Shown here piece after piece: positions 1 through 64,000 of a stretch of 64,000 nucleotides of DNA. The DNA lies in NCBI GenBank assembly GCA_026874595.1, contig CM049309.1, positions 73,020,426 to 73,084,425 on the forward strand, read 5' to 3'. Both the position numbers and the translations under genes were made by a program. The DNA is from Sipunculus nudus. Taxonomy: Eukaryota > Annelida > Sipuncula > Golfingiida > Sipunculidae. The notes beneath the pieces were generated by a model. The model was not told the origin of the DNA. It saw only the letters and a program-made list of their open reading frames with translations, and searched no databases. Positions within the stretch are counted from its first letter, which is position 1, and each line of letters begins with the position of its first letter.

Positions 1-177
1 TTAGGTGTGTCTGCACCAGTCCTAATGAGCTGTCACCCAGTAACATGCCAGCTCTCCAAGCATGCATTATAGAGCTGCATTATAGGTTTAAAGGGCACCA
101 CTGTCAGGCCAAGCTTTAACTGTGACATTCCTGTACAATTAAATGACATACACCGACCACATGATACCGTCTGCTGT

Positions 178-179
<2 letters not shown>

Positions 180-236
<57 letters not shown>
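180..236. repeat. (CT)n/(TA)n compound microsatellite
   Basis: About 14 CT units pass directly into about 15 TA units. Simple-sequence repeat, likely length-polymorphic. Confidence 0.95.
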
Positions 237-241
<5 letters not shown>

Positions 242-302
242 CATAAGGCCAAAACAGGTTTCACTGGACATTTTTCCCTTGATCATTTGTGAAAAAAAAA
301 TC

Positions 303-303
<1 letters not shown>

Positions 304-355
<52 letters not shown>

Positions 356-367
356 ATATATATATAT
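304..367. repeat. (TA)n microsatellite
   Basis: About 30 TA dinucleotides with one interruption near 345. Simple-sequence repeat. Confidence 0.95.
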
Positions 368-851
368 CCTACTGAGCACTAATATATACATCATATATTT
401 ATGTTTATATACATAATAAAAGAAAAATATTGTATTGGCAACAAAGATATCCCTGAAACAATATGCCAATATCACTTGATTATATATAGAAAAATGATAT
501 GTATTGATCTTAAGATAATGTACTATTAAAGTATTTTAAAACTGGTAACGCAAATAATATTGTGGTTTTCTTTATGTTTTCTGAGTAAAGGGAACATTCT
601 GTCTCATCTAGATGCAATTTTTAAAGTAGTGTACTTTTTCTATTATCAATAAATTAAATAACTGTACTCTCCTATCAGATATGTCAGGTATCATATATAT
701 GGTAATATACAATACAGTAGACATTCAGTAATTGATTTACATCTTGTATGTAGTAGGATAAATACATTCCTGTCAATTGTTTACCTGCCCATTTAAAGTT
801 TTTGTTTAGTGAATTTCGTTTATGGTAATATGTACATATCTATTTCTACAG

Positions 852-929
852 ACACAAGAGGCAAAGAAGAAAAAGAAAGGAAGTGAGCCTGCTCCAGTGG
901 AAGACATCACAGACTTTGATTCAGACTGA
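852..929 (+). CDS. Terminal coding exon of an unidentified gene (partial)
   Basis: A polypyrimidine-rich acceptor (ttctacag, AG at 850-851) is followed by 25 codons and TGA in phase 0. The peptide is Lys-rich (five Lys in a row) and then acidic, ending DITDFDSD. An AATAAA lies about 100 bases downstream. A disordered basic-then-acidic tail is common in nuclear and ribosome-related proteins, but I cannot name the family. A second frame is also open across this exon (about 50 codons), so the frame is favoured rather than proven. The rest of the gene is off the left edge. Confidence 0.6.
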   Translation, partial: TQEAKKKKKGSEPAPVEDITDFDSD

Positions 930-1024
930 TGTTTTTTTTTTAACCATGTTGGTACTACAAAAGCTGGTTACCAATTTGCCATATCCTGCACACACTACAG
1001 AAACCCTGTCAATTCAAAATATTA

Positions 1025-1030
1025 AATAAA
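1025..1030 (+). terminator. Candidate poly(A) signal of the left-edge gene
   Basis: AATAAA 96 bases after the stop codon at 927-929, in the orientation of that gene. The motif is common in AT-rich DNA, so only its position supports it. Confidence 0.5.
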
Positions 1031-1129
1031 TACTTCTATATTCACAACGTATGATATAAGCCCATGCAAAACATATCAAATATTGGGTTGTGGGGAATAT
1101 TTCAGGATATAGATAAATGTGAAAATGTT

Positions 1130-1410
1130 ATAAAAATGTTTCTTGGATATTTTGAAGGAAACATTTTTTAAAATATCAAAAAAATGTAACCCACAAAATG
1201 TTAATAAAATATTACGAAAACGTTTTTAAAATGTTTTACAAAAACATTTTTAAAACATCAAAATAACATTTTTAAAACATTTTAGCAAAACGTTTTAAAA
1301 ACGTTTTTTCGAACATACAAAAAAAGTTATAAAAATATCACAAGAAAACATTTTCAAAACATTTTGCTAAACGTTTATAAAACATTTTAAAAATATTTTT
1401 GTGCTAGCTG
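1130..1410. repeat. Degenerate AACGTTTT/AAAACATT repeat block
   Basis: Short variants of AAAACATTTTTAAAACATT and AAACGTTTTTAAAATGTTT recur many times on both strands, making the block highly self-complementary. It ends near GTGCTAGCTGGGTGA. It resembles the interior of a small MITE, but I found no convincing terminal repeats or target duplication. Confidence 0.5.
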
Positions 1411-1599
1411 GGTGATTATATTCTATAATTCGTTTTAGATTAAGTGATGCAAACAAAAGATGCAATCAGGGGATTATTACTATTAAGGATTTATTGCCTG
1501 CGCAAGGAAAGTTACAAAAACTTGAATCGTATTAAAAAAAGTATTTCTGAGTGTTCATGAATGTATTTTGAGTGATGAAAATGAAAAAGCCTGCAGCGA

Positions 1600-1741
1600 C
1601 ATCTACCGGGAATGAGCGGAAAAGTGGGCGTGGCTTAGGTAAGTCGAAACTGCGCATGTATGACCTCGCACGCGGTGTGAACTTCCGGTATAAACGTTGG
1701 AGAACACTGCCGTTAGAGAGAACCGGCAAACGACACTACAA
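1600..1741 (+). promoter_or_regulatory. HCCS: Putative HCCS promoter and 5' UTR exon
   Basis: A locally GC- and CpG-richer stretch in AT-rich surroundings. It holds a GC-box-like GGGCGTGGC (about 1627-1634), TGCGCATG at 1651-1658 (matches half of the NRF1 palindrome) and ACTTCCGG at 1681-1688 (a perfect ETS/GABP site in reverse). It ends in a donor-like CAA|GTAAGG with GT at 1742-1743. The next plausible acceptor in sense is just before the HCCS start codon, so this is best read as the noncoding first exon plus core promoter. The transcription start is inferred, not seen. Confidence 0.5.
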
Positions 1742-2389
1742 GTAAGGCAGGTGTCAGCGTACGTATATTATATGAAATTTTCCATTTAAATCAATGTATA
1801 ACACAAGGAAGGTTTGAAATTACGTTTCATATCACTGTTGGTAATGATAGGGCCAGTTTACATGCCAAACTTGGGAAGAACTGGCACAGCCGCGCAGATC
1901 ATACACGAGCTGTCATGGTTGGGGTTGAATAACGGCACATGTAAAACATTGATACAGTGTGTTACATAATTCTCGTTTGTATAAATTTGATAACTTACAC
2001 AGCGTTATTTAATATAAATATTTATGCAAGACATCAAAACGATAAGACGTGTTGAATCAGGCTGATGTTAAAACGTACACTGCTTTCGTAAGGAAAATCA
2101 CCGGCCGCTTACATCATCACCTTCTCCTGTCATTGTAGACCCAGCCGGTCTCGGTGAGTGTGCTGTATGTAGACTTGATGGGGTCCCCAACTCAGTATGT
2201 GAAACAAACAGTCACAGAGCCCAGCTTTGTGTTAAAAATGAGATGTTCAGGAAATTAATTACTATATTACTATGAAAGTAATGAAACCATAGTCCAAACA
2301 ATCGGATGGTTCACAAGTTTTTAAGAAGAAATACATTTTCAATGGCCTATTTTACAATCAGAGTTGCATTTATCGGCTCAGATTTTGAT
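1742..2389 (+). other. Putative HCCS intron 1, left part
   Basis: Noncoding sequence between the putative first exon and the hAT MITE. I see nothing recognisable in it. Confidence 0.4.
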
Positions 2390-3168
2390 CTTCCACCCAG
2401 GGTTGGGGCCAAGTACAAGTTAAAATACCTAGGTACAGGTACAGGTACTTGTGAATTGGCCAGGTACAGGTACAGGTACTTGATTTTCACAGAGTACCTA
2501 GGTACAGGTACAGGTACATTCATATGAGGATCACTTCAAAGACGTTTTTACGGCATAAATTCACGTTTATGCAAGTTAACATGCCTTTTTTCCTTTTTGC
2601 TAAAGTATATTTTAATTGAACTTATTAACTGTATGGCACCATATGTTCACAAACATGATATGCAAGTTTAATAAAAGTCCATTAAGTGCACCAAGTAGAG
2701 TATGACACCCTACATTCACAAACATGAAATTCAAATCACCGTAAAGTCCATTAAGTACACCAAGTACAGTAAGAGAGCTTATTAACTGTATGGCACAATA
2801 CTTCACAAACATGATATTTGTGTACTAAATGTTCATTAAGTGCACCAAGTACAGTATAATCAAATGATTTGTTCAATAAGTGGTTACAGCTGATTTCACA
2901 CATGTGACCATTCTGGAGGTGTGATAACAATTCAATTCATGAGCAGTTTATCACACTGATGGCTTGCTGATTATTTTACACTACAGATAAATTAATACTA
3001 AAGAGAAAAAAAACTTAAATTATGAAAATGTACCTAGAGAACCTTGTACCAGGTACAGGTCCTGGTACAGGTACAAGGTACTTCCTACTCATGACTGGCA
3101 GGTACAGGTACTCTGAAATGTGTACCTAGGTACAGGTACAAGTACCTGGCCCCAAGCCTGCTTCCACC
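2390..3168. mobile_element. hAT-type non-autonomous element (MITE) with 8-bp target duplication
   Basis: The element spans 2398-3160 (763 bp). The left end reads CAGGGTTGGGGCCAAGTAC; the right end, reversed, reads CAGGCTTGGGGCCAGGTAC, giving matching terminal inverted repeats. The identical octamer CTTCCACC flanks both ends (2390-2397 and 3161-3168), the 8-bp duplication expected of hAT transposases; CAGGG-type ends also fit hAT. Subterminal regions (2431-2518 and 3048-3150) are packed with GGTACA hexamers in both orientations, possibly transposase binding sites. A 70-82 bp degenerate direct repeat fills 2620-2850. No transposase is encoded; the short open frame across the left arm is GGTACA repeat translation. 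Confidence 0.9.
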
Positions 3169-3957
3169 ACAAGGTTATGTCTGATGTTGATGACGTGGCG
3201 AGAAATAGTTGCATTGTGAAGCTATATTTGAGAAAATTTTGGTCATTACATATTGGTAACTCCAAAAGCCTTGTTCTTATATAAGTATATATTTCTCCTT
3301 ATTAAAGAATAATAAAATTTTTGAATTATGCCTTAAAAATAGTAAAATAAGCCTATTAAGAAAACCCCCTAAAATGCACAATTACCCATTTATTGGCTCA
3401 ATACGACAACAGTTTGTTCTACACATGGATCCCATTTAAATATTAAGGACAATTATTATTAATCAGCTTTTCAGACCAAAAAATTAATAGCCATTCAATG
3501 AATGAGACATAGGCTTAATGAACTTGGATGAAATCAAAACCATACCATTTCTTTGCAATCCTACTATAATTTGCGAATTAGGGTGAACAGGTGAAGTCAT
3601 CCACAGTGTTTCTCTGGCTTCTACTTGGAAGTTATGGGGGTATTGGTCACCAAATTCTCTCTGCAAATAAATTCCTACCTTAAGAATGTCCTCCGTGTAC
3701 TAAGTTTCCTGTTGTATTTCCGTGCCCTTATCAACACTGATACAAATCTGATACAAATCTCCTAATAAAATAAATTTAAAATGAAAATATCATCAATATT
3801 TTTGTTAGTTTACACATTTTTAATTTTTGACCAGGCAGGTGGGAGTCCCTACATCTCTGATATTGATAGCATGTTATTTTTATTTGTTGGAGAAATATAG
3901 TATCATGATATGTCATTGTCTTCTAGTTCGTCACAGGGCATTTAATTTTTGTGACAG
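3169..3957 (+). other. Putative HCCS intron 1, right part
   Basis: AT-rich sequence between the hAT MITE and the exon holding the HCCS start codon. Nothing recognised. It ends at a candidate acceptor (AG 3956-3957). Confidence 0.4.
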
Positions 3958-3970
3958 ACACACAGCAGGG

Positions 3971-4261
3971 ATGGGTGCTGCCAGCTCCACACACGCAGCA
4001 GCTCAGGTCGTGCACCACATTGAACCCAGGGGTTCAGCAAGTTCACCATCAGGTGGCTGTCCTGTCCAGCATGACAAGCTGACAGTTCCCCAGGGGGCAC
4101 CACCAGCAGGGATCAGCTACAAGCCCATACCCAGCGAGTGCCCCATGCATCAGAAGAACGACAGTACCACAGCACCATCTTACGGCTACATCAGTGAGTG
4201 TCCTGCCTCAGCTGGCCAGAAGATTGGAGACCAACCCGGGGATTTAGATCCAAGAAATATG
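3971..4261 (+). CDS. HCCS: HCCS coding exon 1
   Basis: Residues 1-97, phase 0 at the end. Donor ATG|GTGAGA, GT at 4262-4263. Contains the three CP motifs: GGCPVQH, SECPMHQ and SECPAS. The likely acceptor is AG 3956-3957, leaving 13 bases of UTR before the ATG. The same frame is open upstream to 3827, but that part is intron. Confidence 0.95.
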
Positions 4262-7200
4262 GTGAGATACTGAAAGAAGTTAATTTTACCCCTGAAATGA
4301 ATGCCTTCCATTTCGATATCCAGTGTGCTTTATATTCACAATAAAAACTTTCCTACTTCAAAACACAAACAGTGACACTTGTTCAGAATAAATATGGCAT
4401 TCCTAACTGCACCTTTAATGCTGTTATCCATTACCTGACTCTAATAAATGCCTGTTATCTCTTTGATTGTGTCAGGTATATATGATTAAATTTTTTTTAT
4501 AGAAACAAATTCAAAACAAAAGGCAACATCATATTGTATAGAAGAAAGAATGGTACTAATAGTAGATGAGAAAATAACAACTTCTTACTGACACATTGCA
4601 CAGAATCAGCCTCATCAGAGTACAACTCTGCTTGTTTGAGATTGTGTGTAAAGAAATCCTTTCCCCACAATGCACTGGGATATTTAAATACACCAGTGCC
4701 CTTGGTATAAATTTAGTGAAGAGGGTTATGTAGTCCCTTAAAATACATTTGATAAGCATTGTTTAATTAATGTCAAATTGCATAAACATGGATCATTTTG
4801 TGGTAAGGACTAAGGAATAAATAATCTAATGTAAACATGCACATATGCAATGTAAACATGTTTCTTGAACTGTGACAAATTTTGATTGTGAAGTTTAACA
4901 GTAAAGAAAAGTTATACCTGCCATGCTCACAGTTCCTAACTGGAGTCTGAAAGAGGTTTATTTTGAGTAAAAACTACCTCTGGAAAGGTTTTTCTAACAG
5001 ATGAATAGCATATTTAATGACTTTGAAGAGACTTGTCCTTCTCTCTCTAGATGCCCCCACCAAACCAGCGTCCAGCACCAGATCAGCCGTTTTCTCTGCC
5101 AACAAATCGTGTGGTATCATCAATCCCAAAGGCCGGAGCGGATGGTGATAACTGGGTCTATCCATCTGAGCAAATGTTCTGGAATGCCATGCTAAGGAAA
5201 GGTAAAGCCTGGTCATTCTGCCTCTTGTGTGTGCGTTACTGTACTGATTGTCAGATTCTGTAGCTTTGTTGTAGCTCAGAATCTCCTTGAGCAACGCCTG
5301 TGCCAATTATATCTTCATTATATGGGAAAGGTTGTCACATACAAAAATCTTAAAATATTGTCATTTTACAGTGGATAATGAAAAATGTGTACAGAAACTG
5401 CTATTTTGAAAATTGGTAATTATTAGGCCCTTAACCATTGGAATTTTGTTTTTTTTTTCACAAGAACTGATATTTTGAAAATAACTTATGGAATATGTTC
5501 ATGTAAGAATTATTAGAGGTGGATATTGTTTAGTTAGGTTGACTGATATGCAGTTATCAGTGACTGTTGTTTGTTTGTTGTAGGCTGGCGGTGGAAGGAA
5601 GCAGATATTTCCCAGAAAGATATGAAGGACATTATCAACATCCATAATGCAAACAACGAACAAGCCTGGCTCGAGGTACTCAAGTGGGAGGCTCTTCATG
5701 CCAAGTAAGTTGACTGTGGTAAGGACATAACATCACCAATGGTCAATAATATTGTCATAAATTTCCACATTCTAAGTTTCTGCATATAAACTATATTTGT
5801 AATTAATAAGAACGAAACCTAAACCACACTTGCAAACTTTTTCTGAAAGGCAGTAAAACCAATATCTGAGATGTGTAAAAATGTAACTATCAAAGTGGGA
5901 CTGGCCATCCGTGGCAGATGCTATATCACAAGGCCACAAGATCCAGAAGGTTGTAAAATATAAATGTTGGCTATATTTCAAGGTTTCTCATCTCATTTTA
6001 CCCGGTAAGTCCTCTTTTTGGTCTGACTGTGTGAGTGTGCTAAAAGAATGGCACACTCACACAGTTCAATGGGCACAATTGTTGGAACAGACTTTAGTGT
6101 TTTTGGCGTTAGCAGAATGTGCCTTGGAGGGAAAATGGTGAAGTCTTGGTAAAACCTCTGTTTCACTGTATTATCTGAACGTCAGGACTTCTGGATTATT
6201 CCTAGTTTAAAAAGCGTATAAAAGCTGAAATGCAGGAATCCCATAACATTCTTTATTTTATTGGTCCCTTTATCCTCATGCAATAGACAGTGCCATTAAC
6301 AGGAAGTGGACCAGTTCTTTAAAATAAAATGAGTTGAAGAAGTTCACTGTGGTTTAGTGTTTGAACTTGTTTAAACCAGAATGATGATTATAAAATACAG
6401 GAATCAAAATACTGTGTTAAAGGCTGTGCTGTTGCAGAATTTGAAGACTGCATTCCAAGTGTGTTTAGAATATCACAAGTTTATGTTTTTACTGTGCACC
6501 TTAGAACTAGTATTTAAACAATTTTAAATTTCCTGAAACTCCATGGGTGCATTCTAGATAGTGTAAGTGCTGGGAATTACCCCGAGGTCTCAAAAGTACT
6601 TGTATAACAAACTTTAACTAAATATAACTAATGTACCAAAATTTTGTGAAGTCTTATAATATGTGCATTAACTTTCAGCTGTGACATGAGGTCATTGTTG
6701 GTGTTTAAAGGGTAACAATATTGGGTAATGAACATGCTTTTTTATCCTTCAGAGAGGGTCACCAACCACAACTGAAGAGTTTCAGAGGCAAAGCTAAGGA
6801 ATTCTCTCCTAGAGCCAGAATCAGGGGATGGCTAGGGTGAGTTATAAAACTGTTAACAGTTATTGTGATGAAATAATTTAATTTGTTATTTCTGTTGTTG
6901 TAGAATTTTTAAAATAAAAATTCTTAGCTGCAGTACACACTTCAGTTTATATCACTGAAGAAATTAAATGGATTTTCTACTGGCATTTTGAGTGCCTACA
7001 GATATAAAATGTAAGGATGTATTTATAATTTTACCAGAAATATCATATTGTTCATCATATGGTTACCTTATTCCTCATTCAGTAGACAGCAATAAAGGCA
7101 GGCCTTAAACTTATCTTTTAAAGATATCCTGTTTATTAAGTTTAAACATCACAATTATTGGTGTGCCAATAAATAGAAACTGGTTGCATTTTCACATACG

Positions 7201-7710
7201 ATTATATATGCACATGCACAGAATTCCTGTAATCCCCACAGAAAATATCCTAAGCTTGTCTGAGAAATCAGAAAGACGGACACACATAGAAACACGCAGC
7301 ATTATTTCTATATTGCAGATTTCATATTAATATAAAAGGTGTATGAAATAATCTATCATCCATTGTTTAACTTTCAATCATCAAATATGGTTTTACAACC
7401 AGTTTCCTCCAGTAACTGCAATATATCTTACAGGTACGAGTTACCTTTTGATCGCCATGACTGGATTGTACAGAGAGGTGACAAGGAGGTGCGTTATATC
7501 ATTGACTATTATGACGGAGGAGATGTTGACAAGAGGACATTTGAGTTTAGTCTGCTAGATGTTAGGCCTGCCATGGATTCATTTGAGGCATGCTGGGATA
7601 GGATGAAAGTTGCGTGGTGGCGATGGACAGTCGGGAATAAACAAAACACAGCTTCTGCATCACAAGAGGTCTCAATGGGGTCAGATGTTAACAAGTCGGA
7701 TAGTTCATGA
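3971..7710 (+). CDS. HCCS: Holocytochrome c-type synthase (cytochrome c haem lyase), five coding exons
   Basis: Coding segments 3971-4261, 5051-5201, 5584-5704, 6753-6836 and 7434-7710 join to 924 nt, 307 residues plus stop, in frame throughout with GT-AG introns. HCCS forms the thioether bonds between haem vinyl groups and the CXXCH cysteines of apocytochrome c, in the mitochondrial intermembrane space. Family signatures: MPPPNQ (98-103), [13 protein letters not shown] (132-144), NNEQAW (171-176), WEALH with His186 (the family's haem-ligand histidine, His154 in human), FSPRARIR (205-212), ELPFDRHDW (218-226) and [11 protein letters not shown] (271-281). Three Cys-Pro haem-regulatory motifs lie at residues 30, 57 and 77. 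The MG start fits N-myristoylation. The protein is longer than human HCCS (268 residues): the N-terminus is looser and about 26 polar residues follow WWRWT. The start at 3971 is the first Met after the acceptor and begins MGAASS. Confidence 0.97.
4546..4900. repeat. Interspersed repeat shared with 23765-23960
   Basis: The stretch TAGTGAAGAGGGTTATGTAG followed by AAATACA, then TTTGTGGTAAGGA and CATGCACATATG reappears in the same order and spacing at 23785-23910 with point changes. It is therefore a dispersed repeat lying in HCCS intron sequence, of unknown class and without clear ends. Confidence 0.5.
5051..5201 (+). CDS. HCCS: HCCS coding exon 2
   Basis: Residues 98-147, starting [10 protein letters not shown] after the acceptor ctctctctag; ends in phase 1 with donor AAAG|GTAAAG. 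Confidence 0.97.
5584..5704 (+). CDS. HCCS: HCCS coding exon 3
   Basis: Residues 148-187 ([14 protein letters not shown] through WEALHA), containing the presumed haem-ligand His186. Acceptor gttgtag, donor GCCAA|GTAAGT. Confidence 0.97.
5705..6752 (+). other. HCCS intron between coding exons 3 and 4
   Basis: 1048 bases between donor and acceptor; no repeat, RNA gene or coding signal recognised. Confidence 0.6.
6753..6836 (+). CDS. HCCS: HCCS coding exon 4
   Basis: Residues 188-215, with [16 protein letters not shown]. Acceptor atccttcag, donor CTAGG|GTGAGT. Relative to vertebrates the CPCGP-type stretch after WEALH is replaced by a KEGHQPQL-like segment. Confidence 0.96.
7434..7710 (+). CDS. 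HCCS: HCCS coding exon 5 (terminal)
   Basis: Residues 216-307 and TGA. Carries [20 protein letters not shown] and the family C-terminal block MKVAWWRWT, then an unconserved Ser/Asn-rich tail ending NKSDSS. Acceptor atcttacag. Confidence 0.97.
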
Positions 7711-8044
7711 CAGCGAACATGAAATACAGACTGTCCATATAATTGCAGTGTGACTGAGATTAATTTAATTATCATTAGTGAACAACCAGAAACAAGAAAT
7801 GAAATGATGTCATAAAGTATTACTAGGGACTGGACCAGAATGTACAGTGTTACAACATGCTTAAATTTTGTCAAACAGACCAAATTATTTGCAGTTATGT
7901 ATTACAAAGCTTTTTGGTTTGTATAGTACAGTACAGGTGTATGCAGGTTATCATTATGAAACATGATCTGCTTTCAGAGAAATTTTGACCGACATTATTT
8001 ATTACTGATGTATACAAGGATTCATGTTATTGTTTTGCAATAAA
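7711..8044 (+). terminator. HCCS: HCCS 3' UTR and poly(A) signal
   Basis: Noncoding after the stop; AATAAA at 8039-8044, 330 bases downstream, is the first good poly(A) signal in sense. Confidence 0.7.
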
Positions 8045-8934
8045 TATAATTTGAAATTATGTATTCTATTCTTTAATTTAGTATGGTTTTGTTAAATTTC
8101 CCCCATCACCTGACAAACAGCCAGATACAAAATCTCTGGTCATAGTACATAATTGCTAATGATGAATGATTTATGACTGCCTCATTCAGGGTTCATTACA
8201 GTTGTTTGATTTGATAGTAGTTCATAGGGTGGGGGGTACCATGTGTAATGTTTATATCAATATAATATGATATGTTGCCAGTAAACCATGGACCACTGAT
8301 TGAGGATGCATATTTCTGAAACTGCAATAAGGCCCTGGAGATTAGTAATTATTATTAATGAAAAAATTACTTTTTCCTCATAGATTGGACTTGTATTGCT
8401 AAGGCCAATGGCAGATTTAAAAAAAAAAGAATCTTCAACATTCAAACACTGGTGGTTCAGCAACAGACAGTGTACTCAAATCTTCTTGTTCACCATGGCC
8501 TCAACGCCAAACCATCTACTAAAATGATCATACAAAAGATAAGAATACATGTCAGGATTACGTTTTATATAAAAAATATTACCAATAAATAATACAATTA
8601 CAAGTATGTGCCTGGAAATGTGAAAATATTTGATCTATATTCTTTGCAGCTGAATACAGGCACACAATTCTCTCATCATGGTGACTATTATAGTGAGTTA
8701 CACTGAAGTACTATAGTGCTCAACAACATGTCCACTCTGTGCTCACTGGATAAAGATTCATTGATATATACACCAAGGAACATTGTGTGGTCATGTTTTA
8801 GAAAACCCTTGAAAAAATTTTAATGTTTTTTCAAAGTCTTGAATGTTCTTGACTTTTGCTAATATGGATAATACCTTGGAAACCTTGAATTTCATTCTAA
8901 ATAGAGTTTGTGTTAGACCCAAATGAAACCTATT

Positions 8935-9345
8935 TCACCCAATCCAGTGGGTAAAACCTTGGTTTAAAGTTTTTTACCCAGGTTTAACTTATGTTTAACC
9001 CAAGGTTTATCCCAGCATATGACCCAAGATTTATCCCAATGGGTATGTGCTTTTATCAAACTGGGCATAAGCTTAGTTTCTTTCTGATAGGCCAGCAGAA
9101 GTTCTACACACATTTTGTGTATACTGATGGTATGCAAAGTGGCTCTGACCACATCACCCATGTCTAAAGAAGCAATTTACCACTCGCACTTTATCTCATG
9201 TTTGGCTATGCACAGCACATCACCCTTATCAACTGGAATTGGGGGGAAAACCAAGGCATTCTCAGTAAACCTATTTTACCAAGCCCTGGTGGTTTACCCA
9301 GTTTTAAACCTGTTTAACCAGGTGTTCAGTAAAACTTGTTAACCC
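8935..9345. repeat. GGTTTAACC-rich inverted-repeat block
   Basis: The motifs GGTTTAAA, GTTTAACC, AAACC and TTTACCCA cluster at both ends (8950-9040 and 9270-9340) in opposite orientations around a plain centre, as in a foldback MITE. Exact ends and target duplication are not evident. Confidence 0.4.
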
Positions 9346-10119
9346 TTAATCTAATTGGCAAGTTATGACAGACCAAGAAAAGCAAGGTCTACTTCTCGCC
9401 TGTTAACAAAGATCTTATTTGGTAAACTCAACTTATGCAGTGAATATGAAAAAGATAAGACAAAATAAATGTGGGATGATGAGACATGTGCAAAGGGGGG
9501 CAGTGCAAAAAATACTTTGAACATACCCAACCCGTCCTGCCAACTAAATGCAAACCAAAGTTTCAGCCTGCAAACACATATAATCCCTGCACAGGTGACA
9601 AACTATAGGCAGCATCAGGTGGAACAGCACAGTTAATGACATCAAATGATCCTTTTGATCAGGAGTTGCCTCTTAGTTGCTCAGTGACCTGCTTTTTCAA
9701 ACATTCATAAACATCATGCTAATACTTTAAACTAAGTCTTTAGAAGGTGCACATTCCTTACATAGCTCACTGACAAACAGTAGTGGTTCTGTGCCAGATT
9801 AATCACTATATAAATATGTACAAAAGAGCAATGCATGTCCAGTAACACCTGCTGATCCAGACAGAAAACTTCCTTGTTCATTCAGTCTTGTTCACCTCCT
9901 GACAGCATAGGTTGTTTCCTAAGAATAAAATGTTGAACCCTGTGGATTCTTGAGATCAAACTTAATCAGATGTGGCCTAATCCTTAAGGTCTATTGTTAA
10001 ATACAACTTTACTGCAGCATTCAGGGCCACCCATAATTTTACATGCTCTAACATATAAATTATGACATTATTTCAAAACTATTAAAACACAATAATCCCT
10101 TGCATGACAAACGTAAGCA

Positions 10120-10440
10120 AGTGCTAAACCACTGGTTGGCACTGTGCAGCCAGGAATGAACACTAGTTTCTTCCTACTTGGCACTATTCAGCCAGTAATG
10201 AACCCTGGGCATACCCTGCTTAGCATCACAAAGCTTTCTCTAACAGGGCCAAATTTTAACCATGGACATCTCTTGTTTGGTACACCCCTGTAAACAATCT
10301 AGTCTGGGTTAGGGCAGTGATGAACCCTAAGCTATCTATGCTTGGCACTCTCCTGATGGCGATGAACCTTGCGCATCCCCATTTTGCCACCACCCAGTTA
10401 GTAAACCCTGGGCATCACATCCAGATGAAACCTAACCAGC
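10120..10440. repeat. Degenerate tandem repeat, about 60 bp
   Basis: Variants of TTGGCACT-n-CAGCCAGTAATGAACCCTGGGCAT recur about five times. Decayed minisatellite in the HCCS-MED23 spacer. Confidence 0.5.
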
Positions 10441-10478
10441 AGTAGTCTTTTCACAGAGAAAAACAGGAATGACACTGG

Positions 10479-10484
10479 TTTATT
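10479..10484 (-). terminator. MED23: Candidate MED23 poly(A) signal
   Basis: AATAAA on the minus strand, 289 bases downstream of the MED23 stop; the first such hexamer after the stop. Confidence 0.6.
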
Positions 10485-10772
10485 GTGTCCTCCAGTATAT
10501 GCTACAAGTATATGACAGCTTGTATGTAACTCAAGAGATTCTTTGCATATTACATCACAAACAATAGATTTTACTAAAGAGAGTTACATTTACATATGAA
10601 ATAACCTTTACAGGTATTATTTTCTTTCATGTTTATATTAGGTGTTTCACATAAGGATCACTGACAGATCTTATGTTTAGACTTTGACTTGAACACTTTT
10701 GGCATCACAAAGCACATCATGTGAAGTACACCAGTTACATATTTACAGCACGACAACACACTAACAGCAGCT

Positions 10773-10971
10773 TCACGTGCTGGCAGCCTGCTGCTGTTGT
10801 TGTTGCTGTTGTTGCTGCTGCTGGACAGCCTGCTGGGCTGTTCCTGATTCCTCCTTAAAGTGATGGGAGATGAACCTCAGCCTCATCTGTAAAGCCGGCC
10901 TCAGCTGACAGATCACCTTCTCCACCTCGTTCCTCACCGCGTTACCCACAAATATGTACTTGATGTGATAG
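10773..10971 (-). CDS. MED23: MED23 exon w30 (terminal, poly-Gln tail)
   Basis: LYHIKYIFVGNAVRNEVEKV through PALQMRLRFISHHF, then QQAV, about twelve Gln (mixed CAG/CAA) and AAST before TGA. The acceptor atttacag is preceded by a U12-like branch site CCTTGAC. The open frame upstream of 10971 is intron. Confidence 0.95.
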
Positions 10972-13900
10972 CTGTAAATTAGGTCAAGGTCATCTCGTGT
11001 ACTCATCATGTTCAAGTAACGGTTATACGTATACCCGGGCTAAGCCTACGTTGGGAAATTACCACAGGTAACCAAATGTATGGGAACATAAAATGTGCAA
11101 TGATATGAAATGTATTAGTATGTACTTTTTTATTTTATAAAGTCACCCGCCAGCCTGTGATCTTTGAGAGTACAGTCGTGCATATTGGTGCAACCAGAAT
11201 GTTTCACACTGTCTCCACCAGTTGTTTCTGTTTATCAAAGAGTTTATCACTTGGAACTCTCTCCCCCCCCCCCCCCCCCCCGCCATTTTTGAGTATTCTC
11301 GGTAGCCCCTTGGCTCTAATGTACCTTTGGCTCCAGAATATGCTCTAAATTTGTGCATTCCCAATGCCGCTGGATGCTGGCACAATTTAATAAGTATAAA
11401 TTCCGCAATAATCTTTATCCTGAAGAATCATTTTGACATGAATTGTGGGCATTTATATAAAAAAACTTTTGATATTATTATTAGCACTATCATATGGTTT
11501 TTGGTCTGACTGGATGGTGTAAGGTGTATGATGGCAAAGAGTTGTAGAGTGAAACTGAACATTGGTAAAGTTCAGGTTAGATTGAGCAGCCTTTGGCATA
11601 AACTTTATTGTTGTGCAGTAAAACTATCATTATGCAGGATAAGTACATGACCACATGCATGTGTGGTCAATGATTCCTCTGCCATATTTCTTAATTATTG
11701 TAGTAAATGACATACAGACTGTGTCCCTTAACGTTGTTATTGTTTCCATGGGCAGAGATGTGGCCTTGACCACATCTCTGTCAAACTACTGTGCCCATGA
11801 TGGATTAGAGGTTAGAATACAAATTTGGCTTGGGAAGTCTAAGGAGTGTAATGGAGTGACATCAGATGAATAACAGAACAATTATCTACCAAAGGGTCCC
11901 TACATCTCTATAACCTCTTTTCATGTGGCCTTACACCAAATTCTTTAGTCAATAAAGGGACAATTCTTTTAGTTGGTACATTTTATGTACAATGATTCAA
12001 ACATATACAAGCAACTAAATATTACTTCATGCAGGAGTACCCCAAGGGTCCATACTGGGACCCCTATTATTTTTAATATTCATCAACGACATCACAGAAA
12101 ACATAGTGAGCAATATTAGATTATTCGCTGATGATACTATGTTATATCTCACCATAGAAAATCCATCATTAGCAGAAAAAATATTAAACAATGACTTGGA
12201 TAAAATATTTAAATGGTCCACAAAATGGTTAGTCACTTTTAACGCAAAGAAAACCAAATCCTTAATATTTTCATCTAAATCATCTAAAACTTCTCACCCA
12301 GACCTATATATAAATGGCATTAAAATAGATAAATTTAACAGTCACAAACATCTAGGATTAACATTCAGAAAGGACTGTAAATGGAATGATCACATAGAAA
12401 ATATAAAAGCCAAAGCAAACTCTAAAGTATTAATACTAAGCAAACTGAAATATATGCTTGATAGGAAAACTCTTGAAAACATATACTTCACTTATATAAG
12501 GCCAATATTGGAATATAGCAATGTTGTGTGGTGTAACTGCACACAAGAGCAAAGTGATACATTGGAGGCAGTGCAGCTACAAGCTGCCAGGATTGTGACA
12601 GGCTGTGTCAGAGGAACTAGCCATGCCAAACTATACAAAGAAACAGGCTGGCCCCAATTAAAAAAAACGTAGGGAAAACTCTGTGGTCATCCAACTACAC
12701 AAAATGTTAAAACAAGAAACTCCAAAGTACCTTTACCTTCTATTACCTCCACCAAGAAACTATACCTTTAATACAAGGTCAACTGCTCTACTCAATATAC
12801 AAAACATTTTCTCTAGAACAGAGCTGTACTACAACTCATTCCTACCAAAATCTATACGACTATGGAACAAACTAGATGATAGACTTAAACACTGCCAGAC
12901 CAGTAAATTGCTAAAAAATAATATATCAAGAGAAATTGCTAAAAACAAACCACCTAAATATTATAATTCAGGATCAAGAAGAGCCCAGATAATTCACACA
13001 CGGCTAAGTACACAGTGCAGTAATCTAAACCATGATTTATATAGAAGACACTTATCAAACGATTAAAAATGCCAATGTGGATTCGAAACAGAAAACGCAG
13101 AACATTACCTACTGCAGTGTCACCTCCATGTCAACTCTAGAAGTAAACATCTCCCCCTAAATATACCCTTAGAAGAACTTCTTTATGGAAATCCCTATGC
13201 AAGCCACATCAGAAATGAAGAAATTTTTGAAGCATTATCTTCATACATGGAAGACACAAAAAGGTTCAAAATATAATATTCCCCACCATATTTTCCCCTA
13301 AAAGTGATATTCATAATTCAGTCATAAAATTAGTCCTAATATACTAGGACCTGAAACAAAAATGAAACAAAAACAATTTTAAATACTTGTCTTCCAAATA
13401 ATTAATTAAATTTAAAAAAAAAAAGAACAAATGAACAATTTCTTCCATTCTTACTAAGTAAATTTACAACTTGCCTTTCACTTACTTTCACTTACCCAAC
13501 ATCCATACCACCCTACCTCACCTAAACTCACTCACATCCAAACATTCTGAATACTGCCATTGTATATTGTTAATGGAAACATTCGGGAGAGAGTCGAGGT
13601 AAGCTTTAAGTAGCTTGCACTTAATCCCACTGATGCTTGTATTATGTGATTTATATGTGCATATTCAGTATCAATAAAATATCTAAAACAAAAACAACTA
13701 GACATTTCTTGGCACCGCAGGTGCCAGAGTATCCCCAGACATAGTAGGCCCCTCTCCTACAAGAACAGACCCCCATTTTTAGCAGCATATACTGACACTT
13801 GGCATATTTATTGTTTATTCCATCTAACGATCCACAATCATGTTGAAGATGTTGGTCCTGTGACCTTGATCTTTTTAAAGATGTGTCCTGTGACCTTGAC

Positions 13901-16800
13901 CTTTGATCTCACAACCCCAAAATCAATTTGGGTCTTGCTTTTCCAATGGGACATATGCAAGTCAAGTTTGAAATCTATACATCAATAAACAGGAATTATC
14001 ATCCAGAAACTAATTTTTGGACAGATGGCTCCTGTGACCTTCACCTTTGACCTTGTGACCTCAAAATTGATAGTGTTCTTCCTCTCTTGGCAGGAGAACT
14101 ATATGTGCAAGATGAAAGATATGAGATGAAATGTTTGGCTGAAAATGCATCCACATCTTTTTAAAGATGTGTCCTGTGACCTTGACCTTTGACCTCATGA
14201 CCCCAAAATCAATTTTGGTCTTACTTTTCCAATGGGACATATAAAAGTCAAGTTTGATCTCCATACATAAATAAAAGCAGGAATTATCATCCAGAAACTA
14301 ATTTTTGGACATATGGCTCCTGTGACCTTCATCTTTGACCTTGTGACCTCAAAATTGATAGGGGTCTTCCACTCTTGGCAGGTGAACTATATGTGCAAGA
14401 GGAAAGGTCTGAGATGAATTGATTGGCTGAAAATGCATCCACAATCTTTTTAAAGAGGTTTCCTGTGACCTTGACCTTTGACCTCATGACCCCAAAATCA
14501 ATTTGGGTCTTGCTTTTCTAATGGGTCAATAACAAAGCCAAGTTTGAAATCCATACATCAGTAAAAGATGGAATTATCATCCAGAAACTAATTTTTGGAC
14601 AGATGGCTCCTGTGACCTTCACCTTTGACCTTGTGACCTCAAAATTGATAGGGTTCTTCCTCTCTTGGCAGGTGAACTATATGTGCAAGATGAAAGATCT
14701 AAGATGAAATGTTTGGCTGAAAATGCATCCACATCTTTTTAAAGATGTGACCTTGACCTTTGACCTCATGACCCCAAAATCAATTTAGGTCTTGCTTTTC
14801 CAATAGGTCAAATACAAGTCAAGTTTGAAATCCAAACATCAATAAAAGAAGTAATTATCATCCAGAAACTAATTTTTGGACAGATGGCTCCTGTGACCTT
14901 CACCTTTGACCTTGTGACCTCAAAATTGACAGGGTTCTTCCTCTCTTGGCAGGTGAACTATATGTGCAAGATGAAAGATCTGAGATGAAATGTTTGGCTG
15001 AAAATGCATCCACATCTTTTTAAAGATGTGTCCTGTGACCTTGACCTTTGACCTCATGACCCCAAAATCAATTTGGGTCTTGCTTTTCCAATGGGACATA
15101 TGCAAGTCAAGTTTGAAATCCATACATCAATAAAAGCAGGAATTATCATCCAGAAACTAATTTTTGGACATATGGCTCCTGTGACCTTCACCTTTGACCT
15201 TGTGACCTCAAAATTGACAGGGTTCTTCCTCTCTTGGCAGGTGAACTATATGTGCAAGATGAAAGATCTGAAATGAAATGTTTGGCTGAAAATGCATCCA
15301 CATCTTTTTAAAGATGTGTCTTGTGACCTTGACCTTTGACCTCATGACCTCAAAATCAATTTGGGTCTTGCTTTTCCAATGGGACATATATAAGTCAAGT
15401 TTGAAATCCATACATCAATAAAAGCAGGAATTATCATCCAGAAACTAATTTTTGGACATATGGCTCCTGTGACCTTCACCTTTGACCTTGTGACCTCAAA
15501 ATTGATAGGGGTCTTCCACTCTTGGCATGTGAACTATATGTGCAAGATGAAAGATCTGAGATGAATTGTTTGGCTGAAAATGCATCCACAATCTTTTTAA
15601 GGAGGTTTCCTGTGACCTTGACCTTTGACCTCATGACCCCAAAATCAATTTGGGTCTTGCTTTTTCAATGGGACATATATAAGTCAATTTTGAAATCCAT
15701 ACATCAATAAAAGCAGGAATTATCATCCAGAAACTAATTTTTGGACATATGGCTCCTGTGACCTTCACCTTTGACCTTGTGACCTCAAAATTGATAGGGG
15801 TCTTCCACTCTTGGCATGTGAACTATATGTGCAAGATGAAAGATCTGAGATGAATTGTTTGGCTGAAAATGCATCCACAATCTTTTTAAAGAGGTTTCCT
15901 GTGACCTTGACCTTTGACCTCATGACCCCAAAATCAATTTGGGTCTTGCTTTTTCAATGGGACATATATAAGTCAATTTTGAAATCATTACATCAATAAA
16001 AGCAGGAATTATCATCCAGAAACTAATTTTTGGACAGATAGCTCCTGTGGGCTTGACCTTTGACCTTGTGACCCCAAAATTTATATGGATCATCCATTAT
16101 TGGCAAGTGAGCTATATATTCAAGATGGAAGACCTGGGATGAAAGTTTGGCTTAAAATGCATCCACAGTACCTTTTAAAATGCCAGTCCAGTGACCTTGA
16201 CCTTTGACCTCATGACCCTAGAACCTATAGGGTTCTTACTTTAGTGGTGGGCCATACATAAGTCATGTTTGAAATCCATATGGCTATCAACACCATAAGA
16301 GGTATGTGATTTTCACCATATATGGCAATATTCAAGGTCAAGGCCACTATCATAGGAAAGGTCATGACCCCAATTTAAATAAGCATCATCCCATAACCCA
16401 TACCTATGTATATGCATAATATAAAATAAATCTGTCCATTAGTTTTTGACTTATAATGCTCACAGTGCTGTAAGGTGGCAATTTTGGGGGTATTAATCGG
16501 CACGAAAACAAGTAAAGAATAATAGGTGGCGCCACCAGTTTCTGGAACATGACAACCCTATCCATGATCTTCCATCAACTTGATTTTGGGATAAATCCAT
16601 GCAAGATTTCTTGAGATATTAAAGAATTTGTCCGATTTTCCCCAAAATTGGACCTATTCAAGGTCAAGGACACTCTCCTAGTAAAGGTCATGACCTCATT
16701 TTAAATAGGCGTCGTCCTCTTACCCATATCTATACATATACCAAGTTTGGTAAAGTTCCGTGAAATATTTTTTGGGTTATCGCGCCAACAAGATTCATAT

Positions 16801-16855
<55 letters not shown>

Positions 16856-19800
16856 GACCGGTATGAAAACATAGTATCCCCCGACTTTGTCTGGGGATAC
16901 AATAACTAAATATTACACCCTTTAAGCTAATATGATAAACATTATGAGAACTTTAATAGTATGTACAGCAGGTCAGTTTCGAATAGGGGGTTTGAGATGG
17001 TCAGTTTGGAAAAGGGGGTTTGAGATGGTCAGTTTGACTTAGGGGTTTTCAGAAACAGTCACTGGAAAATGATGACATGATGTTTTAGAAGGATACAGAA
17101 AGTCGCTGATCGTGTCCATGTGGTTCAGATGTGGACAAGCTTTGTCCACTAGCTGTAGCATATGGTACAGTTCCACGGTAACCTGAAACGATAAAAACCA
17201 TGTGATCGCAACAGATGTACCATACAGATAGATGTAAAGTAGTCTAGAAATCAATTTTATATAGAAATTAGATTGGTATTTATAAGAAAATGCCTCTTCT
17301 ATAGCTCAATCTCAGTCATTTTTCAACATGTTATTGACATTATTCAAATATAATATACATATTCTCTTGAGAACTTTATGGTATAAAATGATCTTAAAGA
17401 TTTAATACCACCACTACCTAGCTCCCTCTGAAAAATATATATAAACAGACATATTGTTAGTGCATATGTGTGTGGGGGGGGGGGGGGTGTCATGCATGTA
17501 TAGCCTGATAAATATGCACTTCCCATAATTTCCTGCACTATAATCATGATATATACTAGGTTACTCTCCATAATCATAGCCATGGTGAAAACTAGACATT
17601 TCATGGCGCCGCAGATGCCACAGTCAGGGTTTGTGCGTGGTCTTACAAAGTCATACGAAGTCTTACTTTTCATTTTGCAAAAATAAGGCCTAAAAAGTCT
17701 TACTTTTCTTACATTTTAGAGGCTAAGTCTTACAAAAGTCTTACTTTTTGTTTCACAGAAACTTAAATAAAATTTTGAATTGTGAAGGAGGCAAATAAAT
17801 GGATACCATAAACCTGAAAGTAGCTAATTTGTCAAAGCTTGTTCCCGTATTTAACTGCATTTCACACATCATCTGCATGTTCAGACTACCATGGGTCTCA
17901 TGATCATGGGGGCACCTGAGGAGTATTTTCAATGCGGACAACAGAATAAATACGAATCAGAAGACACGTGTTCACAAGTTTCAGTGGTGTGAAAGGGGAC
18001 TTAAAAGTTGTGCGCCAGTTCATCACAAATTTTTATGATAATTTCCTCTGCTGTGCACTTTCCCTAAATCATGTAATCTCTGCAGTTTCTGCATGTCAGT
18101 GGATACGCAATAACTTTGTTGGAAATTGAAAGTAACAACGCGCTGTGTGTTTGTCGACAATGCAAATAAAGTAGAAGAAATTCCAGAAACTATGACTTAA
18201 TCATGAAAGAGTTTGGTCCTAAAATATCACTTGAGCATCTTTTTTTCAGTTTCATGTTTGCTAGGCAAGTTATGGATATTTATGTATGAATATTGACAGC
18301 ATTTAAAAAGATAATTTGCTTGACTCAGGCACACAAGGATAGCATGGCTCGTACCAATAAAAGGTGTTTGAAAGTGTGATAGGTATATTTGGACACATTC
18401 TTCAAACTGGAAGTTTAAATAAATATTTGTGTGTGAGTTGGAGTACAGAAGATGCTTCAGTGATTTCTAAACCAGCTAGCATTTATATAACCCTGTATAC
18501 CAGAACATGGCATAAACTGACGTGCATTTCTGTAACTCTGCATGAATTAGGCTCGTCCTGCTCGTCGACATGCCTGTCGAGTTTGTCCCTATAGAAGTTT
18601 AAACATTTGAATATTTACGTCGATGGTCTTGTGAAATGTTACGTTGACATATTAACCTCCTTTGTGGTCAAGGACACATATGCATTATGACCACTGTATA
18701 ATTCACAATTAATTTAATTTATGGTTGACTGTTAAAATCAGATACAATGAATTATATTTTGTCAAATTTACAGCATTAAAGTATGAGCTAGTTCAGGCTG
18801 CTTCGAAAAAATGGAGCGCGGGAAAGTTCAAATGTGTTACCATTTTGTGTGTAGGTCTAGATCGGCGAGCTCACACTGCATGCATATATCTAGCAAGTTA
18901 TAAGTCTGTGCTGTAAAATATGTTTGAAATATTTGAGCATTGAAATAACGAGCTGTAATTGCTCCGCAGACTCTCATTTTAATTTTTGTATGCCAATAAA
19001 TGCATTCAAATTAGATCATTTTTAATTACATATTGCAATGCAGAAGGAGCATATATCGGTGTCAGCAATGACTGGCCTATAGGCTATAACACCAAATACT
19101 GCATGTATCATAAACTCGGTATTTCCAAAATATGCATGACCATCAAGAAATCTTTATTTTATCGTAAAATAATTTTTTATCATATTGCTCTCACATATCA
19201 GAACTCCTTTGCAAATGGATGATACGGTCTGCCGATGTCAATGTTGTCCAACTACATTTTTCCAAACGTTTCCCTGTAAATTTTTGAACGTCCAGGCACA
19301 CCTGCTCTCTTTAGAAATGTCTCGCTCTTGGAGGGGACACGTGGTTTTTGCAGTAGATCGTGCTAATACAGAGGTATTACGAAAATATAAATGAACATTA
19401 AGAAATCTATATTTTGTTGATGTAAATTGATTTTTATCCTATTGCTCTCGCATTTCAGAACATGTTATGCCCACATACATGTATTACGGTCTGCCCGATG
19501 TAAACGATGTCAGTGTTATCCAACTGCATTTTGCCACACGTATCCCCGTGAATTTTGGAACGTCCAAGCTCGCTTGCTCTCTTTACAAATGCCCCACTCT
19601 TTTGCGGGGATACCTGTGGCTTTGCAGTAGATTGCGCTAATACAGCAGGATATCCAACGGTTTCAAAGTGGACACTGCTTAAACTTGCGGCTTACACCTC
19701 ACAGTAATGCGTCAGCAAATATGTCATTGTATCAAACTTACTGCAGCATTTTTTTTGGCGGATATTCTTTGAACTCCAGTGAAGGAAGTTATCTGAACAT

Positions 19801-22800
19801 GTCCATGAAAATGTTTGTATCTGAGGACTGGATTGCCCGTGTTCTTTGATTCTGGCGGGAAAATGAAGTTGCTCAGGGAGAAGTGGGGCCTGGCGATCGT
19901 GGGGCTGCAGCAATCAAGTTACATTACCATTCTACGGCTAAACGCTGTTTATAGATATGGTAAACTTAATTGACAGATTTATGGATAAAGAATGCATGCT
20001 TTGCCATGTATAATATAAGCCTACAGGAAAGAACTCCAATCATCATGACATATCTGTATAAGTATACAGCAACAGCCGGCAAAGGAGTAGAGAATATACG
20101 GGCATGTAAATGAAGGCCTATTTATTTATTTTTGTGTCATTTGTAATTTGGATGTATATAAAAACAAATATAATTAAGTCCTATATATATAAGGTTACTA
20201 ATAACCATGCAAAAATGGTCTTATTTTTCTCATAAAAAAGTCTTACAAAGTCTTAGAAAGGTCTTACTTTTTTTAAATTGAAAAGGCGCAAGAACCCCTA
20301 TACTATGCCCCAGACAATTAATCCCCCCCCCCTTCAAAAATAGGCCCCTGTTTTCAGAAGCATATAGTGACACTAGGCAAGCCACCTGGGTTTTTCTATA
20401 GGTGTGACCTTCAAAACCAAGGTCAAGGTCACTAGTCTCTGTCAACAACTTGTCATCTGACATCTTTCATTTTGATTTTCAGATAGATACATCCATTGAC
20501 TTGAGAAACAATATTTTTCACCAAATATTGGATTTGTCGAGGTCAAGGTCACTCTCATGGGAAAGGTCATGACCACAATTTTAATATACCTCATCTCATA
20601 ACCGATATCTATGTATATGCATTATATGAAAGAAATCTGTACATTAGTTTTGACTTGTAATGCTTGAAGTACTGTCAAGCTGCAATGATGGGGGTATTAA
20701 AAGGCATGAAAACAAGAAAAGGATAGGTGGCACCACAAGTTTTGGTACCTGACAACCCTTTCCAAGATCTTCAGTCAACTTGTTTTTCGGACCAATTCAT
20801 GCAGGATTTTCTGAGATATTTTAAGAATTCGTATCATTTTCCCTAAAAATGGACCTATTCAAGGTCAAGGCCACTCTCCAAGACAAGATCATGACCTGAT
20901 TTCAAATAGGCTTCATCTTCTCACCCATATCTGTGCACGTCAAGTTTCGTAAAGATCCGTGAAATATTTTTGAGTCATGCGCAGACAAGACATATCCAAC
21001 TTTGTCTGGGGATACAATAATACTGACTGCATCAGATGATAAGGCAGGCATGTTAGTGTAACGCCTGATGAAAAGAACCCTTACTCTTTGTTTTGGTCAT
21101 TTACACTGAGCTCTTGTGAAGGACATACTCTTCAAGCTATAATACTCAGTCTATGAACCACTAAAATATATGATACAAACCTCCAGCAAACATCTAGTTC
21201 TCTCAACGTGAAGCCGCTGCAGGAATGGACCAATCAGGTGGCAGACGAACAAGTACTGCTCCTCAGTCCTGACCACTGGCTTGAGTCGATCTCTGAGGTA
21301 CCTGGATAAAATGCATCAGATGATTTAATCATTTTTAATAAAAAATACTGTGTGTACTAAAAGATACCCATTATAATGTGTGGATCACTCTCTTAATTTA
21401 CACACACACACACACACACACACATTATACTGATGTTGTGTGTCATTTCGTAAGAGAGTCAGCATAGAGTGAAGTGACAGGTATTAACTATTATTTTACC
21501 TGTATATAATCTAGTTCAATAACATAAAAATACCTGCAGTAGTTCTGTTTCAACTGACTTTCACTGAAATCAATACTATAAATGGAGGAATCTACAATAC
21601 AGGTTAATGTCTAACATTCCTGGGTACCATGGCATCCCAATGAATGACACTTTTTGAATTAATTTTACTCTATAGTTTGATTTGAATTAGATGTTTCCGC
21701 AGAAATGCTTCACTTACTGGGACATTCCACTGAGCTGACCCAGGCTGGCGTGCTGCCAAATGGCGTGGGCCAAGGCCAATGTGTAGGTGAAGGACACCTC
21801 CCCGATCACCTGGTGGCAGTGAGTGAAGTTTAAGGACTGGAACAGGCTGGGGTTCATGGAGGGTGGCACTTTCTTGACAGCGTCGACCAGGTGTTCGTTC
21901 AGTACAAACCAGTAGGTCTCCTGTCAAACCAGATACACTTTTCATGATAATAATGTTCTTTTAAATCATTCTTTTAATTTTTTTTTATTGTTTTTTTAAT
22001 ATTCTTATTAATTGTTTTTATTTATTTTTTACATTCTCAATGAAATATCCTACTTCAAAGAAAAATACCTGCAAAGAAAATTAAATAATAATGACCTCTA
22101 CCCTAATAATAATAACCCCTTCAAGATTTTTGGTTCCTGAAAAACTATTCACTGCTGACAATAAAAGTCACCATTCCTTTCAGACATGAATGATATTACT
22201 GTAGTGTAAAAATGATGAGCATAAATATGAGATTCAAATTTGACATCATTTAGTGACCAACCTTGCACACCAGCACTGGGATAATTAATCATTCAAGTCA
22301 GCATTTTGAAAAATTTTGGTGAATTTAGGCTTAAACAGGGAGGCTTGCTCATCAATCTTTAGGGATTATAAATGTCTATAAAATACCCGGAGCACCCATT
22401 AGGTCATGCAGTAATATCACAATGAGTGAATATTCATTTATCAACAAAATCTTTAATAAATCATCTTGCTTCCATTAAAATGTTTATCATCTGCCATCTG
22501 AAAGTCAAATTATTAATTCTTCCAATACCCTGTACAGATGCCAAGCTGGCAGAATCTGAAAGCTTGAGATTCCAATAACACATGGTGGGACATTATGCTC
22601 CCTAATAATTTTTTTTTTAAAATGATTATTAAATACTTTTTCAAGTATAATCAGCAACATTAAAATTTGTAAATTCTACATGCATTAAGAAAATATCCCC
22701 TTTTACAGTATAAAAATTTGTGAGTGTGGTGATTACTACGAGTTACTCACAGGGAGAGCTGTCAGTATGAGCCCAATTGCATTCATCCAGTGGATTATCT

Positions 22801-25800
22801 TCTCCCGAGGAATCTGTGGATACCTGTCACATAGCAGTAAACATAACATTACACATACAGTCATTTACACTGTGATTTAAACTGCATAACATTCAGTATT
22901 TACACTTTAAAACTAGAATACTGACAGATCAGGAAGGGGGCATAGACTTCCAGTGTGGGCTGAGTGATGCTTGAAAAAATATAAAGGATCTGATTACATG
23001 CAGAGACAAAGGGAACTGACCCCAACCAGTATCTAAACGTCTGAACCAAGATGTTAAGGTTTGATCAGTGATAGTCATGAATGAAGGAGTAGAGTATCCC
23101 TAGCAACAGAGGCTCATTACATCAGATGTATTCAACTGTCAGCCTAGTCAGTAAAATAATCAGTATGATTGTCCTGTGACCTTGACCTTTGAACTTGTCT
23201 AAATCAATATGGTTTTTCCCCTATTGTTAGGTAATCCAAAAGTGAAAGAGTTTTGATGAAACATTTACAATGCCTCCACAAACTTTTTAAAGATGTAGGT
23301 AATGTGACCTACACCTGTGAATTAATGAACCCAACATCTTTGTTTTGTTTTAGTGGTGGCCAATATATATGTCAAGTTTGAAATCCATATGTCAATCCAA
23401 ACTGGAGTTATCATCTGGAAATGAACTTGTGGACAGATGGCTCCTGTGACCTTGACCTTTGACTGTAAGACCCAAAAATCCATAGGGCAACAAAAACAGG
23501 GACAGCTACATTTTTTTTTTATTTGCTGAAATTTAGTAACATCTATTTTAACATCTAATTACTTTTAGTTATAAATCTGAAATGTATTACTAAAGTAAGA
23601 ATTGAATGGAGAACTGAATCGTAGGTAAAGAATCATGAACTGAATCAATTATAAGGGCCCTCACAGTTCACAGGCCTATACCTGAAGGCTGAGTAATGAT
23701 ATATTATTATAATGATAAATTACATTCAGCAGGAAGTTGTACTGGGGCTTCTACAAACACTGTCATGGTTAGTGTTAATGTAGTGAAGAGGGTGATGTAG
23801 TCTGTTCAAATACACTGGATTAGAATTTTTTAAGGCAAATTACACTATCATGGGCGTCTTTGTGGTAAGGATTTCATGGTATAAGTAATATTTGTTAGCA
23901 TGCACATATGAAATGTAAAAAGGTGTTTCCTTGAAATGTAACAAAATTAGATTTTAAACTTTGACAGCTGAAACAAAGTGTTCCTTGCCGTCCCACATTG
24001 CCTAAACAGAACTTTGTTTCAAGGAGAAACAACCTTCAGCAAAATGGTGACATTGTTTAACAACTCCAGAGTACAAAATGTATAATCAATTTTCTTGTCA
24101 GGTTGTTTCCTCTGACACTCACCCTTTCATGATGACATCAAGCAGAGCTCCGCCAACCACCTGACTGCTGATTGGCAGAGCCATGAGCTCGATGCATGTA
24201 GCGTGGAGTGTGTGAGCAGCAGCATTAGGAAACTCGTTGAACCTCCAATCAATGCTGAAAATGGTGGATGGCACCTTCCCACACATGAGTGATTAAGTTA
24301 AGGCAAATAACACAGAAGAATCCAAATAAAATAAAATATAACACAAGGAATTATTATCTACAATTAAATACATAATAATCAAATACACCTGTTTATGTAT
24401 GCTGTGATATTTATAAAGAAAGGAACAATTCTTACAATATTGTGTTAAAATATGTTACATTTTCTTAGTACTAGGAAGTGTGAAATAAATCTAACCTACA
24501 TTTTATTTAATGATCATCATATAATTGTATCCGCCAAAACAGTTTTGCTGATACTATGTTTTCAGCTGCACGCCGCCGCCGCGTAGGTGTCCGGAGAACT
24601 CCTCCGTAACCACTGGGCGGAATTTTACGAAACCCGGGATTATGTTCAGGTCACATGTGAACTGCTGCGCCCCGATTTTGTTTTGACCTCTGACCTTTCC
24701 TCTGGGCTCTGCGTCCGTTTGTGCATCTGTTTCCACACATAAACCCACATATCTCGGGAACCCTTTGACCGATCAGGAAAATTTGTTTGCACAAATGTAG
24801 CCCTTGGAGAGCTTTATAACATACACAAAAAATGGTGGCGCCACCTGCAACCATGTTTGCACAGTGTCCATCTGTTCGTCTGCCTTGGGCTAAAATCACT
24901 CATATCTCTGCTGTGACTAGACTAATTCACCTGAAATTTGGCATGTGTAAACATCCTGGATAGCTTTTTTTGATTTTATGACAGGTGGCGCCACCTACAT
25001 TCACATTTACGCTGCAGACATCCAAGCTCATATCTCGGGAACTGTTTGACCGATCAGGAAAATTTTTTTGCACAAATGTAGCCCTTGGAGAGCTTTATAA
25101 CATACACAAAAAATGGTGGCGCCACCTGCAACCATGTTTGCACAGTGTCCATCTGTTCGTCTGCCTTGGGTTAAAATCACTCATATCTCTGCAGTGACTT
25201 GACTAATTCACCTGAAATTCGGCATGCGTATACATCCTGGATAGCTTTTTTGATTTTATGACAGGTGGCGCCACCTACATTCACGTTTACGCTGCAGACA
25301 TCCAAGCTCATATCTTGGGAACCGTTTGACCAATTGGGCCAAAATTTTGCATGTGTATAGATCTCACATACCTCTTTTTCATACGCAAAACTGGTGGCGC
25401 CACCTGCAGCCATTTTTTGCACAGCTCCTGTCTGTTTGTCTGCCATGGGATAAAATCACTCATATCTCGGCAGTGGTTTGACATATCTGCCTAAAATTTT
25501 GCAGGTTTATACGTCCCCGACAGCTCTCTTGATTTTATGACAGGTGGCGCCACCTGCATTCTAGTTTATGCAGCAGACATCCAAGCTCATATCTTGGGAA
25601 CCGTTTGACCGATTGGGCCAAAGTTTTGCATGTGTATAGTTCTCACATAGCTCTTTATCATATGCAAAACTGGTGGCGTTACCTGCAACCATTTTTGCTC
25701 AGCGTCCATCTGATTGTCTGCCACGGGCTAAAATCACTCATATACATGTAGTGGTTTGACTTATCTGCCTTAAATTTTGCATATGTATACAACTTGGATG

Positions 25801-28800
25801 GCTTTCTGGATTTTGTGGTAGGGGGGGCAACCTACATACACAATTTGGCTGCAGACATCCATGCTAATATGCAACACTCTATTTCCCCTTGCCACTCAAT
25901 CCATGCCTCACTTCACCCGTTCCACTCTGATTTAGGCGGATACACGTAGTCACTTGTCGACTACCCATATTCTAGTTACCTTATACCTGTCATAAGCCCA
26001 TATCTAATTTAAAGAATTAGCTACACAAGTAAAATTTGCTGGTCGCAGTGCCTGCTTTTCAACGATCACATACAGATACTATTACATCAGTTTCTAAAAA
26101 TTCTCTTGTACAAGAGATTGGATTATGGTAAAGAACCAAACATACATTGAACAACACCTTGATATTGGAAATATTTGGATGTACATGTACTAGTGCAACC
26201 AAAGCTGTTAAAAATTCAATGATCAAACTATAAAATAGGAATTTTTTGTTCAGTCCTGTTGGACTTTGCAAAAGGTTCTTCAGGCTGATGGTTTTGTCAT
26301 TGCTCTGTTTAAAATCGAGTCTGATAAAAGATATTGTTGACTAGTCTTCCCACAAGCTGAACATAGTAACTGGAATCAGGATTCCAGGCTGGATCCATTG
26401 GTGTTCTTGTCTGGTAGCGTAAATAGTCCTTTGTTAAACACCAATCGGCTGGATGGACGTCCTTCAGGGAACCTACAAAATGTCAAACATTTTACAAATC
26501 TTCATATTCCATTAGAGATTTTACAACCATATATCATGCATGCTTTGAAATAAACAAAGCAAAAGAGTCCACCAAACTTTTCACAGATTTTATCATCAAG
26601 TATCCAGAATGTTACCTTGTAAAGCTAATTCTGAAAACCACAAATTCAACAACCCCTAAAATCCTTTCGAAGACAAAACCTCTGAATTTTTAAAGTAAAT
26701 CTCCAGTTTTTACATATAATACTATTTATAAAATATTAAATTAATGAATTATATACAACTAAATCTGTCTGTTTGTCATTAACTATGATAACATGACATT
26801 CAGGTCTTTTTAAAATAAACTGATAGGGGCCTGTGAGTCATGAAATAAGTCATTACAGAACACTCATTCCAATGGTCGGATTAAAATATTTGCTGTGTGG
26901 TAGTATCTGACATCATAGGTTTATATGGTCATGTTTCATTTGCTAAGTAATGAAAACAAATTTTGTTACACAAAATAAGTGGTTTATATCCTGGCGGTGA
27001 GAAATGGTTTTAAGCAGTTTTGGCCTCCACAGTTTTTGCTGTTAAGCCCTTATGACAGACAGAGAGACAAACTTCCTGAGTACAACCAGCCTTGTTATTA
27101 ATAACTGCTGCATGGAAACATGTATGTCAGCCATAAAGGTAATATTTGTCATTTTTTCCCAACAGAATAATGTCACTCTGTGTCATTCCTCAGGAAAATG
27201 ACAGTTTACCAAGCAGATGAAAATAAAAAAAGTACTGCAAGATTACGCAAGATCAATTTTTTTTATCACTAGACCTGAAATGCCCTAGCATACAGAGGTT
27301 CTTTACCTTTGACAGAATTAAATTCCAAGCTATATTACTGGCAGGTAGGAGCATGGTGCTAGGCCATGTCTTTCAGAGGTTACCCTTCTTTATGCTTTGC
27401 TTAGTATGTGTACAACTGTAGATTCAGAGAATTTTGTGGGTCTAAGATGTCATTGATTTGACCTGGAATACTATTGGTGGGATAGTGGATTAATCATTCA
27501 TTAGCAGTTTCTTGTGTTTTTCTTGTTACTGAATTGATGACTTTATTCTGACTGTATATCTTGTAAGTCCATCATGCTGAAATCTTTGTTTTACCCAATT
27601 CCAGGTAGAATTTAATACCCTTTTTCAATAATGAGATTTATTCATTATTCATTTATTTATTCAGTAATTTATTGATCTATAAAATGGCTATATCATTTTT
27701 CTATACATTTTTTATTTAGCCTTATCAATAGTTCATTGCTACCCTACATGGTGATGTAGGCACACTCACTGTCATTAATAAATGCAGAGTGATGGCATTT
27801 AAAAATTTTATAATGAATGAAATGATTGTGGGGTTTTTAACTCTGTGGGAACAAGTAAATTTGTGGAATTACTGTCCCCAGCTCTTGGATCTTGTTGTCT
27901 TTCATGCTTGATAAGCAACCTAAATAATGAAATGTGGAGAAAACCTTGAGGGTATATTGAAAACTTAAACAGCTGCACTATGACATGTGGAGACATCTGC
28001 AGGTGAACAAAAAAACTAAAACACATTGAGAAATAGGACCAAAATCCACTTTGACATGTGAAGACATCTGCAGGTGAACATAAAAACTAGAACACATTGA
28101 GAAATTGGACCAAAATTTGACAATTTTGTTTTTGAGCTGGAGATTTATAGAGATTATTTTTCAGATAGACACTCCAAAACCAATCACAACCAAATGAAAT
28201 ACCTGACGGATGGACAGACAGAGTGACAGACAGACAGCAAGAAGCCAAATCTGATCCCAATCAAGGTAAGCATGAGAGCAATCACTGACCCAATTTTGCA
28301 TGAAATCAGATAGTATTTAGGAAAGTTATCACACAGAAACCAAAATATGACGGATGGACAGACAAAGTGACAGACAGATAGACAGAAGCCAGACACTCCA
28401 AATCCGATCCCAACCAAGGTAAGCATGAGAGCAATCACTGACCAAATTTTGAATGGAATGGGATAAATAAAGGAATGTTATCACATGTAAACTAAAACCT
28501 GACGGATGGACAGACAGAGTGACAGACAGACAGAAGCCAGACACTCCAAAACCAATCCCAACCAAGGTAAGCATGAGAGCAATCACTGACCCAAATCTGA
28601 ATGAAATTGGGTAAAATTTAGGAGAGTTATTGCAAGAAAACAAAAAAACCTGACGGACGGGGAGAGAGACAGACAGACAGACAAACCCAAATCAATGTTC
28701 CGAGGATGCAGGGAACAAAATAAATTATCCATGAAAGTAAAACCGGAAGAACAATTCAGAACGCACTGTATGTCTAAATCAGGTGACTCTCTTTGCTACA

Positions 28801-31800
28801 AAATGTACAAGACCAACATCTCATGGTGGATACTGTTCTGGGAAAATTTATCTATTATGGTCACAAATAAATGTGTTAGGCCAAAAAAAATTAAATAGGT
28901 ATGGATCTCGGGCAATTTTTTTTTTTAAATCACTGTAGGCAGGTGGTATTTTATTTTTACCCTTTTTTTGTGTGTTTCAATCAAAATTTCATATGATCAG
29001 GGAAAAGCATGAAGATAACAGGTTTTTTTTGCTAAACAGGTACAAGCACTACATAACAAAGGAAACTCTGTCAAAATTGTATTATTTTATCTTTTTGAAT
29101 GATAAAAATCAAAATATAAATGTTTGATGTGGGGGGGTGGGTTAAAATTGATGTGGGCAGTGCCTAAGAACCAAACATTTTATTTTTTTTTGGCCTTATC
29201 CTTGTGGCTGAAAAATTTTGTTATTCTAAACAAACATTCTGGGTCAACATTAACTTCGATAACACCATTAAGGTTAACTTCTTGCCCAGGGAAAGTAAAG
29301 GGTCCAGAAAATGGTGGTAGGCCGACCAAAAGAGGGTACCTACTTGTCTCACCAGGAAAGTGGGTCCAACATAAACCTTTAAACAAGGACCTCAATCTTA
29401 ACTGATTAAGTTAGCCATTTTCTTTCTTGGAGAAATGAAATCATCTTGCAATACCTCCATCTTAAATTACCTGTCTATTTATCTGTGGAATTATTTTTAA
29501 CAACAAACATTTGTGCATGTTTAACTTAGTAAAATAATCATGTGGGATACTCTATGTATTTGTGGCTGTGATCACTGATTTTTTTAGGACAAGCAAAATT
29601 TCAGGGAGGGCTAGTGGAAGTTATATATTACTTGCCCTACTGGCTAAGTACTTTCAAAAGTTAATGTTGAGTCCTGCATTCCTGTGACTTTATGATCTAC
29701 TGGGTCACTACCATCCAGTCTCTTACCTATGACAGCTCCCACCAGTTTCTTCTTCAGTGTATGACGATCTCTCAGGTTTTTCTCATAGTAGAACAAGGTG
29801 TTGAACAGGTATGATAAAGGACGATCTATAAAAACAAAGGATCACTATAATAATCTAAAGAAGTATAAAACTGGATATATATTTAATTCTAGGGTTTCTG
29901 CCATACAAACATATCTTGATGCTGTTGCAGCAATGGGTGCTTAAATACAGGTTATTTCTTTGTATGATGTTGTGACTAATGAATGAAAAGGGGTTGGTAA
30001 TGGCAATTTCAGAAACAATTTATAATGGTTTCACCGACAATTGGCTGAGTTTTTGGAGCAAAACCAGTTGCTTTCATCAGCAATACAAAGGAATAAATTC
30101 AGACATAACCAATTAGTATCTAGTTTTATGGCTTTTTGTAATTATTGCTCAGTATGATAATTTATCTAAATTCAATGAGTACGTTCAAATACATCTTTGG
30201 AAGAAAATAACACATATAAAATTATCACAGTATAAATAGATTTTCACTGGAGTATACAGGTAAAAATAAGTATATGGCTTGATATAAAAATAATTTAGCT
30301 GTTATTCTGAAAAGAATATTGTGAGAACACTATAACACTTGCCGTGGAACTTGTAAAGGCCTCCATATATGTCTAGTAGTGTTTCCAGGTAGTTATGAAA
30401 ACGAGGCAGCTCAATGAATCGGTGGATCACAATATCAAACACCTTGAAAACAGCAGTATCAAGATGTGAAAGACAAAATGGTGAGGTTCAGCTGGCTGAG
30501 ATAAGATATGATCATAACATGTATATACTGGTAATACATATAATACATACCCTTGCATGGTACTGATAAATGACTGTTTACAGGCATGATCCAAGGAGTA
30601 TAAAAATACAGCTATCACTGGTTAATTCTCTCTCTTTATTATATATATATATATATTTATTTATATATATATATATACACACACACAAATATATATGTAG
30701 GTGTTTGATCTGTGTTTGCATGTGGTTGCAATTTTGGATCGAAATACCTGCTGGCTAAGTACACGTGTGGTTAAATATCCTATGGTATTAACAGCTAGTC
30801 TACAGTGAACTTCCAATGAGTGAGGGCTTACAGTGTGAGGTCCTTACAAAATAACGTTGTTAAATACATGTGTAGATTGAAGTGGTGAACTAAATATATA
30901 GTATTCTTAGAACAATTATCATTTTTTTCAAAAGCACAAAGGGAGAAAATTTCAGCAATAATAATAACAGCAATCCATGATGGGTGCTGCAACTCAATGT
31001 TTAAGATCTCTAATTTCTGTGAATTACAATATGCAATTCTAGATCAACTCACTGGCAAGAAACGCAAGCACACATTGTCAAAATAGATAGGGAGGTATTG
31101 TTTCTGTGATGCTGATGACAAGTCCTGTAGCCCCTCATAGTACAGCTTCTCCGGGAATTTCTGTAAAACATTGTAAATATGTGAATACACAAAAAGATAT
31201 GGAGATATGAACAGGTCTCTCCAATAATGTAATCTCTGCAGAAATGTTAGCTTAATGACACTTCTATTTTAAAGGTTTAACTATGTTTTTCTGAATCTTA
31301 TATATATATATATAAATAATACTTTTTCTAATTATTCAAACCCTTTGAAACATTTTCAAATTTCTTCTTATTTTCAACTGCTGAAGGCATTTTGTGTAAC
31401 AGAGTAAAGTGAAGTGATCAAGAGCCTGTATACAGGGTAACAGATGATGACAAAGTCACGGTAAACATTATTTCAGAAAATGAACAACAAAATTATTTAG
31501 AATTATAACTGGATGGCCTGAAGTGACTGTGCACACATTATGTAGAAGCCTGTATGGAGAGGCAAATTCAGACATGAGCAAATCTTTTAGCTTAAGTAAG
31601 TTGTCGACCTTATATTTCAAGCCCCATTAAATGTTGTGGATGTCAGGTTACCTGTATACAGGAACAAGAAAAATCCCTAACAACATATTTTTCAGATATA
31701 AGTGTACACCTTAAAGACTTAAGATATTTTTGCCATGAAGGCTCTGGCAGGGTTTGAACAATCACCTGCTACTCACAAAGTCCAATGCTTTAATCATTAT

Positions 31801-34800
31801 CTTTATATGTCCTATCCCTCAGAACACCTCTAACCAGGCTTGTAATCAGAGAGCCCAGCTTGGCTCCAGATACCTACCGTGTGGAAGGCCAGATGTTTCT
31901 CATGCCAGTTGTCCTGCTTCCAGTGTTCTGGACAATTCTAACAGACAAAACATATCACAGTTTAACAATTTATTACTTTTCAAACATAAAGAAATACATC
32001 AACTGTTTACCAAACTGTTTACCAATGAAGGATTTTTTTCATTAGTTTTTAAGGTTTCCCACTGATATATATTTATCAAATCAGCTGAGAAAAACTATGT
32101 GTTTATTATATGTCACCAGTGGTAAAATTATTTCATATAGGAAAAACATTTAATTAACAAACAAACATTTGAATAAGATTACTGTCTACCAATGCATGAA
32201 GTAAAACAAACATGCGATGTGTACATGGCTGAAAATCACCAATTTATTTTAGGGCAAGTAAAAATATATGTAAGGCAAATAAAAGCTAAATATTACTTGC
32301 CCAATCAGACAAGTGCTTTCAAGTTAATGTCAAGCCCTCATTGAATGTATGAAATATCATGCTTTCAGCCAACTTACCTCTTGTACAAACTCATGCACCC
32401 TGTTACGGAAATCCTGTGAACGTGTAAGCAGCAAGTTGACCATAAAGAAACACACTTCCCTTTCATTCCCTTCCGAGTTCCTCAGTGCCTAAACGTAACA
32501 CCAACAGCAGTCAATTACTTCACTCAACAAGTGCTTTACATATTTTTTATGATCATTAAGTTTAAAATTTGCATCACTCAAAATAGTCATAGTATAATAC
32601 ATATAATGTTAAGCTGAGTCAAGCTTATTAATTGTTGTGTGAACCTTTTTTTCCGTACAATTCTTTAAGTCAATAATGTAAAGAAGACAACTGAAACTTT
32701 ACAGGAATAACTCTCATTCACACATGGTCACACCTCTTTGAGAGAGAGAATCAGTCTAAATATTATACTCACTAGGCAGAGGACCAGTCTATCAATTGAT
32801 ACCACATTCCACCTCCAAATGAGTTCGTTCAAGGCATCCACACACTGTGGTGTAAATTTATAAGAAATATTACTAAACATTAATATCAAAGTTATAATGC
32901 TCTGTGTGTCATTTGTGCATCATGCAAAGACACAAATAGTTTTTTTTTATAACATAAACATGAAACTATCCTTATACATCTTATCATACATATATGTTAA
33001 ATGATGAAAATACATGGTTACAGGACTTTAAAAGAATTATAATGACATGGTACCGTCTTCTTTGAGAAAAAAAAAATTAAAAGCAAATTCAGGTTTTCAG
33101 CAAATTAGTACACCTGGGGAAGGTTTTCTAACAAATTAAATGATGTATACAGCTTCTGCTCAAGGTTTTACATGTTTTCTATACAAACATACCAGCATAT
33201 TTACATATAACCACAGGTATATTTCCAATAAGTGGTGGCCTGACTAGTATTACATGGACAAAGCACAGCAAGAGACACATGTAATGATAAACACTCCTTG
33301 TCCTATCATCATATTTATTATATCAAACAATGTTTTATATATCAGAGGGATTTCTAGGCTCTCTATGTAACCATACCAGCTATGAAATGAAACAAATATG
33401 TGGTAAATGGTGCTCTGTGCTGACATCTGGTGGTGACAGATCACATCAGGATAATTTTCCTTTCTACTAGTATAATCTTGTATGGGTATTCCTTTCAGTA
33501 GAAAATTTTCACTCCTTGCCCAGTGGTAATGCTACATTCACTCATAACTCATTCCAATTAACCACTGCTTTCAACAGCACGGATTGCTGCATACTGCCAC
33601 CAGGGAATTAGTACAGGGCTGAAAATGTTCTGTCCAATGACAACTGGGTGTCAAGGGTCTGACCAAGTTTAGAGCCCGCAAAACTCCTACTCGTATTGTT
33701 GGGAACATTCTTGGCCCTTTGTAAACTCCCTAGTGGCAATACACAGCAAACCAAGCCATTGAAAGCAGTGGTTAAGGGGAAGAATTTTTAAAGAATGAAT
33801 GTTGTGTGACCACAGTGTGGCAAATGTTGTGCAGCACAACTTTTTTTTGTTTTTTTTTTGGGGGGGGGGGGGGGGGAGGGGCAGGGGGACACATGGACAT
33901 ACTGTGTGTTTTAGACTTATCATATACCCCTCGAGTTGCACTGCTGTGTCTTGAGACTCAGATATAAAACAACAGATTTACCATTATCTGCTAGCCACTC
34001 ATCTGATTTTGCATATCTCAGATCACTGTACCTGACAATTTGTGCAGGCCTACTTTAATTTGCCTGCTAAAATTTACTGTTTTATTCATGCCAAGTTAAA
34101 AGAAAAGGGCCTTTGTACTTAATGCTCACCTGTGAACATCCTGTACATGGCTACATCAAGGATTATAGCATTTTTCCAGCTTGGTTTTCCAACTTATTTT
34201 ACTTGAGAAGTTAAATAATTGTAAGTATTATTAATTCAACCAAATAAAAACAAAGAAAAAAAAAATGGTTATAGATTTTGAAATTGAAAATGACACCACC
34301 AGTCTTGCAAAATTAGAAAAGATCCAAGAAGCATGCAAAAAACATTACGTCAATCCATGCAGTTATTACAAGGTAATCTTATCCAAATTTTCAGAAAAAA
34401 TACCTGTATGCTTTTTCACAATCTTTGCAAAGGTTTTGCAATTAACAAATTAATTGGACAAATTACTTCAAATTTCACAATGTTAAACATATGTGGATAT
34501 GTTGTAAATTTCTCTATTTTTATTTTTAAATCCTGCTAAACAGACTGGTTGAACAGACTATAATGTACCTGGTTTCTTTCTTGGTAAGAACAATAGGTAC
34601 AAATGTACAGTTTGTACAAAAATATAGGTTGCATCAACAAATTAAAAAGTAAATAAAAAAAGAAGAAAAAAAATATACTTGAACCATTATTCATACCAAC
34701 TGACATACGACAAATTAAAAGGATGTTTGTGCCATGAAAAAATGCTCACAGGTGAGCTAAAATGTTCCAGAAAAAGTGTTTTTCTTTTTAAATGTGACTT

Positions 34801-37800
34801 TTTAACAGAGCCATGACCTGACTTAATATTATTACAAAGTCATTCTTTTGAGAAAAGTAACCTCTTTTTTATGCAATCAGGGTACCCCGAAAACCAGACT
34901 TGTATAATCAGTTTCACTTCAGCTGAATGACACAAGAGCTTACTGTCTAAAACTTACAAAAACTTAACTTTGAATAACAAGGAACACTAAGAGTTGATGT
35001 ATGTACAAAGTACGTTCCCACAAAGAACAGAGGGTGAGGGGTACTCATCTAAAAGTGACTTGTATACAAGGTGCTGAAAACGTGGAGACCAAAAGGGCAG
35101 AATATACATACAGGTACTAAACCTCCGCCAGAAGGTATTCTTTACTGCAATTGGATGGTTTGACTTTTCACAAATTTACTCAAAAATTTATGATGGTTAA
35201 TGAAAATGACAGTCATGGAAAATTAAAATTATATTTTGAGGATAAAATGGGTCAGCAAAATAAGTTTTTAATTTAAAGGATTTAATTGTGAAAAAAATAT
35301 TCACTGCTTTTAGGAGACACTTTAGACAGCAAATTTCAAAAAGGGCATTTCCATCATCTGCAAAGTGCACAGGTATGACATGATTGGGTTGAATTTGTCC
35401 TGATCAGCACTGCTGACCTGTGATGTGACCTGGAATATTATGGACATGGTGATCAAGAATGCTGGCGGAGGTATGCAGTCTCTGAGTGCTTTCTAATTAT
35501 GTGTTTATACCTACAGGTGTAAGATCACTGGCTGTGACTCTGAATTTTCTATAAACAATTTTCAGGACAGGGATGATTTATTTCCTACATTTCTAATTAT
35601 GTTTGAGAAAAATATTACTGATTAGCAGGATTAGGCTTGTTCCTTTGCTTTTCATTTATTTCCAAAACACATGGTGCACTTTATATATTAACACTACTGG
35701 GTATTTACAAAGACAATGATGTTAGAGTTACAGTTAACTGTAGAGCTGAAATTCATACTTATTTTCGTACTTAATTTGGGGAATTCCATAATAATAAACA
35801 ATTTAGAACATATAGCAAAATACTATAAGTATTTTGAAATGTCAATAGCTTTTTGTTAGAATGCAACATCTTTTTGTAATAAAAATGATAAATTAATTAA
35901 TCAGTGTTTATGATCACAATCTTAACATTAGCCAATCAATATGGAAAAAAAAATTTGAAAAAAAAAAAAATAAAAAGCATAATCACACTTTTTCATATTC
36001 AGAAGGAGGGACTCGATAATAGATATGATCCCTAGCACTATAGTGAAACCCTGTACCCAGGAAAACAATAAACAAAGGTCAATAAACAAGGCAAACCCCC
36101 AGTCAACAAAAGGACAGTAATACTCTTGGTCTGGGAAACCCTTACCTTCTCTAAATAAAGTTGCTGGGTTTCCTACTCAAAAAACATAACAAAACATTGG
36201 TGAACTTACAATAAAAAAAAAAGGCAAAACTGGGGTACCCCAAAACTGCCATATTGAAAATAAATAGTACCTTTATTGATAATCAGCACCCCTAGTGTAA
36301 ATGATAAAACTATCTCGTAGACAGTCCTTGATTAAATAAAGATAAACACAAATGCTGAAAACAACAAATTTTACTCTTTGGGAAAGGAGTACTATTGAAA
36401 CACCAGTCTGGTGTCTATAAGAAAATTCTGGGTGAAAATGTTGTTTTGATCAAAAACACTAGATGGCACTGATAACTGGGGTACTATTTACTGTACAAAG
36501 TTACTACATGAAGATTAACATATCATTATTCCTTTTAGTGCAAAACCTCCTACAATGGGATTTTTTAACCTGCAAACATGAGGCAAGTTAGCAATGTACA
36601 AAAAGCATGGCATAATCTGCAGGGAAAACTTAAAACTGATCAAAATAAGAAAGTACTGATAAACGTCTACCTCAAAAAGGCAATATGAAGCTAGTTTATT
36701 TAGAATTATAACACTTAGACGTAATGATAAAAGTCATCCAAACTTGCTTTACAAAATCATAAATCTGCCAATTAACAACCATAGTAACATAGTGCAAGCT
36801 AATTATGACATGCTCTGAAGAAGCATGGTCAAATCTAACAAAAGTAAAGTAAAAATGACCTTGTTAACATGTTGTCCATCTACTGAAGTGCTGAACTCAT
36901 ACACAAGATATTCTGAAAATGTTCTTAGGTGAGCACTCAGACGTCGTGGCCCGATCTTCTCCAGAACTCTGTGAACAATAATAAATTAAAAGTACCACTT
37001 AAAAAATATCTGCTAGACTTGAAAAAAAAATTAAAAACTTTACACAATCTGTTTAGCATACACAAGGTTTGACCAACATACAAATCCTGATGTACATAAC
37101 CTAAATTATAGCTAAGCTCTTAATTATTTACTTGAGTATTTTAAAATAAAATAAACTAGTCAGATTTATTTGCATGTGTATTTAGTGTATATTGGTCAAA
37201 CTTACTTGTATGCAGTAGGGGAGATCCTGCTGTCCTCAAGAAGTGACCTCCACAGAACACTACAAAAATGATTAAAACATTTCCTTGCATGTGACACAAA
37301 TGCATATAATAATCTGTTACTTAATGGTTGTAACAACAATCATAAGCAAATTCACACAATAAGACCTTGTCTACACAAGTACCATCTGTTGGCAAGAACT
37401 GACATTAAAGTGTTCCTGTTTGTCATATAAAATTACAAAATTAATATTTAGAATATCTCAAATAATTTGAGTAAAAAAACCTATATGATGCTTTAAAGAA
37501 AATTTCTCTGACATATATCCAGTCTCACAATGCTGGTCTGCTCACTTGACTTGAAGTCAGCAAATGACTTCGGACACAAAAAAAACTGCAAACTGTCGCA
37601 TTCTTGTTCTAACTGGACTGTAATAGCAGGAGAGAAATGGTATACTTTTGAACTCCTAACTAAAAAAAAAATTATAAAAGTGCTGCTGAAAAAGAGGGAA
37701 AAAGAATAATTAGAAAAAAAAAATGTTTAGTATCATTCTAAAAAAAATTAGTGATTTGGAGGGCCTGTCCAATTTTTTTCCAGCAAGAAGGTTAAGTTCT

Positions 37801-40800
37801 CCCTCATGTTTGTTTGTTTATTTTTCACAAGGGTTATGTAATAACTAACAAAAAATGTTCTTGGGAAGACTCTGATAGCCTTTGGTGAGGACAAATGTAC
37901 AGATCCAGGAGGACTGTTTAGCAATGTCTTAAGGTATGTGCCTTTCTAGTTTTTATTCACTGAAATTAAAAATGTAAAATGTGCATTCATTGTAAAACAA
38001 ACATCAAAGATACTGGAAAAGTATTTATTGCCAGATCATTGGTTTTGTATTTAAAACTGTTTTGAAAATTTTATTATGTATTTTGATACGTACCACAGGA
38101 AGAGTGGGGGTGTGCCTGTTGCTGAGAACTGGGTGACTAAATCACTCTCACTCAACATGCCTAAAACATAAAGCAATATTCAGAGTTAGCAGATTCAGTC
38201 ACATAGAGTAAATAAAAAGGGCTATGGAATTCAGTGTCACATGATAATAAGAACTATTATAGTGTATAGAGGCACATTCAAGTTATTAGTTCCATATAAT
38301 GTTAAAATATACACTAAGAAGTGTCTGGCATTCAAGATACACAAAACCATTCTTTCATCATGTGACTTGCAGAATACAGGTCATTATGATTCATACTTGA
38401 GTATAAGCTTTAATTTCAAGAAAATAGCAAGAACTGAGAGAATGTAATGTTTTTCAGTAAAATGGTAAGGATTTGTTTCCTGCTAACATCCCAGTTCTCT
38501 TTGAATGCCAGCCCCTATCTGAACATTTCAAGGAAAGCTCAATCTGTTCAGATAATTTGTCATCTGGATAAAATGAATATAGGATAAAACATAATGAAAA
38601 TTAAAAAAACTGACACTTTATACATTATTTTACATGGATTTACAAATAGTCATTATAACACACTCTCTGTGACTCAGATGGTGGTGATAGGGAAGAAACC
38701 AAGAACACAGAGAAAACCACCAGCCTAAGACCCGCTGCTACAAGTTACAACCCACTCTCATAGCCACACTGAAGAAACTAGGGACCCAGGGGTCTCGACG
38801 CTCAGCTGTATTTGTCTTGAAGGATATTTTTTTTAAAGAAATTTTTAGAATGAAGGTCCTGTGACCTTAACCAATGACCTTGTGACCAAAAAATCTGAGA
38901 ATTTATTATACTTAAATTTGCAGCATTTAGATTATTGTAACAATCTGCTAAAAAATATGGGTCCAGTGACCTTGACCTCTTACCAGGTAACCTCAAAATC
39001 TACAGATTTCTCCCACTTTTGGCATGTTAGCTATGTGTGAAAGATGGACAGTTTGGGATGAAAAGTTTGATTTACATTGCATCCACAATCATTTTAAAGA
39101 TATGGCTCCTGTGACCTTCCCCTTTGACCTCTGGACCCTGAAAATCAAAATGTTTCTTACTTAAGTGGTGGGTCATTAATGAATCAAGTTTTAAGCCCAA
39201 TCTGTCTACCGAAAGCAGAATTATCAACGATGAACTAGGTTTGTGAATGGATGAGAACGTGACTTTGACCTTTGACCCTATGACCCCAAATAAAAAAGAA
39301 TCTTCCCCTATTGGCAGGTGAGTAATATTTTGAAGATGGAAGGTTTGTGGTGAAAAGTTTGGCTTGAAATGCATACACATTCCTTATAAAGAAATGGGTC
39401 CTTTGACCTTGATTTTTTACCTTTGGGCCCTAAAATCAACAGGATTATTACATTAATTGTGAGCAATATATAAGTTAAGTTTGAAACCAATGTGTCAGAC
39501 TAAACTGAAGTTATCATCTGGAAACTAATTTGTGAACAGATGGCCCCTGTGACCTTGACCTTTGGACCCCAAATTCATTAATGCTCTCCCTATACTGGCA
39601 AGTCAGCAAAATGAGCAAGACAGAAAATTTGGGATAAAAAGCTTGGCTTAAAATGCAGCCATAATCTTTGTAAAGCGAGTCTTGTGACCTTGACCTTTGA
39701 CCTCATGACCCAAAAAATCATAAAGGTTCTTTCTTTAGTGGTGGGCCAGGTGTAAGTCATGTTTGAAATCCATATTTCAATCCAACCTGGAGTTATCATC
39801 TGGAAACAAATTTGTGTGTGGATGGACGGATGGACAGACAGACACACAGATGAACAGACAGACAGACAGGGTGATTACTATAGGGCATCTATTTTTATAG
39901 TAATATAGTAATTTTATAGTAAAAAAAAAATAAAACTAGATGTGTCGGAATGACACAAATGCCCCCTCCTGGGGCAAATTAGAAACCTTTGTAAAATTTT
40001 GAAACATTTTTTAAGTTCAGGAGGTGTCGTATGGTCAAAAGTAGGTCAAGAAGGGCAGAATGCAAACTCCATCTGTAACGGGTCATTATCAAGCAACACA
40101 CCAAAAATCATGCAGTATATGCAGGCATTGTGAAAAAAAGTCCATACATGTGCATTTTCCATAAAAATTTCTGTCTTTCATGAAATTTTCTATGTTTAGG
40201 AGCTGTAAAACAATCAAAAGTAGGTCAACCGGGACAAAACGCGGACTCAATCTGTAACTGTCATTATCTGCCCAAACTATCATTATCTGCCCACACATAA
40301 AAAATCAGGGTGGTATCTGCAGGCAATGGGGAAAAAAGTCAGTACATATGCATTTGTTATGAAAATTTCTATTTTTCATGAAACTTTCTATGTTCAGGAG
40401 CAGGCAAATGGTCAAAAGTAGGTCAACTGGGACAAAACATGAACTTGATCTGTAACTGGTCATTATCTGCCCACACACAAAAAATCAGGCCTGTATCTGC
40501 AGGCACTGTGAAAAAAAGTCCATACATGTGCACTTTTTTATGAAATTTTCTATGTTAGAGCACCGTCAAACGGTCAAAAGTAGGTCAACTGGGACAAAAC
40601 GTGAACTTGATCTGTATCTGGTCATTATCTGCCCACACACCAAAAATCAGGCCAATATCTGCTGGTATTGCGAAGAAAAGTCTGTACAAGTGTATTTGTC
40701 ATGAAAATTTATATTTTACATGAAATTTTCTAAGTTCAGGAGCGGTAAAACAGCAAAAGTAGGTCAACTGAAACGAGAACTCGATCTGTAACTGGTCAAT

Positions 40801-43800
40801 ATCTGCCCACACACCAAAAATCAGGCCAATATCTGCAGGCATTGCGAAAAAAAATCCGTACATGTGTATTTGTCATGAAATTTCATATTTTTCATGAAAT
40901 TTTCTATGTTCAGGAGCCGCAAAACGGTCAAAAGTAGGTCAACCGGGACAAAACGCGAACCTTGATCTATAACTGGTCTATATCTGCACACACAAAAAAT
41001 CAGGCCAATATCTGCAGGCATTGCGAAAAAAAGTCCGTACATGTGTATTTGTCATGAAAATTTCTATTTTTTACGAAATTTTCTAAGTTAAAGAGGCGTA
41101 AAACTTTCAAAAGTAGGTCACCCGGGATGAAACGTGAACTCAATCTGTAACTGGTCATTATCTGCCCACACACCAAAAATCAGGCCAATATCTGCAGGCA
41201 TTGCAAAAAAAAGTCCGTACATGTGTATTTGTCATGAAAATTTCTATTTTTCATGAAATTTTCTAAGTTTAGGAGCTGTAAAACGGTCAAAATTAGGTCA
41301 ACCAGGACGAAACGTGAACTCGATCTGTAACTGATCCATATCTGCCAACACACCAAAAATCAGGCCAATATTTGCAAGCATTGCGAAAAAAAGTCTGTAC
41401 AACTGTTTGATTTCGGAATGACGGAAGGACGGAATGACGGACATGGGTAAAACTATATATATATATAAAAATATTCGTAAAAATTACAGAAAATACAGTT
41501 GGCGCCACCACTTTTCCAGAACTGACAATACTAGTCATGGTCAATATTCAAGGCAAGTTTCATGACAATCCATGCATTTATTATCCAGATATTGGCGGTT
41601 TTGTATCAAATTTTTTATTATTCTGGGGGTTATTTACAAGCCCCATAGCTTGAATATATATGGGTCACAGTGACCTAATATCAGGTTTTCAAGGAGAGTT
41701 TTTATTGACCTCCCTGGATGTTCACTTAGAAGTTTCTAGGACCAGCAGTGACGATTTGTGCCCTGTTAACGGACGGCTGGACGACCAGACTCAGGCCCCA
41801 TTCCTATACCTCAGTTCACTTATAGTCAGCTGAGCTAAAACCCAGGTCACACCAGTGAAGACAGCTGAGCAGTTCACTCCTTGATTGGTTAACGGGATTT
41901 TCAGAAGGAGGTTCAAGTTAATTCAAGCTTTTGTGTACAAAACAAAAATTCAGTTCTGTACCATGTTGTTCATAAACAAAAATTGATAAAGGGATAAAGA
42001 CTTGATTCTTACTTTTCCATTTACGATGCTTTGTCTCTACACCGACTCATATTTCATTACTGATTCTTACTTTTCCATTTACGATGCTTTGTCTCTACAC
42101 TGATTTTGAGCTCCATCTTCTCCTCTCGCTGGATGGGGTGCATCTCGTAGAAGTCCCTTATTGGAGCTGGGAAGCAGCTGAGCGTGTGAGAGGACCAGCT
42201 GTGTGGAGTCTGGTTCATCACCTTAACCAGCATCTCCTTCACCCAGCTGCTGGAGTAGCTCTCAGATCCTGAAGAATGGAAATTATAATGAAACAAGGGA
42301 CCCATGGGTCACGGCGCTCAGCTGATTGTGACAGTAATTAATGCATCACCATAGATTTTTTGAAGTTGCAATAAAAATACTATCCTCAGTGCTCAGGAAC
42401 TAGGGCTCAATGACTGGGGGGGGGGGGGGAGAGTTACAACACCTTTGGATATAAATACAGAATACGGAATTAAATTCAATGGTGCTTACAGGGACTGGTG
42501 GGAGTTACAGCACCTCTGCATATAGGTAAAGGAAAAAAATTTAATTTAAATTAAATTATTTTTCAATATTTAAAAACAGGCAGAGAGATGGAAAACAAAG
42601 CAAATAACTTTAATTTCCATTCTACTGAGACAAGAAAATAATGAACAAATATTTGTATTAGATCCTATTTTTTCTTTTGTTAAGTCATTTTTTTTAAGTT
42701 TATAAATTTTACTTTATATTTACAGTAAATCATATATATCTGAATATTTAAATTGATTCACAAATCTAAATTGCATCAACATTTATACTTAATTTAGTAA
42801 GGTAACATCACATTATGCACACAGATAATTTTCTTTTTTAAGATGACTTATAGTCAGCTGAGCTTAAAAAAAATTATTTATAAAAAAAAAAAATTGTTAG
42901 TGTATATAGCAGCCTCCAATCTTATAACTAGCAAACAAGGCTTACAGGCCAAATGTGAACCTGTGCATTGGTTTATACACCAGGTATAATGCTTCAATGC
43001 TGGGCCTTTATTTTTCAAGTAGGCCTGCATGTCTTGTATACAACAAAGGTATCAGAGATGTATACATATGCCCAATTTCAGGCTGATATCCCCTGAGAAA
43101 TAAGCAGGGACTTACACTGTGCAAAAATTATTGTAGGTGGTGCCACATGTCTTGTTAATGACAAAGCTTTACAATATGTATTAATGTGCCCTAATTCAGG
43201 CTGGTATATCAAATTCCTCTGGAGAAATACACAGGCACATACACTGTGTAAAAGTCATTGTAGGTAGTGACACCTGTCTTGTGAATGAGAAAGCCATCTA
43301 AGACACATAGACAGGTCAAAATATTAGGCCAATACATGAAACTTCTCGAGTTAGGTGAGAAAGGCAGTTGCCTCCAGTGAACTGAGACAAATTGCTGGCT
43401 CAAGCTACAGCACTGAGAGAACTCTTGACCTGCACCTGGCTAGAATGAGTGAATTTCTGACCTGTACCTGGCTGCAATGAGTGAACTCCTGACTTGTTGC
43501 ATAATCTGACACAGTTGGCAGTCTGCCAAAGCTATAAATAGAATCCAGCTACTGCACTGAGTGAACTCTTGACCTATAACTGGCTGCACTGAGTGAACTC
43601 TTGACCTGTTGCCTAATCTGATACAGTTGCCAGTCTGCCAAAGCTATAAATAGATCCAGGCTGACCTATGGCCTGTTGCAAATTCTGAAATAGTTGGCAG
43701 TTTGTCAATCTATTTAACCTGAAATCTAGTGGCGTGATGTTATAGATGCTGATAAACTGGTGCCAGGCTAGATGTAATTGCTTCACACAGCTAACATATA

Positions 43801-46800
43801 TGGTGAAATGACTCAATTCAATCTCCATGATTCAGCCAAAAAGCATTCATGTAGAACCATTAAAGACAATTATTATAAGAATTATTGTGGGGATATTCTT
43901 GTAAAATATTAAACAAAATGGGATCAGTCGCATCAGTCAAAAATGTTTTGCAGGTTTATCACTCATATAGTTCAGCTTCAAGTAACTCAGCCAAAATGCA
44001 CTGAACCAAAACCTTTTGAACAAACTTGCATTATCAACATCTGAGGATAATTAATGTGTGAGATTTAAGAATTTGGCCCTGGGGTTTTTGAGAAGATCTT
44101 TGTAGCCAGTGAGCTGAAATGGGTTGTTATGGCATATGACTTAATTCAACTACTCATAACTCAGCCAAAAGTCACTAAACAGAGACCTTTTGAACAAACT
44201 TCAGAGAGCACTACCCTAGTATCATTTCTGTGTGATATTAAACAATTTGGCCATATTGTTTCAGAGAAGTTCTTTGTAGCTCCAATATGATACTGGCACT
44301 GATGACCCCCGTAGAAAAAGGCTGATGCAGGTGGCGCCACCAATAGCTCAATTTCAGATATGACTCATGTGACCAACATTGGCATAAAATTTGGTGATGA
44401 TAGCTCCAGCAGTTTCTGAAATTGAAATTTTAGTATTCTTTTTTTGACAGATGAAGAAGTTCAACTTCCTGTAACTCGGCCAAAAATTATCGAACTAGAA
44501 CCATTCAAAAAAACTTGAGAGAGATGGTATTGGAGATTTTTTCCATGAAATATTGAACAATTTGGCTGGACCGTTTTAGAGGAGATGATTTTTAAAGGTC
44601 TTTTAGCTTTTTCTCTATAAAATCTAATAAAATGCAGTTAGCCAAAAAATAAGCAAAATCCAATATAGTTTTTCAGATGGCAAAATTTTTTGCATAAAAT
44701 TTCTGGATGCTAGCGCCAGTCGTTCTCGAGAAAGTATGAATTAATGTACAGACAAGAGACGACGGACGACGCCACACCATTGCATTAACTCACAGGTCCA
44801 CTAAAAATACACTTCTGACATTCTACTTGCAACATGTATGCAGATTTTAGTCTGCATAAACACCTGTCTTAGACATCTAAACCAGGATTTTTTATGCATC
44901 TTCATCCTACCATGTCTGTGCTATGACCACTCTTTCACAGTCCTTGATTCTTAGATCCTCTCTGGCACATATTTAATAAATAATGAGCATAGCAACTCAC
45001 TAGGTAGTATAAAGATGAATCAAGGTCAGTTGATGAGTGGTCAGGTCACAGACTTGATAGTATGAAGATGAATCAAGGTCAGTTGATGAGTGGTCAGGTC
45101 ACAGACTTGGTAGTATGAAGATGAATCAAGGTCAGTTGATGAGTGGTCATGTCACGGACTTAGTAGTATGAAGATGAATAAAGGTCTGTGAATGTGTAGT
45201 CATGTCATAGACTAGGTAGTATGAAGATGAATAAAAGTCTTTGAACGTGTGGTCATGTCACAGACTAGGTAGTATGAAGATGAATCAAGGTCTTTGAATG
45301 CACGGTCATGTCACAGATTTGGTAGTATGAAGATGAATCAAGGTCTGTGAATGCACGGTCATGTCACAGCTTTGGTAGTATGAAGATGAATCAAGATCTG
45401 TGAATGCATGGTCATGTCACAGATTTGGTAGTATGAAGATGAATCAAGGTCTGTGAATGCATGGTCATGTCACAGATTTGGTAGTATGAACATGAATCAA
45501 GGTCTGTGAATGTGTGGTCATGTCACAGACTTAGTTATATGAAGATGGCCTTACCTGTGACATGGAGAGCCCTGGCCAGGGTGAGCACCAGTACTTTGTT
45601 CAGCTCCTCAGAGTCATTTGACAGGAACTGGGACTGGTTCTTTTCTGTGAAGACTCTGTTAAATTGTGGCTGGACTTCAGCACTGCCTAGCCCCATGATC
45701 AGTCGCAATGCTGTGTTCTCAATGCTGCAAAGTCAAAAGTCAATCTTAAAGAAGCACAAAATATACATCAAAGAGTTATTGGTATGAGATATATTAGAAA
45801 AAGGATTATTCACAAAACTTTTGTGCAGCAGCTGTAGTGGGAAGAACCATAAATAAAAGTAAGACAAGAAAATGCTCAGAGACCACATGTATAACTCTGC
45901 CAACATTCTGGATCACCAGGTCTGGAATATTACCACAATCTGATCAAACTTTGCTGTGTGACATGACACCACAGGAAATATTCTAATCCAAGCCAAGAGA
46001 AATATCTGCAGTGTTCACCAACTCTATGGTTGCATCACAGGTTAGCTCTGCCCGCCAGAGGTTCAAAAATGGGGATCCCTGTGCACACTGCAGGCAGTGA
46101 CAACTTTCATTCCGTCTGGAAATTTACATTTAAGATTTCCCCTTATAAGAAATACCCAACAAAGACTGTTTTACACTCAGTTGGGACAATTAACTTATCT
46201 CTCAATGATATGGAATTCTTGATATCAAAACATACTTTGGTAATCCAGATTATATCCAAAATATAATGGATTAACCATTCACCCAATTTCACTATATTTA
46301 TTCATAACCATATGGATAATGCTGCTAACAGACCAACCAACTGTGGCCAAACATAACACCTTCTGGTAGATATGACTTACCAGAGATGAAGCTGGTTCTG
46401 GTCTGTCATCTGGAGTGTGGCCAGGGGATGCAGATGGCCCAGCAGCTGCAGACAGTAGTGAGGCTGAATGTGATGCAGTCTGTAACTCAGCATCTCCAGC
46501 AGTGTGTGCAGCAGACCCCAAGCAGAGCTCTTGATGACACTGGGCAGCAGCTGAACTGTAAGCAGGACATGAGTGATGATAATAGTACACAGACCACATA
46601 TTATTAATATTCATGCTGGCATATATAGAGCAATGTATAGCTATGGAAGCACAAGATAGTTCATCAACAACTTTTTTGTTATTTGTTCATTTTCCAAGAC
46701 CATCATCAATTTTAAATCTATAATATTACTGAAAACAAAAAATATCTTCATGAGAACATATGTAAATAGTGCAAATTTACAGAAATATTAACCAAGAAAG

Positions 46801-46824
46801 ACCCCAATATAAGTTGTTGTTTTA

Positions 46825-46856
<32 letters not shown>

Positions 46857-49800
46857 ATAATAAAAGATTTGTTAATAACTTGAATTAAATAATAAAATAT
46901 TTTTGTAATTTATTATACAGAAACAACATGCAGTGGACTTGCTTAACATACTGACAGAGGAATAGGTAGGCCAAAAGGAACATGATCCATTTGAAAAATA
47001 TCTCTTATGGAAACCCTTGCACCTAATTTCTATGACATGCAATGTTATTCAGAAAAGTTTATGTCTTGAAAAAATACTTGAAAAACAGACAGACAGATGG
47101 ATATGACAACATGAATGTCCTGTTTTGAAGTTTGAATAATCATCTTTGAGGGACCTACTGATAAAACCCTTGATGCCAAGGGACTCTATTTCTGTGTACA
47201 CAAGCAGCCGGCTGTATGTCTGGACCATGGCAGGAGCTAACGTCATGTTGGTCTTCTTCAGAATTCTGGCAACCATACTGTGTATCAGTCTGAAATCAGA
47301 AGAGTACATTCTTTTGTACCTCAACAATATCAGTGTGCATGGCCAAACAGTGAGAAAAATATAAAATAACAATACATATTTTGAAGAGGTTAGAACTTCA
47401 GATTTTTTCATGATTATTTCTAAACTGAATTAAGTTAAATGCAAAAAGAAAACAAATCCTACATATGTCAGTCTTTCAAGGATTTTTTAACATCAAGTAC
47501 AAAACAAACTTATACATATAAAAATACACCCCTGTATTTCCCTTTTTATTCACTATTAATGATAGATATGTATTATCATTTAAAATAGTGAGGTGTCCTA
47601 ATCAGTCATGTTTTTGTTAGGGAACAATGTTCACAGCATCTATGGAAAGTTCTAGGAATTACTGATAGATGGCATAGCTATGCAAATTTACGGATCCATA
47701 ATCAAATCTTTTATGATACCATCACTGTGAAAACATCATAATAATATTTGCAATCCTAAAAATTTCTGTATGAATGTTAATGAAATTTTTTAACAGGGTG
47801 CCATCTATCAATGAAGAAGTAATAACAATTTTGTGATGGACAGATGTGACAAAACTTAAGAACTGAGAGATAATTGCTGGTGAAGTTTGTTATTCAAACT
47901 AACCTCATCTTTGAGTGGACTGTGAGAGAGTCCAGGAACTCTAATGATAGAGGCTGGGTGGAAGCGGCTGCCGTCAGATTCCCAGGTAACATCACTGTCT
48001 TCCCCATGTGCATACCACTCAGGTGGTCCATCAAGATGTTCAGGGGTGGGGTGAAAAAGTCAGGGTTGGTGCTGTCTAAAACACAGATTGAGCAATCATA
48101 TATAACGTGCAAAATGAACTGACCAACATGACCATGTCAAAGGTGTTAAATCAGGTGATGCATGTAATCAGAACCCCCAGTTGCATCAAATTAAAAGACG
48201 GAAAACTACCAATTTATGAGGAAATACCTAATTACTTCAAATAACTTCAAACAAGTAATCAAATTCCTTGAACGTTTATTCTGATTCCTTGAATATATTA
48301 AGGTACAGAATAATTGTATACAGTGAACCCTTGGTATAACAGACCTCAATAAAAGTGGTTGCATTGATGAGGTGGTCATCTAAGTCTGGTATAACAAGCA
48401 AATTTGTGGAATTAATGTCCCCCACTTTGGGATCTTGTTGTCTTTCATGCTTGATAAGCAGCCAAAATTATGACATGTAGAGAAAATCTTTAGGGCACTT
48501 GAAAACTTTAAAAAGATGCATTATGACATGTGGAGACATCTGCAGGTGGACATAAAAAGTAAAACACATTTAGAAATAGGACCAAAACCCACAATGGACA
48601 TGCAGAGACATCTGCTGGCAAACAAAACAAGGGACCCATGGGTCACGGTGCTCAGCTGATCATGATTGGGACTATAAATGTTTCTCCACTGTGATACTAT
48701 ATCGAGTCGATAAAGCTTCCGAATATCATGGACATGTTGGGCTATTATAAAGGAATGTAATGTAATATGTGAGTAAATGATAAATGAAATTACCTGACTG
48801 ATGGATTAATAAAGTCAAATATAGTGGTTTATTTTTTATTTATTTAGGAGGGGTTGAAAATTGTGATATATTTGAGCAAATATGAATGCAATGACAGCAG
48901 TAATAAGCAGTAGTAGAATGATGATGAGGCTATTTGTTGAAGGATCTAAAGTGTATGGTAGTCTGCAAGCTTTCAATTTGACAGATCTGATGTTATGATT
49001 AACTATGCTGATGAAGTGATTTATGAATTTGTGACTGTATGACACAATATCTCTTTAATCTTGACAAGGTACATTATTGTGATGCCCACTATGTCTACAT
49101 ATTACACAATATTGACATAATTTCTGGCATGTACATAGGTACCTATGGACGAATAGTTATACAAAATATTAATGTATGAATATATCTGATTCATCTAGTT
49201 CTTGCTTACTGAGGCTGACTTTGGGATGGGGTTCGGAGAAGGGAAAAGTGAGGGCAGCACGAAGATGGATATAGAAATATTCTATTGTAATGTTTTTCAT
49301 TTATATAAGAATATGAAAAGCTAAGAGGAAAGGGGCCCTCCTACTTGGTTATAGTAAAGTTCTAAATATATGATTGCAAACTAATACTCTGACAAGACTG
49401 TCATGAAGAAAAACAGTAAAAGTTTTGAGATACTGTGATGCATATGAAAATTTACAAATGGACAGGGAAGTTAATAGAATGGACTAATACCTTTATTTCA
49501 CTTTCAAGGGAATAATGCATTTAAGTTTATATATAATCCTATTTTTTTTAAGCATATCCACCTTTTCCATTAAGAAGTTTTTATCTGAATCATTTTTTTA
49601 TTTACAGGTTTTATAAATTTTTAATAAAAAAAACCCCTGAAAATATAAGTTAAAATATTAGAATTGTTGCAAAAGTTGCAATCATTATATATACAGAGTA
49701 AAAAACTGAAACTATAAGTTAAAATATTAGAATTGTTGCAAAAGTTGCAATCATCATATATCCAGAGTGTAGCTCATATTGGGTCATAGTATGCATACAC

Positions 49801-52800
49801 ATATATTTTATTATTTTTTAATCATAAATGTTTAAACTGAATTTAAAAGAAAATAATGCCACAACATGGCATCTACAAGAATATTCCTTGAATCACTATT
49901 AAAAAGTATTGCACATTGGAGTTTTCAGTACATGCTTAATTTTATTCACCAAAATAAAAAGATTCAGTAAATTTGATAAAATAAAACATCTTTTCAAATA
50001 AAGTATACACACTGTTGGTTGAATGAGGAACAAACAATATCATTGTGCTAATAACTATCCCAGTTTTAATTTATCACTGGAATTAATAGTCAATTTCACA
50101 CCTGGTACAGTTTTTACTCCTTTGAAGTAAGGAATTACTTATCTCATGAAAATCCACACTTTCATAGCAAGACACCACTTTGTGGACACAATTAAATGTA
50201 CACTTTAATCATTGTAACCCTGGTGGTACAATACAAAATCTAAAATGTAACATAGCCTAGAATAAGAATAAATCAAATACAGAAAATAATAACATTCATC
50301 TAGTTTATGCATCGGGGGGGGGGGGGGGTACAGGCAGAAGGGAAGGCTGCTGGTAGTGGCCAAGCTGACCCAAGGCAAGCTGCCTGGGGTAGGTTACATA
50401 ATGCAAGTGAAGCCTGTACTACTAGGTGGGCTGGTGTAAACAATACTTGACATGGTGTATGAAAACATGAATAAAAGCTATTCTTTCCGATCAATTTCTT
50501 TGAAATTTCAGATTTTAAAAAATTAAATCCTTATGTATATATGCTGTGAAAATTAAATCAACAGTGCCAAAGTTGGACAAAATTTAAGTTATTGATTTTT
50601 TTATTTATGCTAATAACTTGAAAAATTTGCAAAATTCAGATCTAATTTTGAGTAAACAATTGAATCTTGATTAAATAAAGTTATATTCCTGAAAAAAAGT
50701 CTCTAGGTTCAGCAATTCTCATGTTAGGTGAGTAAATATATTTCCTGATTTTTAAAAATATTGCATTATGTTTTGGCCCATAACTTCAAAATAATACCCA
50801 ATACTGACCTAATGTTTGGTATGTTCATAGAAAATGTATGAAAGAATGTGAATACTAAATACAATCAAAAACAGATCAGTGGTTTTGATATTAGGCAGCC
50901 TTGAAGTGTAACAATGGCTTTTTATGGAAAATGGAGTTTTTTTTTTTTCTTAATAAAGTCCTAATGACCCAATTTTTGGTATGGTAGGAGATTTTGGGGA
51001 CATCTAATATTATGCCAACAGCCTGGGGAGCATAGAGATGTGCACTGAATGACCTACAGTCATCAAAGTGGACTGCTTGACAATGTAAGGGAATACAACA
51101 AGAGCCTCCAAAAAAATTCAATAACTAGCCTAATTTTGCAGCTTTTATTTTCAAATTTCAGATTTTAACAGATTAAATCCTTATGTATACATGCTTGAAA
51201 ATTAAATCCACAGTACTTACAGGAAAAAAACGTGCCATGGCCAAAGTTGGGCAAAATTTAGGGTACCAATTTTATATTTTTGCCAATATTTAAAAAAATT
51301 TAACAGATTTTGATCTAATTTTTGGTATACAATTAAATTTTGATTAATTAAAGTTGTATTACTGGAAAAAAGTCCCTACCTTTAACACTTTTGGTCTTAA
51401 GTGACCAAATATCTTCCTGATTTTTTTACAAAGTCCATTATGTTTGGGCCCATAACTTTTTTAAATGATATAATACTGACTTAATATCTGGCATGTACAT
51501 AGAAACTATATAGAGGAATATTTATTGTAAATATGAAGAAAATCAGATGAGTGGTTTTGATATTAGGCAGTCCTGAAGTGTGAAAATAGATTTCTAATAA
51601 AAAATTGAGGTTTTTCCTGAATATCTCGAAGGAACGAAGTCCTATTGACCCAATTTTTGGCATGGTAGGAGATTTTAGAGATATCTAACTGTATGCCAAA
51701 TTTCAGATTTGTAGGTCCAACGGTGTCGAAACGTGCCAGTCTTACGGATGGACATCCAGACGGACAGACGGACGGACAGACGGACAGACAGACAGACGGA
51801 CGGACGACGGACAATGGACCATGACTATAGCTCAGATGACTTATAGTCAGCTGAGCTAAAAAACTAAAACACACTGAGAAATTTAACAAAAATTTGAGAA
51901 TTTTGTTTTTGAGCAGAAGAGAAGTATTTTTCAGATAGACACTCCAAAACCAATCCCAACCAAGGTATGCATGAGAGCAATCACAGACAGATAGACGGAC
52001 AGAAAACCCGAATCAATGTCCCCCGCATCCGCAGAGGGGGGACAATAAAAGAGCAATAGAGAATTGGGACAGTGAAAAAGTGTCTCTTATTTTGAGGTGG
52101 TCGCTAGTCTGAGGCGGTTGTAAGGTGAGGTTTAACTGTACTATATTTATCTGTGCATAAAAATTGACAGTATTTGGTAGATCCTGATAAATATTTACCT
52201 GAATATATTTACCTGATTATATCTACCTGATAAGAAATAGAAAATAATATAAAAACAAAAACAAAATGCATGAAATATTTGACACCAGAAGTTGCTCTCC
52301 TGAAGCCACTTCAGGACAAATTAGCTTACAAAATACTACAATTTTACAAATCACATGACACTGAAAATCTGGAATGAGTTTCAACTGGGGTAAACACATC
52401 TATGGAAACAATGTTGACAAGGCATTAGCAATCACTAGCTCAGCCATCAAGTTAGGTGTATATCATCCAGTAAGAAATTATATGTCAGCAAAATGGCTGG
52501 TGAATGGATACCAGCTATGTAAACATTCCTGGTAGGTATTGTTTGGAGATGTGTGGAGTAATATCCTCATTTTTTGTGACTTTATCATGGAGTACAAAGA
52601 GGGCCCATATGGGAGGCACTGAATGATACAGCTGGGTAAGTTTGGTGATATGTTGCTAGACATTGCTTAATGCTTTTGATGAAAAGTTGTTAAATAAGTC
52701 TCAACAAACAATTTTTGGCGGAAAATGACAAACATAAATCTTTATTTCAAGACTACAGAATGCCCAATGGGAGAGGTTAAAATAAAATTTTTAAAGCAAA

Positions 52801-55800
52801 GTCCATTAATTGAATATTATCTTTTTTCCATTGTGACAGTACCAAAGAAAGCAGTGGAACTACTTGCACCAATACAATGGCAGTATCAAAAGAGTGACTA
52901 CAGATATGTAAGATCAGTACTTACAAGCATTGCACAGCAGGGCTACTCTGTAGTCAGACATCGGTACGGGGCTGGTTTGCAGGCAGTGTTTAAGGTAGCT
53001 GCAAGAGAACAGTGACCATTATAGCACCACATGGATACAAAAGGTTGGACAATAAGACAGCCCAGTCCATTGACGGAGCTCATCATATAATAAACAACAG
53101 GAAATTTCACTCTACCCATTAGATTTGCAAATGGAAACATTTCCTTCCAGATTAGTGCAGGACAGAATGTGTGTATACATGTCAGAGTGGATATGCATGT
53201 GCATGGGCTGGTCATGAAAATGTTATGACATGCACATATACACAAAAAATACACAGATACAAAGTATTTTAAGTATTTAAAACTCATCAAATCTGTGCTC
53301 TATAAACTAAAATACTCAGTTTTCAGTTGATTACGGGAAACATATGTGTCATAAAAATATCAAACTTTTTGTTGAATGATATGCAAAACAAATGATTTGA
53401 TATATAAATAGCAGAATCATGTCAGAAATATAATTATGACACTTTTTATAATTCTTTGACTACTTGACATTTAAACTGATCTTAAGAACCATTGAATAGA
53501 ATAATTAACATGTGAAACGTTTTGCAATTAAAGATAACAGCAGATTAATAACAAATCTAGATCTTAATTATCAATTCATAATTCATCAATGTATATTTGA
53601 AAAATTTTACCTTTTCATGGTATTTCTCAATATTCACCAAACAAAAAACTTTACTGTTTCATAGTTAAGTCCTTAAGCAGTGGTAAAATTACCTAAAAAT
53701 TGCTTTCAATGGTAGGTTTTGCTGTGTATTGCCACCAGGGAGTTGGCACCGGGCCAAGAATGCTCCAACCAATAAGAGTGAATTTTTGCATGTTCCAAAC
53801 TTGGTTATAAGGAGGGTAATTCATAGTATACAAATCAGAGTTAAAAACACACTACTAACTCAACATGTCCACTCAGTATGTGGGGGATGGGCCTCTGTAG
53901 TTTGACAAGTTTGTCTTGTGCTTTCTTCACGAGGTGAATCCAGATGCACGTTGGTGCCATCTGGTGGGCTGCAGTGGCTTTGGTCATGTCTGGTGGTCGC
54001 ATTATCTCTTTTTCTTGATACAGCAAATCATACAACTTCATAACTGGGAGGAATTCATTCAACTGTAACAGAATTAACAATACATATTTTAATCTTCCAT
54101 CATCACTGAGTTTACAGTTATAAGACAGATTTGGGTACATGATAATGCTGTCACATGGATATTACAGTGAGAAGTAAAATTACCTTTTGAAGGTTTTTAT
54201 ATTTTTTGGTGACAAAAGCTCTTTAATTTTTCATCTAATTAAAGTATACTATAAAAAGAAAATGTCATCATATTCACATCATAAATTATAACAAAAGTAT
54301 CTATAGGGAATAAAATAGATGATAAAGCTTCAGCCTGCCATTTTTAAGTACAGTGGTTATATATGTTTTTTTTTCATAGGAATTAAGAAACCAAGCTTTG
54401 AAGTACTTGATATTGCTCCTTAAATCTTATCTTCCTTGAAGTAGACCATGATAATGTGTACTCACAGGATTTCGCTGAATGCTTCCAGATATGAACTGCA
54501 GCAGGGCCCACATCAGGTGGTCACGACCTTTGTTTAAGTTCCTTCCTTTCAACTGATATATATGAACAAATACAGACAGAAATTAACACTTATATCTCTT
54601 GATTAATAAGCATGATGGACATTTATCTTGATCAAATGATCTGATGCACATCTACTGACATCCTACACAGGTGGTGCCACAAGTCTTGTTCAACGGATAA
54701 AACCCTCACATGACATGCTCTGATGGGGTACAAAACAGGATGCTCTGACCAATGTATATGTAAAAGCAAAATCTAAAAAAAATATGTCAACTAATTTTGA
54801 GTTGTTACATGTTGCTTTGTAGTAATGCTAGGGGGATAATCCAAAACAAGAAAGAAGAGAGATGAATCTAAGAGACACCACTTGGCTTTTGTGCATGATA
54901 AAGCCATCCCTTTTAATTGGTTATACAAAATTTCAAGGCAATCCCTAAATACATAACTGAGACACTGGTACTTTATTTTTCATGAAATATGGACCAGTTT
55001 ACTCTAAATGTTAAAATGGGCTTTGTCCTCTGGCCTGTACCAATGTACATAAGACCTTTGAACACAACTTTTAAAATATACATAGAGTTATCAAGCAAAC
55101 ATGTTTCAACTACAGCTATTGACTGTGATGAAACCAGTCTTAAAAGGTGGCCAGTTGGGGGCTACATTAATTAACCAAGAACTTAAAGATGATATATGGA
55201 TGAGATTAGTTGCAGCCCACATACTTTTTCATACAGTGTAGTAACCATGTGTGGAAAATTGGCAAACTGAAACAGGACAAAGAAGATGAGTTGACTAGAT
55301 AGGTGCTGCCACAGCATCATGATGCTGGCCTCATCAGCATCCTCCTCCCCTTCAGACTTCTCCATCGCATCCATCACCATTTCAACCAGCTGCTGCTCCA
55401 GCATCACACAGTGCTGCTTGTTCTGAAGCACATAAAACATTCCTGCTCACTACTGTAAAGTCTGTATTAGTTCATCTCCTTTAATAATTCATAAACCTAA
55501 TTATATGGAATTGTATTCTTTTAATCTTTATTATAACAAGGGACCCATGGGTCACAGCCCTCAGCTGTTATATATGATAAAAAATATGATTTTGAAATGA
55601 GTCACATGCTGGTTTTGTGTGGTAATAAATATAAGCTGTATTATGAGTTGTTGGTGTTTAGCTTATGTATGATTTTGATAGTTTCTTTGGAGACAGGGAA
55701 GAGATTGATTTCATTTATTTTATTAACAAATGGAGTGCTATTGTCATACAGATTTTGACTTGGCCATATAACTGATAGGCAGCACATAAAAGATAAGAGT

Positions 55801-58800
55801 TTAACTATTTATTAAAATTTAAAAACAAATATTGTGCCAAATATAATTTTTATTAAAAATAATAAGAGATTCATATGATTTTTAAAAATAAAATATAACT
55901 GAAATGATTATTAAAATAATATTATAGAATATATTTATGAATGCATTCATGAATACATTTTGAAAGTATTTGCACTGGTATTCAAATACTTTCATTTTTA
56001 CCTGAATTTCCATTCTTATGCAAGAAATTTTATAATGGAGTACATATTTATATTCATATTCAAATACATTTGCAAAGTATTTGCACCATGTCTGGTATTT
56101 ATTCAGTTTTAGCCAAACAATGATGTTGAGAATCCAAAATATAAACAAAGGACCCATGGGTCACGGGGCCCAGCTTAAGTTTGAAATTTTTGCAAATGCA
56201 AAATATGAAAAAATATTCTATTGTAATGTTTTCATTTATATAAGCATATGAGAAGCTTAGAGGAAATGGACCCTCCTACTTGGTTATAGTAAAGTTCTAA
56301 ATATATGATTGCAAACTAATACTCTGACAAGACTGTCATGAAGAAAAACAGTAAAAGTTTAGAGATACTATGATGCATATGAAAAATTTACAGATGCACA
56401 GGCAAGTGGACAGAATGGACTAATACCTTTATTTCACTTTCAAGGGAATAATGCATTTAAGTTTATATATAAGCTTATTTTTTTTGGCATATTCACTTTT
56501 TCCATGAATAGTTTTTATCTGATTCATTTTTTTTATTTACAAAATTTTATAAATTTGTAATAAAAACACTGAAAATATAAGTTAAAATATTAGAATTCTA
56601 AGTTGCAATCATTATATATCCAGAGTGTAGCTCATTATTGGGTCATATTATGCATACACATATATTTTATTATTTTTAAATCAAATGTTTAAACTGAATT
56701 TAAAAGAAAATAATGCCACAACATGGCATCTACAAGATTATTCCTTGAATCCCTATTAAAAAGTTTTGCACATTGGAGTTTTCTTGAAATATTTTTTGAG
56801 TTATTGTGTCCAAAAGAAATCTCTGCGGCGGCGGCGGCGGCGCAACCGTGCCTGAACCATAGTATCTCCAGACTATGTCTGGCGATACAATTAATAGTCA
56901 ATTTCACACCTGGTGAAGTTTTACTCTTCTGAAGTAAAGCATTACTTATCTGATGAACATCCACACTTTCATAGCAATACACCACTTTGTGGACACAATT
57001 AAATGTGCACTTTAATTATTGTAACCCTGGTGGTACAATACAAAATCTAAAATGTAGCATAGCCAAGAATAAAATAAAATAGAGAAAATTATAACATTCA
57101 TCTAGTTTATGCACCAGCTGGGGGGGGGGGTGGGTGCAGGGCAGAGGGGAAGCCTGCTAGTAGTTGCCAAGCTGAGCCAAGGCAAGCTGCCTGGGGTGGG
57201 TTACATAATGCCAGTGAAGGCTGTACTACTAGGTGGGCTAGATGTAAACAACACTTGACATGGTGTATGAAAACTTGAATAAAAGCTACTCTTTACAATC
57301 AATTCCTTTGAAATTTTAGATTTTAAAAGATTAAATCCTTATGTATATAAGCTGTGAAAATTAAATTAACAGTGCTTACAGGGAAAAAACGTGCCATTGC
57401 CAAAGTTTGACAAAATTTAAGGTACTGATTTTTTATTTATGCTAATAACTTGAAAAATTTGCATAATTCAGATCTAATTTTGGGTAAACAATTGGATCTT
57501 GATTAAATAAAGTTATATTAGTGAAAAAAAGTCTCCAGCTTCAGCTATACTCATGTTAAGTGAGCAAATATATTTCCTGATTTTTAAAAAATTGCATTAT
57601 ATTTGGGCCCATAACTTCAAAATAATACCCAATACTGACCTAATTTTTAGTATGTGCACAGAAAATGTATGGAAGAATATGAATACTAAATATGATCAAA
57701 AAAAGATCAGTGGTTTTGATATTAGGCAGCTTTGAGGTGTAACAATGGTTTTTTATGGAAAAAAGGAGGTTTTTCCTTAAAATCTCGAAGGAACGAAGTC
57801 CTAATGTCCCAATTTTCGGTATGGAAGGAGATTTTGGAAACATCTAATGGTATGCAGAATTTTGGATTCGTAGGTCCAACAGTTTTAAAATGTGCCCTGT
57901 TAAAAGACGGACAGCCAGCTGACAGACAAAGGACCATGACTATAGATCAGATGGCTTATAGTCAGATGAGCTAAAAATGTCACCATCAAATGTAAAATTT
58001 CCGAAATTCTTTGGATTTCTGTAAAATAAATTTTATTGATTTAACAAACAGAGACAAACAGAAATGTTACTGACTAGGACTGCAAAAAATATTTACCAAG
58101 TATTATCTATTACTGTCTTCCATTCATCATTAATGGAAACAGCCTGGTTCCATATTAGATTTATATTTCGGTTATGATGTTTTTAAAAAAAATCCTTGCC
58201 TGACTGTGGTTATAAACAAAATACACATTTCAATGTAAACAAAAAGAATTATGCTGATAAGAGGTTAATGACTATATCTTAAAATAAGTTTTTACCTGTT
58301 TGTTGAGGCTGAGCATGTTGCAGACCATGTCCCTGGAGTAGGGCTGCTCAAGCACATAACGCAACAGGGCTTTCTGAGGCTCATACAGCTCCTTAAAATA
58401 CAAAGAAGTACTTGACACTGCTGTAATTCAGGAACTGAGAATGTTTTCAATTCTGATGCAGTTTCATTTGATATAGGTATGATAGGTAGCAAAATGGAAT
58501 GACGTTAAAATATTGGTTGAGGACAGCTCATGAACTTGATTAACCAACCAGGTAACCCAAATTCCCTCACTTTTTGGATTTTTCACAGATTTGCAGTTCT
58601 GCTCAGAAACGCTAAGCTAATTTAATAAATTAAAATTGAAGATTGAGACAGAGTTAAGAAATGTGATAGAAAATAGAAACTAACATTTTGTTCCAGCTTT
58701 TTAAATTATATCCTTCATTCATACATCATGCATGTTTTACCTTGTCATAAGGAAGTGGTAAGCCGAGGTCAAACTGGAGTGTGGAATGAGAGAGCTTCCA

Positions 58801-61293
58801 TACCAGGGAGGTGGTGGTGGAATGTCCAACGATAGGAAGCAGCTGTCTTCTTCCTGAACAGAGAATTTATATAGCATTCAGCAGAAAAGCATATTTCTCC
58901 TTGACAATATGTATTTTTTACATTGCAATAAATTTCATATAACAATCATTACATAACCTGCATATTCTCAGTGCATCATGTTTGAAAAATGTAGGAGGGC
59001 TGCAAAAATACCTCACGGGGGCTGTTCCTAAACATTTGATTTTCATTTTAAATGACAAGAAAGGAGGGAATTTTACCATACACATTTTTAGAATTGGAAT
59101 GAAGGATAAAAGAAAAGTCTAATTACAGTGAGGTCAGAGGATGTTCATTTTTCATTTATCATTAAATAACTGACATTTCTTTACAAAAGACATCGCAAAA
59201 GAGCATGTTGTTTTGACGTTCTCTGACAGACCCCTGAGGATTCACATGTGCCATCACATTGTCTTATGGGCGCTCTTAACAGCCCTTGTAATACCCATTT
59301 TAGAGGGGCTTGCAAGTGTCAGTGCAATGGTGCTCATTAAATATGAAGCACCTTATTCTGTTGTCAAACATAAATACATATTTTGTATATCCTAAATGTA
59401 TTATAACACAATTAATAAATTATACACATATAATTTAAACAGAGAATTTTATTAGCTACTTCATGCATTCTGTGTAAAAAAAATTTCAGTATAGTGTGAC
59501 ATTTTATTTTTAGTTTATGTCAAGTGTGTCTAACATGAAGTGTGATGACTGATTGGACATCACCACAAATTTTCCAAGTAATTTTCCAGTACTTGTAAAT
59601 CTGAGCGAACATTAAATTATTGCTTATTAAAACGGACTGTCGTGAACACTCCCTGAGGAGACGCTTGATTAAGTAAATGTGTTAAGGATGTAGTGTTAAG
59701 CTCACCTTGTATAGTAAGGAGCTGGGCAGCTGGTCTGAAGCTCTGAACATATTTGGACAGCAAGTCTCCAAGTTTCTATACATGCAAAACAATACAGATA
59801 TACACCAACATTTCTATACATTTCTCTCATTAGGCAAAGCCTAAAATCTGCTTTATTTACACATGTCTACTTGTACATTCTTGAAATGTGTGTGATCATT
59901 TCAATATATCTGGGTAGAATACTGCAACTTCAAAAACCATTTCCGAAATAATGAATTTGGCAGTGATCAAAGGGCTACTGGTATCATAATCCCACTTGAT
60001 CGTGGCAATCTGCAATAGGCTTAACAGGCTGGTTGATATTTCATTAAGAATATACTGCTGATTCGTGTTATCTTTGTTGCCATCTATCACTCAGCTTGGG
60101 TTTTGCACACCACAGTCTTTGTTACAAGTACTTATGGTCAGGCTACAGGGCAATTTATGCACTTCTCAGCAACTGATGCCAGGGACCTTAGCCATGGGGA
60201 TGCCTAAATAATCTTAACACAATGGTCACTATTATCTTATTTCCAAGTCACAGGAGTATTTCCCACAGTTGTATTTCCCTGTAGTTCCCAGGAGGTAGTA
60301 TTTCCCCAAGGTGGAAATCCCAGGGCACCAAAACCTGGGAATTCCCAGAAATGTGAAAGGATGGACGAGATGCATTCAGCTTAGCTATCAGTTTCAGTTG
60401 GTGATTCCAATAAGACTGTCAGATTTACTGGCTGCTTACCCAGTGAGGGGTCTTGTCTCCACACAGCTTGGTAATTTCATACACTGCAAAGTATCCTGGT
60501 AACAGACAAGCATTCCTGTCGATGATGTACCCCACTACCTGGAAAGACAAATAAGTGAACAATTGATGACACAAACTGTTGGGATGTACAAATTTCTTTA
60601 GAAGAATTCATGACTATTATTTTGAGAATTCCTTTCTAAAATGTTTGTTCAACTAAATTGGATAACCATCACTCCCAATTTAATGTGATTTAACATTGAA
60701 ATCTGATGTATACTGAGAGGAAAATTTTATGGGCACTTCAACAAGCTTTTCTCAATTATCACTGAGCAGTGAATCGGAAGGCAATCATAATTTGACTGAA
60801 AGGGCCTATGTTGATGGCAGTCATGCCAAATCCTGCCTAGCAATGGCAGACAATATTGTTACAAAAATATTGCTGTACACAGTTTTTAATCCTAACAGTG
60901 CACTCTGGAATAGGAATTAAAACAAACAAAAACATGCAAATGAAAATATGTGCAATTTCCGACTTCTGTGGTGACAATCAACTATCCCATGTTGTGTTAA
61001 GTGAAGCTCTCAATCATAAAAGCTGTGAGAGGCATGCTCAGAGATTCACCAGTGTGCAAGTTAAATGGAATATTTTTTTTATGGATGGCAGTGTCACAAG
61101 AATGTAAACAAACATATTTATCAGCTGGTCTGGTTTATTCAAAGTGACACATATATTTGCTATTTTGCAGCTTTGTGATGTGTTCCTTACTTACATCAAC
61201 AATATAGTCCACAGACTGCATGGTTGCTATGTCCTCCAGGAAGGGAATGGTGTACGCTTTCTCCAGGATCAACTTTAACACATCTCTGCATCC
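10773..61293 (-). CDS. MED23: Mediator complex subunit 23 (5'-partial), 30 coding exons
   Basis: MED23 (Sur2/CRSP130) is a large helical subunit of the Mediator tail that links activators such as Elk1 and C/EBP to RNA polymerase II in the nucleus. Thirty exons, listed separately as w1-w30 in transcript order, sum to 3651 nt: 1216 residues plus stop, with every junction in frame. Conserved stretches include GYIIDRNACLLPGYFAV, RYVLEQPYSRDMVCNML, SSQLIFFVLFQFANFPHM, GRNLNKGRDHLMW, YSRLLVYTEIESLGIKGFI, IGPRRLSAHLRTF, NVCLRFLPVFDIVIHRF, DWRFNEFPN and YTLALAHAIWQH. Compared with human MED23 (about 1368 residues), roughly 130 N-terminal residues are missing and must be encoded beyond position 64000. 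The C-terminus ends in about a dozen Gln then AAST, unlike the vertebrate tail. Introns are GT-AG except one AT-AC (24289-26334) and one GC-AG (29826-30342); the last intron is GT-AG but U12-type. Confidence 0.97.
11040..12021. other. U12 intron segment before the LINE fragment
   Basis: No gene or repeat family recognised except the poly-C run at 11263-11281. Confidence 0.5.
11263..11281. repeat. Poly-C tract
   Basis: 19 consecutive C on the plus strand, so poly-G in the MED23 transcript. Frames opened by it are artefacts. Confidence 0.95.
12022..13690 (+). mobile_element. 5'-truncated non-LTR retrotransposon (LINE) fragment
   Basis: Starts inside the reverse transcriptase domain: GVPQGSILGPLLFLIFINDI (about 12034-12093), then LFADDT with the catalytic DD, followed by thumb-like sequence (HKHLGLTF, YIRPILEYSNVVWC). 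It continues in a second frame with the downstream region typical of CR1/Jockey-like elements and ends in a Cys-His cluster CQCGFETENAEHYLLQC. The AT-rich 3' tail has AATAAA at 13673-13678 and a short A-rich end. The 5' truncation, frameshift and stop make it a dead copy. Confidence 0.88.
12034..13275 (+). pseudogene. Broken reverse transcriptase ORF of the LINE fragment
   Basis: Frame 1 runs to 12672. A run of A near 12660 has one base too many, shifting the frame; homology resumes in frame 2 at about 12665 (RRENSVVIQLHKML). An in-frame TAA at 13064-13066 interrupts frame 2 just before the Cys-His cluster, and reading continues to about 13275. No endonuclease domain is present. Not functional. 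Confidence 0.85.
13840..16235. repeat. Tandem array, about 288-bp unit, with DR1 nuclear-receptor motifs
   Basis: About eight copies. Each unit has two TGACC blocks some 145 bp apart: TGACCTTGACCTTTGACC and TGACCTTCACCTTTGACC. Reversed, these contain AGGTCAAAGGTCA, the exact DR1 direct repeat bound by RXR/HNF4-type receptors, and TCAAGGTCA, the extended half-site of ERR/FTZ-F1-type receptors. Short open frames in the array are repeat translations. Confidence 0.9.
16801..16855. repeat. (CGG)n microsatellite
   Basis: About 18 CGG units directly inside the right terminal hairpin of the element. The same arrangement recurs at 56824-56841 and, reversed, at 24571. Confidence 0.95.
17097..17182 (-). 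CDS. MED23: MED23 exon w29 with a U12 GT donor
   Basis: VTVELYHMLQLVDKACPHLN then HMDTISDF. Acceptor cgtttcag. The donor reads CT|GTATCCTTC, a perfect U12-type GT-AG donor. Confidence 0.95.
17474..17487. repeat. Poly-G tract
   Basis: 14 consecutive G on the plus strand, in a MED23 intron. Confidence 0.9.
17625..20300. mobile_element. hAT-like element nested in copy 2 (about 2.7 kb)
   Basis: The left end is CAGGGTTTGTGCG; the right end, reversed, is TAGGGGTTCTTGCG. Both subterminal regions carry GTCTTAC/AAGTCTTACAAAGTC repeats in opposite orientations. An 8-bp target duplication is not clear. No transposase could be recognised in the interior; the open frames are short. It contains a 256-bp direct duplication (19144-19645). 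hAT membership is inferred from the ends only. Confidence 0.6.
19144..19645. repeat. Two-unit direct repeat, about 256 bp
   Basis: AAGAAATCTTTATTTT at 19144 and AAGAAATCTATATTTT at 19401 open two homologous units, each containing ACGGTCTGCC, GTCCAACT(A/G)CATTTT, GAACGTCCA and GCAGTAGAT. About 75% identical by eye; not coding. Confidence 0.7.
21181..21301 (-). CDS. MED23: MED23 exon w28
   Basis: QYLRDRLKPVVRTEEQYLFV to GPFLQRLHVERTRCLLE; acceptor tttatccag, donor GAG|GTTTGT. Confidence 0.96.
21400..21424. repeat. (CA)n microsatellite
   Basis: About 12 CA units in the intron between w27 and w28. Confidence 0.95.
21718..21920 (-). CDS. MED23: MED23 exon w27
   Basis: ETYWFVLNEHLVDAVKKVPP through FTHCHQVIGEVSFTYTLALA to GQLSGMS; acceptor gtttgacag, donor CCCA|GTAAGT. 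Confidence 0.96.
22751..22823 (-). CDS. MED23: MED23 exon w26
   Basis: GYPQIPREKIIHWMNAIGLI then LTALP; acceptor atgtgacag, donor CCT|GTGAGT. Confidence 0.96.
23165..23490. repeat. Dispersed copy of the TGACC repeat unit
   Basis: One diverged unit starting GTCCTGTGACCTTGACC, with AGTCAAGTTTGAAATCCATA-like and GGACAGATGGCTCCTGTGACC segments in the array's order. In the intron between w25 and w26. Confidence 0.75.
23765..23960. repeat. Second copy of the repeat at 4546-4900
   Basis: GTAGTGAAGAGGGTGATGTAG, TTTGTGGTAAGGATTTC and GCATGCACATATGAAATGTA match the HCCS-intron copy in order and orientation. Confidence 0.5.
24123..24288 (-). CDS. MED23: MED23 exon w25 with an AC acceptor (U12)
   Basis: IMCGKVPSTIFSIDWRFNEF through AAAHTLHATCIELMAL to LLDVIMK. 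The intron ends CCTTAACTTAATCAC, a U12 branch site followed by AC. The joined peptide GRLVNIMCGK matches human GRMVDTMAGK. Donor AAAGG|GTGAGT. Confidence 0.92.
24289..26334 (-). other. MED23: U12-type AT-AC intron of MED23
   Basis: Starts ATATCTTTT (consensus ATATCCTTT, one mismatch) and ends in AC. The branch site TGCCTTAAC (24305-24297) has one mismatch to TTCCTTAAC, with the branch A 9 nt from the end. Phase 1. No GT-AG pair gives an in-frame protein matching the family. A tandem array occupies 24526-25880. Confidence 0.9.
24526..25880. mobile_element. Element with a 280-bp tandem array of GGTGGCGCCACC palindromes
   Basis: The left end, ATTGTATCCGCCAAAAC-AGTTTTG-C-TGATACTATGTTTTCA then GCCGCCGCCG, is the reverse complement layout of the hairpin-plus-(CGG)n terminus of 13697-16906, so it is probably a related family inserted in the opposite orientation. 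The body has about 4.5 units. The 12-bp perfect palindrome occurs at 24834, 24984, 25115, 25264, 25393 and 25543, with a decayed copy near 25672; spacing alternates 150 and 130 bp. The right end near 25880 is not defined. It lies inside the AT-AC intron. Confidence 0.75.
26335..26472 (-). CDS. MED23: MED23 exon w24 with an AT donor (U12)
   Basis: GSLKDVHPADWCLTKDYLRY to SSYYVQLVGRLVN. Acceptor ttttgtag. No GT in the right phase follows; the exon ends at GTCAACA and the intron starts ATATCTTTT, close to the U12 AT-AC donor consensus. Confidence 0.92.
26473..27829 (-). other. MED23 intron w23/w24, proximal part
   Basis: No gene, RNA or repeat family recognised in this AT-rich stretch. Confidence 0.5.
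27830..28705. mobile_element. Fragment of the 48321-52138 element family with a 150-bp tandem array
   Basis: 27840-28145 matches 48394-48620 plus 51862-51960 (GGATCTTGTTGTCTTTCATG, CATGTGGAGACATCTGCAGG, CAGATAGACACTCCAAAACC). The array at 28200-28690 has four units starting at 28203, 28348, 28501 and 28652, each with GACGGATGGACAGACAGAGT and AAGGTAAGCATGAGAGCAAT. No terminal repeats are visible at this copy. Confidence 0.7.
28706..29726 (-). other. MED23 intron w23/w24, distal part
   Basis: No feature recognised. Short open frames here have no family resemblance. Confidence 0.5.
29727..29825 (-). CDS. MED23: MED23 exon w23
   Basis: DRPLSYLFNTLFYYEKNLRD to KKKLVGAVI; acceptor gtttttatag, donor ATAG|GTAAGA. 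Confidence 0.95.
29826..30342 (-). other. MED23: GC-AG intron of MED23
   Basis: Donor G|GCAAGT (GC at 30342-30341) and acceptor TTTTTATAG. Using the nearby GT at 30337-30336 would break the frame with w23. Confidence 0.88.
30343..30442 (-). CDS. MED23: MED23 exon w22 with a GC donor
   Basis: VFDIVIHRFIELPRFHNYLE to YGGLYKFH. Acceptor gttttcaag. The only in-frame junction to w23 uses CACG|GCAAGT, a GC donor with an otherwise perfect consensus. Confidence 0.94.
30637..30688. repeat. (TA)n/(CA)n microsatellite
   Basis: TA units, TTTATTTA, further TA units and about five CA units, in the intron between w21 and w22. Confidence 0.9.
31053..31160 (-). CDS. MED23: MED23 exon w21
   Basis: KFPEKLYYEGLQDLSSASQK to IYFDNVCLRFLP; acceptor gttttacag, donor CCA|GTGAGT. 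Confidence 0.96.
31878..31937 (-). CDS. MED23: MED23 exon w20 (20-codon exon)
   Basis: A 60-nt exon coding NCPEHWKQDNWHEKHLAFHT between acceptor tctgttag and donor ACG|GTAGGT. It fills the gap between w19 and w21 seen against the human protein, where SPEHWLQNDWHTKHM occupies the same place. Confidence 0.93.
32378..32488 (-). CDS. MED23: MED23 exon w19
   Basis: ALRNSEGNEREVCFFMVNLL to RSQDFRNRVHEFVQE; acceptor cgtttag, donor GAG|GTAAGT. Confidence 0.95.
32773..32844 (-). CDS. MED23: MED23 exon w18
   Basis: CVDALNELIWRWNVVSIDRL then VLCL; acceptor acaccacag, donor CTA|GTGAGT. Confidence 0.95.
33558..33775. mobile_element. Foldback MITE (218 bp)
   Basis: Perfect 15-bp ends TTAACCACTGCTTTC and its reverse complement bound two arms about 100 bp long that are imperfect inverted copies, sharing TGCCAC(C/T)AGGGA and CCAAG(A/T)(A/T)TG-like segments. 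One arm also matches 53692-53805. No coding capacity. Confidence 0.75.
33841..33880. repeat. T-run followed by G-run
   Basis: About 19 T with one G interruption, then about 17 G. Homopolymer block with a high chance of assembly error. Confidence 0.9.
36860..36968 (-). CDS. MED23: MED23 exon w17
   Basis: KVLEKIGPRRLSAHLRTFSE to YEFSTSVDGQHVNK; acceptor gttcacag, donor AAG|GTCATT, a weak donor for this gene. The intron after it (32845-36859) is 4.0 kb. Confidence 0.95.
37206..37259 (-). CDS. MED23: MED23 exon w16
   Basis: Very short exon (54 nt): CVLWRSLLEDSRISPTAY. Acceptor ttttgtag, donor TACAA|GTAAGT; phases match w15 and w17. Confidence 0.9.
38094..38160 (-). CDS. MED23: MED23 exon w15
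   Basis: SMLSESDLVTQFSATGTPPL then FL; acceptor atgttttag, donor CTGTG|GTACGT. Confidence 0.92.
38777..39900. mobile_element. Helitron-like 5' end followed by TGACC repeat units
   Basis: Begins with ACTAGGGACCCAGGGGTC and CTCAGCTG, a diverged version of the 5' end at 42293, 48631 and 62166. Then come about seven half-units of the TGACC family (38850, 38965, 39108, 39250, 39400, 39548, 39686) at 140-150 bp spacing, ending in a GGACGGATGGACAGACAGAC tract. It may be the 5' part of a composite element closing at 41838. Confidence 0.6.
39935..41475. repeat. Tandem array, 178-bp unit
   Basis: About eight units marked by AAAAGTAGGTCAAC at roughly 40037, 40216, 40412, 40574, 40753, 40931, 41110 and 41289; most spacings are 178-180. 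Each unit contains ATCTGCAGGCATTG, GTCCGTACATGTG, CATGAAAATTTCTA and ATCTGTAACTGGTCATTATC. The left flank is ACTAGATGTGTCGGAATGAC; the right flank is a GGAATGACGGA tract. Non-coding. Confidence 0.85.
41790..41840. mobile_element. Helitron-like 3' end
   Basis: GGACGGCTGGACGACCAGAC then CTTATAGTCAGCTGAGCTAAAA, the same 3' terminus as at 42866, 51862 and 57976. The matching 5' end may be 38777. Confidence 0.6.
42003..42042 (-). repeat. Duplicate of the w14 exon end and donor
   Basis: TGATTCTTACTTTTCCATTT and the following ACGATGCTTTGTCTCTACAC occur at 42003-42042 and again at 42061-42100. Copy 2 is the 3' end of exon w14 with its donor; copy 1 lies 58 bp downstream in the intron. Confidence 0.9.
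42071..42268 (-). CDS. MED23: MED23 exon w14
   Basis: 66 codons: SSSWVKEMLVKVMNQTPHSW through SSHTLSCFPAPIRDFYEM to TKHRKWK; acceptor cattcttcag, donor GAAAA|GTAAGA. The last 33 or so coding bases and the donor are duplicated at 42003-42042. Confidence 0.95.
42293..42868. mobile_element. Short Helitron-like non-autonomous element
   Basis: 5' end ACAAGGGACCCATGGGTCAC with CTCAGCTG; 3' end AGATGACTTATAGTCAGCTG then AGCTTAAAA. CTCAGCTG is the inverse of CAGCTGAG in the 3' hairpin, as in Helentron-type elements. Contains a G-run. Its 5' end lies only about 24 nt from the w14 splice acceptor. Confidence 0.7.
42416..42429. repeat. Poly-G tract
   Basis: 14 consecutive G inside the short Helitron-like element. 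Confidence 0.9.
43000..44812. mobile_element. Repeat-rich element with a CTAAAAA end
   Basis: Several repeated segments: GTGAACTCTTGACCTG units (43415-43680) and TAACTC(A/G)GCCAAAA units at about 43983, 44155 and 44473 followed each time by CCTTTTGAACAAACTT or variants and AATTTGGCC. A GGTGGCGCCACC palindrome is at 44330. It closes with AGACGACGGACGACGCC, then CTCACAGGTCCACTAAAAA, reminiscent of Helitron-like 3' ends. The left boundary is uncertain. Confidence 0.5.
45001..45545. repeat. Minisatellite, about 53-bp unit
   Basis: About ten units of TAGTATGAAGATGAATCAAG then GTCTGTGAATG and GTGGTCATGTCACAGACTTGG. The array stops next to the donor of MED23 exon w13. Confidence 0.92.
45555..45724 (-). 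CDS. MED23: MED23 exon w13
   Basis: CIENTALRLIMGLGSAEVQP to LVLTLARALHVT; acceptor ctttgcag, donor ACAG|GTAAGG. A 53-bp tandem array begins about 10 bases past this donor. Confidence 0.95.
46381..46555 (-). CDS. MED23: MED23 exon w12
   Basis: IQLLPSVIKSSAWGLLHTLL through EMLSYRLHHIQPHY to TDQNQLHL; acceptor tgcttacag, donor CTCTG|GTAAGT. Confidence 0.96.
46827..46863. repeat. (TAA)n microsatellite
   Basis: About 12 TAA units with one interruption, in the intron between w11 and w12. Confidence 0.95.
47159..47289 (-). CDS. MED23: MED23 exon w11
   Basis: RLIHSMVARILKKTNMTLAP to TYSRLLVYTEIESLGIKGFI; acceptor gatttcag, donor ATCA|GTAGGT. Confidence 0.96.
47904..48075 (-). CDS. MED23: MED23 exon w10
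   Basis: YSTNPDFFTPPLNILMDHLS to FLDSLTVHSKM; acceptor gtgttttag, donor ATGAG|GTTAGT. The intron before it (48076-52924) is 4.85 kb and mostly transposon. Confidence 0.95.
49640..49770. repeat. Two-unit direct repeat, about 62 bp
   Basis: TAAGTTAAAATATTAGAATT then GTTGCAAAAGTTGCAATCAT occurs twice in a row. The homologous copy at 56575-56620 has a single unit. Confidence 0.85.
50314..50328. repeat. Poly-G tract
   Basis: 15 consecutive G inside the Helitron-like element. The homologous position at 57120-57130 is also a G-run. Confidence 0.9.
50525..51720. repeat. Two-unit direct repeat, about 645 bp
   Basis: TTAAATCCTTATGTATATAT (50523) and TTAAATCCTTATGTATACAT (51174) open two diverged units, each continuing through CAAAATTTA, GTGGTTTTGATATTAGGCAG and CCAATTTTTGG(T/C)ATGGTAGG. 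Confidence 0.75.
52925..52998 (-). CDS. MED23: MED23 exon w9
   Basis: Short 74-nt exon: DYLKHCLQTSPVPMSDYRVA then LLCNA. Acceptor tctcttgcag, donor GCTT|GTAAGT. Supported by matching phase at both junctions and by the family motif DY(R/K)xALLCNAYSTN formed with w10. Confidence 0.92.
53655..53815. repeat. Half-copy of the foldback MITE family
   Basis: GCTTTCAATGGTAGGTTTTG, TGTATTGCCACCAGGGAGTT, GGCCAAGAATG and TTCCAAACTTGG match the right arm of the 33558-33775 MITE in reverse. It sits 45 bp from the donor side of exon w8. Confidence 0.7.
53860..54062 (-). CDS. MED23: MED23 exon w8
   Basis: LNEFLPVMKLYDLLYQEKEI through TCIWIHLVKKAQDKL to PIPHILSGHV. Acceptor ctgttacag, donor TTGA|GTTAGT in phase 2. 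The frame stays open past the donor, but conservation and phase with w9 place the end here. Confidence 0.9.
54466..54552 (-). CDS. MED23: MED23 exon w7
   Basis: LKGRNLNKGRDHLMWALLQF then ISGSIQRNP; acceptor tatatcag, donor CCT|GTGAGT. Confidence 0.96.
55225..55422 (-). CDS. MED23: MED23 exon w6
   Basis: 66 codons from NKQHCVMLEQQLVEMVMDAM through an acidic loop (EGEEDADE) to LSSQLIFFVLFQFANFPHM and LYEK. Acceptor gtgcttcag, donor AAA|GTATGT. Confidence 0.96.
55535..56143. mobile_element. Helitron-like 5' fragment
   Basis: ACAAGGGACCCATGGGTCAC at 55537 and the following 600 bp are homologous to 62166-62765 (TATATATGATAAAAAATATG, GCACTGGTATTCA, TGATGTTGAGAATCC). It stops where the next element starts. 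Confidence 0.7.
56820..56892. mobile_element. Remnant terminus of the hairpin/(CGG)n element
   Basis: (CGG)6, then AACCATAGTATCTCCAGACTA and TGTCTGGCGATACAATTAA, the same order as at 16801-16904. Absent from the homologous place in the 48631 copy, so inserted or captured here. Confidence 0.7.
57120..57130. repeat. Poly-G tract
   Basis: 11 consecutive G, homologous to the G-run at 50314-50328. Confidence 0.85.
58296..58391 (-). CDS. MED23: MED23 exon w5
   Basis: ELYEPQKALLRYVLEQPYSR to MLSLNKQ, one of the best conserved blocks of the family. Acceptor ttttaag, donor CAG|GTAAAA. Confidence 0.96.
58741..58853 (-). CDS. MED23: MED23 exon w4
   Basis: GRRQLLPIVGHSTTTSLVWK to LGLPLPYDK; acceptor ctgttcag, donor AAG|GTAAAA. 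Confidence 0.95.
59706..59775 (-). CDS. MED23: MED23 exon w3
   Basis: KLGDLLSKYVQSFRPAAQLL then TIQ; acceptor catgtatag, donor CAAG|GTGAGC, ends in phase 1. Confidence 0.92.
60440..60538 (-). CDS. MED23: MED23 exon w2
   Basis: 33 codons, VVGYIIDRNACLLPGYFAVY to KTPHW; acceptor ctttccag, donor TGG|GTAAGC; phase 0 at both ends. Confidence 0.95.
61195..61293 (-). CDS. MED23: MED23 exon w1 (first in window)
   Basis: 33 codons, GCRDVLKLILEKAYTIPFLE to SVDYIVD. Acceptor preceded by a run of T (AG 61295-61294), donor GAT|GTAAGT. Corresponds to about residue 133 onwards of human MED23. Confidence 0.93.
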
Positions 61294-62165
61294 CTGAAAA
61301 AAAAAAATAAATAAAATGAGTTCATTAACTGTTTGTTTTCAAATTATTATTACTGTTTTTAACCATAAACATATTAAATAGTATAACACAATTAAAATGA
61401 AAAACATGTATATTACAATAAATTTAGCATGGTATACAAGACAGAAATAATATCAGTATATATTTTTTGTAATGGAAATATGGCACATATTAGTTAAAAG
61501 AAAGGACAGGTGCCCTTAATTTTATCTGGGTTAGGGTAGACACTGTTAATTATTCTTTTCAGAGTCAAAGTACAATCAAGGTACAACGGTGCTGCATGCC
61601 TCCTTGAATTACATAATATTCATGACTGTTTACTAATATTCTCTTTCATTTGAATCTGGATTGACCCTTCATATTCAAACTTCAGAGATTTACTGTGTGG
61701 AATAATAATTTTTCATATTAATATCTAATACTTCATTCCCATCTCTCAATTACTTTCTGGTCAATATTTGAGTATCAAAATATGAAGAGCATCCCATTCT
61801 ACATGAGTCTAGAAAAAGAAAACCTTTTAAACAGGACCCTTTGCTGAACACTACAATGATAGTGCCCTCAGTGAAAATACCTAGTGCCCCATTGGCACAA
61901 TACTATTGATATAACATAATACAAAGATTTGCATATTGTGTATCATGATATCATTTTTCATATATCAATATTTTTTATTAAATTTTGTCACCTGTGAGTG
62001 TGACTGAAACTGATTCATTGTAATAAAATAAGGATTCTGTTGCAAATTTAGACCTCTAAATGTGTTAGGGATAGTGAAAGACTGAAACTGAAAGCTACTA
62101 CCATGTCTACAGACATGCCTCAATTTCAAGTCATTTAGCAGGAAATGTTTAAGAAGCCTTGGTAG
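61294..62165 (-). other. MED23 intron upstream of w1
   Basis: No exon matching the missing N-terminal part of MED23 was found here; nothing else recognised. Confidence 0.5.
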
Positions 62166-64000
62166 AACAAGGGACCCATGGGTCACTGCACTCAGCTGTT
62201 ATATATGATAAAAAATATGATTTAAAAATGAGGCACATGCTTGTTTTGTGTGGAAATAAATATAAGCTGTATCATGAGTTTTGAGTGTTTAGCTTATGTA
62301 TGATTTTGATAGTATCTTTGGAGATAGGGAAGAGGATTGATTTCATTTATTTTATTAATAAATGGAGTGCTATTGTCATACACATTTTGACTTGGCCGTA
62401 TAACTTATCAGCAGAACATATAATATAAGAGTTTAACTATTTATTAAAAATAATTACAAATTGTCCCAAATACAATTTTTATTAAAAATAATAAGAGAAT
62501 CGTATGATTTTTTAAAATAAAATACAACTGAAATTATTATTAATATAATATCAAAGAATATATTCATAAATGCATTCATGAATACATTTTGAAAGTTTTT
62601 GCACTGGTATTCATAAACTTTCATTTTTACCTGAATTCCCATTCTTATGCAAGAAATTTTATAATGGAGTACATATTCATATTCGTATTCAAATACATTT
62701 GCAAAGTATTCACACCATGTCTGGTATTTATTCATTTTCACCAAACAATGATGTTGAGAATCCAGAATATACAAAATTCACACATTTAAATAATGATCAT
62801 AAGTACCTGGTTTTATGGCTTTTATTCGTATTAAAAAAAATAAATGTAATATATTCATTTTGGACTAATTTTACATCAATGTACACACTAGACACAGCAA
62901 GAATCTAGATTAATATTATCAACTGCATCTTTGTCTATCATTAATTTCCTTCATATGATCCCTAATGCTTAGTAATGAATAATATGATTTATTTTTTTAT
63001 CATTAAAACTGAACTGAAAAATACTATAGGTGACTGCATGGTGTTATTTGGAATATGTGACATTCTATCAATCGATACAAGATTCTTATATCATCAGTAA
63101 CTGCAAGTTAATTTCCTGTTATTATAAACTAACAAATTCCTTTTCTATTCTTCTTTAATTTGTTATTAAAAACCAATAAAAATTTATTAATCTATTGTTT
63201 ATTGTTATGTTGTTAGTTAAAACTACTAGCTGAGTTTGGTTGGACACCTGGATCAACTATGGCTGGCCATAAGCTGCCTGGCTGCCCCAGTGTATGCCTC
63301 GTGTCAAGCGTGCATAATTTGATGAAAGGTCAACATACAGGTGACTCAAAAGGGGCTGGGGAGAGCTAGGGTCTGACATGGTCTCATAAAAACATTAATA
63401 GAAGCTACAATTTTTGGCCAATTTCTTTCAGCTTTCTAAACTAAAAAGCTGAAATCCTTATGTGTACATGATATGAAAATTATATCAACAGTGCTCACAG
63501 GAAACAAACGTGCCATGGTCAAAGTTTGACAAAATTGAAGGTACTAATTTTATATTTATACTAATAACTTATAAAATTTGAAAAATTCAGAACTAATTTT
63601 AGGTATTCAATTGAATCTTGATAAAATAATGTTACATCCCTGACAAAAAATCACCAGCTTCAGCAAATCCTCTTGTTAAGGGAGTAAATATATTTCTTGA
63701 TTTTTTACAAAGTGCATTATGTTTGGGCCCATAACTTAAAACAATTACGCAATACTGACATCATTTCTGGCATGTGCATAGAGAATGTATAGAAAAATAT
63801 GTATATTATATATGATTAAAGTAAGATCAGTGGTTTTGATATTAGGCAGTCTTGAAGTGTAACAATAGGTTTTTAGTGGAAAAATGAAGTTTTTCATTAA
63901 TATCTCGAAGGTATTAAGTCCTAGTGACTAAATTCTTGGCATGGTAGGGGATTTTGGGGACATCTAATTGTATGCCAAATTTTAGGAACTGAGAGCTGAA
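62166..64000. mobile_element. Helitron-like element running off the right edge
   Basis: 5' end ACAAGGGACCCATGGGTCAC at 62168. The first 600 bp match 55535-56130; from about 63400 the sequence matches 50470-51700 (CGTGCCATGG, TTGGGCCCATAAC, GTGGTTTTGATATTAGGCAG). The 3' hairpin would be just outside the window. It joins in one element the segments seen separately at 55535 and 56144. Confidence 0.7.

Follow-up and report, generated by a model that had tools for sequence, protein, structure and literature searches.

U12-type introns of the AT-AC subtype begin with a 5′ splice site of consensus ATATCCTTT, with C at +5, and use a branch site of consensus TTCCTTRAY that lies close to the acceptor. 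Their share among U12-type introns differs between animals: the animal rows of the survey table in PMC7367187 run from 8 to 47%, honeybee standing at 8.6%, mouse at 25%, human at 26% and Drosophila at 47%, and the part of another survey that bears on the question gives ~22% for human and 24% for mouse (PMC6717393). The first-pass annotation of the locus described here had called AT-AC introns a small minority even of minor-spliceosome introns; they are indeed the minority subtype, but according to these table rows their share is not always small. With 22-26% of human U12-type introns ending in AT-AC, a case in MED23 is not very surprising. Molluscs, like some other protostomes, are described as comparatively rich in minor introns (PMC10639083, in its relevant passages). 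Supplementary tables aside, the relevant report that our literature search on MED23 (CRSP3) and minor introns yielded is a preprint, a portion of which places mouse Med23 among the minor-intron genes that are mis-spliced in U11-null limbs (PMC13192996).

We analysed a window of 64,000 nucleotides from Sipunculus nudus (contig CM049309.1), in which all coordinates below are given. Its minus strand carries MED23, whose exons are recognised from ~60.5 kb down to 10.8 kb; the first match, at ~60.5 kb, scores 24.6 bits, marginally below the Pfam cut-off of 25 bits, and the match at 58.4 kb is above the cut-off. Other reading frames that were searched gave no match. Beyond the last MED23 exon, a partial gene for cytochrome c/c1 heme lyase is found at 7336-7707 on the plus strand (Pfam Cyto_heme_lyase, E 3.7e-20); it matches the end of the profile and heads towards MED23.

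The AT-AC intron occupies 24289..26334 on the minus strand (2046 nt, phase 1). It is preceded by the exon at 26335..26472, which matches PDB MED23 sequences and the Pfam Med23 profile, includes SLKDVHPADW...YVQLVGRLVN followed by the first base of an isoleucine codon, and has a hand-read start at a listed acceptor. It is followed by the exon at 24122..24288, which reads (I)MCGKVPSTIFSIDWRFNEFPN and whose 3′ end, at GTGAGT, was judged by eye to within a base or two. Both ends can be read directly from the minus strand: upstream, GTC AAC A is followed by ATATCTTTTATC, and downstream, TTTGCCTTAACTTAATCAC is followed by TC ATG TGT GGG AAG, so that the exon ending in GRLVN plus A stops at 26335 and the next one opens with TC-ATG-TGT (IMCGK). 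The boundaries proposed in the first-pass annotation were thus exact to the base. The 5′ splice site ATATCTTTT lies at 26326..26334, the branch-site motif TGCCTTAAC at 24297..24305 and the 3′ splice site AC, placed by direct reading and by join enumeration, at 24289..24290, all on the minus strand. Within the intron, Tandem Repeats Finder delimits an array of 4.0 copies of a 279-nt unit (24748..25870). The core of this array, GCAGGTGGCGCCACC, recurs with at most 2 mismatches at 16522-16539, 41495 and 44327, outside the array, and may therefore belong to a dispersed repeat family.

Protein continuity, along with motif strength, is the main support for these ends. Three different MED23 sequences of the PDB, which we take to be human and mouse chains, are matched by the joined product of 101 aa with E values of 3.8e-31 to 7.4e-31, and the Pfam Med23 profile PF11573 with an E value of 4.6e-37. 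In all three PDB sequences the junction is gap-free, LVNIMCGK standing against LVDTMAGK, and the intron falls at their residue T1078; that GRLVN would join IMCGK without gap or shift, as had been predicted, is borne out by this comparison. We also enumerated the GT-AG, GC-AG and AT-AC joins around both exons and obtained 59 that are free of stop codons. The AT-AC join scores highest (292) and is the only one to keep the gap-free length. The runner-up (280) uses an AT at 26325 that does not resemble a U12 donor, and it lengthens the product by three residues. None of the 59 stop-free joins is a GT-AG or GC-AG pair that preserves the length of the protein.

Two of these joins correspond to a different reading, in which the intron would be an ordinary U2-type GT-AG intron with other ends and MED23 would be shorter. 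Its donor would be the GT at 26341 or at 26353, each paired with the AG before 24274, which would become the first exon base. Both joins are in frame and stop-free, with U2 sums of ~0.4 and 6.1, respectively, but they drop 7 and 11 aligned residues, which align gap-free to the MED23 chains, and their alignment scores fall to 261, the best of any GT-AG join, and 238. As the U2 sum of 26353/24274 is within the range of the gene's other introns, this join is ruled out by the protein and not by splice-site strength alone. A GT-AG intron would, moreover, leave it to coincidence that a donor motif and a branch motif of U12 character stand precisely where the homology breaks, and we consider it highly improbable. 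The two GTs nonetheless mean that the earlier statement that the upstream exon has no in-phase GT donor was slightly too strong; what holds is that using either of them costs residues.

The motifs at the two ends of the AT-AC intron were scored with approximate U12 and U2 matrices. By these matrices the donor scores 9.6 and the branch motif 12.37, and each value is reached by 7 of the ~128,000 positions on both strands, ATATCTTTT itself being counted among the donors. Allowing 31 donor and 18 branch positions, we calculated by hand that ~2e-6 joint matches would be expected by chance. Compared with the donor consensus, ATATCTTTT has a single mismatch, T instead of C at +6, and its +5 position is C. 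The branch A of TGCCTTAAC is located 10 nt before the exon, one nucleotide short of the optimum of 11-13 nt quoted in a passage of PMC6717393. Both departures from consensus have a parallel in the human UFD1 U12-type intron, GTATCTTTTT...GTTGCCTTGAC, which in the relevant part of PMC7367187 shares the T at +6 and the G in TTGCCTT. Phase 1 also agrees with the corresponding section of PMC10639083, which describes minor introns as biased against phase 0.

The donor and branch scores of the AT-AC intron sum to ~22.3, while the U12 sums of ten other MED23 introns range from −21.6 to −9.8 and their U2 sums from 3.5 to 22.3. A caution comes from another MED23 intron, where by chance an AT-AC pair that was rejected, 30319/29799, attained 11.3 as its U12 sum: moderate U12 sums do arise, and that of the AT-AC intron is double. 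Together, the C at +5 and the branch motif mark the AT-AC intron as U12-type. Terminal dinucleotides do not fix the class of an intron on their own, as the part of PMC2831892 on this point makes clear, but removal by the major spliceosome, as a U2-type AT-AC intron like those of sodium-channel genes, is scarcely credible here, with C at +5 where the required G is absent, TGCCTTAAC near the acceptor and, by eye, no long pyrimidine tract 5′ of it.

Eleven further MED23 introns look U2-type, ten of them GT-AG and one GC-AG. Ten (nine GT-AG and the GC-AG) were obtained by join enumeration, the top-scoring join being taken each time, and the GT-AG intron at 29726..26473 was assigned by hand; in all, 12 junctions were assigned through enumeration. 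The survey covers MED23 apart from the introns of its N-terminal exons, the introns between human residue 1132 and the penultimate exon, and the introns on either side of residues 485-535, 798-806 and 917-958. The GC-AG intron runs from 30342 to 29826 on the minus strand and has the donor ACG/GCAAGTGTT.

The donor score of the AT-AC intron is attained at five positions of the minus strand (26334, 17096, 38827, 31200 and 21367) and at two plus-strand sites. At three of the minus-strand sites, protein homology shows no exon end: 38827 falls between one exon that ends at 42071 and another that starts at 38160, 31200 is upstream of a MED23-like stretch that includes PEKLYYEGL...QYLPIYFDNVCLRFLP, and 21367 is likewise upstream of an exon, the one that reads YLRDRLKPVV. 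They are taken as chance matches.

The donor at 17096, GTATCCTTCT, outscores every other minus-strand position as a U12 donor and sits where the MED23 match of the penultimate exon stops. It opens the last MED23 intron, at 10972..17096 on the minus strand (6125 nt, phase 2), a second candidate U12-type intron, of the GT-AG subtype, which the first-pass annotation had missed. Its branch motif GACCTTGAC is a weaker match (8.7) whose A is 13 nt away from the last exon. The U12 sum of this intron is 22.4 against a U2 sum of ~0.9 (donor −3.2, acceptor 4.1). Among 57 joins free of stop codons, its own ranks first (209 vs 189). It aligns SDFLYHIKYIF with the CDFLYHMKYMF of three different MED23 sequences in the PDB (best E 1e-22), no gap interrupting this stretch, and the intron falls in the Leu codon of DFLYHMKYMF. 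The GTATCCTTN donor, the branch motif and the gap-free join are those of a U12-type GT-AG intron.

The two exons that flank this intron are the penultimate one at 17097..17182 on the minus strand (VTVELYHML...ISDFL, start judged by eye) and the last one at 10773..10971 on the same strand, which reads (L)YHIKYIFVGN and continues through a glutamine-rich tail to the stop. The polyglutamine run at the end of MED23 (10773-10840, minus strand) is encoded by CAG and CAA repeats. On the opposite strand, the last intron contains a reverse-transcriptase fragment at 12019-12669 (plus strand; Pfam RVT_1, E 2.5e-12). We also considered a duplicate of the MED23 C-terminus at ~17.1-17.4 kb, where profile ranges overlap and the hit is below the Pfam cut-off. 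It was rejected because the exon there appears to begin at 17182, past stop codons and TTTCAG; the simplest account of the overlap is that the alignment extends weakly beyond the exon.

Altogether, 26334..24289 and the last intron are very probably two U12-type introns of an animal MED23, the former belonging to the AT-AC and the latter to the GT-AG subtype. For the AT-AC intron, this assignment relies mainly on protein continuity and motif strength, and the U12-type reading of the first-pass annotation stands on the continuity of the protein, the C at +5, the near-consensus branch motif and the lack of any length-keeping GT-AG or GC-AG alternative among the enumerated joins. From what is established of the minor spliceosome, U11 would base-pair with ATATCTTTT and U12 with the branch region of TGCCTTAAC, and U4atac/U6atac together with U5 would catalyse removal of the segment from A26334 to C24289. 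Excision would rebuild the isoleucine codon A/TC inside the conserved LVN-I-MCGK. By Rfam gathering scores, no U11, U12, U4atac or U6atac is present in the 64-kb window, a span too small to say much.

The AT-AC intron provides a clear worked case, in a conserved Mediator gene, that gene prediction restricted to GT-AG would mis-cut. The second U12-type intron offers a concrete comparison between this animal and vertebrates for the loss or conversion of minor introns. One may speculate that MED23 of this lineage needs the minor spliceosome twice, once for the AT-AC and once for the GT-AG intron, and that one of the two is possibly absent or converted in vertebrates, although we regard this as unlikely. 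If it were true, the production of full-length MED23, and hence Mediator activity, could be limited by minor-spliceosome activity more than in mouse. General understanding is not changed by these introns, since the AT-AC subtype has been described before, as has a minor intron of the mouse gene.

Among the known systems, the sodium-channel U2-type AT-AC introns share the AT-AC termini with the MED23 intron; they differ in having G at +5, as stated in the part of PMC2831892 that deals with them, where MED23 has C together with a U12 branch motif. The likeness to the minor intron of mouse Med23 is at the level of the gene only, so far as the pertinent portion of PMC13192996 describes it. With the U12-type AT-AC introns of animals, the MED23 intron shares a donor of the ATATCYTTT kind, a CCTTAAC branch near the acceptor, the AC end and a phase other than 0; the T at +6 and the G in the branch motif are the only differences that we noticed. 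Both MED23 introns look ordinary for their class, the one as a U12-type AT-AC intron and the other as a U12-type GT-AG intron.
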